DNA of 64,000 nucleotides from Kiritimatiellia bacterium (GTDB lineage Bacteria > Verrucomicrobiota > Kiritimatiellia > RFP12 > DVOR01). A program made the position numbers and the translations under genes. Each line of letters opens with the position of its first letter. Position 1 is the first letter of the stretch. Positions 1 to 64,000 of the stretch are shown piece by piece. The notes below the pieces were generated by a model. It saw nothing but the letters and a program-made list of their open reading frames with translations. It was not told where the DNA came from and ran no database searches. Where the stretch lies: the NCBI GenBank assembly GCA_017531445.1, contig JAFXKZ010000001.1, forward strand, positions 1 to 64,000. The letters run 5' to 3'.

Positions 1-45
1 CCAACGATGTCGCTTTCGACTGCTGCATTTAAACGACCGTTAAAA
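1..45. repeat. Left arm of 45-bp exact inverted repeat
   Basis: Positions 1-45 are the exact reverse complement of 595-639. The repeat may extend further left beyond the window. It covers the end of the signal peptide and the first residues of the mature protein (NGRLNAAVESDIVG) in the same reading frame in both copies, as expected for a recombination site inside a coding region. Confidence 0.95.
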
Positions 46-98
46 ATCACAACACCCATCACAAGAGCTGCGCATGCAATAATCTTTTTCATATCCAT
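1..98 (-). CDS. Start of a secreted protein (signal peptide only; continues off the left edge)
   Basis: On the minus strand an ATG at 98 follows a good ribosome site (AAGGAG) and begins MDMKKIIACAALVMGVV, a lysine-rich N-end and hydrophobic core typical of a Sec signal peptide. It continues as IFNGRLNAAVESDIVG up to the window edge, so the mature protein is not visible. The last 15 or so codons lie in an exact 45-bp inverted repeat whose other copy (595-639) heads an in-frame but start-less body on the plus strand. I infer that this leader belongs to a switchable locus. Function of the mature protein unknown. Confidence 0.8.
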   Translation of the reverse strand, partial: MDMKKIIACAALVMGVVIFNGRLNAAVESDIV

Positions 99-121
99 AT
101 GCGTGGTTCTCCTTTCTTGTT

Positions 122-150
122 GGTAAAGCTTGATAAATCAGGCTTTTACC
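122..150 (-). promoter_or_regulatory. Hairpin in the leader 5' UTR
   Basis: GGTAAAGC (122-129) pairs with GCTTTTACC (142-150) with one bulge around an AT-rich loop, just upstream of the ribosome site. A nearly identical 16-base core (AAAGCTTGATAAATCA) recurs at 42594. It could be an attenuator, a stabilising hairpin or a protein site. Confidence 0.4.
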
Positions 151-201
151 GATGAAGAGGGCTCTTTTACGTGCCAAACCGGGCACAAAAAGAACAACAT
201 C

Positions 202-230
202 ATAATAACACCCCTTGCAGTAACAATCAA
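202..230 (-). promoter_or_regulatory. Promoter of the switchable leader
   Basis: On the minus strand TTGATT (225-230) is followed after 17 bp by TATTAT (202-207), preceded by TGT (extended -10). The predicted start near 195 gives a 5' UTR of about 97 nt before the ATG at 98. Confidence 0.6.
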
Positions 231-410
231 TAAAAAAGTGTTACTTCATCTAAAAAATACGGCTGTATCTACTCGCGGTTACGGCGTTTTTGAACACCAT
301 TGGATGTTTCTGTCAAGCGAACAGCCTCTGCCGGATTCTTTGCCCGGGGCAGGACGCGTTATCAAAGCGCACAAAACGGTTGAATCTTTCGCCGGGACGC
401 GCAATTGAAT

Positions 411-501
411 ATGGGCGGTATTGACGGCAGATTTGGGCGATATTGGAGCGCGACATGGGCGATGTTAAAACGCACTTTGGGCGATATTGAAACGCACAAC
501 A
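411..501 (+). repeat. 22-bp-phased GGGCGA array (copy 1)
   Basis: GGGC cores start at 413, 435, 457 and 479, exactly 22 bp apart, with units of the form GGGCGATATTGNNNCGCNACAT. This is the cleanest of about ten copies of a dispersed intergenic element in the window. A tail-like sequence (TTGAATCTTTCGCCGGGACG) lies just to the left at about 382-401. Confidence 0.85.
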
Positions 502-594
502 GGCGGACAAGCACAACCGGACACATTTTATCTGCCTAAAACATCCACAAAAGCCTGTTATTTCAACTGTCTGTAACTTTTTCAGGCTGCCTAC

Positions 595-639
595 TTTTAA
601 CGGTCGTTTAAATGCAGCAGTCGAAAGCGACATCGTTGG
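595..639. repeat. Right arm of 45-bp exact inverted repeat
   Basis: Exact reverse complement of 1-45. It forms the 5' end of the start-less plus-strand cassette, reading NGRLNAAVESDIVG in frame with the downstream body. Confidence 0.95.
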
Positions 640-1231
640 CTATACCACGATCACGTGTGAAGCAGGCTTCAATTTGCTTGGTGTTTCTTTTGCAACGATT
701 GATAAGACTTCTTCAGGCGTTCAAGTGCAAACGATCGCTGGCAATTTCCAAGAAAATGATCAGATTCAATATTGGGATGGTGCGCAGTTGAAGAATCTTA
801 CCTACTATAACGCCTATGGTTCAGATCCGGCAGGATGGTATAACGCCGACGACTCTTTGGCGACAAAAACGTTCGCTCCGGGCGAAGGATTTTGGGTAAA
901 AGTTGCAAAGGAGACGGACGTTTCCATTGCAGGTAAAGTTGTAACCGGTGAAGAAGGGAAAGTGACTGCTCCGGCCAGATCTTTTACTCTACTGGCATTA
1001 AGTTATCCGCAGCCTACCGAAATTAACAAGATTGCCTTCACAGGGCTTACGGAAAATGATCAGATTCAATATTGGGATGGCACTCAGTTGAAGAATTTGA
1101 CTTACTACAATGCTTACGGTTCGGATCCTGCGGGATGGTATAACGCAGATGACTCTTTGGCAACAAAGACATTCGAGCCCGGTGAAGGTTTTTGGATTTG
1201 CCCGCAGAAGGACGTTGGTTTCCAATTTTAA
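599..1231 (+). CDS. Promoterless, start-less secreted-protein body (probable silent cassette)
   Basis: The reading frame from the inverted repeat runs without interruption to a stop at 1231. It lacks a promoter, ribosome site, ATG and signal peptide. Its first residues equal residues 20-33 of the leader encoded at 1-98, so inversion of 46-594 would create a full exported protein. The body contains two near-identical modules of about 50 residues (ENDQIQYWDG ... PGEGFWV/I) whose DNA copies at 752 and 1052 are exactly 300 bp apart; they are rich in Trp, Tyr and Asn like many surface or binding modules. A weak TTG at 674 could start a cytoplasmic fragment but is unlikely to be used. Family not recognised. 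Confidence 0.7.
   Translation, partial: NGRLNAAVESDIVGYTTITCEAGFNLLGVSFATIDKTSSGVQVQTIAGNFQENDQIQYWDGAQLKNLTYYNAYGSDPAGWYNADDSLATKTFAPGEGFWVKVAKETDVSIAGKVVTGEEGKVTAPARSFTLLALSYPQPTEINKIAFTGLTENDQIQYWDGTQLKNLTYYNAYGSDPAGWYNADDSLATKTFEPGEGFWICPQKDVGFQF
752..1200 (+). repeat. 300-bp-spaced internal tandem duplication
   Basis: The segment beginning at 752 (GAAAATGATCAGATTCAATA) recurs at 1052 with scattered, mostly third-position changes over about 145 bp. Differences being mainly synonymous suggests selection on the protein module. Confidence 0.9.
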
Positions 1232-1275
1232 TTTGATTTAACCTAAACAGGATCTTACTAGAGATGAGGTATAAC

Positions 1276-1824
1276 ATGAAAAAATTACTCCTTGTAATCA
1301 CGTTGCTGATTGGTGCATTGAGCTACGGCGCAACAGTGAAATGGTCAGTAGGCAATTACACATTCAATGTTGGTGGTGCGGCACTTACATCAGGAATTGC
1401 GTATCTGATTTCCACGGATACTTCTGTAGCGTCGCCTACGATTACAAAAGAAAGTCTAACCTCATGGACGACCCAGTTTACGGGAGTCAATAGTGTCACG
1501 ATTACGAATGGCGGAGTTACAGGGTCGGACTTTCTTGCCTCAAATGCGGACCTCACGGTCGGGAACACGTATAATTTTTATTTGTTGGTCTTAGACAATA
1601 GTGATGCTGCACAAGCGCAAAATTACTTCCTTTCTGGGACAACCCCCGGAACGCTTATCTCTGAAGGTGGTCCGACAGATCAAAATACATTGGCTTTGAA
1701 GTTTGGAGGGAAGGGGACTTCAAATATGCCCGCGACTCCGGATTGGGCAACTGTGCCGGAGCCGACGGCGTTGGCGTTGTTGGCACTCGGTGTGGCCGGG
1801 TTGGCTTTGCGCCGCCGTGCGTAA
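1276..1824 (+). CDS. PEP-CTERM sorted secreted protein
   Basis: This 182-residue protein starts at the ATG at 1276, six bases after GAGG; an in-frame ATG at 1264 overlaps that ribosome site and is less likely. It has a signal peptide (MKKLLLVITLLIGALSYGA) and a beta-rich Thr/Ser/Gly body. The C-end carries a PEP-CTERM tail: VPEPTALALLALG, a hydrophobic stretch and RRRA. In this family the tail is recognised by an exosortase and the protein is moved to the cell surface or extracellular matrix. No exosortase is in the window. It lies 44 bp after the silent cassette and could be co-transcribed with it when that is switched on. The function of the body is unknown. Confidence 0.85.
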   Translation: MKKLLLVITLLIGALSYGATVKWSVGNYTFNVGGAALTSGIAYLISTDTSVASPTITKESLTSWTTQFTGVNSVTITNGGVTGSDFLASNADLTVGNTYNFYLLVLDNSDAAQAQNYFLSGTTPGTLISEGGPTDQNTLALKFGGKGTSNMPATPDWATVPEPTALALLALGVAGLALRRRA

Positions 1825-1860
1825 TTCGTAGTAACGCTTTCCCCTTTCGGGAAGCACGCA

Positions 1861-1898
1861 AACAGGAAGCGGAAAGTGCCGCTTCCTGTTTTATTATT
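1861..1898 (+). terminator. Rho-independent terminator
   Basis: A 12-bp perfect stem (AACAGGAAGCGG / CCGCTTCCTGTT) with a 6-base loop is followed by TTATTATT, 37 bp after the PEP-CTERM stop codon. Confidence 0.92.
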
Positions 1899-2102
1899 GT
1901 AGGGCGGAGCAGGGCTTAAAAAGAGTTACGCGCGCCGTGATAAGGGAGCGGGGCATTTGGGTAGAGCGGGTGGAGTATTCACCCCGCGCAAGGGGATAGA
2001 ACGCATTTTGGGGGCGCACGGCACGGCGTTACTGCAAGGGGGGGGAAGAAAGGAACGGAGCCGGGCGTAAGTGTGGCTAAAGCACGTGAGAATCCGGGAC
2101 AA
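1899..2102. other. Gap between convergent genes with a G8 run
   Basis: No credible gene. It holds a G8 run (2038-2045). Both flanking genes end here, so this run, unlike those at 7944 and 34084, is not placed in a recognisable promoter. Confidence 0.6.
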
Positions 2103-2879
2103 TCATTCCGGAGGCATATCGTCGGCAAAACGCAAGTCTGCGGGACGTTCAAGCGCGGTGGCAGCGCGTTGGTGGGCGCGGTGGTAAGCGGCTTCGAGGG
2201 TTTTGCGGAAATCGTCCGTGCCGCGCCAGTAGGGGAGATTGCCAAGTCGCCTCGGAACGGTGGCGGCATCCGGGCAGGGATGCAACTTCATGATCGCTTC
2301 CGGCGGGAGGGTTTGCGGCGTGAGATCGGGGGCTTCTTCCGGAAAAATAATCCCTCTGAAGCGCAGCAGCAGCAAGGGGTCGGAGGCGATCGCGTCAGCA
2401 AAGAGGCATAACACCGCGATGAGGTGTTTGCAGGGGCGTGTCCAGTCTTTGCAGGAGCACTTGAAAACAACGTCGTTTCGTGTGGTTGGGAAGAGCGACA
2501 TGCCGTGCTGTTGCAGGCGTTCCTGAAAGGCGAACGGCAGTACGCGTGCCGCGACCTGTGCCGCATAGATGGGCGTGTCGCACAGGAGGTCCCATGCTTT
2601 TTCGGCGTCCAGAGGCGGCATTTCCACCGCAAGATGGTAGGGGTGTGATTCGGCACCTTGCACCTCTGCGGTAATTGCGCCGGGCATCACTTCCATCCGG
2701 AGGACTTGACCTGTCTGCGCATAGTTCCGTCCGCGTCCGAGCCGCGCACCGAGCTGAAGTTCTTCCAACCACGTGATCCAGCGTTTCCGCCACCAAGCAT
2801 CACGGTTGCCTCCTTGCGGGCGCAGACCGCCGCGAACCGATCGGGCAAAGCGTGGGGCGTAGGGGTGTTTCTTGCTCAT
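2103..2879 (-). CDS. SWIM zinc-finger protein
   Basis: This 258-residue cytoplasmic protein contains CSCKDWTRPCKH at about residues 139-151, the CxCx(n)CxH signature of a SWIM zinc finger, a module that binds DNA or proteins. The Trp-rich N-part (RDAWWRKRWITWLEEL) followed by a GRNYAQTGQV segment is typical of stand-alone SWIM proteins, which often sit near SNF2-type helicases; no such helicase is near here. It is transcribed leftward and is followed by no operon partner. Role unknown, possibly a DNA-transaction accessory factor. Confidence 0.8.
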   Translation of the reverse strand: MSKKHPYAPRFARSVRGGLRPQGGNRDAWWRKRWITWLEELQLGARLGRGRNYAQTGQVLRMEVMPGAITAEVQGAESHPYHLAVEMPPLDAEKAWDLLCDTPIYAAQVAARVLPFAFQERLQQHGMSLFPTTRNDVVFKCSCKDWTRPCKHLIAVLCLFADAIASDPLLLLRFRGIIFPEEAPDLTPQTLPPEAIMKLHPCPDAATVPRRLGNLPYWRGTDDFRKTLEAAYHRAHQRAATALERPADLRFADDMPPE

Positions 2880-3112
2880 GGGAGAGGTCTTTGAGGGGAA
2901 ATGGAGCGGTAAGGGGAGGGGCGTTTGGGCGGAAGAAGCCGTGCGAGCGGGTGAAAAGGCGGCGCGGGTGGCGGGGGAAAGTGCGTGAACCGGGTGGAAA
3001 AAGAATGGTGTTATCGCGTAAAAGAAGTGGCGGTTGGGGAAGGATTGGCGGGGATGAACGGAGATAAAAAGAGGGCAAGGGAGGAGGAGATGCGGCGCAG
3101 AGCCGGGCGCGA
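2880..3112. other. G-rich gap between the pseudopilin and SWIM genes
   Basis: About 230 bp of strongly purine-skewed sequence (plus strand) separates the two leftward genes. I see no stem-loop with a U tract, no promoter close to consensus and no open frame with coding character. Confidence 0.5.
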
Positions 3113-3769
3113 TCAGTGCGCATCGTCGCCGATTTTCCCGGTACAGAGGAAGTCAAAGGTAACGACGTTGCCGGAGGCTTCGGAAGCTTCCAAGTCGTAG
3201 ATCCGCAGAGAGAAAGGGCGGGTTGTGCCGTTGGCGCGCACGGTGATGGAAAATGTTTTCTGAGATTGCCGTTTCAATTCTCCCGCCTCTGCATTGGTTT
3301 CTCCGGCGACACGCCGCTCAAAGTCGGCCCTCTCACGATTGGAAGCGCGTCCCATTTTGATGGAATCATCAAAGGAAAGAAACTCAAAGCCCACGTTTTC
3401 GTAGTATTTGACCAATCCAACGGCCTCGATGTCTCCGGCTTTGAGTGCGCTTCCTGTTCGCGGCGGCTCTTCTGAACGTGCTTCCGATTGCCCGTCTGTT
3501 TCGGCATCGGTAGGCGGCGAACTCGCTGATGCAGTATCAAAAGGTGAATCCAAGGTCACCACGCCCGGCGCAAAGGTCAGCGTGATGGGTTGCTGCGTTT
3601 GGAGTGCCATATTGCGGGCGTAGCGCATCAAGCGCAGGGAATCTTTGGTCGCCATCGAGAGCTGCGTGGCACTTACCATCCCTCCGGAAATCACAATAAT
3701 GGCCATCATCACACCGAGGATGGCCATCACGATCAAAAGTTCAATCAGCGTAAATCCGCGCCGCATCAC
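3113..3769 (-). CDS. Pseudopilin-like protein (GspH/FimT type)
   Basis: The 218-residue product starts MMRRG followed by FTLIELLIVMAILGVM, a type IV prepilin/pseudopilin N-end: cleavage is expected after Gly5, with methylation of Phe6 and the conserved Glu at mature position 5. The hydrophobic helix is followed by a 'RLMRYARNMALQTQQPITLTF' type segment seen in GspH/FimT minor pseudopilins. The rest is low in similarity to anything I recognise. It abuts the FHA gene (stop of that gene is at 3770) and they form an operon. Many PVC genomes have isolated pseudopilin genes, so a full type II secretion system cannot be inferred from this alone. Confidence 0.8.
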   Translation of the reverse strand: MMRRGFTLIELLIVMAILGVMMAIIVISGGMVSATQLSMATKDSLRLMRYARNMALQTQQPITLTFAPGVVTLDSPFDTASASSPPTDAETDGQSEARSEEPPRTGSALKAGDIEAVGLVKYYENVGFEFLSFDDSIKMGRASNRERADFERRVAGETNAEAGELKRQSQKTFSITVRANGTTRPFSLRIYDLEASEASGNVVTFDFLCTGKIGDDAH

Positions 3770-4276
3770 TTAGGAATTACCGTTGAGTTTCATCACCAGA
3801 AGAATCGCCGCAATGACGATTGCAATCCCCGAAATGATGAGCACTACATTGAAAAACTTCTTGCCTTCGGACTTCTTGGTGAACCCGTCTACCGCAGTGC
3901 TTGTGCCGCTTTTCGGCTTGATGATAATCGTTGTGCGGGGGAGGGAATCAATCGGAGCTGCGGCAGGCTCCGCCGCAGGCACATCGTCACCCCGGATGAT
4001 GGCGGTGATATCACCGAAGGCAATCACATCATTGCGATAGACCATTGCCATTGTGATCCGCTGACTGTGATTCACACGCGTACCATTGGTAGAGCCGTTA
4101 TCTTTGATGCGCCAACCGCCTTCGCACGGTTCAATAATGCAGTGCTCACCGGAGACAGAAGAATTCGGGATGACGAAATCGTTGGCATTGTTGCGACCGA
4201 TACGGATGCCGGTCCCTGCGCTCCACTCATACTTGCGTCCGATTTCTTCGCCTTCTACAATCTCAAGTATTGGCAT
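3770..4276 (-). CDS. FHA-domain membrane-anchored protein
   Basis: This 168-residue protein has an N-terminal forkhead-associated domain at about residues 20-95, with the motifs GIRIGRNNANDFVI, SVSGEHCII and DNGSTNGTRVN. These hold the conserved Arg, Ser, His and Asn used to bind phosphothreonine. A linker rich in Ala/Pro leads to one C-terminal membrane helix (FFNVVLIISGIAIVIAAILL) and a short tail, so the FHA domain should face the cytoplasm. FHA proteins read Ser/Thr kinase signals; a Ser/Thr kinase is encoded at 19.8 kb, but a link is only a guess. It is directly followed by the pseudopilin gene. Confidence 0.88.
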   Translation of the reverse strand: MPILEIVEGEEIGRKYEWSAGTGIRIGRNNANDFVIPNSSVSGEHCIIEPCEGGWRIKDNGSTNGTRVNHSQRITMAMVYRNDVIAFGDITAIIRGDDVPAAEPAAAPIDSLPRTTIIIKPKSGTSTAVDGFTKKSEGKKFFNVVLIISGIAIVIAAILLVMKLNGNS

Positions 4277-4345
4277 GGTAAAACTCCTTAATCAATTCAA
4301 AAAGAGTATAAACAAGTTTCGGCTTGCTGTCAAGAGGCGATTTGA

Positions 4346-6887
<2,542 letters not shown>

Positions 6888-6889
6888 GG

Positions 6890-7271
6890 GTTAATCAAAG
6901 ATTAAAGGGGCGCGGAAGCTCCTTTCCGCCGCTTTCCGGAGGTGCTGTTGCCGAAGGGGAAAGCGTTTATGCGTGGGGGGAAGCGGAACCTTTTGCGCAA
7001 CCGGAGAGGTGCCGATCGCACAGCGGGAATGCCGTTGGAGGGCGGGAACAACCCGGAGCGGTTGAACACAGAAGGTGCGCCGCAGGAGCTCATGCTTCAA
7101 CCTGCGGCAAAACTGCCGCCATTTTGCAGGCTCGCGCTACTTGCGTCCTGCCCGCTCCCTACGCTTTCAAGCTGCGGTAAAACCGCCGCCATCTTGCAGG
7201 CAGTTCCGGAAAAGAACGGGCGGCAGCTTCTTGCGAAGCCGCCGCCATTGAAGCGCGCATCAGGATGAAGT
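6890..7271. repeat. Gene-free region with two 30-bp direct repeats
   Basis: No gene with coding character is seen. CTGCGGCAAAACTGCCGCCA (7099 on) and CTGCGGTAAAACCGCCGCCA (7171 on) begin two 30-bp copies 72 bp apart, differing at a few positions. Each copy contains a short stem (CTGCGG / CCGCCG-like). A CGCCGCCATT fragment recurs near 7243. Copies of the CTTTCCGGAGG tail seen in the dispersed element lie near 6930-6950. Confidence 0.7.
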
Positions 7272-7877
7272 TCAGGCAATTTTGCGCTTGAGTGCCAGCC
7301 CTGCCACGCCGAGGGCGAGCAGCGCAAGTGCCGTCGGCTCGGGAACACCGGGCGCAGGGACATCGGAAGCGGTAAGCGTCATTGAAGGGATCCACGCATT
7401 TGCGGCTTCGTTCCGCACAACGCTTGCGCCGAATTTATCCATGCGACTGCCCTCTGCGTCATAACCAAAAAGCGTATAGGTTTTTGTGACATCTACGATT
7501 AAATCTGTAAAGGTGATAAGGCTGGATTTGCGCGTATAGAATCCATTATTACTGAGCGTTGTGACATAATCGCCGTTTGCAGTCACTGTGCCGGTGGCGA
7601 TTTCAGTGTCGCCTTCAAACAACTTTACGGTTGCGGGAACGTTTTCCTCATGTTGACGACGTGCAATAAGGATTGTTTCCAAAACGACGTTCCCGGAAGT
7701 GGGAAGTGTGCTGGTGATGGTGGCATCAGCAGCAAATGAAATCGTAATACCTGCGGGAAAATCATAGTTCCCACCCCATGTTACAGCGGTGCCGTTGCTG
7801 TTTGTCCATGTGTAGGTCACTGCCTGTGCGAGTGTAGCGCAGAAGAGCGCAACAGAAAGAAGCATCAGTTTTTTCAT
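7272..7877 (-). CDS. PEP-CTERM sorted secreted protein
   Basis: This 201-residue protein starts at the ATG at 7877, eight bases after AAGGA; an upstream in-frame ATG overlaps that site. A signal peptide (MKKLMLLSVALFCATLAQA) precedes a beta-rich body with many Thr, Ser, Gly and Asn residues. The C-end is VPEPTALALLALG, a hydrophobic stretch and LKRKIA, nearly the same tail as the protein at 1276-1824. Exosortase-type sorting to the surface is expected from the family. The bodies of the two proteins share little, so they are likely separate cargo using one sorting tail. Its promoter contains a C9 tract, suggesting variable expression. Confidence 0.87.
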   Translation of the reverse strand: MKKLMLLSVALFCATLAQAVTYTWTNSNGTAVTWGGNYDFPAGITISFAADATITSTLPTSGNVVLETILIARRQHEENVPATVKLFEGDTEIATGTVTANGDYVTTLSNNGFYTRKSSLITFTDLIVDVTKTYTLFGYDAEGSRMDKFGASVVRNEAANAWIPSMTLTASDVPAPGVPEPTALALLALGVAGLALKRKIA

Positions 7878-7926
7878 CAGAAACATCCTTGCAAACGTCA
7901 ATTCTCCAAAACGGAAAAACATCACA

Positions 7927-7955
7927 AGGATAGCATAAGTCGCGGGGGGGGGCAA
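7927..7955 (-). promoter_or_regulatory. Promoter with C9 homopolymer tract
   Basis: On the minus strand TTGCCC (7950-7955) lies 17 bp from TATCCT (7927-7932, preceded by TGC). A run of nine C (plus-strand G 7944-7952) spans the end of the -35 and the first six bases of the spacer, so slippage would change the -35 to -10 distance. Confidence 0.55.
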
Positions 7956-8079
7956 GACTTATTTAGCATGGAGATGAAAAGGGAGTGCTTTCCTGCGGGG
8001 GGTGGAGAGGTGTTTTCCCCGAAGGAAGTTTTCCGGAGGCGGAAGGCGTTGGGCTTTTCTGCCGTGCAGAAGGCATTTG

Positions 8080-8162
8080 GACATCGCCCATGTTGCGCGG
8101 TAATGTGGGCGAAGTGTGCGCTCAACTCCGCCGATCTTGTTGCGCAACATGGGCGATGTTCT
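8080..8162. repeat. 22-bp-phased GGGCGA array (copy 2)
   Basis: Forward GGGC cores start at 8107 and 8151 (44 bp apart). Reverse-strand cores sit at 8089 and 8133 (also 44 bp apart). The array lies between the PEP-CTERM promoter region and the 3' end of the beta-galactosidase gene. CTTTCC..GG tail-like sequences occur at 7988-8040. Confidence 0.8.
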
Positions 8163-8273
8163 CCGGTGAAGTCTGGCGGGATGGACCGGGGGTGTGGCGA
8201 TGGGCGGCACGGTGTAAAAACGACACGCGGCGCGGAAAAGTTTCCGTGCCGCGTGTGTGTGCGCTTGAGGCGA

Positions 8274-11200
8274 TTATTCGATAATGCCGATTTCCGCCAT
8301 GGAAGCGAATTCGTTTCCGTTCTGTTCGCTCTGCGCGATGAAACGGACATAGCGGACATTGGCGACAGGTTGCGCGAAGTGGATTTCCTGCACATCGGCG
8401 GTGTTTTTGAGGGTGCCGGTGGCGGCGGTCTTCCACGTTTTGCGGTCGGGCGAGACTTCTACCGTGAAGGTTTTTACACGTCCGTTGGTGCCGTCCTGAC
8501 GCGCCATGCAGGTGATGCCTTTCAGGGTGCGCGTCTTATTGAGATCCATCGCCACGCTGTGCGGATATTTACCGAGGGTGACGCCATACTGCGAGTGCCA
8601 GTAGGTCATCGGGTCGCCGTCGCAGGCTTTGCCGCCTTCATAGCCCGGTTCCTGTGAGGAGCATTCCACAGCGAGGAAGGTTTCGGGGGGCGGGGGCATG
8701 GTTTCATCCAGCGTGACGACCTGTTCACGTACTGGCAGGAGCGGGGCAGCCGCTGCCGGGCGGAAGGCGAGGTTCAGGCGATAGGGCACAGTGGAGCGGG
8801 GAATATCGCGATTGAGCGGCCCCGGTCCGCAGCTGGCACCGCCCAGACCGCGATTGGTGCAGAGCAGGGTCAGCACGGTCTTGTCACTGGCGGGCAGTTC
8901 CTGTGGATGGCGGGCTTCACAGAGTTCGGTCGCCGTGTAGGGGAGTGCAGAGAAGGCAAAATCGCCCTCGTTAAGTGCGCTGACAGCGAGCCCTTGCGCG
9001 GTTTTCCCATTGGGGGTGAGGGCGAGGGCGAGGGTGTTTTCGCGATTGCCCATATCGTTGGGGCGGGCATAGTTGACGACCATATCTTTCACCGTGGAGG
9101 CATAGCAGGCCCGGAAAGCTCCGGTCTTGCGGTCGGGATAGTTTTCAAACGGTCCGCGCCCGAGGTAGGAGACGGTGTTCATGTCGCCCTTGAATGTGAG
9201 CGAATAACCCAACCGCGGCAGTTCAATTACGCGGCCGCGCGGGAGGATGGCCGATTGCAGGGTGAGGGTGCCGTCGGGGTAGACGCGCCAAGCGGCGTTG
9301 ACCACAAAGTGGGTGTTCTTTTCGGAGACGGGGGTCTTCAGCGTCTCAAAGAAAGTCTTGTGCGTCATGCCGTTGTCGAAGTCGCGCAGACGTTCCAACG
9401 CCGCGCCCATTACGGTGGCGGAGGTGGTGAAGGTGACCGAACCATCGGACTGCGTTACCACGCCGGAGAGCTCGCCCTTGACGGGCACCAGTTTGCGCAG
9501 ACCCTGCTGCGCCCAAGTGTTGCCCATCGGCACTTCGTTGGAAGAGGGGCAGCGGAAAGCATCCACGGTGAGCGGTTGGGTGAGCAGATCGGTGCCGTTG
9601 AGGGTGTATTGCACCAGGGTGGCACTCTTCTTGCAGAAGGTGGCCGTAAAGTGCTTGCCTTTGAATTGAACCGTCTTATCGGTGTCGATCACCTGTACGT
9701 TGCCTTTTGCCGTCACAGGAATCGGCGCGGCCGCCTGGAGGGGGAGCTGATCCGAAGCAACCACGAAGCCCTTTTTCATCATTTGCTCATCTTGCTTGAG
9801 GGCAAACGTCACACGCAGGTCGTAACCGTTGGTGTCGCGCGGGATGCGCACGGGCAGGGCATAGGTGCCGCGCTGTTGGGGCCGGATGCCCGCCACATCA
9901 AAGTGTCCCTGTTGGTTGGTGGGCTGACCATTCTTGTAGAGCGTCCATGTGGCCGTTACGTAATCCAGCGGACGGAAGTAGTTCTTGTTCAGGATTTCCA
10001 CCTGCCCCTCTTTCAGCGTGGCTTTGATGTTCTGGTAGACATGCGCCACTTCGTAGTAGCCCGGTTCGGGCGTGTGATCGGCAAGGATGGTGCCGTTGCA
10101 GACGAATTGCCCGGAGTTCGGGTGGTCGCCCCAGTCGCCGCCATAGGCGAGGATACGTTTGCCGCTGATGGGCGAGTCGTACCAGAGGGCTTGGTCGACC
10201 CAGTCCCAGATGGCACCGCCCATGATGACATCCGAACTCTCGATTGCCGCCTGATAGTCTGCGAAGTTGCCGAGGGCATTCATCATGTTGTGGGCGTATT
10301 CGGAGATGTAGAAGGGCTTGTCGGCCTCCAGATGGGCGGCTTTCTGCTGTGTCCAGCCCACGGAGGGATATTGATTGGAGCCCATATCCACAATGTCGTT
10401 GTTGCGCTCATAGTGGGTGGGGCGGGTGAAGTCGCGCGCTTTGATGGTGCGTTCGGCCACGGCGAAATTGCGCCCGGGCCCGGCTTCGTTTCCGAGCGAC
10501 CAGATCACAACGCAGGGCTGGTTTTTGTTGCGCTCCACCATGGTCATGATGCGGTCAACGTGGGCATCCATCCATTCCACGGGGTGGGAAAGGGATTCTT
10601 TACCATAGTAGTAACCGTGCGATTCAATGTTGGCCTCATCTTCCACATAGATGCCATAGCGGTTGCACAGGTAGTAGAAATAGGGGTCGGCAGGGTAGTG
10701 CGAGCAGCGCACGTGGTTGATGTTGGCCTCCTTCATCAGGCGGATTTCTTCTTCGCACCAGGCCTCTGGAATGGTGTGCCCCAAGTAGGGATTGGCTTCA
10801 TGGCGGTTGACACCTTTGAGCTTGATCTTCTGACCATTGACCCAAAAGCGTTTCTTTTTGTCGCCATTGCGGGCGGCGACTTCCACCTTGCGGAAGCCGA
10901 GTTGCGCCGGGACGGCTTCGATGAGGGCACCGGCTTCATCGCGCAATTCCAGCACGAGGGTATAGAGATTGGGTGTTTCTGCCGACCAGAGTGCCGGCGC
11001 GTCAAAGCGCATCAGCAGGCCTGTTTTCCATGATTTCTGCCCGGTGATATCAATCTTCTTGGAGGCGATTCCGTCCCACGGAGCATCTTTGGGGGTGACG
11101 GCGGTAACGGCTTTACCTTGTGCGTCGTAGACTTTGGCAGAGAGCGTAGCCTTGGCAGGGGTGAGGTCGGTGAAGTGATTCTTGAGCTCCACATCTACGA

Positions 11201-12062
11201 CCACTTCCCACTGTCCGCCCTGGAAGGATTGGCCGGGGAGCGGTTCGGTGGTGGCGAAGAAGTCGCGGATATGCACCTTGGGCACAGCGTAGAGCTGCAC
11301 GGTGCGGAAAATGCCTGAAAGGCGCGTCATATCCTGACATTCCAGATAGGCCGCATCGCTGTGACGGTAGACTTCGGCGGCGACAACGTTCTTGCCCTTC
11401 TTCAGATAGGGAGTGATACGGAACGCGGCCGGGTCGCGGGAGTTCTTGGAGAAGCCGATATACTTGCCGTTGATCCACAGGTAGAAGAAAGAATCCACAC
11501 CGTCAAACTGGATGTAGACTTCCTCGCCTTTCCATTCAGCCGGCACGGTGAAGTCGCGGCGGTAGCAGCCCACGGGATTGCGCTCGGCGTAGTTGGTGTA
11601 GTGTTTGGGCGGCGTAGTCATCACGCGCGGCCAATCACGTGCGAACGGGTAGGGCTGGTTGCTGTAAAGTGCCGTGCCCCAGCCTTTTTTGCCTTCCGGA
11701 TGGGCTCCGATGGCTTGCCAGTTGGCCGGGACAACGATGGTTTCCCACTTGGAGACATCATAATCGGGATTCTGGAACCCGATCGGCCGCTCCGAGGGGT
11801 CTTTGCTCCACTTGAATTTCCACTCGGTCTTGGAATTGAGCGAGTGCCAGCGTGTGCTGTAGCGCGGCAGAATCCGCTTGGCCGCTTCGGTATCTTTGAA
11901 GCTGAAGGCCCAGGCGCGGGCGGGCTCTTTGTTCAGGGAGAGGTTTTGTTCCTGTTCCCATTCAAGCCCCGTTGGTGCGGCAACTTCGCCAAACTGCGCC
12001 ACCGCAAGCCCCATTGTCGCCAAACAGCAGAGACTGCCCAGCAGAAGTGTTTCTTTAATCAT
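8274..12062 (-). CDS. Secreted GH2 beta-galactosidase with C-terminal discoidin (F5/8C, CBM32-like) domain
   Basis: This 1262-residue enzyme has a signal peptide (MIKETLLLGSLCCLATMGLAVA), so it acts in the periplasm or outside the cell. It follows the LacZ order: sugar-binding domain (residues about 60-290), immunoglobulin-like domain, TIM barrel, then the Bgal small chain. The acid/base Glu is in IWSLGNEAG (about E526) and the nucleophile is in YISEYAHNM (about E588). KGVNRHEANPYLG and VRCSHYPADPYFY are family motifs. The last 140 residues (YEGGKACDGDPMTYWHSQY ... VRYVRF) form an F5/8 type C domain that typically binds galactose-containing glycans. Substrate by family: terminal beta-galactosides of host or plant glycans. 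galE, galM and a symporter at 20-30 kb could handle the released sugar. Confidence 0.95.
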   Translation of the reverse strand: MIKETLLLGSLCCLATMGLAVAQFGEVAAPTGLEWEQEQNLSLNKEPARAWAFSFKDTEAAKRILPRYSTRWHSLNSKTEWKFKWSKDPSERPIGFQNPDYDVSKWETIVVPANWQAIGAHPEGKKGWGTALYSNQPYPFARDWPRVMTTPPKHYTNYAERNPVGCYRRDFTVPAEWKGEEVYIQFDGVDSFFYLWINGKYIGFSKNSRDPAAFRITPYLKKGKNVVAAEVYRHSDAAYLECQDMTRLSGIFRTVQLYAVPKVHIRDFFATTEPLPGQSFQGGQWEVVVDVELKNHFTDLTPAKATLSAKVYDAQGKAVTAVTPKDAPWDGIASKKIDITGQKSWKTGLLMRFDAPALWSAETPNLYTLVLELRDEAGALIEAVPAQLGFRKVEVAARNGDKKKRFWVNGQKIKLKGVNRHEANPYLGHTIPEAWCEEEIRLMKEANINHVRCSHYPADPYFYYLCNRYGIYVEDEANIESHGYYYGKESLSHPVEWMDAHVDRIMTMVERNKNQPCVVIWSLGNEAGPGRNFAVAERTIKARDFTRPTHYERNNDIVDMGSNQYPSVGWTQQKAAHLEADKPFYISEYAHNMMNALGNFADYQAAIESSDVIMGGAIWDWVDQALWYDSPISGKRILAYGGDWGDHPNSGQFVCNGTILADHTPEPGYYEVAHVYQNIKATLKEGQVEILNKNYFRPLDYVTATWTLYKNGQPTNQQGHFDVAGIRPQQRGTYALPVRIPRDTNGYDLRVTFALKQDEQMMKKGFVVASDQLPLQAAAPIPVTAKGNVQVIDTDKTVQFKGKHFTATFCKKSATLVQYTLNGTDLLTQPLTVDAFRCPSSNEVPMGNTWAQQGLRKLVPVKGELSGVVTQSDGSVTFTTSATVMGAALERLRDFDNGMTHKTFFETLKTPVSEKNTHFVVNAAWRVYPDGTLTLQSAILPRGRVIELPRLGYSLTFKGDMNTVSYLGRGPFENYPDRKTGAFRACYASTVKDMVVNYARPNDMGNRENTLALALTPNGKTAQGLAVSALNEGDFAFSALPYTATELCEARHPQELPASDKTVLTLLCTNRGLGGASCGPGPLNRDIPRSTVPYRLNLAFRPAAAAPLLPVREQVVTLDETMPPPPETFLAVECSSQEPGYEGGKACDGDPMTYWHSQYGVTLGKYPHSVAMDLNKTRTLKGITCMARQDGTNGRVKTFTVEVSPDRKTWKTAATGTLKNTADVQEIHFAQPVANVRYVRFIAQSEQNGNEFASMAEIGIIE

Positions 12063-12103
12063 GATGTCTGATCCTTGTTAAAGCAGGGTAATTCAACACG
12101 GAT

Positions 12104-12132
12104 AGTATTGCATTTCCCCGGGGGAAAGTCAA
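12104..12132 (-). promoter_or_regulatory. Beta-galactosidase promoter with palindromic operator in the spacer
   Basis: TTGACT (12127-12132) and AATACT (12104-12109, preceded by TGC) are 17 bp apart on the minus strand. The spacer holds a perfect 15-bp palindrome, TTTCCCC-G-GGGGAAA (12113-12127), well placed for a repressor. The start codon is about 40 nt downstream of the predicted start site. Confidence 0.7.
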
Positions 12133-12187
12133 ACCGTTTTGCCGGAAATTGGGGGCTGCTTCCCGGATAGTCCAGTCGCTTCCCGGG

Positions 12188-12216
12188 TGTCATAAACGGC
12201 GGCATTGTGCTATCAT
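12188..12216 (+). promoter_or_regulatory. Promoter of the polysaccharide genes
   Basis: TATCAT (12211-12216) preceded by TGC forms an extended -10; the -35 (TGTCAT, 17 bp upstream) is weak. The ATG at 12267 lies about 44 nt after the predicted start. Confidence 0.5.
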
Positions 12217-12266
12217 TAGCGGTAATCTTGTCGCGAGCAGTGGACATTACAGAGAGAGGTTATGGA

Positions 12267-15200
12267 ATGAGTCGGTCGTTGAAAAAACTCCTTTTACTCC
12301 CCTTTTCAATAATGAAGAAGTTGAATGAGGTGGGTAAAATCCTTTGGAAGTGTTGGGTAGCGGCATGGAAACGGCGGAACATCTGTGTCTATCTGCTGGC
12401 GCGGCGTTACTGCAAAATCCAAGAAAAGACCATCCTCTGGGAAGCATTTAATGGGCGTGGTATTTTAGATAATCCGAAAGCCCTCTTTGAGGCGATGCTT
12501 GCAGATCCGGACTTTAAGGATTGGAAACATATTTGGGTGTTGGATCGTCTTGAAAATCATAAAGACATATTAGAACACTTCAGAAAGTGGAGCAATGTTC
12601 GCTTTGTTACTTTTCAAAGTCTAAAGAATGCATATGCTTTTGCTCGATCAAAAGTTCTCGTTGGAAATGTAGGGTTCTATTCTTATGTTGTAAAAAGAGA
12701 AGGACAGATTCTGATTAATACATGGCATGGAATACCATTAAAATACATTGGAAAGAGTACTCGGAACTTAAATCTTTCCGAAAGTTCCTATATGATTCGC
12801 AGTTTCATGCCTTCAACGCTTATTTCCGCCTCCCCATTTTTAACAAAAATTTATAATCGTGATTTTCAACTTGGGTCATTATTTACTGAAAATATCATTG
12901 AAGAGGGTTATGCGCGTTTAGATACATTACTTTGTGTTGAGAAATTGCAAATTTTTACAGCCCTTAAAAAAGACAATGTAGCCATTGCTGCTAATAAAAA
13001 AATCATTCTTTTTGCACCGACTTGGCGTGGGAATCTTGGAAAAGTAGAGACGTCAATCAAGAGCTATATTGATGTTAAAGTAGCGATTGAAAGTGTTATA
13101 GATACCACGCAATGGCAAGTCTTAGTCAAGCCACATCAGATTGTCTACAATGCCGCACGGGAACAGTTCAAAGATTTGGACTTCATGATTCCGGCAACGA
13201 TTGACGCCAATGAAGTGCTGGCAATTACAGATGTTTTAGTGAGCGACTTTTCTTCCATCTTCTATGATTTCTTACTCACCAAGCGCCCCATTGTCTTCTA
13301 CATTCCCGACCTGGAAGAATATAAGGCTTCGCGCGGGCTCTATCATTCGGTGGATACATTGCCGGGACCTGTCTGTCAGTCGCTGGAGGAACTGGAGAAG
13401 GTCTTCGCCGATGTGGATGCCGCAGTCGCGCCTTTTGCCGAACGTTACGCAGAACAGCGCACCTGGGCCGGATGCGACTTTGATAAGGGGACGAACTCCC
13501 GCACCATTATGCGCCACATTCTTTTGGGGGAACCTGCTACAATTGCGGAGAAAGAACCGGAGAAGAAAAAACTGCTCTTTACATTGCCTCCCCGCGCGAA
13601 ACGGCAGATTGTCACTACGCTGATTACGGTGCTCAACAAAATTGATTTCACACAATATGATGTCACCCTATTTACCGAAGGTGATAAGATTGGGACTTTA
13701 GAGCGTTTGGCGAACGAGCTTTCCAAAGAGGTGCGCGTTCTGGTGCGTCGCGGCATCTTCCGCACGTTTATTGATGAAGTGCGGTGGTATTATTACAGCA
13801 AGTGGGGCACGGGCACCCGTAAGGGGCGGAAGCTGCTTCCCAAACGCTATTTTCAAGAGGAAATTACGCGCTATCTGGCGCACAACACCTTCGATGAAGT
13901 GATCAACGTTGCTGGTTCCTCGCTCTTCTACACGACCTTTGCCTCGCTCGTTCCTGCGAAAAAACGGATGGTTTGGGCACATGACAATCTCTGTGAAGCG
14001 GCGGTAACTACGCAAAAACATCTTGCAAAATGCTTTGGGCTTTACCCGATGTTTGATGCCGTTGCGTTCCATTGTGCGGAAGCGTTTGAAGCTAATCGGG
14101 CGGCGTTGCCGCAGGCTGTGCCGGGAGGAAAATGCAACGTTGTGCAGCTCCAATCGCTTGCCGATGTCGCGCTGAAGGCTTGTGTAGATACCCCCTCCCG
14201 TTGCGAGTCGCGCTTTGATTTCTCCATCATCATGGCGGTCTACAATGTAGAACCGTATTTGCGTGAAGCGATTGAAAGTGTCGTAAAGCAGGATATCGGG
14301 TTTGAAAACCATGTGCAGTTGATCTTGGTGGATGATGGTTCGCCGGATGGCAGTGGGGCCATTTGTGATGAATATGCGGCAAAATATCCAGAAAATATCA
14401 TTGTTCTTCATCAGGACCATCAAGGCGTTGCGGCTGCGCGAAATGCTGGTATTGAAGTGGCGAGGGGAGAACTGTTTTACTTCCTTGATCCGGATGATAA
14501 GATTCCCACGACGACACTTTTGCGAGTAAAGGAATTTGCATGTGCACATAATGATGTGGATGTGATTGCTATTCCAGGTCAATTCTATGGCGCATTAAAG
14601 GATGTATTTTCTGTGAATGCCAAGTGTGCCAAGACGGATGTGGTGATTGATTTACAGGATAATCCAACGCTTATTCAAACCATTTGTGCAACGACATTTA
14701 TTCGGAGAGACGCTTTAGGGGCCCTTCGTTTTGGGACGCTCCCCATCGCTTTTGAAGAGGCGAGCCTTATCCAGCGCATTCTCTTAACGAATCCAAAAAT
14801 TGGCGCAGTAAAGAGTGCCAAAACGATGTGTCATAGCCGGAAATCTGAAGCAGAATGGATGACGCAAAGCAAAGGAATACGGGAATTTTATGCTATTCCT
14901 AAGGAGACGTTAAGCACTTTGATTCGTCCATGTTTAAATCAGGCAATGGCTACTGATGAGGTGGATGAGGCAGGAAAAATATTACACGAAATCCCACGCT
15001 TCATTCAATGTTATGTTGCACATTATGTACAGTGGATGTTGAAGCGACTTTTGAAGATTGATATTGAGGTGGGGCTTTCTGAAGATGAACGGGCGGCATT
15101 TGTTACAGATTTAGATGAATTAATTCACTATTCTGATGATGAATTTCTTTTAAATGCACGTGGCCTTGGCTTTGATCATCGTTTAGTGTATCTTCGTAAA

Positions 15201-16910
15201 AAATACCAGAAAGCTCCTTCTCTCATACGAACAGAGAAGGGAGATGCGTGTGTTACATTTGAAAATCTTCCCTATGAGATGACATATCCGTTTTTACAAT
15301 GGCATTCGATGCGTGCAGAAAAGGGGAAGATTTTCCTCTGTGTTGCATTTACGCAGTTTACTGGCTTGCCAGAGGTAACATCTGTTTTTGCAAAATGTGA
15401 TACGATGATTTTCAATGCGCGTCCGCTCGTTTGCCACGAGGGAACAACTTTCTTGGATGAACCGAAATTCTATCGCTATCTGTATGAATTTGAATTTAAA
15501 GAGGCGGACTTGCCTCGTACGGCTCGTCTCACCTTCCATTTCACGCAAGGGGGTGAAACCTATCAAGCTGTGAAGCTCTCGCGCCACTTCCGCTTCCCGT
15601 TGAGCGATCAATTTGCAGCTGCGTATTGTATCCTGAATAAGAAGTGTATCTTGGCACGTGGTGCTACACTCATTATTACCGATGAGTATCGTCACTGGAA
15701 GAAAGAACTCAAACTTCTCCTTGAGATTTTCAAGAAGCGTAAAGGGCGTTGGAAAGAGGATCTTTTTATTCGTGTGTTGCGTTTTGTGCGTCAAAAGTTG
15801 CATTGCAAACCGATTTGGCTCTTGAAAGATCGTGCGGCGAATGCAGATGACAATGCCGAGGCCATGTTTATTCATTTGTGTGAAAAACACCCTGAGGTGA
15901 AGGCTTATTTTGTGATTGATAAAACGAGTCCGGATGGGAAACGATTAGAACGGTTTGGAAAGATTCTTCCTTTTTCCTCTCGCAAGAATCGTATCTTAAG
16001 CGCGTTCTCTTCTGTAATATTGTCTTCACAGGTGGATTCATGGTTTTTACCGGAAGAACGCAAAAATCATGCATTGCGTGATATGATTGCGTTACGCCCA
16101 TTTGTCTTCTTACAACATGGTGTAACGAAAGATTTTGTTGGCTGGTTGTGGAAGTATACTCAAAATTTGGCCGGACTTGTTGTTGCTGCAACGTCAGAAG
16201 AAGAAGCATTTTTGGATGAACCATATGGATACTCTAATCGTGAGATTTGGTTAACAGGGTTCCCGCGCTTTGATCGGCTTTATCATGATGAACAGAAACT
16301 GATTACATTTATGCCTACTTGGAGACAGTGGTTATTTCGTCGGCCGAATCAAACGACGGGCGTGTGGCAGCCCCTTCCAGGGTTCACTGAGAGCGCGTAC
16401 TTTAAGTTCTATAATCAACTGTTATCACATCCACGCCTTATTTCAGCTGCTCAATCCTTTGGCTACACGCTTGCGTTTTTCCCACATCCAATGGTGCGGT
16501 TGAATGGACTTGTTGATGAGTTTAACCTTTTGGATGTTAAGGTTTTGTCGTCAGAGACACCTTATCGCGAGATTTATGCTAAGAGTAATCTCGTGGTTAC
16601 AGACTATTCCTCTGCAGTCTTTGACTTTGCTTATTTGAGAAAGCCCGTCCTTTATACACATTTTGATAAGGAAGATATGTTCTCTGGAAAGCATACATTA
16701 GAAAAAGGCTACTTTGATTATGAGCGTGATGGTTTTGGTGAGGTAACTTATACCCTTGAGGAAACGGTGGATTACCTCATTGATTACATGAAGAATGGGT
16801 GTCAATTGAAGGATAAGTATCGTGAACGTATTGATCACTTCTTTGCTTTCAATGACCAAAACAACTGCGAACGCGTGTACCAAAAGGTATGTGAATTGAT
16901 TCAACAATAA
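12267..16910 (+). CDS. Giant fusion: CDP-glycerol glycerophosphotransferase / GT4-like half / GT2 / second glycerophosphotransferase
   Basis: A 1547-residue protein starting at an ATG eight bases after AGAGAGG. Residues about 30-430 form a TagB/TagF-type CDP-glycerol glycerophosphotransferase (NTWHGIPLKYIGKS, LVKPHQ, LVSDFSSIFYDFLLTKRP). A segment from about 435 (KLLFTLPPRAKRQ) to 640 resembles the N-half of a GT4 glycosyltransferase. A GT2 domain starts near 649 (FSIIMAVYNVEPYLREAIES, LVDDGSPDGS, YFLDPDDK). From about 1190 to the end a second glycerophosphotransferase follows (LQHGVTKDF, FFPHPM, VVTDYSSAVFDFAYLRKP). The product likely builds a phosphoglycerol- or other phosphopolyol-containing surface glycan at the inner membrane. 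No transmembrane helix is evident. Composition is mosaic: AT-rich at 12.5-13.25 and 14.25-16.9 kb, GC-rich between, suggesting transfer and recombination. Confidence 0.9.
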   Translation: MSRSLKKLLLLPFSIMKKLNEVGKILWKCWVAAWKRRNICVYLLARRYCKIQEKTILWEAFNGRGILDNPKALFEAMLADPDFKDWKHIWVLDRLENHKDILEHFRKWSNVRFVTFQSLKNAYAFARSKVLVGNVGFYSYVVKREGQILINTWHGIPLKYIGKSTRNLNLSESSYMIRSFMPSTLISASPFLTKIYNRDFQLGSLFTENIIEEGYARLDTLLCVEKLQIFTALKKDNVAIAANKKIILFAPTWRGNLGKVETSIKSYIDVKVAIESVIDTTQWQVLVKPHQIVYNAAREQFKDLDFMIPATIDANEVLAITDVLVSDFSSIFYDFLLTKRPIVFYIPDLEEYKASRGLYHSVDTLPGPVCQSLEELEKVFADVDAAVAPFAERYAEQRTWAGCDFDKGTNSRTIMRHILLGEPATIAEKEPEKKKLLFTLPPRAKRQIVTTLITVLNKIDFTQYDVTLFTEGDKIGTLERLANELSKEVRVLVRRGIFRTFIDEVRWYYYSKWGTGTRKGRKLLPKRYFQEEITRYLAHNTFDEVINVAGSSLFYTTFASLVPAKKRMVWAHDNLCEAAVTTQKHLAKCFGLYPMFDAVAFHCAEAFEANRAALPQAVPGGKCNVVQLQSLADVALKACVDTPSRCESRFDFSIIMAVYNVEPYLREAIESVVKQDIGFENHVQLILVDDGSPDGSGAICDEYAAKYPENIIVLHQDHQGVAAARNAGIEVARGELFYFLDPDDKIPTTTLLRVKEFACAHNDVDVIAIPGQFYGALKDVFSVNAKCAKTDVVIDLQDNPTLIQTICATTFIRRDALGALRFGTLPIAFEEASLIQRILLTNPKIGAVKSAKTMCHSRKSEAEWMTQSKGIREFYAIPKETLSTLIRPCLNQAMATDEVDEAGKILHEIPRFIQCYVAHYVQWMLKRLLKIDIEVGLSEDERAAFVTDLDELIHYSDDEFLLNARGLGFDHRLVYLRKKYQKAPSLIRTEKGDACVTFENLPYEMTYPFLQWHSMRAEKGKIFLCVAFTQFTGLPEVTSVFAKCDTMIFNARPLVCHEGTTFLDEPKFYRYLYEFEFKEADLPRTARLTFHFTQGGETYQAVKLSRHFRFPLSDQFAAAYCILNKKCILARGATLIITDEYRHWKKELKLLLEIFKKRKGRWKEDLFIRVLRFVRQKLHCKPIWLLKDRAANADDNAEAMFIHLCEKHPEVKAYFVIDKTSPDGKRLERFGKILPFSSRKNRILSAFSSVILSSQVDSWFLPEERKNHALRDMIALRPFVFLQHGVTKDFVGWLWKYTQNLAGLVVAATSEEEAFLDEPYGYSNREIWLTGFPRFDRLYHDEQKLITFMPTWRQWLFRRPNQTTGVWQPLPGFTESAYFKFYNQLLSHPRLISAAQSFGYTLAFFPHPMVRLNGLVDEFNLLDVKVLSSETPYREIYAKSNLVVTDYSSAVFDFAYLRKPVLYTHFDKEDMFSGKHTLEKGYFDYERDGFGEVTYTLEETVDYLIDYMKNGCQLKDKYRERIDHFFAFNDQNNCERVYQKVCELIQQ

Positions 16911-16923
16911 AAGGTGTAAAACA

Positions 16924-18528
16924 ATGAAGTTTGAGAATGAAGACATTTCTGCGATTTGGACACTCCATGGCGGCGAGCGCGTAAAAGCACTTGAAGCCGC
17001 ATATGAGCAATTTGGTCCGCGTATGTTTGCCTTTCGATCGTTTTATGGTGTAAGTCATTACATAAATGCGTTGGGATCACTGTTAAGTGCTTCTGTTTTC
17101 AATCGACGACCACAATCAATTAAAACTATCGCATTGTACTATTTTACATATGGATTTGGTGGGGTAGAACGTTGTATCTCCTATTTGATGCCGCAATTTT
17201 TATCCCTTGGTTATAACGTTATTCTTATTACAGATACGGATGCGTCGTCTGATGCGTACCCAACACCCAAGGGGGTAAAACGGCTTGTTTTTAATGCGTC
17301 TAATTCGCGTGTTCATCCATTTCATCAACTGCAAGGACGATGTACGCAATGGGAAACATTTATTAAAGAGAATCACATTGATGCGGTGTATTATGCATAT
17401 TTATCGAATCATGTACGAATGATAGACTTCCCCGTTATTCGTGCAAGTGGTGCTTATTTATTTTATCACTTCCATAATTGTTTCTCTCACTCGTTACATA
17501 CTGAAAGTGCAAAACATTTCTATAATTTTTCAAAATACATCCGATTTGCGGATTCGATCATAACGCTTTCAAGGGCTGACACGCGTTTCTTTGAGTTGTG
17601 TGGAGTGCGAGCATACTATATTCCCAATAAATGTTTTTTTGATATTAAACAATATAAACAAAAAAAAGTTAATCTAAGACAAGTGAAATGCCTTTGGAGT
17701 GGCAGGTTTGCTCCGCAGAAGAGTCCACTTGAGATTATCCCTATCTTTTCTAAAATCTATCAAGCTATTCCAAACGCTACGTTGACTATTTTAGGGTCTA
17801 CAACTCCGGCTTTTCAGCGTTTGCAATACGATAAAAAAATGCGAAAGCAGGCAAAGGATTTAGGGTGTGCAGATGCGATTCGCTGGGAAGGCTTTCAAGA
17901 AGATGTGCAACCTTACTATGATAGTTCGGATTTATTAATCTGCACATCATTATTTGAAGGTTTTCCGCTCACGCATATTGAGGCTTATGCTCATGGGTTG
18001 CCGATTGTTAGTTACGATATGCCGTATTTGGAAACGTTGAAAGACGAAAAGGCTTCGCGCTGTGTGCCGCAGGGCGATCAACAGGCGGCGGCAGAAGCGG
18101 CGATTGAACTTTTAACCAATCCCGAGGTTTATCGGGAAGCTTCGCAGGCGGCGCGAAAGGTGGCAGAGACATTTATGGATTTTGATCAGGATTCTGCCTG
18201 GAAAAAGGTGATTGAAGAGCTGCCTCAACCGTATACACCGCAGGAAACGGAAGCCGATCAAATTGATCGTGTGATGCTGGAAACCATCCTTTTGCACGGC
18301 ACATGGGCGAGATTGCCGCAGCAAACTCAGAATCAATTGGTGCAAACCCGGAAGCAATTGGCGGCGGCGCAGACAGAGCTCCGGAAGCTGCGTGCCACGC
18401 GGGCATGGCGGATCGGACGGGCGGTAACCTTTTTGCCGCGCAAGGCGAAAGGCGGCATAAAGTGTCTTCGCGAGAACGGTTTGCGCTATACGCTCCGCCG
18501 TGCGGTGAAAAAAGTGTTGCGGCATTGA
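16924..18528 (+). CDS. GT4-family glycosyltransferase
   Basis: This 534-residue protein follows the fusion gene by 13 bp with its own ribosome site (AAAGGTG) and is its operon partner. Residues about 70-420 form a GT-B fold: an N-part with YYFTYGFGGVERCISYLMPQ and a C-part with LWSGRFAPQKSPLEIIPIF, LLICTSLFEGFPLTHIEAYA and the EGFPLTHIEA motif typical of retaining GT4 enzymes. The last 70 residues form a basic region with a coiled-coil stretch (QNQLVQTRKQLAAAQTELRKL) and RRAVKKVLRH, which may bind membrane or partners. The gene is AT-rich until about 18.03 kb, then switches to the GC-rich composition of the neighbours. It should add a sugar to the same surface polymer. Confidence 0.9.
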   Translation: MKFENEDISAIWTLHGGERVKALEAAYEQFGPRMFAFRSFYGVSHYINALGSLLSASVFNRRPQSIKTIALYYFTYGFGGVERCISYLMPQFLSLGYNVILITDTDASSDAYPTPKGVKRLVFNASNSRVHPFHQLQGRCTQWETFIKENHIDAVYYAYLSNHVRMIDFPVIRASGAYLFYHFHNCFSHSLHTESAKHFYNFSKYIRFADSIITLSRADTRFFELCGVRAYYIPNKCFFDIKQYKQKKVNLRQVKCLWSGRFAPQKSPLEIIPIFSKIYQAIPNATLTILGSTTPAFQRLQYDKKMRKQAKDLGCADAIRWEGFQEDVQPYYDSSDLLICTSLFEGFPLTHIEAYAHGLPIVSYDMPYLETLKDEKASRCVPQGDQQAAAEAAIELLTNPEVYREASQAARKVAETFMDFDQDSAWKKVIEELPQPYTPQETEADQIDRVMLETILLHGTWARLPQQTQNQLVQTRKQLAAAQTELRKLRATRAWRIGRAVTFLPRKAKGGIKCLRENGLRYTLRRAVKKVLRH

Positions 18529-18608
18529 CAGCATCGTTTTCCGGTGTTGCCCGCATTGGAAATCACTGTCGGCGAAACTGCGTGTGCGTTTCGGCGGGAT
18601 TGAAACGC

Positions 18609-18651
18609 GACATGGGCGGGATTGCCCCCTCAATCCCGCCCATGTTGTTTT
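18609..18651 (+). terminator. Terminator formed by an inverted GGGCGG pair (element copy 3)
   Basis: ACATGGGCGGGATTG (from 18610) and its perfect reverse complement CAATCCCGCCCATGT form a 15-bp stem around a 6-base loop, followed by TGTTTTTA. It ends the glycosyltransferase operon and has the core of the dispersed 22-bp element in both orientations, with a CGTCCGGAAGG tail to the right. Confidence 0.85.
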
Positions 18652-18714
18652 TACGTCCGGAAGGGTGCTTTCCTGAAGGTGGCGGTGTGTGCTTTCCGGA
18701 GGCGCGGAGGCTCT

Positions 18715-18742
18715 TTGCAAAGCAGGGGGTTTGTGCTATGAT
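18715..18742 (+). promoter_or_regulatory. Promoter placing the start next to the ATG
   Basis: TTGCAA (18715-18720), a 16-bp spacer and TATGAT (18737-18742) preceded by TGC. The predicted start at about 18749 is only two or three bases before the ATG at 18752, so the mRNA would be almost leaderless; no ribosome site is present. Confidence 0.65.
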
Positions 18743-18751
18743 GATAAACGT

Positions 18752-19837
18752 ATGAAACGGTGGATTTCCTTTCTTTTTCTCTTGGTGACGTTGCCGATGT
18801 TCGCGCTTGCTCCTGCGACAAAGACGCAGACGGAAGCGGCCCTGCAAAAGGGGTTTTCGTGGCTCCGAGCAGCGCAGGCGGCAGATGGAAGCTGGTCGGA
18901 TAAGCGTTTCCCCGGGATGAGTGCGCTCGCGCTCTGGGCGATGGCCGCGGCCAAGCTTCCGGAAAATGCCGCAGCGGCACAAAAGGCAGAAGCGTTTCTG
19001 GTATCCTGTGCGCAACCGGACGGAGGAATTTATGTACCGATTCCGGGGCGGCGCGGAGGCGGTTTGGGGAATTACAACACGTGTTTATGCCTTACGGCGT
19101 TGCACGCCGCCGGTGCGCAGATGCGCCATGCGTCCACGTTGCTCGCGGCGCGCAGTTACATTGCTTCCACGCAGATTGAAACGGAGGGTTTGCACGAGGG
19201 CGGTTTCGGCTATGACAAAAAGAGCCCCCGGGAATACACCGATTTGAACAACACGCTCTATGCCGTCAGTGCGATGCGTCTGACGCAGGATTTGGAGGAG
19301 CTTCGCCCGTCCAATCAGAAGCGGGTGGAGATCAATTGGGAAGCGGCCCGGCGGTATGTGCTCTCGATGCAACAGACGCAGGGGGAAGACGAGGGCGGCT
19401 TTGTCTACAATCGCCAGGTGCCGCGGACATCGGCGGCCGATGGAGAACGTCCGCAATTGAAAGCCTATGGGTCGATGACCTATGCCGGGCTGCTGGCGAT
19501 GCTGCATTGCGATCTTTCCCGGGATGATCCGCGGGTGCGGTCGGTTTACCAATACATTGGCAAACACTGGACGCTGGAAGAGAATCCGGGACAGGGCAAT
19601 CAGGGGCTCTATTTCTATTATGACATTCTCGCACGGGCGTTGGATGCGGCAGGTGTTCAGCGTGTAACGCTCGCAGACGGTTCGCAGCTTGATTGGAAAG
19701 AAGCTCTCGCGCAGGCACTTCTGAAGCGTCAGCAAGCCGATGGCTCCTGGGTGAATGAGAACAACCGTTTTTGGGAGGCCGATCCGGTGCTCTCCACCAG
19801 TTACGCGCTCCTGGCCCTCACGTTGGTTTTGGATTGA
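18752..19837 (+). CDS. Secreted prenyltransferase/squalene-cyclase-repeat protein
   Basis: This 361-residue protein has a signal peptide (MKRWISFLFLLVTLPMFALA) and an alpha-alpha toroid of the terpene cyclase/prenyltransferase type. Repeats containing QAADGSWSD, QPDGGIYV, EGGFGYD, EGGFVYN and QQADGSWV recur at 40-60 residue spacing. The aspartate motif of true squalene-hopene cyclases (DXDD) is not visible, and an exported protein is unlikely to cyclise terpenes. Similar secreted proteins are frequent in Planctomycetes and Verrucomicrobia with unknown role. It is followed after one base by a Ser/Thr kinase gene, suggesting a coupled operon. It may be a binding or complement-like protein. Confidence 0.75.
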   Translation: MKRWISFLFLLVTLPMFALAPATKTQTEAALQKGFSWLRAAQAADGSWSDKRFPGMSALALWAMAAAKLPENAAAAQKAEAFLVSCAQPDGGIYVPIPGRRGGGLGNYNTCLCLTALHAAGAQMRHASTLLAARSYIASTQIETEGLHEGGFGYDKKSPREYTDLNNTLYAVSAMRLTQDLEELRPSNQKRVEINWEAARRYVLSMQQTQGEDEGGFVYNRQVPRTSAADGERPQLKAYGSMTYAGLLAMLHCDLSRDDPRVRSVYQYIGKHWTLEENPGQGNQGLYFYYDILARALDAAGVQRVTLADGSQLDWKEALAQALLKRQQADGSWVNENNRFWEADPVLSTSYALLALTLVLD

Positions 19838-19838
19838 G

Positions 19839-20732
19839 ATGAATACGCAGCTTCCGAATCTTGGACTTACGGGCATCCTGGGCAAGGGGGGCACCGCCAC
19901 GGTTTACCGGGGGGTGCAGCTTTCCACGGGCCGGGAGGTGGCTGTAAAAGTGCTGGAGTCCGATTTTGTCAAGTCGCCGGAAGATATCACGCGCTTTGTG
20001 AACGAGGCGAAAGCCTGTGCGCGGTTCAAACACAAAAACATTGTCCGCGTGTATGATGCCGGTGAAGCGCAGGGCATCTACTACTTTGTGATGGAGTTGA
20101 TCAACGGTTACACGTTTGCAGCTTATCTTGCGCGGAAGAAGCAAATCGCCGTGGAAGATGTGCTCATCATTCTGGAATCGGTGGTGGAAGCGTTGCGCTA
20201 TGCGTGGCAAACCTATCGTGTAATCCATTGCGATATCAAACCCGACAATCTGATGGTGGATGCCGATGGGACGATCAAAGTAATGGACTTGGGCATCGCA
20301 AAGTCGCTCCTTACAGTTACACGGGAAAGTGCAGAAAGCGCAGAAGAAATTATGGGCACTCCCGCTTACATGAGCCCGGATCAGATTTATGATTTGCGCG
20401 ACATCGATTGCAGGTCCGATATTTACGCACTCGGAGCGACCGCGTATCACCTGCTCACGGGGGTGAGTCTCTTCCCCGGAAAGACCGATCAACAGGTGGT
20501 GGATTCGCACATCGGAGCCAGTTTTGCCCGCGATCCGCGTCGTCTTGCTCCGCGTATCCCCTATGCACTTGCACTAATTTTGAACAGAATGCTTGCCAAA
20601 GATCGCAATCTGCGCTATCCTAATTGGGAAACGTTAAGTGCGGATATTCAGCGGCTGTATGCAGGCGAACCGCTTTTAGCAACCCCCTTAAAACCCGGAG
20701 AAAGCTCCGTCGGCTTGGCTTCGGATCTGTAA
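19839..20732 (+). CDS. Serine/threonine protein kinase
   Basis: The 297-residue protein is a compact Hanks-type kinase domain with almost nothing else. Visible are the Gly-rich loop (ILGKGGTATVYRG), the ATP-binding lysine (VAVKVLE, about K37), the catalytic loop HCDIKPDN (Asp and Lys kept; HCD replaces the usual HRD), the metal-binding motif as DLG instead of DFG, and GTPAYMSPDQ in the activation segment. HCD lacks the Arg that contacts the phosphorylated activation loop, so it may not need loop phosphorylation. It starts one base after the stop of the previous gene and is translationally coupled. No membrane helix is seen, so it acts in the cytoplasm. The FHA protein at 3.8 kb is a possible reader. 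Confidence 0.9.
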   Translation: MNTQLPNLGLTGILGKGGTATVYRGVQLSTGREVAVKVLESDFVKSPEDITRFVNEAKACARFKHKNIVRVYDAGEAQGIYYFVMELINGYTFAAYLARKKQIAVEDVLIILESVVEALRYAWQTYRVIHCDIKPDNLMVDADGTIKVMDLGIAKSLLTVTRESAESAEEIMGTPAYMSPDQIYDLRDIDCRSDIYALGATAYHLLTGVSLFPGKTDQQVVDSHIGASFARDPRRLAPRIPYALALILNRMLAKDRNLRYPNWETLSADIQRLYAGEPLLATPLKPGESSVGLASDL

Positions 20733-20749
20733 CGAAAGGACGAATTCTT

Positions 20750-21766
20750 ATGCATATTCTCGTCACTGGTGGTGCAGGCTACATCGGCACCCATACCGTT
20801 ATCCAACTTCAAGAAGCCGGTTATGAAGTCACCATCGTGGATAACCTCTACAACTCGCAGGAAGAAGCTGTCCGCCGTGGCGCGGAGCTTGCCGGCAAGA
20901 CCCCGCACTTCTATAAAGTTGACCTTCTGGATTACGCAGGTTTGGAAGAGGTGTTCAAAAAGGCGCACTACGATGCGGTGATTCACTTTGCCGGACTGAA
21001 AGCCGTGGGCGAATCGGTGGCCAAGCCGCTCTTTTACTACGATAATAACATGACAGGCACCTTCAACCTGCTCCGTTTGATGAAGCAGTATGACTGCCGT
21101 AACATCGTTTTCTCCTCTTCGGCCACGGTGTACGGTATGCCCGAAAAAGTGCCTTTGGATGAAAGCTGCTCCACCGGTGCGCTCAATCCTTACGGCGCGA
21201 CCAAGCTTTTCCTTGAACGCGTCATCTCCGATGTCAAGGCGGCAGAGCCGGATTTGGGCGTGGTGCTTCTGCGCTACTTCAATCCCGTTGGCGCACACCC
21301 CTCGGGCCGCATCGGTGAAAATCCCAACGGCATCCCCAACAATCTGATGCCCTATATCGCGCAGGTTGCGGTGGGACGTCTGCCCAAAGTGCGCGTTTTC
21401 GGCGATGACTATCCTACGAAAGACGGCACCGGTGTGCGCGACTACATTCACGTAGACGACCTGGCGCGCGGACACTTGGCCGCACTCAAGAAGTTGGAGC
21501 AGACCCCCGGCGAGATCTATACGGTCAATCTCGGCACCGGCACCGGCTACTCCGTGCTTGACATGATCAAGGCCTTTTCCAAAGCGTGCGGCAAGGAAAT
21601 CCCCTACGAAATCGCCCCGCGCCGCCCCGGAGATGCGCCCGAATGCTATGCCGATCCCACCTATGCCAAGGAATTGCTCGGATGGGAAGCGACGCGTACG
21701 CTGGATGATATGTGCGCCTCTTCCTGGAAGTGGCAGTCGATGAACCCCAATGGTTACGACGCGTAA
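20750..21766 (+). CDS. galE: UDP-glucose 4-epimerase
   Basis: This 338-residue short-chain dehydrogenase interconverts UDP-glucose and UDP-galactose in the cytoplasm. The NAD-binding motif VTGGAGYIGTH is at the N-end, the catalytic SSSATVYG and YGATK (Tyr/Lys pair) follow, and the YFNPVGAHPSG segment is specific to GalE. The ATG at 20750 follows GAAAGGA by eight bases. It links galactose use (GH2 enzyme, galM) to surface glycan synthesis. No galK or galT is present in the window. Confidence 0.95.
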   Translation: MHILVTGGAGYIGTHTVIQLQEAGYEVTIVDNLYNSQEEAVRRGAELAGKTPHFYKVDLLDYAGLEEVFKKAHYDAVIHFAGLKAVGESVAKPLFYYDNNMTGTFNLLRLMKQYDCRNIVFSSSATVYGMPEKVPLDESCSTGALNPYGATKLFLERVISDVKAAEPDLGVVLLRYFNPVGAHPSGRIGENPNGIPNNLMPYIAQVAVGRLPKVRVFGDDYPTKDGTGVRDYIHVDDLARGHLAALKKLEQTPGEIYTVNLGTGTGYSVLDMIKAFSKACGKEIPYEIAPRRPGDAPECYADPTYAKELLGWEATRTLDDMCASSWKWQSMNPNGYDA

Positions 21767-21859
21767 GCTTGGCGATGTGACCGAAATGAAAGGTGCTTGC
21801 GCCGTATAGCAACAGACGGTTGCCACCGTGTGCGACACCGCTTTCAACGTCTCAGAGCC

Positions 21860-21900
21860 TCCGGGATGCCGTGGAGAATCACGCATCCCGGATGTTTTTT
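21860..21900 (+). terminator. Rho-independent terminator after galE
   Basis: TCCGGGATGC(C)GTG pairs with CACGCATCCCGGA around GAGAAT with one bulged C, followed by T6. Confidence 0.88.
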
Positions 21901-22213
21901 AGGCGGCAGTGGCGCGCGCTTGCCGTGCGTCTTGCAATGTCAAAAGTGCCGTGCGGCGTCTCCGGCGGCACGTAGAATCGCGTGGGGATTACGGTTTGTC
22001 ATCGGGAGTGGGAATGCTGCCCGGAAGAATGAACCGCCGCTTCCGTTTCAATCCTTCCGCAAACGGCGGCTGCACGTCTGGTAGCGGCTGCATCGCTTTT
22101 TGGGGAGTGTTTTCACCGCGTGGAGGGGGAAATCGTGCTTGCGCAATGGCAGAAAAGATGTTATTTTACGCAGATAGTCCTCTTCTTCAGAGGTGATGCA
22201 CCTGGAGATTCTT
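21901..22213. other. Gene-free gap before the FNT channel
   Basis: About 310 bp of GC-rich sequence with no credible gene. Small stems such as CCGCC...GGCGG near 22030-22075 are visible but no U tract follows. A promoter for the downstream gene is not evident. Confidence 0.5.
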
Positions 22214-22978
22214 ATGTATTGTGACGCTTACCGCCGCCTCTGTGGTTCTGCATTGGCAAAGATTTCACTCTATTTCCGCAATCCGCGTGGCTACATCATT
22301 TCGTCAATGGTCGCCGGGATGTTCATCACCTTTGGCAGTATGGTGGCATTGAGTATCGGAGGACTTTTGACGCCATTGATGGGAGGGGCGGCGAAGATTA
22401 TTGCTGCAATCGCCTTCTCTTCGGCTTTGAGTTTGGCCGTAATGGCCGGGTGTGAACTCTTCACAGGGAATAACTTAGTGCTCTCGGCTGCCGCGTGGGA
22501 AAAGAAGATCTCATGGAAGATGGCGTGGATGTTGTGGCTTGTCAATTGGTTGGGTAACTTGGTGGGGACGTGGTCGTTGATCGGACTTTACTGGGTTTCC
22601 GGGGCGAATAAAGTGCCCGATGTGGTGAGTTATTTCCATGCAGTAGCCGCTTCAAAGGTGGCATTGGGGCCGCTTGAAATGGTGGTACGCGGCATCTTGT
22701 GCAATATCTGTGTGTGTCTGGCTATCTGGTGTGGTGTACGGATGAAGAGTGAATCCGGAAAATTGATCATGACCATCTGGTGCATCCTGATCTTTATGGT
22801 CTGCGGGTTTGAACACAGCATTGCCAATATGAGTATCATCGGGATTGCGCTTGTGAATGCCGCAGGGCCGGAAGTCTCCGTGACAGGTTATCTCGTCAAT
22901 CTCTTCTTTGTGACGATTGGAAATATCCTGGGTGCAATCTTTTTTGTGACGTTGCCTTATCAAAAGATGCGTCACTAA
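22214..22978 (+). CDS. Formate/nitrite transporter family channel
   Basis: This 254-residue inner-membrane protein belongs to the FocA/NirC (FNT) family, pentameric channels for formate, nitrite or hydrosulfide. It shows about six membrane helices and the family landmarks: FRNPRGYIISSMVAGMFITFG (helix 1), AGCELFTGNNL (loop after helix 2), WLVNWLGNLVGT, RGILCNICVCLAIW and CGFEHSIANM with the conserved pore His. The ATG at 22214 follows GGAG by six bases; GTG and ATG codons at 22193-22198 sit too close to their ribosome site. In an anaerobe formate export is the likeliest role, but the sequence does not settle the substrate. Confidence 0.9.
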   Translation: MYCDAYRRLCGSALAKISLYFRNPRGYIISSMVAGMFITFGSMVALSIGGLLTPLMGGAAKIIAAIAFSSALSLAVMAGCELFTGNNLVLSAAAWEKKISWKMAWMLWLVNWLGNLVGTWSLIGLYWVSGANKVPDVVSYFHAVAASKVALGPLEMVVRGILCNICVCLAIWCGVRMKSESGKLIMTIWCILIFMVCGFEHSIANMSIIGIALVNAAGPEVSVTGYLVNLFFVTIGNILGAIFFVTLPYQKMRH

Positions 22979-23070
22979 AACAACCGATTGCGCCGATTGT
23001 GCTTGGCAGAACCGATGAAAGCGGTCTTGAACTTGCTGCGAATGTTGCGGTAAAGCTTTTGAAAAGAGTA

Positions 23071-23110
23071 AAACAAACGCACGATGCTTTTCGGCATCGT
23101 GCGTTTGTTT
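23071..23110. terminator. Bidirectional terminator
   Basis: AAACAAACGCACGATGC and GGCATCGTGCGTTTGTTT form a 17-bp perfect stem with a TTTTC loop. A-tract and T-tract on either side let it serve both the FNT gene and the convergent fur-type gene. Confidence 0.93.
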
Positions 23111-23124
23111 AGAGAGCAAGACTG

Positions 23125-23562
23125 TCAGCGCGCGTTCTTCAGTGCGCACTGGGCGCAAAAGCCCCACATCGTTACAGCCGTAGAGTGCGGCTGAAACCCT
23201 TTGGGAAGCCCCACCGATTCCTGCACGGTGGAAGGGATGTCATCCAAATCCACCAACGTGCCGCACCGGGTGCATTTGAAGTGCGCATGTTGGGAGGTGT
23301 TCCCATCATAGCGCAACTCCAAATCCTCGGAATGCACCTTGTCAGCAAGCCCGCATTCCACAAAGGCATGGAGCACATTGTAGACGGTCGTCCGCGACAG
23401 GGAGTGCAGGTGCGGGCGGAGCGCATTATAGACCACATCGACTGTGGGATGCACCGGGTGCATGGTCAGCCATTCGTAGATGGCTACACGCGCCTTGGAA
23501 GGCTGCAGTCCGTATTCCCGGAGTTTCTGATGTGTCACAGAAGATGAGGGCAAACGCGCCAT
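23125..23562 (-). CDS. Fur-family regulator (PerR-like)
   Basis: This 145-residue protein has the winged-helix Fur fold: LREYGLQPSKARVAIYEWL, HPTVDVVYNAL and SRTTVYNVLHAFVECGL (recognition helix). Metal sites include the HAHFKCTRCG segment and a second CxxC (CAQC) near the end, together a structural zinc site. It lies 12 bp downstream of the rubrerythrin gene in the same direction. Pairing with rubrerythrin suggests a peroxide-sensing PerR-type repressor rather than iron uptake control, but that is inference from context. Confidence 0.9.
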   Translation of the reverse strand: MARLPSSSVTHQKLREYGLQPSKARVAIYEWLTMHPVHPTVDVVYNALRPHLHSLSRTTVYNVLHAFVECGLADKVHSEDLELRYDGNTSQHAHFKCTRCGTLVDLDDIPSTVQESVGLPKGFQPHSTAVTMWGFCAQCALKNAR

Positions 23563-23574
23563 GAGCCACCTCGC

Positions 23575-24126
23575 TTACTTGGCAAAATAACGCTTCAAGA
23601 GACCTTCAAAACCAGCTCCATGGCGTGCTTCATCCTTGCACATTTCATGGACGGTATCGTGGATGGCATCAAGACCCAGCTGCTTGGCCTTCTTGGCAAG
23701 GTCGAGCTTGCCCTGGCAGGCACCCTGCTCGGCTGCGGCGCGCAATTCAAGGTTTTTCTGCGTGGAGTCGGTAATCACTTCTCCCAGCAATTCGGCGAAC
23801 TTGCAGGCGTGTTCGGCTTCTTCGTAAGCGGCCTTTTCGTAGAAAGCGGCAATCTCGGGATAACCTTCACGGGTGGCTACACGCGCCATGGCCAAATACA
23901 TTCCCACCTCGGTGCACTCTCCGGTGAAGTTCATGCGCAGACCCTCGATGATCTCAGGATCGACGCCTTGCGCAACGCCTACGCGGTGTTCATCCGCCCA
24001 TTCCATCTTACCGGTCTCGGCTTTTTCGATGAACTTTGTGCCGATGCAACCGCACTGGGGGCATTTATCAGGGGCGGCTTCTCCGGCGTGGACATAACCG
24101 CAAATGGGGCAAACATACTTTTTCAT
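23575..24126 (-). CDS. Rubrerythrin with N-terminal rubredoxin domain
   Basis: The 183-residue protein starts with a rubredoxin-like iron site ([12 protein letters not shown] ... DKCPQCGC), followed by a ferritin-like di-iron domain with [18 protein letters not shown] and KDEARHG, which hold the Glu and His ligands. Rubrerythrins reduce hydrogen peroxide in the cytoplasm of anaerobes. The rubredoxin domain lies before the di-iron domain, the reverse of the classical order, as in the 'reverse rubrerythrin' group. It is the first gene of a two-gene operon with the Fur-family regulator, which suggests autoregulation. Confidence 0.94.
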
Positions 24127-24161
24127 AGGGATGATATTCCTTTCGGTTTGAAACTGGAATG

Positions 24162-24191
24162 ATTATAACATAGGTCTATGAAGCATTGCAA
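24162..24191 (-). promoter_or_regulatory. Rubrerythrin promoter with PerR-box-like overlap
   Basis: TTGCAA (24186-24191), an 18-bp spacer and TATAAT (24162-24167, preceded by TGT) on the minus strand. The -10 region reads TTATAATCATT, matching the left half and centre of the PerR consensus TTATAATNATTATAA; the right half is poor. Confidence 0.7.
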
Positions 24192-24405
24192 TAACAATTT
24201 TATCTGAAATAAACTTTTTTGTAATCGCTACAGAATCGCGTCTGTTCCGGGGGCGGTTTTCACTGCAGTTGCTGTCCGGAAACGGCAGCTGTGATAAAAT
24301 GTGTCACCTCTCCGGCGTGAACGCGTAATGTGAAGCGAAAGGTCGTATCAGCTTTTGGCAATGTTCGCATCGGGCGAAAAACTTTGAAAGGTGGGTGTAA
24401 GGCGG

Positions 24406-24903
24406 ATGTCTTTTACGGGAAAACAAGGGTGGTACAAGGCGGTTTTCTGGTGTCGGCAAGCCTTGGCCTGTGCAGTGTTGCTGGCGGTTTTGTGGGCATC
24501 GGTAGCGGATAGTGATGGGATGCGTCAGCATGAACTGATGCATTTTTTGGTTGCACTTCACCGTTTAACGGGGTGGGAAGTGGATAAAATTGTCCACGGG
24601 ATAATGTATTGTATCGTGTGCGGTGCGTTTTGGATTGCCTTGCCGCCGAAGCTCTGGAGATGGTCGTCTCCATGGTGGGCGTTTCTCTTTGCTTCGGTGT
24701 GGGGGCTGCTGATGGAGATATTGCAAGGGGTGATGTGGCAGCTTGATCTTGGGACGCGTTCGTTTGATGTGATGGATATCGTAGCGAATCTGATGGGGGC
24801 TGGCTGCACGGCAGTATGTGCGATGGGCGTGATGCATTTGTGGCGGCGCGTCAGGGGGAATACGCTGAAAGAGCAGATATTTTTGTGTGAAAGCGACGGA
24901 TAA
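24406..24903 (+). CDS. VanZ-like membrane protein
   Basis: This 165-residue protein has about four membrane helices and the VanZ-family signature: DKIVHGIMYCIVCGAFW, WGLLMEILQG and RSFDVMDIVANLMGAG, with the conserved His, Glu and Asp residues. VanZ proteins affect sensitivity to lipoglycopeptides in some Gram-positives, but in most bacteria the role is unknown. The ATG at 24406 was chosen because it follows AAGGCGG; a GTG at 24391 is an alternative. It precedes the NodB-like gene by about 110 bp. Confidence 0.8.
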   Translation: MSFTGKQGWYKAVFWCRQALACAVLLAVLWASVADSDGMRQHELMHFLVALHRLTGWEVDKIVHGIMYCIVCGAFWIALPPKLWRWSSPWWAFLFASVWGLLMEILQGVMWQLDLGTRSFDVMDIVANLMGAGCTAVCAMGVMHLWRRVRGNTLKEQIFLCESDG

Positions 24904-24939
24904 AATGCGTGAAAAGGGGCGCAAAGTGCAGAGTTGTGC

Positions 24940-24945
24940 TAAAGT
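24940..24945 (+). promoter_or_regulatory. Possible extended -10 upstream of the NodB-like gene
   Basis: TTGTGC-TAAAGT gives a TGC-type extended -10 with no clear -35. It would start transcription about 60 nt before the ATG at 25013. Confidence 0.35.
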
Positions 24946-25012
24946 ATTAACAGGTCGTTTTGAAGGCGCGTTGCCCATGACGGCCTGTGAGTTTTTCTGA
25001 AAGGAGTCAAAG

Positions 25013-25879
25013 ATGACTTGGGGCTTTTCTTCCTATGAAACGCGTTTCCGTTGGGCGGCGGCGGTATGGGTGGTGCTGATGACCATCTGGTGTATGAGCC
25101 CGCTCCCTTGGCAGGTGCGGCTGACAGGCGCGGCGATCTGGTTGGGCATTACCGTGCTGATTTCGCTTTGGGTCGCCTGGTGGCGGCCGCGTTCCGAGCG
25201 CGATGTGCCGATTTTCCTCTGCTTTAATCATGTTGCCGAGCAGCCGGTAGAGGCGGCGCATCCGGAGCAAACGATTTCGCCGCGCGCGTTGGAAACCTTG
25301 ATCCGCAACTTGAAAGCTGCGGGTTATCGTCTGCAAACCGCTTCCGAAGCGATTGCAGCGCCGGATCGGAAATCGGTGGTGATGACCTTTGATGGGGGCG
25401 CACGGAATGCGTTTTTTGAGCTTTTCCCGATTTTGCGCCGGTTGAATGCCAAAGCAACGTGTCTGATTCCAGCGCATGATCCGCTCGATGCCGACCAGCT
25501 GCGCGTGTTGGAGATTCAGGAAATGATGCGCTCGGGTCTGGTGGAATTTGGTGCAACGCTGACTGCCGATCAGGCGGCTTCGGCTACGTTAAAAGACGAC
25601 GTTGTACGTACGCGCCGTTGGATGACCGGTGTGCTGGGGCGGCAACCGGAAACGTTTTCGCTGCCCGATGGCGCAGAGGTTCAGACGGTGCGTGAGGCAA
25701 TTGTCGCGGCAGGCTATCGGTATCTCTTTACAAAGGGCAAGTATATGCGCCCTGTCGCGGAAAACCCCTTGGATATTCATCGGCGCATGATTCCCGGCAA
25801 CCGCCGCCCGCTGCAAATCTATCTGTTGGCGACCCGCGGACGGTACCGCGTGGGCTCCTCGCTGAAGCAGTCGCGCTAA
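25013..25879 (+). CDS. Membrane-anchored polysaccharide-deacetylase-like protein
   Basis: This 288-residue protein has two N-terminal membrane helices (residues about 13-32 and 36-58) and then a soluble domain with NodB-homology features: IFLCFNHV, SVVMTFDGGARNAFFELFPIL, KATCLIPAHD and a VAAGYRYLF segment. The metal-binding TFDDG motif of active deacetylases reads TFDGG, and the HxxxH pair is not evident, so catalysis by the usual zinc mechanism is doubtful. It may be a degenerate enzyme or a glycan-binding protein. The ATG follows GAAAGGAGT. Confidence 0.7.
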   Translation: MTWGFSSYETRFRWAAAVWVVLMTIWCMSPLPWQVRLTGAAIWLGITVLISLWVAWWRPRSERDVPIFLCFNHVAEQPVEAAHPEQTISPRALETLIRNLKAAGYRLQTASEAIAAPDRKSVVMTFDGGARNAFFELFPILRRLNAKATCLIPAHDPLDADQLRVLEIQEMMRSGLVEFGATLTADQAASATLKDDVVRTRRWMTGVLGRQPETFSLPDGAEVQTVREAIVAAGYRYLFTKGKYMRPVAENPLDIHRRMIPGNRRPLQIYLLATRGRYRVGSSLKQSR

Positions 25880-25980
25880 GTGGGCGATAGTGAGGGATCA
25901 ACATCGGCGACATTGCGCTCTGAAGTGGGCGACATTGCAAGCCAACTTCGGCGATCTGTAAAAGGCTTTCCGGGGGGAGT
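25880..25980 (+). repeat. 22-bp-phased GGGCGA array with tail (copy 4)
   Basis: Cores start at 25882, 25905, 25927 and 25949 (spacing 23, 22, 22), all forward, two as CGGCGA. The tail GTAAAAGGCTTTCCGGGGGG follows the last unit. It begins at the stop codon of the NodB-like gene. Confidence 0.85.
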
Positions 25981-26030
25981 CTTTCCGGCGTAGTGCCGGA
26001 AGCGAAAAAGCATCGGGAGGGAATACGGTT

Positions 26031-26954
26031 ATGTCCATTTGCGATTCAGTATTGAATACCATCCATCATACGCCGCTAATTCGTCTCAACCGCTTCAATG
26101 ACGGGGCGGCGGAAATTCTGGCCAAAGTGGAATCGTTCAATCCCGGCGGCAGTATCAAAGACCGGGTGGCACTTGCAATGATTGAAGCTGCCGAGCGCGA
26201 CGGTGTGCTCTCTGCGGGGGGAATGATTATCGAGCCGACCAGCGGCAATACCGGCATCGGTCTGGCACTGGTGGCGGCCGTAAAGGGTTATCGGCTCATT
26301 CTGACGATGCCTGAAACCATGAGCGCGGAACGCCGGAAGCTTCTGGCGGCGTATGGTGCAGAGATTGTGCTTACGCCCGGCGCGGAGGGAATGCGCGGAG
26401 CGATCGAGAAGGCTTTTGCACTGCAACGTGAACATCCGGGGAGTTTTATCCCGCAACAGTTTGAAAATCCGGCCAATCCGGAGGCGCACCGTCAGCAGAC
26501 AGCACAGGAACTTTTGGCAGATACAGAGGAGCAAATGGATGTTCTTGTGGCCGGCGTTGGGACGGGAGGGACGCTTTCCGGCATCGGAGCTGCACTGCGC
26601 GAACGCTTGCCTTCGTTGGAAATCATCGCGGTTGAGCCCGATACCTCGGCGGTGCTCAGTGGCGGAAAACCCGGAGCCCACCTCTTGCAGGGCATCGGTG
26701 CGGGCTTCGTCCCAAAGAATCTTGAGACGGCTTTGATTACGCGTGTGTTCGCCGTTTCGGCAGAGGCTGCCGGCATCGCTGCGCGCAACGTGGCAAAACA
26801 GGAGGGATTGCTGGTGGGAATTTCCTCCGGGGCTGCGCTTCATGCCGCCCGGCAACTCTCGCACGAGGCGGCCTATGCCGGTAAGCGGATTGTGGTTGTC
26901 CTTCCCGATGGCGGCGACCGTTATCTTTCAACATGGCTCTTTGAAACGCCTTGA
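26031..26954 (+). CDS. cysK: Cysteine synthase A
   Basis: The 307-residue PLP enzyme makes cysteine from O-acetylserine and sulfide. The PLP lysine is in NPGGSIKDRVAL (K43), and EPTSGNTGIGLA, GVGTGGTLSGIG and GISSGAALHAA are the phosphate and substrate loops of fold type II cysteine synthases. Length is normal. The start follows GGGAGGG at a normal distance. It appears as a single-gene unit; cysE is not nearby. Confidence 0.95.
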   Translation: MSICDSVLNTIHHTPLIRLNRFNDGAAEILAKVESFNPGGSIKDRVALAMIEAAERDGVLSAGGMIIEPTSGNTGIGLALVAAVKGYRLILTMPETMSAERRKLLAAYGAEIVLTPGAEGMRGAIEKAFALQREHPGSFIPQQFENPANPEAHRQQTAQELLADTEEQMDVLVAGVGTGGTLSGIGAALRERLPSLEIIAVEPDTSAVLSGGKPGAHLLQGIGAGFVPKNLETALITRVFAVSAEAAGIAARNVAKQEGLLVGISSGAALHAARQLSHEAAYAGKRIVVVLPDGGDRYLSTWLFETP

Positions 26955-27122
26955 GTGTGCGCCGCGGAGCGTGTTGTGCCCGCAAGGGGTGAGACGTTTT
27001 GAAGGGGCGTTGTGCCGCAGGGGATCTTCCCGCGTCGCCGTGTGATTGCGGCAGCTGCATTGAATCGTTTTCAGCGCATCTGCTTGAGGTGCCCGTTCCC
27101 CGGGCGGGATGATACTTTAGGC
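26955..27122. other. Gap between cysK and galM
   Basis: No gene with coding character is seen. Two imperfect GTTGTGCC-G-CAGGGG copies (near 26972 and 27009) are present without clear meaning. Confidence 0.5.
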
Positions 27123-27151
27123 TTGATTTTCCTGCGTCAAAAGCGTATCCT
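27123..27151 (+). promoter_or_regulatory. galM promoter
   Basis: TTGATT (27123-27128), a 17-bp spacer and TATCCT (27146-27151). The predicted start gives a leader of about 40 nt. Confidence 0.6.
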
Positions 27152-27196
27152 TTTATAAAAAGGTAGTCAGCGTTGTCTGCCATTAAGGATGGTGAT

Positions 27197-28285
27197 ATGG
27201 AAGCGGAATCCAGAAAAGCCGACCCCACCGTAGAGGTCGAACAATTCGGCAAGTTGCCGGATGGCACCGTGGTGCTGAAGTATACGCTCAAAAACGGGCT
27301 CGGCGCAGAGCTTGAAGTTTTGGAGTATGGCGGCACCGTGCGTGCGTTCAAAGTGCCGGCTCCGGATGGACAATTGCGGAATATCATTGTCGGCCCTGAT
27401 ACATTGGAAGGTTGGCTGGAAAATCCCTACTATGGCGCGCTCATCGGGCGTGTAGGCAATCGTATCGCCGATGGCAAATTCACTTTAGGGGGGAAGACCT
27501 ACGCACTGGCTACCAATAATGCACCGGGCGGCATCCCCTGCGCATTGCACGGAGGCGAAGAGGGCTTTAATGCGAAACTCTGGAAGATTCGTGCCTTTTT
27601 TGAGGGAGATGATGCGTGTATCCGGTTGACATTAGACTCCCCTGACGGCGACCAAGGTTATCCGGGAAATGTTCATGCCGAGGTGGTTTACGCGCTTACT
27701 CCCGACAATACATGGCGCATCACCTATGCGCTTACAGCAGATGCGCCCACGCCGGTCAGCATGACGCAGCATGCTTATTTCAACTTGAAAGGATGCGCGC
27801 AGGGCGATGTGCTCGACCACACCTTGCTGGTAGACGCCGCGCGCTATACACCGGTCAATGCCGGTTTGATTCCTTTGGGCGACCTGGCTCCTGTGGCAGG
27901 GACGCCGTTTGACTTTACCACACCCCACACGCTTGGCGGGCAGATTGAGGCAGAGAACGAACAAATCCGGTTCGGTGCGGGGTATGATCACAATTTTGTG
28001 TTGGATCATCCTGAAGGAGAATTGGGGCGCGCGTGCGTGCTTACGGCTCCCGATGGCATGAAAATGGAAGTATGGACAGACCAACCCGGCATGCAGGTCT
28101 ACACGGGAAATTACATCCCTGATGGCATGATGACGCCGGAAGGTGCAACGGTTCGCCGTGGCGGTGTGGCGTTGGAAACGCAGCACTTCGCCGACAGTGT
28201 GAATCAACCTCACTTCCCGAGCATCATTCTCCGCCCCGGAGAAGTGTTGCGCACCACCACAGAATATCGTTTCCCCCGGGCATGA
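27197..28285 (+). CDS. galM: Aldose 1-epimerase (galactose mutarotase)
   Basis: This 362-residue cytoplasmic enzyme interconverts alpha and beta anomers of galactose and other aldoses. Family motifs are present: GGTVRAFKVP, GRVGNRIADGKF, CALHGGEEGFN (catalytic His), SMTQHAYFNLKG (second His), YDHNFVLD and the GMQVYTGNY segment near the C-end. The ATG at 27197 follows AAGGA by seven bases; an upstream TTG at 27173 is less likely. It is followed after about 50 bp by a sodium/solute symporter, forming a probable sugar-uptake unit. No signal peptide is seen. Confidence 0.94.
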   Translation: MEAESRKADPTVEVEQFGKLPDGTVVLKYTLKNGLGAELEVLEYGGTVRAFKVPAPDGQLRNIIVGPDTLEGWLENPYYGALIGRVGNRIADGKFTLGGKTYALATNNAPGGIPCALHGGEEGFNAKLWKIRAFFEGDDACIRLTLDSPDGDQGYPGNVHAEVVYALTPDNTWRITYALTADAPTPVSMTQHAYFNLKGCAQGDVLDHTLLVDAARYTPVNAGLIPLGDLAPVAGTPFDFTTPHTLGGQIEAENEQIRFGAGYDHNFVLDHPEGELGRACVLTAPDGMKMEVWTDQPGMQVYTGNYIPDGMMTPEGATVRRGGVALETQHFADSVNQPHFPSIILRPGEVLRTTTEYRFPRA

Positions 28286-28335
28286 CTTGAGGGGATTTTC
28301 CTACGTTATCATCAACTCTTAGCAAGGAATCTATC

Positions 28336-30348
28336 ATGGGAGACCTCATTATCGACGCGTTAGTCTTCTTTGGCTTTATCGCGTGTGTCCTCTTTGTCGG
28401 CTTCTTCAAAAGCCGTAAAAAAGCCGGAGAAGGCGAGCAGAACGCGGAAGACTACTTCCTTGCCGGACGCGGCCTCAGCTGGTGGCTCATCGGTTTTTCG
28501 TTGATTGCTGCCAACATCTCCGCCGAACAGTTTGTCGGTATGTCGGGGCAGGGTGCCGGTCTTGAAGGCATCTCTTGCGCCTCATGGGAATGGATTGCCG
28601 CCATTACGTTGGTCGTGGTGGCCTTTTGTATGTTGCCTTACTTCCTGAAGACCGGTATCACAACCATGCCGGAGTTTCTGGAGGTGCGCTACAACCACGT
28701 CGCCCGTACGCTGATGACGGTCTCGATGATCGGGATTCTCATTGTCGCTTCGTTGATTGGCGTTACCTATGCCGGTTCGCTCGTGATGTGGCAGCTGTTC
28801 AATGCGTTTGGCGTGGGAATTACGTTCCCCACGTGTTGCATTATTATGTCGGTAATTGCCGGAGCGTATGTGCTGTTTGGCGGGCTCAAAGCCTGTGCGT
28901 GGGCAGATCTTATTCAGGGAGCTGCACTTATCGTCGGTGGTGGGGTGATTGCTTACTTCGCCATCAAGTATCTGGGTGAAGCTCCGGCAGACACGCTTGT
29001 CGGCTTTGGGGGTGAGACCACGGAAGCAGCAGGCGCACTTGAACGTTTTCAGGATCTCAACGCTGCCAAGATGCACATGGGGCGTCCTGCTACGGATGCG
29101 GCCATGCCGTGGACAATTCTCATTATGGGTATCTGGATTCCCAATTTCTATTATTGGGGTTTGAATCAGTACATTACCCAGCGCATTCTCGGCTCGGGTT
29201 CGCTCGCGGAAGGTCAGAAGGGCATTGTCTTTGCGGCGGCCCTCAAGCTTATTATTCCCTTTATCATCGTGATTCCCGGCATTATTGCGTTCAATCTCTG
29301 CGCGCCGAAAATGGCGCAAGACTCTGCCAAGTCCATCGTGGAAAAGGTGCAGAAGGGTGAATACAAGGCGGATGAACTGGTGGTGTGCTATTCGCTTTCG
29401 GCAGATATGGCAACGGCTGATCAATCCAATATCGCGCTTTCCAAGGCGTTAGGTCCTGAGGTTGTGGGCAAGTTGCAGACGCACAATGCGCCGCTTCTTG
29501 CCAAGATTGCCGATACGCTCGGTTGCCCGGTTGCGGCACTGGGCCCCGACAAGATTATTCCCGCTGCCGCCAAGGGAAAGGCCGGTTACATCACGTTGAA
29601 GGACGGTACCGACATCAAGGTGGTTGACAATACCTACAAGTATGATGGTGCGCTCGGTCATTTGATGGATATGCTCCCGAAGAATAAGGGTGTACTCGGC
29701 TTCGTGCTCGCCGCACTGCTCGGTGCGATTGTTTCTTCACTTGCCGCCGTGCTCAATGCCACCTCCACGCTTTTCACGATGGATATCTTCCAGCGTTATC
29801 TCAAGCCGGATGCCAAGCCTGCAACGCTGGTGTTCATGGGGCGTATGGTCACAATCGTGCTGGCCGTGCTCGGATGTGTGGTTGCTGCCGGTTTGAAGTC
29901 GGAGTCGATTTTCAAGTACATTCAGGAAGTGCAGTGCTACGTTTCGCCCGGCATCTTTGCGGTGTTCGCTTTCGGTATGCTCAATCGCTCGGGCGGACGC
30001 TGGGGTGGCGTGTGCGGTCTTATCTTCGCGCCTGTGGTGTTCTACTTCCTCAACACTTGGGGGTGGGACTGCTTCCCCTCGTGGATTCTTGGACCGCTCA
30101 GCGGTATTGAATGTCTCGGCATCCCGGCTGATGGCGGCTCGATGCACTATCTGATCGCCGCTTCCTACACGCTGGTGCTGACGCTTCTTTTCATGCTGAT
30201 CTACAGCTTGATCTGGAAGCTTCCGACGGCGGAAAAGGTGGAATTCAAGACCAATACCACGCTGGATCTGACCATGTCCAAGGGCGCATTGATTGCCGGC
30301 TTTGTGGTCTGCATTCTCACTATCGCGCTCTACGTTTACTTCTGGTAA
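28336..30348 (+). CDS. Sodium/solute symporter (SSS, SGLT-like) with soluble insert
   Basis: This 670-residue inner-membrane protein has about 14 helices of the SSS family: DYFLAGRGLSWWLIGFSLIA and ANISAEQFVGMSGQG, GITTMPEFLEVRYN, and AALLGAIVSSLAAVLNATST with the serine pair used for sodium binding. SGLT-type members import sugars such as galactose or glucose with sodium. Residues about 322-436 form an extra hydrophilic segment between two helices (KMAQDSAKSIVEKVQKGEY ... KVVDNTYKYDG) that is longer than in standard SglT. The ATG follows AAGGAAT. Placement behind galM supports galactose or a related sugar as substrate, but this is inference. Confidence 0.9.
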   Translation: MGDLIIDALVFFGFIACVLFVGFFKSRKKAGEGEQNAEDYFLAGRGLSWWLIGFSLIAANISAEQFVGMSGQGAGLEGISCASWEWIAAITLVVVAFCMLPYFLKTGITTMPEFLEVRYNHVARTLMTVSMIGILIVASLIGVTYAGSLVMWQLFNAFGVGITFPTCCIIMSVIAGAYVLFGGLKACAWADLIQGAALIVGGGVIAYFAIKYLGEAPADTLVGFGGETTEAAGALERFQDLNAAKMHMGRPATDAAMPWTILIMGIWIPNFYYWGLNQYITQRILGSGSLAEGQKGIVFAAALKLIIPFIIVIPGIIAFNLCAPKMAQDSAKSIVEKVQKGEYKADELVVCYSLSADMATADQSNIALSKALGPEVVGKLQTHNAPLLAKIADTLGCPVAALGPDKIIPAAAKGKAGYITLKDGTDIKVVDNTYKYDGALGHLMDMLPKNKGVLGFVLAALLGAIVSSLAAVLNATSTLFTMDIFQRYLKPDAKPATLVFMGRMVTIVLAVLGCVVAAGLKSESIFKYIQEVQCYVSPGIFAVFAFGMLNRSGGRWGGVCGLIFAPVVFYFLNTWGWDCFPSWILGPLSGIECLGIPADGGSMHYLIAASYTLVLTLLFMLIYSLIWKLPTAEKVEFKTNTTLDLTMSKGALIAGFVVCILTIALYVYFW

Positions 30349-30374
30349 GACGCAGTTCCTGCGCATTGCTGTTC

Positions 30375-30415
30375 AACGCGTCTCCGGTTTTTCCCGGAGG
30401 CGCGTTTCATTTTCA
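30375..30415 (+). terminator. Rho-independent terminator after the symporter
   Basis: AACGCG(T)CTCCGG pairs with CCGGAG(G)CGCGTT around TTTTTC, followed by TCATTTT. Confidence 0.8.
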
Positions 30416-30504
30416 GCAGGCGTGTGCGCCAAAATGGGGCGGTTCATGTGCGTAACGTGTGCGGTTTGCATATTGACATGGGGGCCGTTTTGATTCTTTC
30501 GGGA

Positions 30505-30606
30505 TCTTAATGCTGCGGAAAAAGGCCAAAAAATAGTCCCTGTACCAATGCACCTGCGGCATCGCGGGGACTCAGTGCTGCGGAGAAAAGGCCGAAAAAT
30601 AGTATC
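30505..30606 (+). repeat. Two 62-bp-spaced imperfect direct repeats
   Basis: AATGCTGCGGAAAAAGGCC... (from about 30510) and AGTGCTGCGGAGAAAAGGCC... (from about 30572) share about 30 bp, both continuing AAAAATAGT. The following sequence (GATCGCGGCGGATTCTTAGC) partly resembles a third degenerate copy. No gene is seen in this 600-bp gap. Confidence 0.75.
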
Positions 30607-30740
30607 AACGCGATGGCGGATGCTTTTGACAGATCCCGTGATCGCGGCGGATTCTTAGCATGGTTGTTTTTTCAAAGCAAAGCTCTTGCGCGTGAAGATG
30701 CCCGTTGGTGGCGTTGAAGAGGGGCAAAGTGGTGCTACAA

Positions 30741-30885
30741 TGTGGGCGAACTGCAGAAGCAATCCGGGCGAAGTTGAAGTTTACTGCCGCCCAAATTGAA
30801 ACGCCTTTCCGCCTTGCTGTGTGCCAGTGAGCCCGCGCCACTCCAGATTTAATGCCGCTCAATTGAAAAGACTTTCCGCCGGGAG
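30741..30885. repeat. 22-bp-phased GGGCGA array with two tails (copy 5)
   Basis: Forward cores start at 30744 and 30766 (22 bp apart), and a reverse core sits near 30792. A GCCGCYCAAATTGAAA...CTTTCCGCC unit occurs at about 30786 and again at about 30853 (67 bp apart), the second ending CTTTCCGCCGGGAG, like the tail of other copies. Confidence 0.75.
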
Positions 30886-31008
30886 AGACCTTGCGCTCCG
30901 GCGAAAGCACGTTTTCTAAATCCGCAGGAAAGCGGGGGGGTCAAGACGTGTGTTACATTTCTTTAGTGCGATTAACGACTGCGCCAGCGATGGGTGCGAT
31001 TTCCGGTT

Positions 31009-32574
31009 TCAGGGCTGTTGTTGCCGTTTCTCCAGGGTAATGCCGCGGTAGGTTACGCCGATATGCTGCGTCTTTCCGGCGATGCCGGAATAGAAGATGA
31101 GTTGCCAATGACCGCTCTTGGGCGTGGAAAATTCATAGGTAAGACCACCCTTTGCCCGGATGTAATCGAGGTCGTAAAGGGCGCGCGTGAAGCATTTTTT
31201 GGCGCAGGGATCGTAAATCCCCAACGAAATCCCGGCCGTCTCTCCGGCATTTACCTCAACGGCATTTACGTTCAGCACGTAGGTCGCGCCATTTTCCAGA
31301 GGCGCATTCAGAGCCCGAAAATGGCAGGTTTTCTTTTTCTCAGGCGGGAGAGTTAAGGTCTCCATTGCCGCAACGGGAGTGGTGGCAGTCTCGGCGAGGG
31401 GTGTTTCGCTTTCGCTTAACTTTAGGAGAATACTCCTCCGGCTGGAGGGGTTGAGCATAATCATCACAAGGTCCGGACGCGTCCGGCGGATGTATTCCAA
31501 TGCCGAGCAGTCTTTGAAGTGACGCAGGTCGATCAGGTCAACCTCCCGGTAGCAGAGCGCGAGGAATCCGGCGATGGCATTGACAAACGAATCTTTGATG
31601 ATTAAGAGGCGTTTGGAGGAAGTTGCTTGGGGATTCCAACATTTGACGAGTGGATGGTCGCCCCCCAAATAGACCACATAGGCGCAGGTTTGATAGAAAT
31701 CGTGGCGTTGATCAATCCATTTCCGCTCCAGAAAAGTATCGGCATACGCTCCTTTACGCAAGTTGTTTTTTGCGGGAATGGCCACCGAAAACGAGGTTTC
31801 AAAGCGCGGTTCATACCAGAGCAGTGTGTCCAATCCGCCGTAGTAACGCCCCACACGTCTGCCTTCCGAGCCCAACCACCAGGCGTTTCGCGTATGGAGC
31901 GTCCAGCGGGTTTCCTCCAAAAGTCCAAGATCGCGCTCGGGCGTACCCAGGATGCCGTCAATCTTTTTCACAATCAACGGCGCCGCTTTCAGTGCGCCGC
32001 GCGCGTTCCAGTGGTGGTCGGTGGCATAGAAGTAGCGGGCAAGATCTTCCGGACGTTCGTTTATTACCGATCGCATGTCCAGGGTGTCGATGTGGCGTTG
32101 CGCCAGCATTTCCAACAGTAAATCAGAATCCTGATTCGTCGTCCGCTGCGTACCGGTGGGCAAGAGTTCGCTGTGGCGGTCGGGCTTATCGGGCAGATTG
32201 ATATAGAGCAACCGGCTGCCCAGCTTTTCCGCCTCCGCCTTGGTATGGGCGATTTTCGCTGCGGCCTCCGGGAGCTCTTTGTCGAGATTCCATGTATCCA
32301 AACGTGCCAACATCCCATTGTTCAGGCGGGCAATCTTGTTGTAGACCCTTTGTCCGAGCAAACGGGCATAGGCGCCATTCAATTCTATAAAGGTGTTTTT
32401 CCCTTTGAACTGCTGTACATATTTTGTGTGCGTAGCGTGGATCAGCTTGCTGAACGAGCGGTGGTCTGGCGTTTCCAGAAGACAACGTAGTGCCACTTTC
32501 AGGTTGGCTATCGTCAGCACAGTAATCAATCCGATGAAGCAGAACGCGAGACTCTTTTTGGCAATGTTCTTCAT
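31009..32574 (-). CDS. AlgJ/AlgX-like SGNH O-acetyltransferase partner
   Basis: This 521-residue protein has an N-terminal signal anchor (SLAFCFIGLITVLTIANLKV) and a periplasmic domain like the AlgJ/AlgX family that transfers acetyl groups to exported polysaccharide. The family motif ATDHHWNARG (Asp-His pair) is at about residue 188. A later SFVNAIAGFLALCYREVDLIDLRHF segment fits the SGNH-like core, and a possible carbohydrate-binding C-domain follows. It lies 6 bp downstream of the AlgI-like MBOAT gene, as in alginate and other polysaccharide O-acetylation systems. The polymer is unknown but the phosphoglycerol-type surface glycan from 12-18 kb is a candidate. Confidence 0.87.
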   Translation of the reverse strand: MKNIAKKSLAFCFIGLITVLTIANLKVALRCLLETPDHRSFSKLIHATHTKYVQQFKGKNTFIELNGAYARLLGQRVYNKIARLNNGMLARLDTWNLDKELPEAAAKIAHTKAEAEKLGSRLLYINLPDKPDRHSELLPTGTQRTTNQDSDLLLEMLAQRHIDTLDMRSVINERPEDLARYFYATDHHWNARGALKAAPLIVKKIDGILGTPERDLGLLEETRWTLHTRNAWWLGSEGRRVGRYYGGLDTLLWYEPRFETSFSVAIPAKNNLRKGAYADTFLERKWIDQRHDFYQTCAYVVYLGGDHPLVKCWNPQATSSKRLLIIKDSFVNAIAGFLALCYREVDLIDLRHFKDCSALEYIRRTRPDLVMIMLNPSSRRSILLKLSESETPLAETATTPVAAMETLTLPPEKKKTCHFRALNAPLENGATYVLNVNAVEVNAGETAGISLGIYDPCAKKCFTRALYDLDYIRAKGGLTYEFSTPKSGHWQLIFYSGIAGKTQHIGVTYRGITLEKRQQQP

Positions 32575-32580
32575 GAGACC

Positions 32581-34014
32581 TCAGAAATTGAAGTAGATAA
32601 AGGGATTGTGTGCGTTCATGATCAGATAGGAAACCCCTATCAGGAAGAGGAGCAGTTGCACGGCATAACCGAGCGTTGTGAGGGCTTTTGCCAAACGAAT
32701 CTGACGCTGTGCCAGACGCTGTGTCAACGTTTTGAAGAGGGGAATCGAGCAGAGAATGCCGACGAGCAGCACCCATTTAATCTCGTTGAAATGGAAGTAA
32801 AAGGCATCGTCAATCCATGCTACAGCCGAGCCGCCTGCCATGATTTTCAGATAGTCGCCCGCCGCCGTCAGATTTTCGGCACGGAAGATCACCCAGCCGC
32901 AGACGACCGCAAGCAGCGTCACTCCCCGGTAAAGTCCGCGCCACCAGACACCACTTTCCAATTTTTGCGGCACGGAAAACCATTTTTCTGCTGTAATCAT
33001 TACGCCGTAGAGTGCGCCCCATACAATGAAGGTCCAGTTCGCACCATGCCAGATGCCGGTGGTAAACCAGGTGAGAAAGAGATTGAAAGAAAGCCGCACT
33101 TTGTTCTTTACGCGTGAACCGCCCAGCGGGAAATAGAGGTAGTCTCTGAACCAGCTTCCCAGCGAGATGTGCCAGCGTCTCCAGAACTCCGTCGCGCTTT
33201 TGGCGATATAAGGATAGTTGAAGTTCATGGGGAAGTTGAAGCCGAACATCAGCCCAAGCCCGATGGCCATTTCGGAATATCCGCTGAAGTCGAAATAGAT
33301 TTGCAGGGTGTAGCAAATTGCACCCAACCACGCCATGCTTACGGAAAGACCCTCCATTTCAAAGGCTTTGTCGGCCACGATGGCAAAGAGATTGGCCAGC
33401 AACATCTTTTTGTTGAAGCCGTAAAGGAAGCGCAGAACGCCCTGTGAGAACATTCCGAGGGTGACTTTACGGTATTCAATTTGCCGGCGGATGGTGGTAT
33501 AGCGCACGATGGGTCCGGCAATCAGTTGCGGGAAAAGCGCGATATAAAGCCCCAGAAAGGCCGGGTTCTTTTGTGCCGGCACACCGCGGTAGACATCGAT
33601 GACATAACTCATTGCCTGGAAGGTGAAAAAGGAGATCCCGATGGGAAGCACAAAACTGGTTTGCGGGATAATGCCCTGCCATCCGGGAAAGAGCGTACGG
33701 CAAATGTCGGTGATGAAGTTGCAATACTTGTAGAGAAACAGCACCGAGCAGTTCCCCAGAATTGCGAGGGTCAGGGCTCCTTTTGCGCAGCGGTTCCAGA
33801 GGTTTTTCTGAAGATGCCCCACGATGATCGCCGCCACATAGTTGAACAGGATGGAGGCAATCATCACCAGCACAAACTTCGGTTCGCCCCATGCGTAGAA
33901 GAAAAGCGATGCGGCCAGCAACCAATAATTCTTTATTCGCTCTGCCAGAAGGAAGTAGGTGCCGATGACAATCGGAAAGAAGAGAAAGAGAAATTCCAGA
34001 CTGGTAAATAGCAT
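32581..34014 (-). CDS. MBOAT O-acyltransferase (AlgI-like)
   Basis: The 477-residue inner-membrane protein has 10 or more helices and the MBOAT features of AlgI/DltB: LFFYAWGEPKFV near the N-end, SYVIDVYRG, YFDFSGYSEMAIGLGLMFGF, SATEFWRRWHISLGSWFRDY and the catalytic His in TGIWHGANWTFIVWG. It moves acetyl groups from a cytoplasmic donor across the membrane for the AlgJ-like partner encoded next. The start has a good ribosome site (AATAAGGAG). Its promoter has a G11 spacer, suggesting on/off expression. Confidence 0.93.
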   Translation of the reverse strand: MLFTSLEFLFLFFPIVIGTYFLLAERIKNYWLLAASLFFYAWGEPKFVLVMIASILFNYVAAIIVGHLQKNLWNRCAKGALTLAILGNCSVLFLYKYCNFITDICRTLFPGWQGIIPQTSFVLPIGISFFTFQAMSYVIDVYRGVPAQKNPAFLGLYIALFPQLIAGPIVRYTTIRRQIEYRKVTLGMFSQGVLRFLYGFNKKMLLANLFAIVADKAFEMEGLSVSMAWLGAICYTLQIYFDFSGYSEMAIGLGLMFGFNFPMNFNYPYIAKSATEFWRRWHISLGSWFRDYLYFPLGGSRVKNKVRLSFNLFLTWFTTGIWHGANWTFIVWGALYGVMITAEKWFSVPQKLESGVWWRGLYRGVTLLAVVCGWVIFRAENLTAAGDYLKIMAGGSAVAWIDDAFYFHFNEIKWVLLVGILCSIPLFKTLTQRLAQRQIRLAKALTTLGYAVQLLLFLIGVSYLIMNAHNPFIYFNF

Positions 34015-34075
34015 CTGCCACTCCTTATTATTGTCTTACCGGGCTGCCACTGCCACTGTATGCCCATTTCTTACA

Positions 34076-34104
34076 AGTATACTCCCCCCCCCCCAGACTG
34101 TCAA
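34076..34104 (-). promoter_or_regulatory. Phase-variable-type promoter with G11 spacer tract
   Basis: On the minus strand consensus TTGACA (34099-34104) and TATACT (34076-34081) are 17 bp apart, and 11 of the 17 spacer bases are a pure G run (plus-strand C 34084-34094). Adding or losing one or two G would change the spacing that sigma70 RNA polymerase needs. The ATG of the AlgI-like gene is about 55 nt from the predicted start. Confidence 0.85.
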
Positions 34105-34149
34105 GCGGGGGCGTAGAATAGACGCGTCGGCAAGGGTGGCAACCGCCCC

Positions 34150-34268
34150 CGGCGGAGCGGTTTTTGAACATCGGCGAAACAGCGGGGGGAAGATCGCCGA
34201 AAGTCGGGGTGAGAGTCGCCCATATGGCACGTGAATATCGGCGAAAGTGAAAAACGCTTCCGGCGGAG
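34150..34268. repeat. 22-bp-phased GGGCGA array with inverted tails (copy 6)
   Basis: Cores occur at 34172 and 34239 (forward, 67 bp apart) and 34199 and 34221 (reverse, 22 bp apart). The right tail GTGAAAAACGCTTCCGGCGG (34247 on) has an imperfect inverted counterpart on the left (GGCGGAGCGGTTTTTGAACA, from 34151). Tails inverted at both ends resemble a small non-autonomous mobile element. Confidence 0.8.
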
Positions 34269-34561
34269 TGTAAGCTCTCACCGGATGCGGTTGAAAAACG
34301 TCTTCGGGTCTCTTCTTTGCGGATGCGCCCGGCGGGGGAGCGCAGCTGCCGTGGAAAAGCGCAGAGCGCACCTGTGTTTGGATGCCTTTGTCGCTGGGGT
34401 GGCAAAGGCGGGTGCGCACGGGGATGAGGGCAGAGCATACGCGACGTTTCACACACAGTTGGCGTGGCGGCAAGGCGTTGTAGCGCGCGGCGAAGAAACG
34501 GGGAGGGGGATTTTCCAGCAGGGAACTGCGGCTTTTGCTTCCGTTTTTCACGCGTTTTCGC

Positions 34562-34567
34562 TATACT
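34562..34567 (+). promoter_or_regulatory. TATACT -10 directly before the YkgJ gene
   Basis: TATACT ends 5 bases before the ATG at 34573, so transcription should begin at or next to that ATG. No ribosome site is present; the -35 is weak (TTGCTT, 21 bp away, or TTCCGT at 17 bp). Confidence 0.45.
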
Positions 34568-34572
34568 ATTAG

Positions 34573-34944
34573 ATGAATATGCGTGTATCGGCAAACGATT
34601 TCGTCTGTCAATGTTGCGGTGCTTGTTGCAAAGTGCCGGGCTATGTGCGTCTCACCGAGGCGGATGTGGAGGCCATGGCCGGGGAGCTGGGGCTCACAGA
34701 AGAGGCTTTTATCGAAGCGTATACCGAGCTTTCCCCCACGCGCAGCGGATTGGTCCTGAAGGGCGATCCTGCCGCGCCGTGCTGTTTTTTGACGGCGGAA
34801 AATCTGTGCCGGATACACGCGGCGCGTCCGCAGCAGTGCCGGGACTATCCGGCGCGTTGGCGGAGCGAAGCCATTGAATCGGTTTGTGCAGCCGCGCGTT
34901 TGCGCCGCTCCGGCGTGGGCGCAGCAACGGAGCAGACGGATTGA
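34573..34944 (+). CDS. YkgJ-family cysteine-cluster protein
   Basis: This 123-residue protein has the UPF0153/YkgJ signature: FVCQCCGACCKVPGYV, then PCCFLTAENLCRIHAARPQQCRDYPARW. Eight or more cysteines in CxxCGxCC and CxxH contexts bind zinc or an iron-sulfur cluster. The molecular role of the family is unknown. Two in-frame ATGs (34573, 34579) are possible starts; the predicted transcript is leaderless at the first or has a tiny leader at the second. It ends 13 bp before the exbB start and is probably co-transcribed with the transport operon. Confidence 0.85.
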   Translation: MNMRVSANDFVCQCCGACCKVPGYVRLTEADVEAMAGELGLTEEAFIEAYTELSPTRSGLVLKGDPAAPCCFLTAENLCRIHAARPQQCRDYPARWRSEAIESVCAAARLRRSGVGAATEQTD

Positions 34945-34957
34945 AAAGGAGTGGATA

Positions 34958-35575
34958 ATGGAACTTTTCTGGACGGGTGGATTCATTTTCTGGGTGATTG
35001 TCGCGATGATTTTCGTGGCTGTTGTGACCTTTGTTGAACGGTTGCTCTATCTGCGCCGGGTGACCATTGATCCGCGTGATTTCCTGCCCGGCGTTTTCAA
35101 TGTGTTGGATAAGGGCAACATCAAAGAGGCACTTGAAAATTGCGATGAGGCGGCCGGCCCCTTGCCGACGCTGGTGGCCGAGGCGATTGTCTACCGGGCC
35201 AGCTCGCCGGAAAGCCTGAGGGAAGTGCTCGCGGCCCGCACCCATACGGAAGTGTCGCGTCTGGAACGCCGGACAATGTTGCTTTCGCTTTTGGCGCAAC
35301 TGCTGCCGCTTTTGGGATTGATTGGCACCTTTATCGGGGCCTATGCCGTGATGACCGCGCTGGATGTGCAGGCGCCGTTGGTGCAGACCGGTGCGGTGGC
35401 ACAAGCCGTAGCCGGCGCATTGGTCAATACCATTGCCGGTTTGATCGGGGCGGCGTTTTGCTACGCGGCGCATCACATTCTGGTGTTGAAAGCCGACGCG
35501 TTGAGCCTGGATATGGATACGTGTGTGGCATTGATGCTGGAACATTTGGACGCAGCTCGGCGCGGAGAAAAATGA
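34958..35575 (+). CDS. ExbB/TolQ-type proton channel protein
   Basis: This 205-residue inner-membrane protein has an N-terminal helix (FIFWVIVAMIFVAVVTFVERL) and two C-terminal helices, the second pair within LLPLLGLIGTFIGAYAVM and VAGALVNTIAGLIGAAFCYA. These match the TolQ/ExbB/MotA pore region with the conserved Thr and small residues. The ATG follows AAAGGAG. It overlaps the next gene by an ATGA junction. It should form a proton-driven motor with the ExbD-like protein and the TonB-like protein that follow. Confidence 0.88.
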   Translation: MELFWTGGFIFWVIVAMIFVAVVTFVERLLYLRRVTIDPRDFLPGVFNVLDKGNIKEALENCDEAAGPLPTLVAEAIVYRASSPESLREVLAARTHTEVSRLERRTMLLSLLAQLLPLLGLIGTFIGAYAVMTALDVQAPLVQTGAVAQAVAGALVNTIAGLIGAAFCYAAHHILVLKADALSLDMDTCVALMLEHLDAARRGEK

Positions 35576-36069
35576 TGGATCCCAAAGACTCCGTTCACGA
35601 ACCCTATGTGTGGAAGCGGCACTCCTTTACGGGGGCGAAGTTCCCCAAACGCAGAATCGTGCGTTCGTTTTTGATGATGGTGCCGTGGATCAATTTGATG
35701 GTTATCGGAATGTTGCTGTGGTGCGTCTCGCGTCAAACGCTGGTGCAGCCGGGGCGCGTGGCGGTGCTGCCCAAGGGACCGGTGGAAGAAGGTCTGTCGG
35801 TGCAGACGCCTTCGGCTGTGATCCGTCCGCTGAAGGCACCGGGGCGTGAAGGCGTTACCGTGCTGTTGCTGGATGACGGACGCTACTGTTCCGATGTGCC
35901 ATCGGAGTTGGCCGCGCTTGAACACGCCCATCCGGGGCATGAATTGAATCTGATTGTTGATGTCGCCGTGCCTTATGGTGTGGCAATGACCTGGGTGGAA
36001 CGGCTGCGCGCTTGCGGCGTGGAGCGGATCAATCTGGTGACTGTCGCCGAAACAGAGCAGGAAAAGTAA
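35572..36069 (+). CDS. ExbD/TolR-like protein
   Basis: The 165-residue protein has a short cytoplasmic N-end, a single membrane helix (MMVPWINLMVIGMLLWCV) and a periplasmic domain with VTVLLLDDGRYCSD and LNLIVDVAVPYGVAMTWVE, the alpha/beta fold of ExbD/TolR. The proton-carrying Asp of ExbD (in the helix) is not seen; the helix has Asn instead in WINLM. Start ATG overlaps the exbB stop (ATGA). An alternative ATG is at 35575. Divergent membership but the operon position is typical. Confidence 0.78.
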   Translation: MMDPKDSVHEPYVWKRHSFTGAKFPKRRIVRSFLMMVPWINLMVIGMLLWCVSRQTLVQPGRVAVLPKGPVEEGLSVQTPSAVIRPLKAPGREGVTVLLLDDGRYCSDVPSELAALEHAHPGHELNLIVDVAVPYGVAMTWVERLRACGVERINLVTVAETEQEK

Positions 36070-36088
36070 CCCCGCCGGACGCAGAAAC

Positions 36089-36862
36089 ATGAGCCCTAAC
36101 GACGAACGCCTCTGGGAACGCAGCCGCCAATACGTGCCGAATAAGCGCGTGTCGATGTTGCGCCTGTTGCGTTGGCGGAAGATGCGGCGCACCAAGCGCA
36201 ACCGGAAGAGTTTGCTGGCCTATTGGTGGGCGCCTGTGGCGGTTACCCTTACGATGGCCGCCGGAATCTTTTTTGCAGCTATGGGCTTGCCGGAAGGTAA
36301 CCTCCGCGAAGGAGAAAGCCTGCCGGAGCCGGGATTGTATGTGGTCTACACCACGCAAGAGATGATGACGAGACTGGTGCGGGCGGAGAATGTGCGGCGG
36401 ATCGCGTTGGCATTGAATGATGATGAAGTGGGAATCTCACTGAAAGCAATCTTGCCCGAACCGCCGCTTTATCGTGCGCAAACGTTGGAATCGCAGGATT
36501 ATTACGCGCTTCCCGTGAGCGAGAAGCATCTCTCTGTCGAGGGATTTCTGCCGCCGATGGCCGAAGAAGTGATGGCATATCCTGCGCAATATGCGGTGAA
36601 ATGGTTGCCGGATGCGGCGTTGTCCGCGAGCGGTTTCAAGGTGGAGCTGCCTTCGCCCGGAGCAGATGTGCGCGAAACTTCGGCGCGTTTCGGTGTGCGA
36701 TTGAACGCTGCCGGGCACGTGGTTGACGTGCTGCGGCTTGCGCCTGCCGGCAGAGAAACCGCGTGGTTGCGGCAGCTTCGCATGGCACTTTTGAAAGGGC
36801 GCGGCACAAATGCCGCGCAAGGTGTGATCAGAATTTACTGGAATGCAGAGGGCGAAGAATGA
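36089..36862 (+). CDS. TonB-like energy transducer (divergent)
   Basis: This 257-residue protein has a basic N-end, one membrane helix (residues about 48-68, WAPVAVTLTMAAGIFFAAMG) and a long periplasmic part. Its last 60 residues (FGVRLNAAGHVVDVLRLAPA ... VIRIYWNAE) resemble the beta-alpha-beta C-domain of TonB/TolA: a strand with FGVxLNxxGHV, a helix with a LRQLRMAL segment and a final strand with IRIYW. Position after exbB and exbD supports a TonB-type role. It overlaps the start of the M60 protease gene by an ATGA. It lacks the Pro-rich spacer of classic TonB. Confidence 0.6.
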   Translation: MSPNDERLWERSRQYVPNKRVSMLRLLRWRKMRRTKRNRKSLLAYWWAPVAVTLTMAAGIFFAAMGLPEGNLREGESLPEPGLYVVYTTQEMMTRLVRAENVRRIALALNDDEVGISLKAILPEPPLYRAQTLESQDYYALPVSEKHLSVEGFLPPMAEEVMAYPAQYAVKWLPDAALSASGFKVELPSPGADVRETSARFGVRLNAAGHVVDVLRLAPAGRETAWLRQLRMALLKGRGTNAAQGVIRIYWNAEGEE

Positions 36863-39099
36863 AAGTTCTCTTGAGCTTGAGCGCATTGTTGGTGTGGACG
36901 CAGGTGATGTTCGCACAGGTAAGCTTCCGGGGAGCCGGTCCGGTTGAGACCGATTCGCAGGGGCATGTGATTGAGAAGTTGGACTATGATCGCAAGATTG
37001 TGGCGACCAATGGTCTGCCTTCTGCTGCCGAGTATCGGGCGGAACTTGCCGAGCGTGAGCGCATGAAAAAGGTGGCACGCGAGGTAGGACCGTGGTTTGA
37101 AGCCATCCAGCATCTTGAGATTGTTCAGAAGGAAGGCGAAGCGAAGTACGATGCTGACGGTGGCGGTTTGGCCGGAGATGGTGCCGGACCTACGCCGGGA
37201 CAGTCGGGCGAAGGCATGGCAGCCTACATTGAGGCAATGCGCGTTTTCAACAGCAATACAGCCGAAGGCGGCTCTGTTTCCAAGGATGCCCGCCAATTGA
37301 AAGCGGCGTTGGAGGAATTGCTTTACCGGCGTGGCGGGGAAGTGGTGTGCGGTCCTTCGCGGGGGGTAAGCATCAAATATCCGTTGGAATTGCTCCTGGT
37401 GCGGTATCAGAGTTGGAAGGCACAGAGTGTGCCGATAAAGGAACTTTATGCGGCAAAGTCGGCAGATTTGTGGCCGGGTAAGGTGCCGGAAGATGCGGAA
37501 CGTGTGACGAAAAAGGTGACGCTTTATCCGGGTGAAGGCGGATATATCAGCACGGGTTTGTATGTACCGCCGGGCGAGGTGATAACGATCAAGTGCGGGG
37601 GGCTGACGGGGAATCTGACGGCTCAAATCGGCTGTCATACGGATAAATTGGATCCGAAGATTGTGCCTTTGGATGAGGATGGCAACCCGATGGACGATCC
37701 GTATAATCCGGTTGTGCCGAATCTTGCCAAGGTAAAGATGGGCTGGCAGCAGATTACGGATAATCGCCCTTTGTGGCGTTGGCCGGATATGGTGCGTCGG
37801 TTTCCAATTAAAAAGAAGCGTGAAGAGATCGGCCATGTGCTTGGTGGTGTGCTGTGGCTCCAATGGAGTGGCGGATCGCGTCCGATGGAGGTGGAAGTGA
37901 GCGGCTGTGTACAAATGCCGTGGTTCCGTCTGGGGATCGATTCCAATAAGGACTGGATTGAGACGATTTCCAAGTATCCTGCGCCGTGGGCAGAGTTGCA
38001 AACCAAGACGATTATTCTCACAGTGGAATCGAAATATGTCCGCAATGTGAAGAATATGGAGGCGTTGGCGCAATGGTGGGGTAAGGCGGCTTGCATTATG
38101 CTGCGCGTGAGCGGACGTGCGCTTCCTACCGATACCGAGGCGGCGAATTTCCGTGCTTCCAAGCGCGAATGGGGCATTTTGAACAAAAAATTGGTGCAGA
38201 TGAATCCGGAGGCTCCGCCGGATGTGGAGGGGATGGTGCGCGAAGCGGAGAAGACGCCTTCGGTGAGCGACCGTTATGGAATCCCCATGGAGCAGGAGCC
38301 GGTGCCGGTAGATCCGAAGAAACCTAAGGCGATTAAAATCCCTTCCCGCGAGAATGAACCGAAGCATACACCGATGCGCATTGTGGACGATGTGCAGATT
38401 TCTGTGGGCGCAGGTCACTCGGGTTATCCCATCATGTGTATGGAGTGGGGTGGCGGCATGATGAATTTGAAGCATCTGCAACGCTCCGGTTCGTGGGGGG
38501 CGTTGCATGAAATCGGGCATAACATGGGGCAGGGTGTCAATGGCATTTTTGCCCTTCCGGGAAATGGCGAGGTGGTGAACAACTTCTTCGGCACGTGCAC
38601 GATGAACTTGCTTAACGGGACGCGTTTTACCCGAATCTGCAAGGATGCCTGGCAGGCCGTTGCCCAAAATGCAGAGAAGAAAATGCCGGATTTATGGATG
38701 AAGTCGCAGGTGTTTGAGCGGTTGGTCTTCTACATGACCCTGGCGCATTACTTCGGTGTGGAGAGCGTGGTCACCGTGGTGAATGACAAAAACGACAAGT
38801 ATCCCACGGCCGCTACGGGCGATCGGCTCTGTTGTGCGTGGTCGAAAGCCGTTCAGCGCGACCTCACGCCCTATTTTGAAATTTGGGGGCTTCCGCTCTC
38901 CAAAGCCGCTTACACCTACACGCAAGACTGGGCACCCTGGCCGACCGATGCGGAAAAAGGCCTGCTCTTCACCGAGCCGCCGACGTATCGCGGTGAGCCG
39001 ATGGGCGACTTTGAAATCGAGGTTTCCACGCCCGAAGAGGTGAAGACGCGCCGCCAGCTCCGTGCGCGTGAGCATTTCAAAAAGACGGTGAAAGAATAA
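36859..39099 (+). CDS. Secreted M60-family (enhancin/mucinase-type) metalloprotease
   Basis: The 746-residue protein has a signal peptide (MKVLLSLSALLVWTQVMFAQ) and a C-terminal M60-like peptidase domain. The zinc motif is HEIGH (H550-H554) in GALHEIGHNMGQ, with the third ligand expected in the following GEVVNNFFGT stretch. Upstream parts include GLYVPPGEVITIKC and PLWRWPDMVRRFPI, typical of the domain before the active site in M60 proteins. M60 proteases cut mucin glycoproteins and other host glycoproteins. The start overlaps the TonB-like stop (ATGA). Association with an exbBD-tonB operon is unusual; it may need energised export or transport of its products. Confidence 0.85.
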   Translation: MKVLLSLSALLVWTQVMFAQVSFRGAGPVETDSQGHVIEKLDYDRKIVATNGLPSAAEYRAELAERERMKKVAREVGPWFEAIQHLEIVQKEGEAKYDADGGGLAGDGAGPTPGQSGEGMAAYIEAMRVFNSNTAEGGSVSKDARQLKAALEELLYRRGGEVVCGPSRGVSIKYPLELLLVRYQSWKAQSVPIKELYAAKSADLWPGKVPEDAERVTKKVTLYPGEGGYISTGLYVPPGEVITIKCGGLTGNLTAQIGCHTDKLDPKIVPLDEDGNPMDDPYNPVVPNLAKVKMGWQQITDNRPLWRWPDMVRRFPIKKKREEIGHVLGGVLWLQWSGGSRPMEVEVSGCVQMPWFRLGIDSNKDWIETISKYPAPWAELQTKTIILTVESKYVRNVKNMEALAQWWGKAACIMLRVSGRALPTDTEAANFRASKREWGILNKKLVQMNPEAPPDVEGMVREAEKTPSVSDRYGIPMEQEPVPVDPKKPKAIKIPSRENEPKHTPMRIVDDVQISVGAGHSGYPIMCMEWGGGMMNLKHLQRSGSWGALHEIGHNMGQGVNGIFALPGNGEVVNNFFGTCTMNLLNGTRFTRICKDAWQAVAQNAEKKMPDLWMKSQVFERLVFYMTLAHYFGVESVVTVVNDKNDKYPTAATGDRLCCAWSKAVQRDLTPYFEIWGLPLSKAAYTYTQDWAPWPTDAEKGLLFTEPPTYRGEPMGDFEIEVSTPEEVKTRRQLRAREHFKKTVKE

Positions 39100-39134
39100 C
39101 GTTTGCCCGGCGCAGTGTTTGGCTCTTCGCGGGA

Positions 39135-39296
39135 GGTGAAAAACTGTTTGAGGGGAGTGCGCCGGCAATGTCCCCGAAACGGGGTGGACAACGTCGCCCA
39201 CACTGAAGCGGAACATCGCCGAAAGACTACCGCAACATGGGCGATGTTGGACGGCAGGTTTCGCCCATGTTGAAAAACGCTTCCAGAGGAGGTGCG
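39135..39296. repeat. 22-bp-phased GGGCGA array with tail (copy 7)
   Basis: Reverse cores at 39199 and 39221 (22 bp) and at 39266, and a forward core at 39239. The tail TTGAAAAACGCTTCCAGAGG (from 39272) ends in GAGGAGGTG, which serves as the ribosome site of the radical SAM gene. A related GTGAAAAACTGTTTGAGGGG lies at 39137 on the left. Confidence 0.78.
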
Positions 39297-39302
39297 AAAA
39301 AG

Positions 39303-40202
39303 ATGAGTTGGCTTTTTGGACCCGTACCCTCGCGCCGCTACGGACGCAGCCTCGGCATTGACCTTGTGCCGATGAAGACTTGTTGCTACGATTGCGTGTT
39401 CTGTCAATTGGGCGTTACGCCGCAAACCACGTGCGAGCGAAGCGACTATGTGCCGCTGAATGAGGTTTTTCAAGAACTGGAAGCGTGGTTTTCAAAAGGT
39501 GGTCAGGCCGATATGCTGACGCTTTGCGGTTCGGGGGAACCCACACTTCATGCGCATTTCGGTGATGTGTTGCGCTGGATCCGCGATCAAACGTCGCTGC
39601 CCTCGCTTTTGATGAGTAATGGTGCGCTCTTTGCTGATCCTGTCGTGCGCAAAGACGCCGCCGTGGCCAATCGCGTTAAGATTTCAATGCACTTTTGGGA
39701 TGAGGCCAGTTTTGCCGCTGTTGTGCGTCCGCACGCTTCGCTGCACTTCCGCAGTGTATATGAAGCGTGGCTGCGTTTCCGTCAGGAATACGAAGGCGCA
39801 CTGGATGTGGAATTCTTCGCGCTTCCCGGGCTTAATGTTGAGCCGGAACAATTGGAAAAAATCTATCGGTTGATAGAGCCCTTATGCCCGGATACCGTAA
39901 CGGTAAACAGTGCAGCCCGTCCTCCGGCAGAATCCTGTGTGCGTACCGTCTCTGAGGAAACGCTGGCGCATCTGCGCGCTTTTTTTGCTCCGCTTGCCGG
40001 CGAACGTCATACCGCTATGGCTGCTGCCGTGCAACCCTATTCCGAGCAGGCCCTCCTGGCTTTGGCACGGAGACATCCGTTGACGCCTGCACAATTCGCC
40101 CGCTATTTCGGCGTTCCGGAAGCGCAGATTCTCCAAACTCTCCGGCAGTTTGCCGCGACAGATGAATATGCTGCGCGCGCATTATTGCCTCGGGAGGAGT
40201 AG
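39303..40202 (+). CDS. Radical SAM protein (COG0731-like)
   Basis: This 299-residue protein has the radical SAM cluster motif CX3CX2C in TCCYDCVFCQLG near residue 28, following GPVPSRRYGRSLGIDLVPMK, a hallmark of the COG0731-type Fe-S oxidoreductases. LCGSGEPTLH is the GGE-like SAM motif. The C-terminal part (residues about 235-297) holds a helix-rich domain with LTPAQFARYFGV, like a small winged-helix. Substrate unknown. The ATG was chosen because GAGGAGGTG precedes it by 8 bases; that site lies in the tail of repeat copy 7. Confidence 0.88.
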   Translation: MSWLFGPVPSRRYGRSLGIDLVPMKTCCYDCVFCQLGVTPQTTCERSDYVPLNEVFQELEAWFSKGGQADMLTLCGSGEPTLHAHFGDVLRWIRDQTSLPSLLMSNGALFADPVVRKDAAVANRVKISMHFWDEASFAAVVRPHASLHFRSVYEAWLRFRQEYEGALDVEFFALPGLNVEPEQLEKIYRLIEPLCPDTVTVNSAARPPAESCVRTVSEETLAHLRAFFAPLAGERHTAMAAAVQPYSEQALLALARRHPLTPAQFARYFGVPEAQILQTLRQFAATDEYAARALLPREE

Positions 40203-40294
40203 CAAGGAGATGTGCATTCTATCGGCAAGACGCACGGAAATGGACAGGAAAGCGGAAGAATGCTGACGCGATAACGAAACGAATTCGGGCAGGG

Positions 40295-41929
40295 ATGGTA
40301 TCATTTTTTGAGAAACTGTTTGATCAGGAGGTGGGTTTTTGCCGCCATCGTCCACTCTTCGGTTGGACAATGGCACTTGCGTTCGGCACTGGGTTGGGTT
40401 ATTTTTTCGGTGGAGCCTGGGGATGGTTGCTTTTGGCCACGGGGCTGCTCTTCGCAGCATGGCGCACAAAGACGATTTCGGTCGCGGTGGCATTATGGGG
40501 GTGTTGCTTCGCACTTGCCGCGTGGCGCGCGGCACTTTTACATGATCGCAACGAGGCTGTCTTAACGCAACTGCGGGAATATCAAGCCGCAGGAACGCTC
40601 TTTGAACTGAAGGTTGTCGTCGCAAATGACCGGCAAATCGTGCAGCGGAAGCGTGGCGGTCCTTACTGCCGTTTTTCGGCAGATGAGGCGTGGCTGCCCG
40701 ATGGTACAGAGGTGCATGGTACAAATCTGCTGGTGTATTACTATGACCGGAAGGGCGACTTTCCGGAAACAGGCGAGACGTGGTTGCTGAAGGCCAAGCT
40801 CAGAGGCGGCGCGTATCTCCATCGGCTTTCACTGTCTGCCCGGGGTGAACACGCCCGACCCTTGCCGCAGGAAAACCGTCAAAGCGCGCTCCAGTACCGT
40901 CTGGCCTCCTTGCGCAATCGATTGGCAGAAACGTTGGCTTTGGGGGTGAGTGAAGCGGAGGCACTGCTGACGCAAACGATGGTTTTGGGCACACGTTCGC
41001 GTTTGCCGATGGCATTGCGTCAGCGATATGCCGATGCCGGGATTCTCCATATTTTTGCCATCAGCGGACTGCATGTGGGAATTATTGCAGGGCTCTTGAT
41101 CTGGTTGCTTTCATGGCTTGGTATACGATTGCGGATGAGAATCTTTCTGATTTTGCCCGCGCTGTTGGGGTATTTATTGCTGACCGGCATTCCGCCTTCG
41201 GCGGCACGGGCCTGCTTGATGGCGATCATTTTCTGCTTTGCACCGTCGATTTTGCGGAAGTCGGATGGTGCAAGTGCGCTTTTTGCCACGGCGGCGGTGG
41301 TGTTGCTGATTGAGCCGGGCTGGATCGCCAATGTGGGGGCGTTGCTCTCGTTTTGCGTGATGGGCGGAATCTTTCTCTTCACGAAACCGTTTACCTATTT
41401 CCTCAATCGCTTTTTCCGTTCGGCGGTGCATCGGACGCCCGATGGTGCGCTTGCAGAAGAGCTGCCGTGGCATTTGATATTGCGTCAGCGGGCGGCAATG
41501 ATTCTGGGGCTCTCCTGTGCTGCCTGGCTTGCGGTGTTGCCACTGAGTTTGTTTTTCTTCGGGAGAGTGTCGGTGGTTGGATTGCTGCTCAATTTGTTTG
41601 TGCCGTCACTTGTGGTGATGATTGTCTGGTGTGCGTGCCTGAGTGTACTGTTTGGGTGGTGGCTTCCGGTTGTTGCGGTGGCATTGAATAATTTGAACGC
41701 CTTGTTGTTTGCGCTGATTGACCGGGTGTCGGCAGGGGCACTCCGATTGCCGTTTTCCGCGTATGAACTGGAGCATAGGCCCGGAGTTACGCTGGTGTTG
41801 ATTATGGGCTTGGGGTTGGTCTCCCTGGGGATGTGGCTGGGATGCCTGGAGCGGACGTATCGGAAGAAGGACCCGCTTGATCCTGAAAACTTCCGTTTTT
41901 TACCGGAATCTTCGCCGGAGCTCCGCTGA
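40295..41929 (+). CDS. ComEC/Rec2-like DNA channel protein (no C-terminal nuclease domain)
   Basis: This 544-residue membrane protein has about ten helices and the competence-domain motif GILHIFAISGLHVGIIAGLL near residue 250. An OB-like periplasmic domain at about residues 95-180 precedes it (VVANDRQIVQRKRGG ... LVYYYDRKG). The C-end stops after the last helices (TLVLIMGLGLVSLGMWLG) and a short tail; the metallo-beta-lactamase domain of full-length ComEC is absent. ComEC imports single-stranded DNA across the inner membrane during natural transformation. The ATG at 40295 has only a close AGGG, so the start is uncertain. No other competence gene is next to it. Confidence 0.87.
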   Translation: MVSFFEKLFDQEVGFCRHRPLFGWTMALAFGTGLGYFFGGAWGWLLLATGLLFAAWRTKTISVAVALWGCCFALAAWRAALLHDRNEAVLTQLREYQAAGTLFELKVVVANDRQIVQRKRGGPYCRFSADEAWLPDGTEVHGTNLLVYYYDRKGDFPETGETWLLKAKLRGGAYLHRLSLSARGEHARPLPQENRQSALQYRLASLRNRLAETLALGVSEAEALLTQTMVLGTRSRLPMALRQRYADAGILHIFAISGLHVGIIAGLLIWLLSWLGIRLRMRIFLILPALLGYLLLTGIPPSAARACLMAIIFCFAPSILRKSDGASALFATAAVVLLIEPGWIANVGALLSFCVMGGIFLFTKPFTYFLNRFFRSAVHRTPDGALAEELPWHLILRQRAAMILGLSCAAWLAVLPLSLFFFGRVSVVGLLLNLFVPSLVVMIVWCACLSVLFGWWLPVVAVALNNLNALLFALIDRVSAGALRLPFSAYELEHRPGVTLVLIMGLGLVSLGMWLGCLERTYRKKDPLDPENFRFLPESSPELR

Positions 41930-42033
41930 AAATCGGGGAGCATTTGCGGGGGCTTCCATCGGGATTTCACCTGTGTTTGGGTGTAAATACGTTGGGGGAC
42001 AGGCGATTTTTAGCGTGATGAGCCCGTGAAGAT

Positions 42034-42064
42034 AAAATAAAAAAATCGACCGTTCCCGATCGAT
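42034..42064 (-). terminator. Terminator of the tRNA operon
   Basis: On the minus strand ATCGATCG and CGGTCGAT form an 8-bp stem with a GGAA tetraloop, followed by T7 and ATTTT. It lies 14 bp after the last tRNA. Confidence 0.9.
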
Positions 42065-42077
42065 TCCTTCCGGTTTA

Positions 42078-42153
42078 TGGTAGGGGTGCACGGGCTTGAA
42101 CCGTGGACCCAGTGATTAAGAGTCACTTGCTCTACCAACTGAGCTACACCCCC
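42078..42153 (-). tRNA. tRNA-Lys (CTT), copy 2 in transcription order
   Basis: A 76-base cloverleaf with encoded CCA. The anticodon loop CTCTTAA sits in a 5-bp AGTGA/TCACT stem, so the anticodon is CTT (Lys). It is identical to the copy at 42272-42347. Confidence 0.96.
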
Positions 42154-42160
42154 ATAAAGA

Positions 42161-42236
<76 letters not shown>

Positions 42237-42271
42237 TTTGGTAGGTTGTCTTTGGCGTTCCATCTTCGGAA

Positions 42272-42347
42272 TGGTAGGGGTGCACGGGCTTGAACCGTGG
42301 ACCCAGTGATTAAGAGTCACTTGCTCTACCAACTGAGCTACACCCCC
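42272..42347 (-). tRNA. tRNA-Lys (CTT), copy 1 in transcription order
   Basis: Same sequence as 42078-42153, with encoded CCA and anticodon CTT. The pair repeat unit (Gly then Lys) is 195 bp apart (42161 vs 42356), so the tandem duplication is recent or kept identical by conversion. Confidence 0.96.
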
Positions 42348-42355
42348 ATAAGAGA

Positions 42356-42431
<76 letters not shown>

Positions 42432-42450
42432 ACGCTCAAAAACGGGTCAT

Positions 42451-42479
42451 ATGATAGCAGTTCTCTTCTGGGGATGCAA
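42451..42479 (-). promoter_or_regulatory. tRNA operon promoter
   Basis: TTGCAT (42474-42479), a 17-bp spacer and TATCAT (42451-42456, preceded by TGC) on the minus strand; the first tRNA begins about 20 bp after the -10. Confidence 0.85.
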
Positions 42480-42592
42480 GTATTTTTTTCAAACAGGATT
42501 AAAAAAATGAAAAGGCGTAGGGTTTCTGTGCATTTATCAACGTGTGGAAGAAAGGATGAGAGGGGCTCAAAGCGGCTGGGGCGAAAGAGGTG

Positions 42593-42616
42593 AAAAGCTT
42601 GATAAATCAAGGTTTT
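42593..42616. other. AT-rich palindrome matching the leader hairpin at 122-150
   Basis: AAAAGCTTGATAAATCAAGG is centred on the palindrome TTGATAAATCAA and shares AAAGCTTGATAAATCA with 126-141. It is 8 bp from repeat copy 8. Confidence 0.6.
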
Positions 42617-42617
42617 G

Positions 42618-42716
42618 AAGATGGGCGAAAGTGAGGGTGGAACGTGGGCGAAATTGCGCGGTCGTTTCGCCCATATGACGCAAGAAGATGGGCGAAACTG
42701 AATGCGCGTTCCGCTG
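42618..42716. repeat. 22-bp-phased GGGCGA array with tail (copy 8)
   Basis: Forward cores start at 42623, 42646 and 42690 (23 and 44 bp apart); a reverse core sits at 42672. The tail CTGAATGCGCGTTCCGCTGG follows the last core. Confidence 0.85.
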
Positions 42717-42881
42717 GAGCCGTGGAATGAGGGCGTAAAAAGGTGGCATTGCTTCCGCCGGGCGTGGTGGTCTCCGGCGTTGATTCCGGTGAGACAGCGG
42801 CGCGAAAAAGACTTTTGTCATGGTCGCCGCGGGCACACGAAAAAGGCGATGGCAACAGACGTTTGGCAGAGACGGATGTGC

Positions 42882-42887
42882 TATAAT
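42882..42887 (+). promoter_or_regulatory. Promoter of the riboflavin operon
   Basis: A consensus TATAAT preceded by TGTGC (extended -10) with no clear -35. The expected start near 42894 lies just before the riboswitch. Confidence 0.65.
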
Positions 42888-42894
42888 AATAGAC

Positions 42895-43012
42895 GTCATT
42901 TTCAGGGACGGGTGAGATTCCCTATCGGTGGTATTCAGCCCACGGGGTCTTTGTCGGGTGGCAGGGGCCGGATGCGATATTGCGCAGCCGACGGTTAGAG
43001 TCCGGAATGAAG
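42895..43012 (+). ncRNA. FMN riboswitch (RFN element)
   Basis: The conserved blocks of the FMN aptamer are present in order: CAGGGACGGGTGAGATTCCC, TCGGTGGTATTCAGCCCACG, then GGGGCCGGATGCGATATTGC, AGCCGACGGTTAGAGTCCGG and ATGAAGA. It should turn down the riboflavin operon when FMN is high. The ribBA start codon is about 40 bases downstream; the mode (terminator or ribosome-site masking) is not clear, as no U-tract hairpin is seen. Confidence 0.95.
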
Positions 43013-43051
43013 AAGATGACGGGCGCCCCTTTGGGGGCATTGGATGAAAGT

Positions 43052-44263
43052 ATGTCAACGGAAGCGTTTGATTCGATAGAGGCTTGCTTGGAAGAACTCC
43101 GGGCGGGTCGCTTCATCGTAATTACCGACGATGCGCAGCGCGAGAACGAGGGCGACCTTGTGATGGCGGCCGAGTGCGTGACGCCGGAGGCGGTGAATTT
43201 CTGCATGATGCAGGCGCGTGGGCTGCTGTGTGCGCCCTGTGCCGGTGAGATTTTGGATCGTATGGGCGTGGCGCAGGCTCCGAGTGTCAATCGGGGAGAT
43301 GCCTTTTCAACGGCGTTTACCAATAGCATTGACGGTGCGCCGCACACGGGGGTGACGACGGGGATTTCCGCAGCAGATCGCGCTGTAGCGGTGCGGTTGC
43401 TGGTGGATGATGCCGCAACGCCGGCAGATTTGGTTTCGCCCGGGCATCTTTTCCCGCTCCGGGCGCGGGAAGGGGGCGTTTTGGTGCGCGCAGGTCATAC
43501 GGAGGCAACGGTGGATCTGGCGCGTTTGGCAGGATTCAAACCCGCCGGAATTTGCTGCGAAATCGCGAAGGACGATGGCACGATGGCGCGTCTTCCCGAT
43601 CTGATTCCCTTTGCACGGAAGCACGGATTGAAGTTGTGCTCGGTGGAGCAGTTGATTGCCTACCGCAAGAAACATGAAACGTTGATTGAGCAGGTGGAAG
43701 AGGTGGATTTGCCTACGGCTTACGGGCATTTCCGGTTGCATATGTTCCGCAGTCGCGTGGATGGTCTGGAGCATTTGGCTCTGACGATGGGCGATCTTTC
43801 CGTCGGGGAGCCTCCGCTTGTGCGTGTGCACAGTGAATGTCTGACGGGGGATGTGTTCGGCAGTGCGCGGTGTGATTGCGGATGGCAATTGCAGAATGCC
43901 ATGCGGCAAATCGCCGCCGAAGGGCGCGGATGTGTGCTCTATATGCGTCAGGAAGGGCGCGGAATCGGGTTGGCCAATAAGCTGCATGCCTACCGGTTGC
44001 AAGAGCAGGGATGCGATACTGTCGAGGCGAATGTGCGGCTCGGTTTCGCGCCGGATTTGAGAGACTACGGCGTAGGCGCGCAGATCCTTGCGGCGCTGGG
44101 TATCCGCAGATTGCGTCTGCTGACCAATAATCCGCAGAAGGTAATCGGACTTGCCGGGCATGATTTGGAAATCGTCAGTCGCGAACCCATCGTGGCGGAA
44201 GCCGGGCCGTTCAATGCCCATTATCTCGAAACCAAAAAAGAAAAGATGGGACATTTGCTCTGA
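43052..44263 (+). CDS. ribBA: Bifunctional DHBP synthase / GTP cyclohydrolase II
   Basis: This 403-residue enzyme makes two riboflavin precursors. The RibB half (residues 1-205) makes 3,4-dihydroxy-2-butanone 4-phosphate from ribulose 5-phosphate (RENEGDLVMAAE, TGVTTGISAADRA, RAGHTEATVDL). The RibA half opens GTP (VRVHSECLTGDVFGSARCDC with the zinc cysteines, MRQEGRGIGL, LRLLTNNPQK). I place the start at 43052 (MSTEAFDSIEACL), where family members begin; upstream in-frame TTG (42980) and ATGs (43007, 43016) fall in or next to the riboswitch. It leads a ribBA-ribH-nusB operon under FMN control. ribD and ribE are elsewhere. Confidence 0.95.
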   Translation: MSTEAFDSIEACLEELRAGRFIVITDDAQRENEGDLVMAAECVTPEAVNFCMMQARGLLCAPCAGEILDRMGVAQAPSVNRGDAFSTAFTNSIDGAPHTGVTTGISAADRAVAVRLLVDDAATPADLVSPGHLFPLRAREGGVLVRAGHTEATVDLARLAGFKPAGICCEIAKDDGTMARLPDLIPFARKHGLKLCSVEQLIAYRKKHETLIEQVEEVDLPTAYGHFRLHMFRSRVDGLEHLALTMGDLSVGEPPLVRVHSECLTGDVFGSARCDCGWQLQNAMRQIAAEGRGCVLYMRQEGRGIGLANKLHAYRLQEQGCDTVEANVRLGFAPDLRDYGVGAQILAALGIRRLRLLTNNPQKVIGLAGHDLEIVSREPIVAEAGPFNAHYLETKKEKMGHLL

Positions 44264-44311
44264 GAAATGTCCGTAACCAACAGCAAACCTCATTTGAAAA
44301 GGAATCAACTT

Positions 44312-44773
44312 ATGACCGAAATCACCGGAGACTTGACTGCAAAAGGAATGCGCCTTGCCCTTGTTGTCAGCCGCTTTAACGCCATTTTTACCGAGCAACT
44401 CCTCAAAGGCGCGTTGGATGCCGCTGCCCGTCATGGCGTGGAAACGGATGACATCACCGTGGTGCGGGTGCCGGGAGCCAATGAAATTCCTCTCGCGGTG
44501 CGTCGCCTGATCGCGGCAAAGCGTCCGGACGCTGTGGTGGCATTGGGTGCCGTTATCGACGGCGCGACCGATCATGCCATGCTGATCAACACATCTGTGG
44601 CGCGCGCATTGTGTCAGATTGGGCTGGATACCGGGCTTCCGGTGCTGAACGGAATCGTTTGCGCTCATTCCCTTGATCAGGCCATTGAACGCTCGGGTTC
44701 AAAAGCAGGAAACAAAGGTTTCGACACCGTTGTCGCTGCGATTGAAACCGTAAATGTGCTGAAACAACTCTAA
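44312..44773 (+). CDS. ribH: 6,7-dimethyl-8-ribityllumazine synthase
   Basis: The 153-residue protein joins the two riboflavin branches to make lumazine. Family marks are LALVVSRFNAIFTEQLLKGA (Phe-Asn at the substrate pocket), VRVPGANEIPLAVRRL, ALGAVIDGATDHA (with the catalytic His), and NGIVCAHSLDQAIERSG. The ATG at 44312 follows AAAAGGAA; an ORF from 44267 is longer but lacks a site. It normally assembles as a 60-mer or pentamer shell. Confidence 0.95.
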   Translation: MTEITGDLTAKGMRLALVVSRFNAIFTEQLLKGALDAAARHGVETDDITVVRVPGANEIPLAVRRLIAAKRPDAVVALGAVIDGATDHAMLINTSVARALCQIGLDTGLPVLNGIVCAHSLDQAIERSGSKAGNKGFDTVVAAIETVNVLKQL

Positions 44774-44786
44774 GGAGTGCCGAAAA

Positions 44787-45293
44787 ATGAAGACCTCTCC
44801 TACCACCAAGCGTCGCAGTGCCCGCGAATGGGCATTGCAAATGATTGTGCAAGCGGATTTGAATCCCTTCGTTGATGTAGAGATGATTCTCAAGCATTTT
44901 TGGGAACAACAGTGGAGTTATCTTCAGGAAGACGCCGGGACTGACGGCGAAGAGCCGGATGTAATTACCAACTTGTTGAAGCCGAATGAACGTCTTGCCG
45001 CGCCTTCCATTCAGGAATTTACGGAGGCTTTGGTGCGCGGAGTCCTCGGTAATGTGGAGCAGTTGGATGCGGAAATCACGCCGTATTGCGAGAATTGGAG
45101 CTTGGAGCGCGCCGGAGTGATTGAACGGTGTGTGCTGCGTTTGGCCTTTTACGAGATGACTTCAATGGATACGCCTGTCCCGGTCGTGATCAATGAAGCG
45201 GTGGATTTGGCGAAATACTTCTCGAATCCGGAGTCGGGAGCCTTCGTTAATGGGATTCTGGATCGTCATGCCCGTAAGCGCAAATCGTGCTGA
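44787..45293 (+). CDS. nusB: Transcription antitermination factor NusB
   Basis: This 168-residue all-helical protein joins the rRNA antitermination complex with NusE (ribosomal protein S10). It has RRSAREWALQMIVQADLNP (N-terminal RNA-binding part), then GVLGNVEQLDAEITPYCENW and IERCVLRLAFYEM and VVINEAVDLAKYFSNPESGAFVNGIL, the conserved second half. The ATG follows AAGGAGTGCC. It comes 13 bp after ribH, a common operon partner in bacteria. Confidence 0.95.
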   Translation: MKTSPTTKRRSAREWALQMIVQADLNPFVDVEMILKHFWEQQWSYLQEDAGTDGEEPDVITNLLKPNERLAAPSIQEFTEALVRGVLGNVEQLDAEITPYCENWSLERAGVIERCVLRLAFYEMTSMDTPVPVVINEAVDLAKYFSNPESGAFVNGILDRHARKRKSC

Positions 45294-45406
45294 TTGGGGC
45301 GTTGATCCGGCATGATCGGCTCGGCTTGCCGTCCGGAATGACGGCGCACGTTGTGCAAACGCAAGGGCAGAAACAGTGATTATTTGAAGCGGAGAGGACG
45401 GCATTT

Positions 45407-46318
45407 ATGGCAAAGATGGCAGTGAATCTGGGTGGGATTGCGATGAAGAATCCCGTGACAGTCGCCTCGGGGACGTTTGGTTACGGCCAGGAGTATGCGC
45501 AATTGTTCGACATTTCGCGCTTGGGTGCCGTCACGGTGAAGGGGATCCGTGCTTGTCCCTGGCCGGGCAATCCGTTGCCACGCCACACCGAAGTCCCCGG
45601 CGGAATGATCAATGCAATCGGCTTGCAGGGACCGGGAGTGGAGGAGTTTATCCGCGAAGATATGCCATTTTTGGTGGAGAAGGGCGTCCCTGCGATTATC
45701 AATATCTGGGGGACTTCAGTAGACGAATATGCGCAAGTGGCGGCGCGTTTGGAGGGTGTGCCGGGGGTGGCTGGTCTGGAATTGAACGTTTCCTGCCCGA
45801 ATGTGAAGGAGGGCGGTGCCAGTTTCGGGACGCGGGTTGAAACGTTTACGGAGGTGGTGCGGGCGGTACGTGCGGCAACAACGCTTCCGATTATGCCCAA
45901 ACTTGCTCCGAATGTGCCGGATGTCCGCCCCTTTGTGCTGGCGGCACAGGAGGCAGGCGCGGACGCTGTGGCTCTGATCAACACGCTGCCGGCGATGGCA
46001 GTGGATTTGGAGACGCGCCGCCCGATTCTTGCGAACAAGGTGGGCGGTCTTTCCGGTGCGGGCATCCATCCGATTGCTCTCAAGCATGTTTACGAGGCAG
46101 CGCAGGTGGCTTCGGTGCCGTTGTTGGCGATGGGCGGTATCTTTTCTGCCAAAGATGCACTTGATTTTATTCTGGTTGGCGCGACGGCTGTGGCGGTGGG
46201 GACAGCGACATTTATCGATCCTTTGGCTCCGATTCATGTGCTTGAGGGTATGGAGCAGTGGTTGGATGCGCATGGCATCGCTGATGTGAACGAGTTCCGC
46301 GGCACACTTCGCGTTTAA
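45407..46318 (+). CDS. pyrD: Dihydroorotate dehydrogenase (class 1B catalytic subunit)
   Basis: This 303-residue FMN enzyme oxidises dihydroorotate to orotate in pyrimidine synthesis. NPVTVASGTFGYGQEY and the NVSCPNVKEGG motif with the active-site Cys are class 1B features; LINTLPAMAVDLETRRPILA and GLSGAGIHPIALK, MGGIFSAKDALDF follow. Class 1B enzymes work with the PyrK iron-sulfur/FAD subunit, which is not in the window. The ATG follows GGAGAGGA. Confidence 0.94.
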   Translation: MAKMAVNLGGIAMKNPVTVASGTFGYGQEYAQLFDISRLGAVTVKGIRACPWPGNPLPRHTEVPGGMINAIGLQGPGVEEFIREDMPFLVEKGVPAIINIWGTSVDEYAQVAARLEGVPGVAGLELNVSCPNVKEGGASFGTRVETFTEVVRAVRAATTLPIMPKLAPNVPDVRPFVLAAQEAGADAVALINTLPAMAVDLETRRPILANKVGGLSGAGIHPIALKHVYEAAQVASVPLLAMGGIFSAKDALDFILVGATAVAVGTATFIDPLAPIHVLEGMEQWLDAHGIADVNEFRGTLRV

Positions 46319-47917
46319 GTGTCTCTGCTGCCGATGGCCGAGATGTCGCCAGAATGGTTTACGCAAGGGCCGGCAGCGGAATTGCAGGTCTGGCGGGCGT
46401 TGCGGAACAATCTTCCGGACGCGTGGACAGTATGGCACCGGTTTGCATATTCTTCGGTTGATCATTCCGGGCAACACTCCGGGGAGATTGATTTCGTTTG
46501 CTTCCATCCCCGTCGTGGGCTTGCCGTCATTGAGGTGAAAGGCGGAGCACTTTCGTTTGAGGACGGGCGTTGGTTTCAAGCGGGGCACGTGCTTAAGCGC
46601 AGCCCGTTTGCCCAACTTTCAATGGCGCGTTCGGCTTTGTTGGCATTGCTTCCGCGCCGGGAGGGTGCGCCGCTTCGGATGCCTGTTGCGGCGTTTGTGT
46701 GGATGCCGGCGGTGAATCGCGTGGAGAGTGAACCGCCGGAGGGCGCGGGAAGAATGCTTTATCTGGAGGATCTTGCCGCTCCGGAAAAGGCACTTACAGC
46801 GGCGTTGCCCCTGTTGGAAGAGGGAGAAATCACCCTCTCTGCTGCGCAGTTGAAGGCGTTGCTGACGCCTAAAGTCGCCTATGCGCTTGCTTGGCAACAG
46901 CGGCAAACGTTGGCCGATGCGCGCTTATTGCAGCTTACGCTCGAGCAGGCGCGCACACTTGATGCCTTCGCGCAATTTCCGCGCTTGCGTGTGCGCGGAT
47001 GTGCCGGTTCGGGCAAGACGCTGCTTGCGCTTCGCCGGGCCTATCAACTGACATCGCAGGGCAAACGTGTCCTTCTGCTCTGCTTCAATCTCCTGCTTGC
47101 GGCGCATTTGCGGAAGATTGCCGGTCACACACCCGGCTTGCGGATCGACGCGGTAAATGATCTCTTCCTGGAACTTTTGAATCGCACCGAAACCAACGAT
47201 CCGGAGTTTTGGCATCGGCTTGCCGAAGATGCCGTGCCCGAAGCCGCGCGTTTCTCCCGCGAACAGCCTTATGATGCCATCATCATTGACGAGGGACAGG
47301 ATTTTTCGCCACGGATTTGGAAGGCCGTCAAAGCACTTGTCCCACCGGAAGCTGAGTGGATTATCTTTTACGACCCTGCGCAAAATATTTTTCAGCGATC
47401 TTTGGAGGCAATGCCGGTCTTTCCCTGGCCCGAAGCTGTGCTTACGCGCAATTGCCGTAATACGCGCACCATCTGTGAAGCGTTGCAACCTTACGTCTCC
47501 GATGCGATCGCCATCCCGGAAGAGACGCCGCAGGGTGAGGCTCCGGAGTGCTATGTTGCCGCGTCCATTTCTGCGCTCCGAGCCCGGTTGATTGCGCTGT
47601 TGGAGCGGCTGACGCTGCACGAAAACATTCCGCTGGAATCGATTGTGATTATGGGGGCACACGCACGTGCCCGGATGGCATTGACCTCCGTAGAAGCACG
47701 TTTCCCCGACCTGCGCTACTTCACTTACCGTAAATTCAAAGGGTTGGAAGCCCCGGTGCTCATCCTGCTGGATGTGGATGAGACCCATCCGCTCTGGGAT
47801 GCTTCAGCCCGGTATACCGCGATATCGCGTGCAGTCCACAAGCTGATTATCCTTTCGCTTGAAACACCTGCTGCGGAAACTCCGGCATCAGAAACAGCTT
47901 CCACCGGGCGGACTTGA
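46319..47917 (+). CDS. NERD-domain superfamily I helicase-like protein
   Basis: A 532-residue protein. Residues about 20-130 match the nuclease-related NERD fold (GEIDFVCFHPRRGLAVIEVKGG, with the Glu and the EVK catalytic-type triad). The rest is an UvrD/Rep-like motor: Walker A in GCAGSGKTLLALRRAY, Walker B in YDAIIIDEGQDFS, then LTRNCRNTRTI (motif IV-like) and ARYTAISRAVHKLIIL (motif VI-like). Such NERD-helicase proteins are thought to act on DNA, some in defence. The GTG at 46319 directly follows the pyrD stop; the ATG at 46334 is an alternative start. Neither has a clear ribosome site, suggesting coupling to pyrD. Confidence 0.87.
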   Translation: MSLLPMAEMSPEWFTQGPAAELQVWRALRNNLPDAWTVWHRFAYSSVDHSGQHSGEIDFVCFHPRRGLAVIEVKGGALSFEDGRWFQAGHVLKRSPFAQLSMARSALLALLPRREGAPLRMPVAAFVWMPAVNRVESEPPEGAGRMLYLEDLAAPEKALTAALPLLEEGEITLSAAQLKALLTPKVAYALAWQQRQTLADARLLQLTLEQARTLDAFAQFPRLRVRGCAGSGKTLLALRRAYQLTSQGKRVLLLCFNLLLAAHLRKIAGHTPGLRIDAVNDLFLELLNRTETNDPEFWHRLAEDAVPEAARFSREQPYDAIIIDEGQDFSPRIWKAVKALVPPEAEWIIFYDPAQNIFQRSLEAMPVFPWPEAVLTRNCRNTRTICEALQPYVSDAIAIPEETPQGEAPECYVAASISALRARLIALLERLTLHENIPLESIVIMGAHARARMALTSVEARFPDLRYFTYRKFKGLEAPVLILLDVDETHPLWDASARYTAISRAVHKLIILSLETPAAETPASETASTGRT

Positions 47918-47935
47918 AAACACCTTGGGCATCTT

Positions 47936-48027
47936 CGGTTTTCAGTTTCGGCGATGTTCCCCCTCCACTTTCGCCGAAACTGACGCTCAATGCGGGCGAT
48001 GTTGCCCGTCAATCCCGCCCATGTTGA
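47936..48027. repeat. 22-bp-phased GGGCGA array (copy 9)
   Basis: Forward cores at 47937, 47949 and 47994; reverse cores at 47976 and 48020 (44 bp apart). GGGC at 47916 in the end of the NERD gene is 21 bp from the first. The spacing matches other copies (45 and 44 bp between same-strand cores). Confidence 0.7.
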
Positions 48028-48110
48028 TGACGGCCTTCGGCGCAAGCAGTTTCAGCTTCTTGCCGTTGGCTCCGACGAATTGTCAAAGGTGGTTGTGGGT
48101 AGGGTGCCGG

Positions 48111-48139
48111 TTGTATTCCGCAGATGCGTGTGTTACACT
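48111..48139 (+). promoter_or_regulatory. Promoter of the secreted CxxC protein gene
   Basis: TTGTAT (48111-48116), a 17-bp spacer and TACACT (48134-48139, preceded by TGT). The ATG is about 85 nt after the predicted start. Confidence 0.6.
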
Positions 48140-48226
48140 TTAGGTGCTGGTCAAACGGAATGAATGTCGCCCGGAGGTGAACCGGGGAAATCGTGCGTTC
48201 TAAAACAAAAACAGAAGGTGTTGAAA

Positions 48227-49198
48227 ATGAATCTGCATATGAAAACGGCAGTTTTGCTGTGGATAGGGCTGTTTCCTGTAGGGATGATGGCGCAAAAAAT
48301 TATTCTTGATGGCGAAGGTGCAGCATTGGAAGCGCAAATGGAATTATATTCCCGCAGGACGAACAGTGCGGCGATGAAGCAGCAATATGCTTCGTATGCG
48401 ACGAGAGAAGACTATACGGATTTCTCTGCGGTGCAGTTCAAAGAAATCTATGAAAAGCAGTTAAAGGCGATGTTTCTGATGGTTGGTGGTAAACTCATTC
48501 AAGTGAAAGAATGGCGATATCGTGATCCGTTATCGTATCCTATTGCACCGAGGGCGAGGTTGGAACCGATTGAAAATCTTCCGGTGCCGATACCGGAAAA
48601 GTATCGCGTGCAAGTGAAAACGCCGCTGGGAAATGGGTGTTATCTGGCGAAGGTCTGCAAAGGGCGGCAGGGTTATCTCTACAAGGGACTTGTGGTGTTT
48701 GAGGGTGCAAATGCGGCAAATTATCGGCCGGATACGGTATTGGAAGCCTATTTGATAAAGATCAATCCGCTGGAAGTTACGGGCATAACGCTTCCGGAAC
48801 CGGTTGCGATTGCTTGGAAATGCGTCCCGGATGAGATGGGTGATTCGGTGCATCCGCCGACATTGCAAGAAATGGCGGCGGCAATGAAAAGCGGGCGTGT
48901 CGCGCCGATTGTTCTTGTTCCGGAAGGTGATTTACCGTGTGAAATGTGTGCTGCGACCGGGATTGATCAAGCCAAAATCGATGCCGCTGCTGCCGCAGCC
49001 AAAGCAGAGAGTCGCCGTTTGGGGAAAAGCAGACGAACGTATGATCCTTTGGGGAAAGCAACGGTAAAACGGAACGATCTGGGAGAATCAAAGGCGTTTA
49101 CTGCCGCGAAGCTGAAACGCAACAAGCCGAAATGTCAAACGTGCGGCGGCGATGGGAAAGTGCCTTGCGAGGTGTTTCGCCGCTTGATCCAGAAATAA
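48227..49198 (+). CDS. Secreted protein with DnaJ-type CxxCxxxG zinc motifs
   Basis: The 323-residue protein starts at the ATG at 48227, eight bases after GAAGG; a second ATG at 48239 is possible. A signal peptide (MKTAVLLWIGLFPVGMMA) is followed by a charged region and a middle domain (about 75-190) of unknown fold. Near the C-end are CEMCAATG and CQTCGGDGKVPC, which resemble the zinc-binding CxxCxGxG repeats of DnaJ, separated by an Ala-rich coiled stretch. Proteins of this build occur in PVC genomes, with unknown function. No operon partner is seen. Confidence 0.7.
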   Translation: MNLHMKTAVLLWIGLFPVGMMAQKIILDGEGAALEAQMELYSRRTNSAAMKQQYASYATREDYTDFSAVQFKEIYEKQLKAMFLMVGGKLIQVKEWRYRDPLSYPIAPRARLEPIENLPVPIPEKYRVQVKTPLGNGCYLAKVCKGRQGYLYKGLVVFEGANAANYRPDTVLEAYLIKINPLEVTGITLPEPVAIAWKCVPDEMGDSVHPPTLQEMAAAMKSGRVAPIVLVPEGDLPCEMCAATGIDQAKIDAAAAAAKAESRRLGKSRRTYDPLGKATVKRNDLGESKAFTAAKLKRNKPKCQTCGGDGKVPCEVFRRLIQK

Positions 49199-49589
49199 TC
49201 CGCCGCAAAAGGCGGTGTCCGCATGATGAGAGGTTTGCGCCCTTCCGAAGATACATACAGGATGGCGGCTGTCTGTGTGTAAGAATTTTGGTGGAGGGGC
49301 GGCATCTCTTTGAATGTTCATTCAAAAACTCCGGTAGTGTGCGTGGCCGATGATTATCCGGTATTGGTACAACCTTCCGGGGGAGATGAACGCTTTGGGA
49401 AAAACGGTGGTGTGCGGCCACTGCGTTGTTCCCGGTTTACGTGAAAATGCTCCTCCGTTTTTCCCGGATCAAGAATCCTGATTGTTACTGTTAATGGCCG
49501 CAAGCTTCATCAAAATAAACCACGGTTTCCTCCGGATCGGGAAGATGAGCGCAGGGTGTGGGGTACGCACGGAGAACGCCGCCAAAGGG
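49199..49589. other. Convergent gap between the CxxC protein and recQ
   Basis: No credible gene. CCGCC-GCAAAA-GGCGG just after the stop (49200-49215) is a stem without a U tract, and a TGAATGTTCATTCA palindrome lies near 49311-49325. Confidence 0.55.
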
Positions 49590-51647
49590 TCACTCGTAGG
49601 CGCGGATGAGTGCGAGGAGTGCTTCACCGTGTTTGGCAATACGCCGTTCGCCGATGCCGGGGATCAGGCGGAGTTCTTCCTCGGTGGTGGGGCGTTTTCT
49701 GGCGAGTTCTGCGATGAGTTTGCTGTTGAGAATACAAAAGGGCGGGAGAGCGTAACGGGCGGCCTCTTCGCGCACCCATTCGCGGAGCGCAGCCGCAAGA
49801 CCTTGCAGGGGAAGGGAGGCTGCCGCGGCGGTTTGCGTTGCGGAAAACACCGTTTCCGGCAATTGGAGAAAGCGTTCCGGGAGTGCCCGTTCTTTAATGA
49901 GGTCGTAACCGAACGGCGTAACGGTCATACCCGAGAGGCAGCCTTCCATCTCCAATGCTTCGCAGTTTGCCAGAATGGCCTCTTGGGAGGCGGCACGGAG
50001 TAATCCGAAGGTGGAGAGCTTTTGCCAGGAATCGGGCGCGGTGCCGCGCAGAATTTCCGCTGCGAGTGTGAAATCGCCACGCCCCTGCATCCGGACAATG
50101 CAGGAGAGAATTTTGCGCAAATCGGTGCGTCGCGCTTCGGAAAGCGGCAGACGCGGCGGAAATGTGGTGCGCGGTGCGCAACGGTCGCAGTGGGTGCAGG
50201 CACTTTCGGATGAAGTGGTATCACCAAAATAGTCAAGGAGAAAGCGGTGCCGGCAATGGGGCGTACCGACGAAGTCGATCATCCGGCGCAACTGTGCGTG
50301 GTCGGTTACGGCTTTCTGCTTGAGCGCATGACAAATGGTCGCGAGTGCGTCGGCATCAACCGTCTCCGGCACACGGATGGAAGAATAGGGTTCGCCGTTT
50401 TTCCGATGGCGTGTCAGCAGTCCGGCACGTTCAAAATGTGCCATGAGGTTGCGCACCATCAGGGGCGAGGGAAGTCCGGCGCGTCCGGCCCATTCTTCCG
50501 GACTGAACATTGCTGCGCCGTCTGTGGATTGACGGCAGGCATTACGGATGGCGGAGTAACATTCATAGACGAGCTCTTCGGGCGGATTGGCCGTTGTGAT
50601 AAAGAACTCTTGCGTGTGGATATCGGCCGGAGAGAAGAGCAGCTCACACCAGGCATACGCGCCATCGCGTCCGGCGCGGCCGACCTCCTGATAGTAAGCT
50701 TCCACCGAACCGGGGATATCCCAATGGATAACAAAACGGATGTCCGGCCGGTCAACGCCCATACCAAAGGCGTTAGTGGCAACGACAATCGGAAGCGTTC
50801 CGCGCATAAAGGCGTCCTGTACCCGGGTGCGTTCCTCATCATTCATCGCGCCGTGATAGATCATTACACGGTAACCGTGCGGTTTGAGAAGTGCTTGCAC
50901 TTTCTCCACCGCCCGGCGTGTGGCACAGTAGATAATGCCGGTACGGAAGGTCTCTAAAATCTTTAAGACGCGTTCCAGTTTTTCGTCATGACTTACGGTG
51001 CGCGAAACAGTGAGCCGAAGATTGGGACGGGCAAAACCATTGACAAAGATTTCCGGAGCGGTGCGTCCGTTTTTCCCCAAACCGAGGTGATGGAGGATGT
51101 CTTTCCGGACGCTATCGGTGGCGGTTGCCGTGACGGCGATAATGCGAATCTCAGGTGAAAGCGTAGCGACAATCCGCTCAAGATGAAGGTAGTCCGGTCG
51201 AAAGTCGTGTCCCCATGTGCTGATACAATGGGCTTCGTCAATGGCAAGCATCGTGAGCGGCGTTTCGTGCAATGCCTCCAGAAACCGGGGATTCCGGAAA
51301 CGTTCCGGCGCGACGTAGACCAGACGATAACGCCCGGAACGCATGGCATTCAGGCGAAAGGCCGATTCTGAAGGCGTCAGCGTGGAGTTGAGAAAGGTCG
51401 CCGGGATTTTACGCGCGGAAAGCGCGTCTACCTGATCTTTCATAAGGGCAATGAGGGGTGAGACCACGATCATTGTGCCTTCAGAAAGCATCGCGGGGAG
51501 CTGGAAACACAGGCTCTTTCCGGAGCCTGTGGGCATGACAATCAGTGCATCTTTCCCTCCAAGAACCGCACGGATTGCGGCTTCTTGCCCCGGACGAAAA
51601 GAGGAAAACCCAAAGCCGGATTTCAGGGCTGCGTGAAGCGCATCCAT
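49590..51647 (-). CDS. recQ: ATP-dependent DNA helicase RecQ
   Basis: The 685-residue helicase unwinds DNA 3'-5' in recombination and repair. It has the RecQ N-domain (FGFSSFRPGQEAAIRAVL), Walker A (MPTGSGKSLCFQLPA), the DEAH box in LAIDEAHCISTWGHDFRPDY, and QEVGRAGRDG (motif VI). A zinc-binding region follows (CTHCDRC), then a winged helix and an HRDC domain at the C-end (ILNSKLIAELARKRPTTEEE). It ends with a helix-hairpin type segment. It is the second gene of a leftward run and starts one base from the thioredoxin-like stop. Confidence 0.96.
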   Translation of the reverse strand: MDALHAALKSGFGFSSFRPGQEAAIRAVLGGKDALIVMPTGSGKSLCFQLPAMLSEGTMIVVSPLIALMKDQVDALSARKIPATFLNSTLTPSESAFRLNAMRSGRYRLVYVAPERFRNPRFLEALHETPLTMLAIDEAHCISTWGHDFRPDYLHLERIVATLSPEIRIIAVTATATDSVRKDILHHLGLGKNGRTAPEIFVNGFARPNLRLTVSRTVSHDEKLERVLKILETFRTGIIYCATRRAVEKVQALLKPHGYRVMIYHGAMNDEERTRVQDAFMRGTLPIVVATNAFGMGVDRPDIRFVIHWDIPGSVEAYYQEVGRAGRDGAYAWCELLFSPADIHTQEFFITTANPPEELVYECYSAIRNACRQSTDGAAMFSPEEWAGRAGLPSPLMVRNLMAHFERAGLLTRHRKNGEPYSSIRVPETVDADALATICHALKQKAVTDHAQLRRMIDFVGTPHCRHRFLLDYFGDTTSSESACTHCDRCAPRTTFPPRLPLSEARRTDLRKILSCIVRMQGRGDFTLAAEILRGTAPDSWQKLSTFGLLRAASQEAILANCEALEMEGCLSGMTVTPFGYDLIKERALPERFLQLPETVFSATQTAAAASLPLQGLAAALREWVREEAARYALPPFCILNSKLIAELARKRPTTEEELRLIPGIGERRIAKHGEALLALIRAYE

Positions 51648-52166
51648 TTAAGGTTGCCACGCGGCGTAGTCGTCACGGGCATCGCGCATCATCTTGTTGT
51701 ATTCATCGGGCGTTCCAAGTCCGGAACGAAAGGCGAGCTGCGAACCGTCGGGGCCCATCACCACCAGAAAGGGATAGTAGCGGCCGGCATCGGTCACCGA
51801 GAAGGTTTCTTCAAAGGTTGCGCGCGTCTCGGGGTCGTCAACAGAGACATCGGCATACATGAAATCTTCAGGAAGCGGAATACTGCCATTGCCGAGCATA
51901 TTCCAGACCTTCTGGCAGTTGGTGCAATTGTCGCGTCCATACTGGATGAGTAAAAACTTGTTTTGTGCTTTGGCGTCTGCCATGGCTTTGCGCAAATCGT
52001 GCTCGCCTTTCGGCTTTTTGACGGTTAACTGTTCGCATCCGGGTCCGGCCGGCACGGTGGAGGGGGCGAAGCCTTTTGTTGGTGCAGGAGTGCCTTGGGC
52101 AAGCGCGAAATGCGGGGCGGCAAGGAGAAGAAGAAGCGTGAGGAAGCAGGGAAGGGGGGTGGACAT
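51648..52166 (-). CDS. Thioredoxin-fold exported protein
   Basis: This 172-residue protein has a signal peptide (MSTPLPCFLTLLLLLAAP...) and a thioredoxin-like domain with the redox motif DNCTNCQKVWN (CTNC) and a FLLIQYGRDNC strand. The start was placed at 52166, seven bases after AGAAAGG. It may act as a periplasmic disulfide or thiol enzyme, or a protein of the thioredoxin_7 type. It lies between the secreted 52.2 kb protein (38 bp upstream) and recQ (adjacent), and is likely co-transcribed with the former. Confidence 0.8.
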   Translation of the reverse strand: MSTPLPCFLTLLLLLAAPHFALAQGTPAPTKGFAPSTVPAGPGCEQLTVKKPKGEHDLRKAMADAKAQNKFLLIQYGRDNCTNCQKVWNMLGNGSIPLPEDFMYADVSVDDPETRATFEETFSVTDAGRYYPFLVVMGPDGSQLAFRSGLGTPDEYNKMMRDARDDYAAWQP

Positions 52167-52204
52167 AAGCAAACCTTTCTGTAAGCATTCAAGCAAAGGA
52201 TGGA

Positions 52205-53698
52205 TTAACGCACGGTGCGCGCTCCGGTGTTCTGTCCCGGGAATTGCTTCGCAGGGACTTTCCAATAAAAGGTGCAGGGAGCCTCTACCGTGACGGTTTG
52301 CGGCGACCAGTAGTTCTCATCATTGAAGCGGAGTTTCTTCGTGCTGAGGTGCTGCCCCATCGGATCTGTTGCCAGCCGCACCGTAACTTCTTCGGCAGGT
52401 CTCCGCCAAAGCGAAAAGGCGAAACGTCTCTCGCCCACCGCTCTGCAGAAGATGGCGTTGACATCCTTACGGAGACGCTGTTGGCGGAGCATGACGTCCA
52501 GACCGATGTCCATTGCCGTGGTAATGCGTTGGTCGCTGTTGGGCGGGATGACAACGGTGCCGGTCCACTTCAGATAAAGCATTGTGGCGAACATGGCAGC
52601 GGTAGCTTCTGTGGGAAGTGCGCCCTCGTAAACGGGCAGATCCGGGCAGCGGCGCGTCCATTCTGCAATGGCAAGCGGGAATGGCATCCATCCCTTTTTG
52701 GGGAGGTCGGTCTTGAGAATCAGTTCCAGATGCTTCAACTCTTCCCGTCCGGAATCGTCTTCAAAAGCCGGGCGCGTGTAGACGGAGGCTTTGGGCATTT
52801 TGCCGAGGGTGTGGGTGGAGCGGAAAAGACATGGCCAGCCGGTATCAATGGAGGTGTCGGTGGTATAGTGCAGTGTCAGCGTCCGCCCGTCTGATGCTGC
52901 AATTGCTTCCAGCCAGGCACCGATTTTACGTTCAAACGCACCATCATAGAGAATGGCATCAAATGTGTCGCCCACGCGGACGTTGAATCCCCCGGCAGGG
53001 AGGTGGGCTGCGGCATAAAGCACATCTTCGGTCAGCTCCAATCCTTCCCGGATAGAGGTTTTCAACTCATCGGCCAACTCCGGATGGATACCACCAAGCG
53101 CAGGCAGTTCATAGTCGTCTCCGCGCAGCGCAAGTGCCAATCCTGCTGCATAGACATAGGCTTCGGAGATGGCACCTTTCGGCACTTTACCATTGTAAAA
53201 GGTGTCGTCGGTGTAGACCTGTTGCCACACTTTCGGAAGGGGGACGAAGGGAATATTCGCGCCAATGGCGAGGCGGGCCGTTTCCTGAAGCGGCAGATTC
53301 TCGCAAAGCCCCGACATCTTATAAACCGGTTTCTGCACGGCAACCAGCGTTGTCTTCGGCAGATGAATCGGGCGCATTGCCTGAACGGTAGTCAATCCGA
53401 GGAAGGCTAATCCATCCGGCTCTCCGGCCGCAGGGGTCACTAAAAGGTGCTCTGCAGCAAGAAGTTGGGCACGTTTTCCTTCCGCATCGGGCATCATGCT
53501 CCATGCACTGAGATGGGAGAACGAAACCACTTCCACAGGTTCTTCCGCAAGCAGATGGCTGAGCTGTTCGGCGATTGCCGGCGCATTGACTGCGGCATCT
53601 TTGCCGACGAGCCAGACGACCTTTGCCGATGCCGTTGGCATCCATGCAAAAAGGAAGAAGAGGAGGAGTGCCCGAAGCGAATGGGATAACAACGACAT
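52205..53698 (-). CDS. Secreted protein of unknown function
   Basis: The 497-residue protein has a signal peptide (LRALLLFFLFAWMPTASA) and a mature part with alpha/beta character: VVWLVGKDAAVNAPAIAEQL, then TTLVAVQKPVYKMSGL, DTFDAILYDGAFERK and a C-terminal beta-rich part. A family could not be recognised. The start follows GAAAGG with eight bases. The pair with the thioredoxin-fold gene 38 bp downstream suggests a shared periplasmic role. Confidence 0.7.
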   Translation of the reverse strand: MSLLSHSLRALLLFFLFAWMPTASAKVVWLVGKDAAVNAPAIAEQLSHLLAEEPVEVVSFSHLSAWSMMPDAEGKRAQLLAAEHLLVTPAAGEPDGLAFLGLTTVQAMRPIHLPKTTLVAVQKPVYKMSGLCENLPLQETARLAIGANIPFVPLPKVWQQVYTDDTFYNGKVPKGAISEAYVYAAGLALALRGDDYELPALGGIHPELADELKTSIREGLELTEDVLYAAAHLPAGGFNVRVGDTFDAILYDGAFERKIGAWLEAIAASDGRTLTLHYTTDTSIDTGWPCLFRSTHTLGKMPKASVYTRPAFEDDSGREELKHLELILKTDLPKKGWMPFPLAIAEWTRRCPDLPVYEGALPTEATAAMFATMLYLKWTGTVVIPPNSDQRITTAMDIGLDVMLRQQRLRKDVNAIFCRAVGERRFAFSLWRRPAEEVTVRLATDPMGQHLSTKKLRFNDENYWSPQTVTVEAPCTFYWKVPAKQFPGQNTGARTVR

Positions 53699-53827
53699 AA
53701 GGCAAGCCTTTCAGTGAAAGTGGCGCATGGTTTTGAGCGATGGGTCAGGAAAACAAGCCTGTCAGAAGATTGTAAGTCTCCAGCAGGATTCCTTCCAAAG
53801 GAGGCTTCATAACCGCGCTCATGTGGG

Positions 53828-55093
53828 TTACTTAAAGGTTTTGAGTTGCTCAAAGTCCAACGTGGCAAAAAGGTCATCAAGCGTTTCTGCACGGCGGATT
53901 TCCACGACGGAGCCGTCTTCACGCAGCAGCAATTCAGCCGAACGCAGCTTTCCATTGTAGTTGAAGCCCATTGCATGACCATGCGCTCCTGCATCGTGGA
54001 AGACGAGCAAATCACCCGGAACAATCTCAGGAAGCGCACGTTGAATCGCGAACTTGTCGTTGTTCTCACAGAGTGAACCGGTAACGTCATAGGTGTGATC
54101 TGCCGGTGCGTCTGCTTTGCCTACAACCGTAATGTGATGATAGGCTCCATACAACGCCGGGCGCATCAGATTGGCCATGCAGGCATCCATACCGACGTAA
54201 TCGCGGTAAGTATGCTTGAGATGCCGCACAGTGCTGACGAGATAACCGTAAGGTCCTGTGATGCAACGGCCGCACTCCAGATAGATCTTCAACTCGGGAT
54301 GCCCCTTGGCAATCAGACGCTCTTCGTAGGCTTTGCGGATGCCTTCACCTACAATTTCAAGGTTGACGCCCTCCTGTTCCGGACGATAGGGAATGCCGAT
54401 GCCGCCGCCGAGATTGACGAATTCAAAGGTGATACCAAGGGCGGCCTGAAGCTCGGTGATAAGGTCGAAGAGCAGAATTGCCGTGTCAATGAAGTATTGT
54501 GGATTCAGCTCGTTGGAGGCGACCATGGTATGCAAGCCGAAGCGTTTGACGCCTTTTTCCTTCAAGAGGCGATAACCTTCAAAGAGTTGCTCGCGGGTAA
54601 ACCCGTACTTTGCTTCTTCCGGCTTGCCGATAATGGCGTTGCCGCCTTTCAGCGGACCGGGATTATAACGGAAGCAGACCAATTCCGGAAGTTTGCCGCA
54701 AGCTTGCTCTAAAAAGGCAATGTGAGAGAGGTCGTCAAGGTTGATGTTGGCTCTCATTTCTACGGCATGGACAAATTCTTCTGCAGGAGTATCGTTGGAG
54801 GTGAACATGATTGCTTCACCTTCCAGACCCACCTGTTGCGAGAGCAAAAGCTCCGGCAGCGAAGAGCAGTCTGCACCAAATCCTTCCTCCTGAAGCACAC
54901 GCATCAAGAAGGGGTTCGGGGCGGCTTTTACAGCAAAGAAGTTGCGAAAACCTTTATTCCATGCGAACGCTGCCTTAAGACGACGGGCATTTGCACGAAT
55001 GGCTTTTTCGTCGTAAAGGTGAAACGGCGTCGGCCATTTGGAGGCGATTGCACGCAATTGTGCTTCAGAACACGGTAAACTCTTTTCAGTCAT
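53828..55093 (-). CDS. lysA: Diaminopimelate decarboxylase-like enzyme
   Basis: The 421-residue PLP enzyme of fold type III would decarboxylate meso-diaminopimelate to lysine. FRNFFAVKAAPNPFL holds the PLP lysine, GFGADCSSLPELLLS follows, and the C-domain has VTGSLCENNDKFA (the active-site Cys/Glu pair) and FHDAGAHGHAMGFNYNG. YLECGRCITGPYG has ECGR where family members usually have EPGR, so this is a variant branch and a related amino-acid decarboxylase is possible. The ATG at 55093 fits; an upstream start at 55150 overlaps rsfS. Confidence 0.82.
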   Translation of the reverse strand: MTEKSLPCSEAQLRAIASKWPTPFHLYDEKAIRANARRLKAAFAWNKGFRNFFAVKAAPNPFLMRVLQEEGFGADCSSLPELLLSQQVGLEGEAIMFTSNDTPAEEFVHAVEMRANINLDDLSHIAFLEQACGKLPELVCFRYNPGPLKGGNAIIGKPEEAKYGFTREQLFEGYRLLKEKGVKRFGLHTMVASNELNPQYFIDTAILLFDLITELQAALGITFEFVNLGGGIGIPYRPEQEGVNLEIVGEGIRKAYEERLIAKGHPELKIYLECGRCITGPYGYLVSTVRHLKHTYRDYVGMDACMANLMRPALYGAYHHITVVGKADAPADHTYDVTGSLCENNDKFAIQRALPEIVPGDLLVFHDAGAHGHAMGFNYNGKLRSAELLLREDGSVVEIRRAETLDDLFATLDFEQLKTFK

Positions 55094-55104
55094 AGCAGTC
55101 TCGC

Positions 55105-55464
55105 TCAGGGGTTTGAGGGGGTGAAAGGAATCTCTTTTGCACCTTGCCAAAGTGCTTCAATGTCGTAATATTCACGTGCTTCCGGCGCAAAGATATGGGT
55201 TACCACGGTGAAAGCATCCAGTAATACCCACCCGCTGTCAGATTCGCCGGAGGTGCGATAGCGCGTGTTGCTTCCGGCTTTCAGAAAGGTTTGTGCCGCT
55301 TTTTGCAAAGCTTTCAGGTGCGGAGCTGAGGTGCCGGAGGCGACAACGCAAATGTCGGTTACAGTGGAAATGCCACGCACATCCAGCACACGGATATCTT
55401 CTGCCTGCTTGTCATAGAGTGCTTGTGCGATGCCTAATGCGAGCGCTTCATTGGTTTGTGTCAT
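55105..55464 (-). CDS. rsfS: Ribosomal silencing factor RsfS
   Basis: This 119-residue protein binds ribosomal protein L14 and blocks subunit joining in slow growth. The Iojap/RsfS family marks are AQALYDKQAEDIRVLDVRGI, TDICVVASGTSAPHLKAL, ESDSGWVLLDAFTVVTHIFA and REYYDIEALWQGA. It follows nadD, the usual neighbour, by 17 bp and precedes lysA by 11 bp. Confidence 0.94.
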   Translation of the reverse strand: MTQTNEALALGIAQALYDKQAEDIRVLDVRGISTVTDICVVASGTSAPHLKALQKAAQTFLKAGSNTRYRTSGESDSGWVLLDAFTVVTHIFAPEAREYYDIEALWQGAKEIPFTPSNP

Positions 55465-55481
55465 GGGATAATGAACTCCTT

Positions 55482-56075
55482 TTATAAGTAGAGATGGTGA
55501 TCCCGAAGGTAGCGTTCTTCCAAATCACACATAGAATAGCGGATTGATTGATTCTTGGCAACTGCCGAGCGGATAGCAGTGCTTGAATGAGGATTGAGCG
55601 GACCAGTGAGCCGATGCGCCAGCAGTGTGGCGGCAAAAGCATGAGAAGGCGGCTCAACGCCGGGACGGTCAAAGACGATAAACTCACAGCTTTTTGAGAG
55701 TGCTTCAGCTTGATACCATCTTGGGAACGAGTTGGCAGAGTCCATACCCATGATGAACCAGAAACGGATGTCGGGGGCCTCTGCTTTGAGTTCCATAATT
55801 GTTTGATAGGTGTAGGTCTTGCCTTTCCGGAAGAGTTCCCTGCAATCAAGCGTGAAAGTTGCATGGGAGGCAATCGCCAAGCGTAACATTGCACAACGGT
55901 CTTGGGCAGATGCAGGGCACGTTTCTTTCAAGGCTTGTTGTGCGCATGGCAGAAAACGCACTTCGTCTAAGGCGAACGTCTTTTGTGCTTCTTCTGCAAG
56001 CGCAAGATGCCCGATGTGAATCGGGTCAAATGTTCCTCCAAATAGACCGACGTGGCGCATACGCTTGAAAATCAT
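55482..56075 (-). CDS. nadD: Nicotinate-nucleotide adenylyltransferase
   Basis: This 197-residue enzyme makes deamido-NAD from nicotinate mononucleotide and ATP. HVGLFGGTFDPIHIGHLALA holds the nucleotidyltransferase GxFxPxHxGH motif; WFIMGMDSANSFPRW and the C-terminal SSTAIRSAV (ISSTxIR) motif follow. The ATG at 56075 overlaps the rodZ stop (ATGA); an inner ATG at 56060 is possible. Confidence 0.95.
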   Translation of the reverse strand: MIFKRMRHVGLFGGTFDPIHIGHLALAEEAQKTFALDEVRFLPCAQQALKETCPASAQDRCAMLRLAIASHATFTLDCRELFRKGKTYTYQTIMELKAEAPDIRFWFIMGMDSANSFPRWYQAEALSKSCEFIVFDRPGVEPPSHAFAATLLAHRLTGPLNPHSSTAIRSAVAKNQSIRYSMCDLEERYLRDHHLYL

Positions 56076-57103
56076 TCAAAAAAAGGTTCTGGCGGCGCGG
56101 CAACCGGGCGCAATTCAAAGGTGCCGGAGGCCGATTGCGGTGTGATTCCATATTCCGATTGGGCTGCTTCCGAGAGACGGAAGACATGACGGAAGACGAG
56201 CACAATTCCGGTAAGTGCCAGCAGAATAAGGAAAATCAACAATGCTTGATGGAGCATTCGCGGAGTGTAATAGCGGCCTTCATCGCCTTGCAACCGCTTT
56301 ACTTTCGGGCGTGTGGCGCGCGTAATCAAGCCGGAGCACGCACTGCCGATACCTTTGAAAAGGGCAACGAACGATCCCATTTGCGGGCTTGGCGGTTCGG
56401 ATATCGGATATTGCGGTCCGAAAATCGGGCAGTCGCATCCTTGCCGGGGCTTCAACTCTTCCGAGCGGTCTCTGGGCGGAACAATAATCCGTTCGCGCTT
56501 TTCCTGCTCAAAAGATTGGCTGAAGATTGCTCGATGCGGGTGATCGTGTACCGGAGTGTCAGGAATTATGGACGGGATTTGCGGGGTAAGAGAAGGGGAC
56601 GCTTCAGCATCGTGTTTTTCAGAGGTTCCCGCTGTCGGCTCCGACTTAGGTGCCGGAAGGTTGGCAAAGAGATCGCCTTCCATAACAGGAGAAGGAGATG
56701 CCGGAGGCGTTGTCGCTTCCGGGATGGAAGAGTGTTCAATGTTTTTGATTGGCGGATTTACAGGTTGCCGAGGCGTAGGAGCAGCGCGCTTCTCGGCGGG
56801 AGCCGGTGGTGTCACGGTACGCTTAGACGCAGCCGTTGTCGCGTGAGAGGCGGTCTTTGCAGGAGAAGCCGCTCCGGAGTTTATCTGCATATAATCTTCA
56901 ATGAGGGGCGCAGCGTCGATTTTCAAGAGCGCAGTGTACTGCTTTATGAAGCCTCTTCCATAAATCGGCGCAGGGATTTTCCGGAAGTCTTCATTCTCTA
57001 ACGCATCAATGGTTTTTACCATCATATGCGTACGTTCCGCAACGTACTCTTTGGTCCAACCGCGTTCAAGTCGTGTTTGTTTCAGAATCTCACCGAATGC
57101 CAT
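56072..57103 (-). CDS. RodZ-like helix-turn-helix membrane protein
   Basis: The 343-residue protein has a Cro-like HTH_25 domain at residues 1-70 (FGEILKQTRLERGWTKEYVA, IDALENEDFRKIPAPIYGRG), a long Pro/Ala-rich disordered region, and one membrane helix near 290-312 (QALLIFLILLALTGIVLVF). RodZ binds MreB and helps set cell shape; the short periplasmic tail here is much smaller than in E. coli. It precedes nadD (ATGA overlap). Confidence 0.82.
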   Translation of the reverse strand: MAFGEILKQTRLERGWTKEYVAERTHMMVKTIDALENEDFRKIPAPIYGRGFIKQYTALLKIDAAPLIEDYMQINSGAASPAKTASHATTAASKRTVTPPAPAEKRAAPTPRQPVNPPIKNIEHSSIPEATTPPASPSPVMEGDLFANLPAPKSEPTAGTSEKHDAEASPSLTPQIPSIIPDTPVHDHPHRAIFSQSFEQEKRERIIVPPRDRSEELKPRQGCDCPIFGPQYPISEPPSPQMGSFVALFKGIGSACSGLITRATRPKVKRLQGDEGRYYTPRMLHQALLIFLILLALTGIVLVFRHVFRLSEAAQSEYGITPQSASGTFELRPVAAPPEPFFE

Positions 57104-57299
57104 AATTTACCTCAAGCGTTTGAAAGAGTTGTGAAATTGTGTGCTGCGGTCAATATTACGGAAGGCCGTGACCACTTACAGTGAAAGGGGGTGGTTTTTG
57201 CATCGTCCGCTCCGGGCGCACGTATGCCTGCGCCGGATTTCAAACGGCAATACAGAGAAGGATATTCAATCGTTCGGTTTTCCGGTGCCATGATGACTT

Positions 57300-60140
57300 C
57301 TAACCTTGTGTGGGGTGTTTGATTTCCGGAATCCCGAGCGAGGCGGGGTCGAAATCGCCCAGATCGAAATCCTCTTCCTGCGGAGCGGCATTGTAAGGAG
57401 CCTCTCCTTGCGAAGTGACCGTTGTGTAAGAAAGCGGTTCTGATGGTGTACCTTCTGCCGGATATCCGCCCACATCGTATGAATCATTGACGGAAGAGCG
57501 CGTATCAAAGGCGGCAGCTTCGCCATCGGTTCCTGCGACTTTCATCCGCTCTTCTGCATTAAGGTCTACCAAGATTTCTCTTGAACCGCCTGCCTTTGTC
57601 GCCGGTCCGATGATCCCACGTTCTTCAAGCATATCGGTGATGCGCCCCGCTTTGGAGTAGCCGATGCGGAATTTCCGTTGTAAAGCAGAGGTGGAGAATC
57701 GCCCGGTTTGCCGGATAAAGTCCAACGCTTTCAAGTAGTATCCCTCGTCTGAAGTGTCCTCGTCGGAGCCGGGTTCCACATAGACCGGTTCGCTCTTTGG
57801 CTCGGGAAGGAAGTCCTTAAGGATGGAATGAATGTCATTGGAAGCTTTTTCTTCCGGTATTCTTTCCATTGATCCGGCCAGAAGATTATCGAAAGCCGGC
57901 CCTGCTTGATTGCGGATGTAGTCGCAGATAGCGTCGATGGCTTCATTGGTCACCCATGCAGCCTGTGAACGCACGGTTGGCTTCCCGGAACGCCCCAACA
58001 GCATATCGCCCTTGCCGATGAGATTCTCTGCGCCGGATTCGTCCAGGATTGTCCGCGAGTCGTTTGCCTGAGCCACGCGCAACGCCACACGCCCGGGAAT
58101 ATTGGATTTGATTGTACCGGTGATAATATCGGTGGTCGGACGCTGTGTAGCGATAATCAGATGAATCCCGGCGGCCCGCGCTTTTGCGGTAAGTGCTGCA
58201 ATGGGCGTTTCAATTTCAGCACGCACGGCCGGATCGTTCATCAAGTCGGCCAATTCATCAATAATTAACACAATGAACGGCAAACGCGTGGTAGGATTGT
58301 CACGATGTGCCAGCGGTTGCTCCACGCGGCTGTTGTATTCTCCGATGTTGCGCACGCCATAACGCTGCAACAATTCATAGCGGCGTTCCATCTCCATCTT
58401 TGCCCAACGGAGCGAGAACATCACCTTTTTCGGCTCAACCACCACAGGATTCAGCAGATGGGGGAGGTTATCATACGACGTGAACTCCACCCGCTTGGGG
58501 TCAACCATCAGCAACCGCAACCGGTCGGGCTTGCGGCACATCAATAGACCGATCAGCATATCGTTCACCGCAACTGACTTGCCTGAACCGGTGCCGCCGG
58601 CCACGAGCAGGTGCGGCATCTCTGCCAAATCGACAATCAAATCGCCTCCGGTAGCGAGTTTGCCCATCGCCAACGGCAGCTCCATCTTCCGCTCGGCTTC
58701 ACGCCACGCAGCACCCTCAAGGATTTCGCGCAACGTCACCGATTGGCGGATACTGTTGGGCACTTCGATACCTACAAGGTCGCGCCCCGGAATTGGAGCC
58801 TGAATACGGATCGATTCTGCGCGCAGGTTCATTAAAAGGTTCCGGCGCGTCCCTTCAAACTTTTTCAGGTCAACGCTGGCATCCGGGCGAATCTCGAATT
58901 GCGTCAAGACCGGACCGCGTTTGTAATTGACCACCTTGGCACTGATGCGGAATTGCTCGAAGACGCCTTCAATTGCCGCAATGGCACTCTGCACGTCTTC
59001 GGCATCATTTTTACGCGGCGGAATCGGTCCGAGCAGTTCCAGCGGCGGCAGACCATAATCCGGCACGACCACGTCGTCTCCGGTGTTGTCGTTGGCCGCC
59101 GGAACGGGCGCAGTGATGGAACGCTCCGGCGATACCGGTTTGAGCGCGGGGGCATTGTCCGGTTTCAGTGTAAAAGGTTCGGGCGTAACTTCTGCCGGAG
59201 CTGGCTTCCGAAGCGGTGGCGTTTCGGGGGCGGGTGCAGTCTGGAACAGTGGGGCTTCCGGCTCTTTTCGCAGGGGAGGCACCCACGTTTGCCCGGCAAG
59301 GGCCGAGCGGTCACGCAAGATAGCGGTGGTGGACGGCACGGATTCCTGCTTTGGCTGAGGTGCTTCAGCGCGATGGAACAGGCGCGACCAAAAGCCACCT
59401 TCAGGTGCAGCGGTGGGCGGTTGCGTCTGCGCCCGGGCTGCATATTGCGCTGCGAGGGCTTCCACTCCGGGTGAGAGCGTAGGGGGCGTGCGCGGCGTGA
59501 CCAGACGCGTCAGCAGGCAGAGCGTGTTGCGGATGCCGATAATCAAAAAGAACAACATAAGTGCCAAGGGCCACAGGAGCAGGTGCAATCCGGTGGTGCC
59601 GATGAGCGGACGCAGCAGGTCGCTGACGACCCATTGCCCGATGGCACCGCCTGCATTCGGCATAATATTGAGCGTTGCCAGCAAGGGAAGCGCGCGTCCG
59701 TCGTCGCCGCCAATCGTCTGGAAAATGCACGCTAAAACAAGGTAAAGCAGGGCAATCCAGATGACGCGCAAGCGGAAGTATTTGACCTTGGCATAGAGCA
59801 TGAATCCTGAAATCAGAAAGAGCAACGGCAAGGCGAAGTAGCGATAGGCAAGCCCGGCGAAACCATAACCGTAGAAGGTCAACCACGCGCCGAGTTTGCC
59901 GAGACGATTGAAGGCTTCTCCGCCATTGGTCACAGAGACGGGGTTGCACAACCACGAGATGTCGTGCCAATCGTAAGAGACGAGTGACAGCAGAAGAATG
60001 AAGCTCAGGGCGAGGATTCCCACGCCGATGAGGCGCCGCCGAAGGAGATTGACCGATGTCGGCTGCGTCATCTCGCCGGAAAGCGGACTGGTTGTGGAAG
60101 CAGATGTTTTGGGTTTACTGGGCATAGCCGATCTATTCAC
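57300..60140 (-). CDS. ftsK: FtsK/SpoIIIE DNA translocase
   Basis: This 946-residue protein pumps DNA at the division septum so that chromosomes separate. The N-part has four or five membrane helices (LIGVGILALSFILLLSLVSY ...). A Pro/Ala-rich linker follows, then the motor: LLVAGGTGSGKSVAVNDMLI (Walker A), FIVLIIDELADLMND (Walker B) and IIATQRPTTDIITGTIKSNI. The C-terminal winged-helix gamma domain is present (GRFSTSALQRKFRIGYSKAG ... EERGIIGPATKAGGSREILV). A GTG at 60140 overlapping the exbD stop, with GGTGA upstream, or the ATG at 60125, may start it. Confidence 0.95.
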   Translation of the reverse strand: MNRSAMPSKPKTSASTTSPLSGEMTQPTSVNLLRRRLIGVGILALSFILLLSLVSYDWHDISWLCNPVSVTNGGEAFNRLGKLGAWLTFYGYGFAGLAYRYFALPLLFLISGFMLYAKVKYFRLRVIWIALLYLVLACIFQTIGGDDGRALPLLATLNIMPNAGGAIGQWVVSDLLRPLIGTTGLHLLLWPLALMLFFLIIGIRNTLCLLTRLVTPRTPPTLSPGVEALAAQYAARAQTQPPTAAPEGGFWSRLFHRAEAPQPKQESVPSTTAILRDRSALAGQTWVPPLRKEPEAPLFQTAPAPETPPLRKPAPAEVTPEPFTLKPDNAPALKPVSPERSITAPVPAANDNTGDDVVVPDYGLPPLELLGPIPPRKNDAEDVQSAIAAIEGVFEQFRISAKVVNYKRGPVLTQFEIRPDASVDLKKFEGTRRNLLMNLRAESIRIQAPIPGRDLVGIEVPNSIRQSVTLREILEGAAWREAERKMELPLAMGKLATGGDLIVDLAEMPHLLVAGGTGSGKSVAVNDMLIGLLMCRKPDRLRLLMVDPKRVEFTSYDNLPHLLNPVVVEPKKVMFSLRWAKMEMERRYELLQRYGVRNIGEYNSRVEQPLAHRDNPTTRLPFIVLIIDELADLMNDPAVRAEIETPIAALTAKARAAGIHLIIATQRPTTDIITGTIKSNIPGRVALRVAQANDSRTILDESGAENLIGKGDMLLGRSGKPTVRSQAAWVTNEAIDAICDYIRNQAGPAFDNLLAGSMERIPEEKASNDIHSILKDFLPEPKSEPVYVEPGSDEDTSDEGYYLKALDFIRQTGRFSTSALQRKFRIGYSKAGRITDMLEERGIIGPATKAGGSREILVDLNAEERMKVAGTDGEAAAFDTRSSVNDSYDVGGYPAEGTPSEPLSYTTVTSQGEAPYNAAPQEEDFDLGDFDPASLGIPEIKHPTQG

Positions 60141-60549
60141 TCTCTGTCACCAATGAAAATTTCATCAGTCTTGCTTTTCGTAACACTTTAATCACGTCCA
60201 TGATACGCCCGTAAGCTTGTGTTTCATCGCCCCGGATGTGCGCGGCCACGTCTTTGTTCCTGGCCACGGCTTCTTGTGCTTTGAGGAAAAGTTCTTCATC
60301 TGTCACGGGCTCTTTCCCGATGAAGAGTTTTCCTTCTGCGGTGACATTGACCGTGAAAGGTTCATTATTCGGCAAAGGCTCTCCGGAGGCTTTCGGCAGC
60401 TGGACGGTAATACCGCCCTGCAAGGCCGGGAAGGTAATGATGAAGGCGATCAACAGCAGAAACGTCATGTCCAGAATCGGCGTCATGTTGATTTCGCCGT
60501 TGATCTGACGCGGTTTACGCTTTCTGCGTGACAATCTTGTGCGCAACAT
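60133..60549 (-). CDS. exbD: ExbD/TolR biopolymer transport protein
   Basis: The 138-residue protein has a cytoplasmic N-end ending INMTPILDMTFLLLIAFIIT, the ExbD/TolR helix with the proton-carrying Asp, and a periplasmic domain (VTAEGKLFIGKEPVTDEELF, AHIRGDETQAYGRIMDVIKV). It works with the adjacent ExbB/TolQ. No TonB or TolA gene is beside it. This is the second ExbB/ExbD pair in the window; this pair is closer to the canonical sequence than the one at 35 kb. Confidence 0.92.
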   Translation of the reverse strand: MLRTRLSRRKRKPRQINGEINMTPILDMTFLLLIAFIITFPALQGGITVQLPKASGEPLPNNEPFTVNVTAEGKLFIGKEPVTDEELFLKAQEAVARNKDVAAHIRGDETQAYGRIMDVIKVLRKARLMKFSLVTESE

Positions 60550-60551
60550 AC

Positions 60552-61304
60552 TTACCGATCCTCAAGGTAGTGCAATCGCAATTTGCCCAAAAGGTCTTCG
60601 CCGAAGCCTTCCAAGTCCACGCTGACGGCTTCAAGTTTGCTCTGCAAAAGGTTGTAGCCGATTGTCGATGGGATCGCCACCACCAAACCAACGACCGTGG
60701 TTAACAGTGCCGAAGAGATACCGGGGGCCAACTGGGCGATATCCGCACTGCCGCTGGCCGCCATCGCCTGAAAGGCGTACATCACACCCCAGACGGTGCC
60801 GAAAAGCCCCATCAGCGGTGCCGAACTGGTGAAAATGGCAATCCAGGTCATTTCTGAACCGTTGAGCCGGACGCACGCTTCTTCAATCGTGTGAACGCAG
60901 ACCGATTCCACCAAATCCATCTGCTTGCGCGTTAAACTGAGGCGATACGTGGGGTCGAGGTGCATTTTCTGGCGTTGTTCCACAGGGACCAATGCCGCCA
61001 GACGTTCACAGCTGTTGGCATAAATCTGACCGATGGGTGTATCGGTGAGCGTCTGCAACTGGTGCGCATTCTCCACGAAAATCTCCAGCGGGTCGTTCGT
61101 CCGCACAAAGGCATCGACAAATTGTGCCGACCGCGCACTGACCTCTGCGAGTTTCACTTTCTTGCTGAGCATCATTCCCCATGAGCAAATGCTCATCACA
61201 ATCTGCGCGATGACAATGCACTGCCCCATGAAGTCCGAGTCGGCAAAAGCACGAAATGGTCCCAGCGAGCCGATATTCAAAAGAAGCAAATCTGCCGGTA
61301 TCAT
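60552..61304 (-). CDS. exbB: ExbB/TolQ proton channel protein
   Basis: This 250-residue protein has an N-terminal helix and the two pore helices (WIAIFTSSAPLMGLFGTVWG and GISSALLTTVVGLVVAIPSTIGYN) with the conserved Thr and Pro. It forms a proton-driven motor with the ExbD partner two bases downstream. The start lies 3 bases after the argS stop. Confidence 0.93.
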   Translation of the reverse strand: MIPADLLLLNIGSLGPFRAFADSDFMGQCIVIAQIVMSICSWGMMLSKKVKLAEVSARSAQFVDAFVRTNDPLEIFVENAHQLQTLTDTPIGQIYANSCERLAALVPVEQRQKMHLDPTYRLSLTRKQMDLVESVCVHTIEEACVRLNGSEMTWIAIFTSSAPLMGLFGTVWGVMYAFQAMAASGSADIAQLAPGISSALLTTVVGLVVAIPSTIGYNLLQSKLEAVSVDLEGFGEDLLGKLRLHYLEDR

Positions 61305-61307
61305 TGC

Positions 61308-63017
61308 TTAAATCCTCTCGGGAGTGGGGATGCCCAGCAGGGTTAAGCCGCCGCGCAACACCTTGGAAACGGCGTCGCACAGACGGATGCGGCTGTCGCG
61401 CACTTCCGGCTCGGCCTTCAGGACGGGCGAACTCTGGTAGAAACTGCTGTAGAGCTGGCTCAACTGGTAGAGATAGTCGGCAAGGATGCTCGGCTTGCAG
61501 AGATCACCCGCCCGCTGCACGGTGTTGGGATATTGCAGCAGATGCAGGGCGAGCGACTTCTCGGCATCGGTGCCGAGCACGAGCGGATGCGCGGAGGGAT
61601 CTTCGCCGGTCGCGGCGCGGTATTTATCCAAAAGCGAATTCAACCGTGCATTGGCATATTGCAGATAGGGCCCGCTATTGCCTTCGAGCGCGAGCGCACG
61701 CTCCCAGGTGAAGACAATCATTGTCGTGGGATCGTGCGAGAGATCGGCATACTTGATGGCACCGATTCCGATAGCTTCTGCCAATGCTGCACGTGCAGTG
61801 TCGCTCCAATCCGGATGACTCTCGTCCACGATTTTCCGTGCGCGTGCGGCTGCTTCATCCAGCAGGGTTTCCAATTTGATGACATTACCCTGACGCGTGG
61901 AGAACGTCCCTTCCGGAAGACGCATCAACCCAAAATAGACGTGCTGTAACACTGTCTTGGCGCAGTAGCCGAGCTTGGCGCAGATGGCAAAAAACTGCTT
62001 GAAGTGCAGCTGCTGACGATCGTCGGTGACGTAAATAATCCGTGCAGGGGCAAAGGATTCGGTGCGGTCTTTCACCGTGGCGATATCGGTGGAGGTGTAG
62101 TTGAAGCCGCCATCGCGTTTGCGCACAATGGCCACTTCCAGCCCTTCGTCTTTCATGTCTACAATCCATGCGCCCTCGCTCTGGGTGGCGAGTCCTTTTT
62201 CTTTGAGCGTTTCCACCACGGGAGCGAGCATCGGCTGATAGTAACTTTCACCCCGGTAAAGATCAAAGTGGACGTCCAAGCGGTCGTAGATGCGCCCGAA
62301 TTCTTTCAGCGAAATCTCAATAAAGCGTTTCCACACCGCCAGATTCTCTGCATTGCCTGCCTGCAAACGCACAAGCTCTTCGCGGCATTGTTCCAACCAC
62401 GCCGGGTCTTCCTTTGTGGCGTTGTAGCTCTTCACATACACCTTTTCAAGCAGTTCCACCGTGAGATTGTCGCGCTCTTCTTCGGTGAGGAAATGACGGT
62501 ATCCCATGATGAGAATGCCGAATTGCGTCCCCCAGTCGCCCAAATGATTGTCGGCGATAACCTCATATCCCAGTGCCCGCAGGATGCGGTCAATCGCATT
62601 GCCGATGACGGTGCTGCGGATATGACCGATGTGCATCGGTTTGGCCACGTTGGGTGATGAATAATCGATGACCACCTTTTCTCCCGCGCCGCTCTGGGCG
62701 ATGCCGAGATGGGCATCTTGTGCAAGGGCGCAAACACCGGCGGCCACGGCCGATTTTGAAAGCGTCAGATTGATAAATCCCGGACCTGCCACTTCGGCTT
62801 TTTCCAATATCTCCGGAAGGGGAAGAGCGCGGATCACCTCTTCGGCCAATGCGCGTGGATTTTTCCCGGCACGTTTTGCAATTCCCATGGCATCATTGCA
62901 CTGCCAATCCCCAAAACGCGTATCTTTCGAGGGCACGACCTTGCCTCCGCCGCATCCCGGCACCACTGCCTCAAATGCTTCACTCAACCACTTTTTTGCA
63001 AGACCTTCGCAATCCAT
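61308..63017 (-). CDS. argS: Arginyl-tRNA synthetase
   Basis: The 569-residue class I enzyme charges tRNA-Arg. It has an N-terminal add-1 domain, the HIGH motif in MHIGHIRSTVIGNAIDRIL, the class-specific YTSTDIATVKDR and VTDDRQQLHFKQFFAI segments, and the DALR anticodon-binding domain at the C-end (ADYLYQLSQLYSSFY). No KMSK is seen, as is usual for ArgRS; STRQGNVIKLETLLDEA lies at the equivalent place. The ATG at 63017 follows GGAG by 9 bases; upstream starts lack sites. It heads the leftward housekeeping run. Confidence 0.95.
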   Translation of the reverse strand: MDCEGLAKKWLSEAFEAVVPGCGGGKVVPSKDTRFGDWQCNDAMGIAKRAGKNPRALAEEVIRALPLPEILEKAEVAGPGFINLTLSKSAVAAGVCALAQDAHLGIAQSGAGEKVVIDYSSPNVAKPMHIGHIRSTVIGNAIDRILRALGYEVIADNHLGDWGTQFGILIMGYRHFLTEEERDNLTVELLEKVYVKSYNATKEDPAWLEQCREELVRLQAGNAENLAVWKRFIEISLKEFGRIYDRLDVHFDLYRGESYYQPMLAPVVETLKEKGLATQSEGAWIVDMKDEGLEVAIVRKRDGGFNYTSTDIATVKDRTESFAPARIIYVTDDRQQLHFKQFFAICAKLGYCAKTVLQHVYFGLMRLPEGTFSTRQGNVIKLETLLDEAAARARKIVDESHPDWSDTARAALAEAIGIGAIKYADLSHDPTTMIVFTWERALALEGNSGPYLQYANARLNSLLDKYRAATGEDPSAHPLVLGTDAEKSLALHLLQYPNTVQRAGDLCKPSILADYLYQLSQLYSSFYQSSPVLKAEPEVRDSRIRLCDAVSKVLRGGLTLLGIPTPERI

Positions 63018-63300
63018 CTTCTTCTGCTCCTGAAACTCGGATAATCTTTGTCGGCAAATAAACACGCCGATATTCTACCACAATCGGCGCACGGACACAC
63101 GCGCCTACGCGTAAAAAGATGCAACTGTTGTGTCCGTTTCCGGCACTTCCGCTGCGCGGACAAGGTTTTGCTGCTTCACTCTTGCCGTACATTTCGTCTT
63201 CAGTCCGTTGCACGCTTCTGGGCAAAAGTGGCGGAGGATTAAGCCCGTCTGAAGAATAAAATAACCCGTTGCGCCAGAATGATAAATCTTCGTTTCCGCG
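63018..63300. other. Upstream region of argS
   Basis: No gene with coding character is seen. A promoter for argS is not clear to me. Confidence 0.4.
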
Positions 63301-63425
63301 TGGTGCGGCAGCACGTCCGCCGGAAGCCCTGTGCAACATGGGCGATACTGCCGCGCAACATGGGCGACTTTCGCCGTCATTATCGCCGATATCCGCCGTG
63401 CGTTTCGCCCATGTTGCGCTTCGGC
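63301..63425. repeat. 22-bp-phased GGGCGA array with tail (copy 10)
   Basis: Forward cores start at 63340 and 63362 (22 bp); reverse cores at 63376, 63388 and 63410 (12 and 22 bp). The tail in reverse orientation (GGGCTTCCGGCGGACG on the minus strand) lies at the left end near 63315-63330. Confidence 0.82.
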
Positions 63426-63483
63426 TTCCCGGGCAGTTTTTCCCATCCGCGTCGTGCGCCGCTTTCCATCGGTGCGGACACGT

Positions 63484-63583
63484 CTTTCAGAGCCCTGCGT
63501 TTCCAGTGCAACCTACGCTGAAAATCAATCCTTTTGCCGGATGAAGACTCGCCTTTCAGTGCCCTGCGTCTCCTATTGCAACG
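63484..63583 (+). repeat. Two 69-bp-spaced imperfect direct repeats
   Basis: TTTCAGAGCCCTGCGTTTCC (63485 on) and TTTCAGTGCCCTGCGTCTCC (63554 on) begin about 28-bp copies ending in TGCAAC. Their role is unknown. Confidence 0.7.
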
Positions 63584-63652
63584 GCATCTCTTTTTCAAAC
63601 GGGAAAGTGCAGTTTAATGTTGCAAGATGCGGATAAAAGGAGTAACATATTG

Positions 63653-63805
63653 ATGAGGGTAGTTATTGTGTTGACGATTCCTTCAAATCCGTTTTCAATC
63701 AGAAAGTGTTTGGATTATGTCGAAGCAACAGAAAAAACTCAAAGTCGCGATGGTCGGTGGCGGAATGGATTCGCTCGCCGGACGGATGCATCGTGCTGCG
63801 ATTGA
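63653..63805 (+). other. Possible small upstream ORF (50 codons)
   Basis: An ATG at 63653 follows a strong site (AAAAGGAG) but the frame stops at 63805, overlapping the start of the oxidoreductase gene in another frame. It could couple translation, but its codons look random. Confidence 0.25.
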
Positions 63806-64000
63806 GGCGAGCGGTTGCTTGGAGCTCGTCTGCGGCGCATTCGGATCAACCCGTCAACGGTCAATCGAAACGGGGAAAGCATTGGGGTTGGAGCCGATGC
63901 GTGTCTATGGTGTTTACCGCGATATGTTTCGTCGGGAATCGCGGATGACTGCGGAAGAGCGGGTGGATTTGGTGACGGTCATTGCGCCGAATAATATGCA
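63717..64000 (+). CDS. Gfo/Idh/MocA-family oxidoreductase (partial, cut by the right edge)
   Basis: The visible 94 residues begin with KLKVAMVGGGMDSLAGRMHR, a Rossmann NAD(P)-binding motif (GGG..S..G) of the Gfo/Idh/MocA family, and reach DLVTVIAPNNMH, the strand before the conserved EKP segment. Members oxidise sugars, inositols or related polyols. The frame is open to the end of the window. Its own ribosome site is weak (AGAAAG), so it may be coupled to the small ORF that starts at 63653. Confidence 0.85.
   Translation, partial: MSKQQKKLKVAMVGGGMDSLAGRMHRAAIEASGCLELVCGAFGSTRQRSIETGKALGLEPMRVYGVYRDMFRRESRMTAEERVDLVTVIAPNNM

Follow-up and report, generated by a model that had tools for sequence, protein, structure and literature searches.

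In the window, as the whole 64,000-nucleotide stretch of Kiritimatiellia DNA is called here, an apparent polysaccharide O-acetylation operon is preceded by what is probably a slippage-set poly-G promoter of the sigma-70 type, a member of a genus-wide class; judged from sequence comparison, the probability of this reading is put at about 0.75. Strong indirect support for slippage comes from the recurrence of such promoters across the genus, their floating spacing, orthologous promoters that differ in tract length, and targets that encode surface proteins.

Promoter and operon in the window

The elements of the promoter and of the operon behind it are the following.

34099 to 34104, minus strand: -35 hexamer TTGACA, consensus (sequence and promoter scoring)
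34082 to 34098, minus strand: spacer of 17 bp, GTCTGGGGGGGGGGGAG (sequence)
34084 to 34094, minus strand: G11 homopolymer, the longest G/C tract of the genome assembly
34076 to 34081, minus strand: -10 hexamer TATACT, 5/6 (sequence and promoter scoring)
34021 to 34026, minus strand: ribosome-binding site AAGGAG, 6 nt before the ATG at 34014 (read from sequence)
32581 to 34014, minus strand: MBOAT acyltransferase (AlgI/DltB-like), 477 aa, operon gene 1 (PF03062, E=1.5e-28)
31009 to 32574, minus strand: AlgJ/AlgX-like SGNH protein, 521 aa (ALGX PF16822, E=1.1e-14; DHHW PF14286, E=3e-10)

Read on the minus strand, window positions 34104 to 34076 are TTGACA-GTCTGGGGGGGGGGGAG-TATACT, and a single G run makes up 11 of the 17 spacer bases. 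The segment has a sigma-70 score of 11/12, the top promoter match within 30400-34700, and it holds a pure homopolymer of at least about 8 bases between recognisable -35 and -10 elements, the arrangement taken to define a porA-type promoter. The TTGACA-N17-TATACT promoter with G11 proposed in the preliminary description is thus confirmed, with its consensus -35, a -10 matching at 5/6 positions and a distance of 17 bp. Most likely, the promoter of the AlgI operon is of the sigma-70 type with a -35/-10 distance set by the poly-G tract. Upstream, the intergenic region contains a repeated ATCGGCGAAA motif at window 34170-34179 and 34237-34246, although two copies were reached in 10 of 100 shuffles; similar motifs also lie upstream of a C7 promoter at locus L204.

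Only 6 nt separate the MBOAT gene from the ALGX/DHHW gene, and this one operon joins an MBOAT protein and an SGNH/ALGX-domain partner with Pfam matches above cut-off. The nearest NCBIfam model for the MBOAT protein is DltB, with a score below cut-off. An MBOAT gene together with an ALGX-type gene is the usual pairing in polysaccharide O-acetylation systems, and O-acetylation of a surface polysaccharide is the most likely role of the operon. The gene order, MBOAT first and then an SGNH/ALGX-type gene, is shared with AlgI/AlgJ/AlgX, PatA/PatB, and DltB/DltD, whereas no adjoining glycan gene cluster was seen at the window operon. Elsewhere in the window, an FMN riboswitch (42894-43021, plus strand) precedes a ribBA-like gene, and four tRNA genes are clustered as two similar pairs (42081-42431, minus strand).

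Long G/C tracts and a second promoter class

The genome assembly to which the window belongs (G000) comprises 1.4 Mb and is ~50% complete. As a first-order estimate from the window, runs of at least 11 G/C are expected 0.04 times per 64 kb and ~0.9 times per 1.4 Mb. The G11 tract by itself is therefore mildly unusual, and it is its exact placement inside a near-consensus promoter that is the unusual part. Of the 10 distinct G/C runs in the assembly that are 9 or longer, seven lie in -35/-10 contexts: three in a conserved TTG-C9-..-TATNNT promoter, and the following four in TTGAC..TATNNT spacers.

Window 34084 to 34094: G11, spacing 17 bp
C2:338980: G10, spacing 19 bp
C2:64348: G9, spacing 15 bp
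C2:2141: C9, spacing 15 bp

A long tract of the coding type is also present, a G9 at G000:C2:483811-483819 (L022) within a 659-codon open frame, and coding tracts of this kind recur in relatives.

It could be argued that, within a genuine promoter, the G11 arose by chance or as a by-product of mutation and hardly affects expression, its length possibly being an assembly artefact. Composition alone would supply nearly one such run in the assembly, the closest AlgI ortholog lacks the tract (see below), and assembled tract lengths are error-prone. Yet this explanation is very improbable, as the tract sits inside a near-consensus spacer, 7 of the 10 long tracts lie in promoters, and the genus-wide pattern described below has 47 matches against none for its reversed version. 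In addition, by comparison with porA and tp0126, even a one-base indel should have consequences in a spacer of 17 bp (PMC3899988, PMC7864442).

The three C9 tracts in the conserved TTG-C9 promoter share the element AAATAAGTCTTG-C9-GNNNNTTATGCTATNNT and represent a second, poly-C class of promoter with the layout AAATAAGNCTTG-Cn-...-TATNNT, where AAATAAGNCTTG is a conserved upstream block. One copy is located in the window together with the gene that follows it.

7927 to 7964, minus strand: opc-like promoter, AAATAAGTCTTG-C9-GCGACTTATGC-TATCCT (pattern match, conserved element)
7272 to 7877, minus strand: PEP-CTERM secreted protein, MKKLMLLSV...VPEPTALALLALGVAGLALKRKIA (TIGR02595, 22.3 bits, cut-off 16)

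Here, the C9 at 7944-7952 covers both the -35 and the spacer (TTGCCC-N17-TATCCT, window 7964..7927). The genome has four copies of the poly-C promoter, with tracts of C9, C9, C9, and C7 and spacings of 17, 17, 17, and 15 bp, and all of them precede PEP-CTERM genes, accounting for 4 of the 5 such genes found by pattern. A further PEP-CTERM gene of the window (1756-1775, plus strand) has no long G/C tract upstream. The repeated C9 element was also considered as the leader of an RNA gene, which was rejected because Rfam assigned no RNA family to the tract regions and PEP-CTERM genes follow downstream.

Recurrence and floating tract length

Recurrence was examined in 17 genomes of the genus, all of uncultured gut Kiritimatiellota, and in 162 genomes of the order. 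In the order, the pattern TTGACN{2,9}G8N{0,6}TATNNT matches 87 times, with 47 matches falling within the genus of the window, while its reversed version has none in the same 162 genomes. The genus matches are spread over 11 of the 17 genomes, with 18 in genome G022 alone. The common layout is TTGACN-N4-G9/10-TGG-TATNNT, corresponding to an extended -10 promoter, and the window promoter shares it with AG replacing TGG. In a phylum-wide sample of 388 genomes, the strict form, in which TGG precedes the -10, was found in 1 of 198 genera, and other phyla gave scattered single matches. With the same layout on dozens of promoters in related species, most of them ahead of surface-protein genes, this looks more like a switching system used across the genus than an isolated case. 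A defect in mismatch repair, considered as the cause of the many tracts, was rejected for the genus, since MutS was found in 14 of 17 genomes, leaving no sign of a repair loss that would raise slippage; MutS was not found in the genome of the window, which says little at ~50% completeness.

Among 52 tract promoters of the genus, tract length shows no correlation with the length of the remaining spacer (r = -0.03), and the total -35/-10 spacing rises with tract length (r = 0.65), ranging from 11 to 22 bp and mostly from 13 to 20 bp. Spacing thus tracks tract length without compensation, and its variance exceeds that of ordinary promoters. Of 37 ordinary TTGACA..TATACT promoters in the genus, 36 keep to 17-18 bp, as opposed to 20 of the 43 tract promoters within 15-19 bp (Fisher p = 3e-7, a guide only, since different patterns served to find the two sets and some promoters are not independent). 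Tract length also differs between species and between paralogs. In a near-identical promoter pair from genomes G006 and G003 (98.5% identity over 330 bp), G9 stands against G8, and further orthologous pairs with agreeing flanks have G11/G10, G10/G9, and G13/G10, bearing in mind that homopolymer lengths in assemblies may contain sequencing error.

Relatives in the genus retain tracts at other loci, but not at the orthologous AlgI locus: the closest AlgI ortholog, and the only close one (G010, 80% identity), carries G5 at the corresponding position and no such spacer. No G run lies upstream of two AlgI homologues that are more distant (G021 and G004; 38-41% identity). The preliminary description had read the locus as a phase-variable promoter of a polysaccharide O-acetylation operon; the promoter, the position of the tract, and the target operon (PF03062, PF16822/PF14286) are borne out, and the reading as a whole is partly supported.

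Another explanation is that strong promoters of the genus carry the G tract not as a switch but as a fixed structural or regulatory element, acting through DNA shape or as a protein-binding site, with long runs as the extreme of a general preference for G-rich spacers. Ordinary TTGACA..TATACT spacers of the genus are indeed G-rich too (40% G, 21% C), and the surroundings of the tract (N4-Gn-TGG-TATNNT) are rather uniform. Moreover, genome G058 of family f3 carries nine TTGAC..G-tract promoters (e.g., L184-L186), nearly all with G9, in contrast to the floating lengths in the genus of the window, which suggests a fixed length or a structural role in that family. A fixed element is nevertheless unlikely for the genus, given that its tract promoters do not hold the 17-18 bp that ordinary ones do, that otherwise near-identical promoters are unequal in tract length, that poly-C at another position is also in use, and that the targets are biased towards surface proteins. 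Slippage in the tract remains the preferred reading.

Surface targets and proposed switching

Counting the 50 tract promoters of the genus with enough downstream sequence, a PEP-CTERM motif lies within 1.2 kb downstream on the same strand in 27, where ~1% would be expected, and the translated target genes clearly show signal peptides and the ending VPEPTALALLALGVAGLALRRR. Large secreted proteins and zinc-ribbon membrane proteins also recur as targets. Genes for the latter (MFCxxCG) were seen behind the tract promoters at G000:C2:2141 (L003), C2:338980 (L129), L165, and L166. In the G006/G003 pair (L153 on contig C41 and L167 on contig C7, respectively), identity breaks off where the signal peptide ends, the mature PEP-CTERM domain is unalignable, and identity resumes in the C-terminal part and continues across the next gene (92.6% over 1.9 kb). 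A second set, L160, L173, and L174, has the same pattern of a diverged mature domain between matching ends. Together, these cases suggest exchange of surface domains as cassettes behind a fixed promoter and signal peptide.

The closest precedents come from pathogens. In porA of Neisseria meningitidis, a poly-G tract lies in the spacer and the number of Gs sets transcription through the -35/-10 spacing (PMC3899988, PMC7864442). The latter source also describes tp0126 of Treponema pallidum, an OmpW homologue with poly-G between the -35 and -10 and a best state of 17 bp, the T. pallidum tpr genes, paralogous surface-protein genes whose poly-G tracts immediately precede the start site, and opc of N. 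meningitidis, with poly-C spanning the -35 (PMC7864442). The window promoter resembles tp0126 in its poly-G spacer and 17-bp distance, and the TTG-C7..9 class (e.g., window 7964..7927) resembles opc in that poly-C overlaps the -35 (PMC7864442). There are also differences. While porA is a single gene in a pathogen, the layout occurs up to ~20 times per genome in the Kiritimatiellota genus, and the window's tract promoter drives a glycan-modification operon. The products of tp0126 and tpr are porin-like outer-membrane proteins (PMC7864442), whereas the genus targets are mainly PEP-CTERM proteins. Unlike opc, the poly-C class is a multi-copy family with the conserved AAATAAGNCTTG block and PEP-CTERM targets. 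A literature search found no paper treating both phase variation and Kiritimatiellota, and among titles and abstract openings none on such switching of PEP-CTERM genes. The mechanism is already known from porA, opc, and tp0126, and it is the genus-wide deployment of poly-G and poly-C promoters that looks new.

In the proposed mechanism, slipped-strand mispairing at replication would add Gs to or remove Gs from the G11 tract, and each slip would shift the -35/-10 distance by 1 bp and change transcription stepwise. The assembled G11 state, with 17 bp, is near the optimum and should be the ON (strong) state; G10 or G12 would lower transcription, and G9 or G13 would lower it further. Subpopulations would then differ in surface acetylation. 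We infer the slippage within the population, the effect on transcription, and the target of acetylation. The window promoter belongs to a class found across the genus, made up of porA-like poly-G and opc-like poly-C promoters whose main targets are PEP-CTERM surface proteins. Whether slippage acts genome-wide, with dozens of surface-protein genes and some envelope operons each under their own poly-G or poly-C promoter, giving each cell a random combination of coats, and with the mature surface domain also exchanged as a cassette at some loci, is an evenly balanced question.

Slippage in promoter spacers has mostly been described for individual genes, in a small number of pathogens restricted to their hosts. 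A recurring, consensus-bearing promoter layout in a commensal lineage of the gut, directed at PEP-CTERM proteins and, in the window, at an O-acetylation operon, would represent an unusually broad deployment, and the tract-promoter layout provides a searchable sequence signature. If the proposal is true, metagenome reads already available would allow a direct test of combinatorial surface variation in uncultured gut bacteria.
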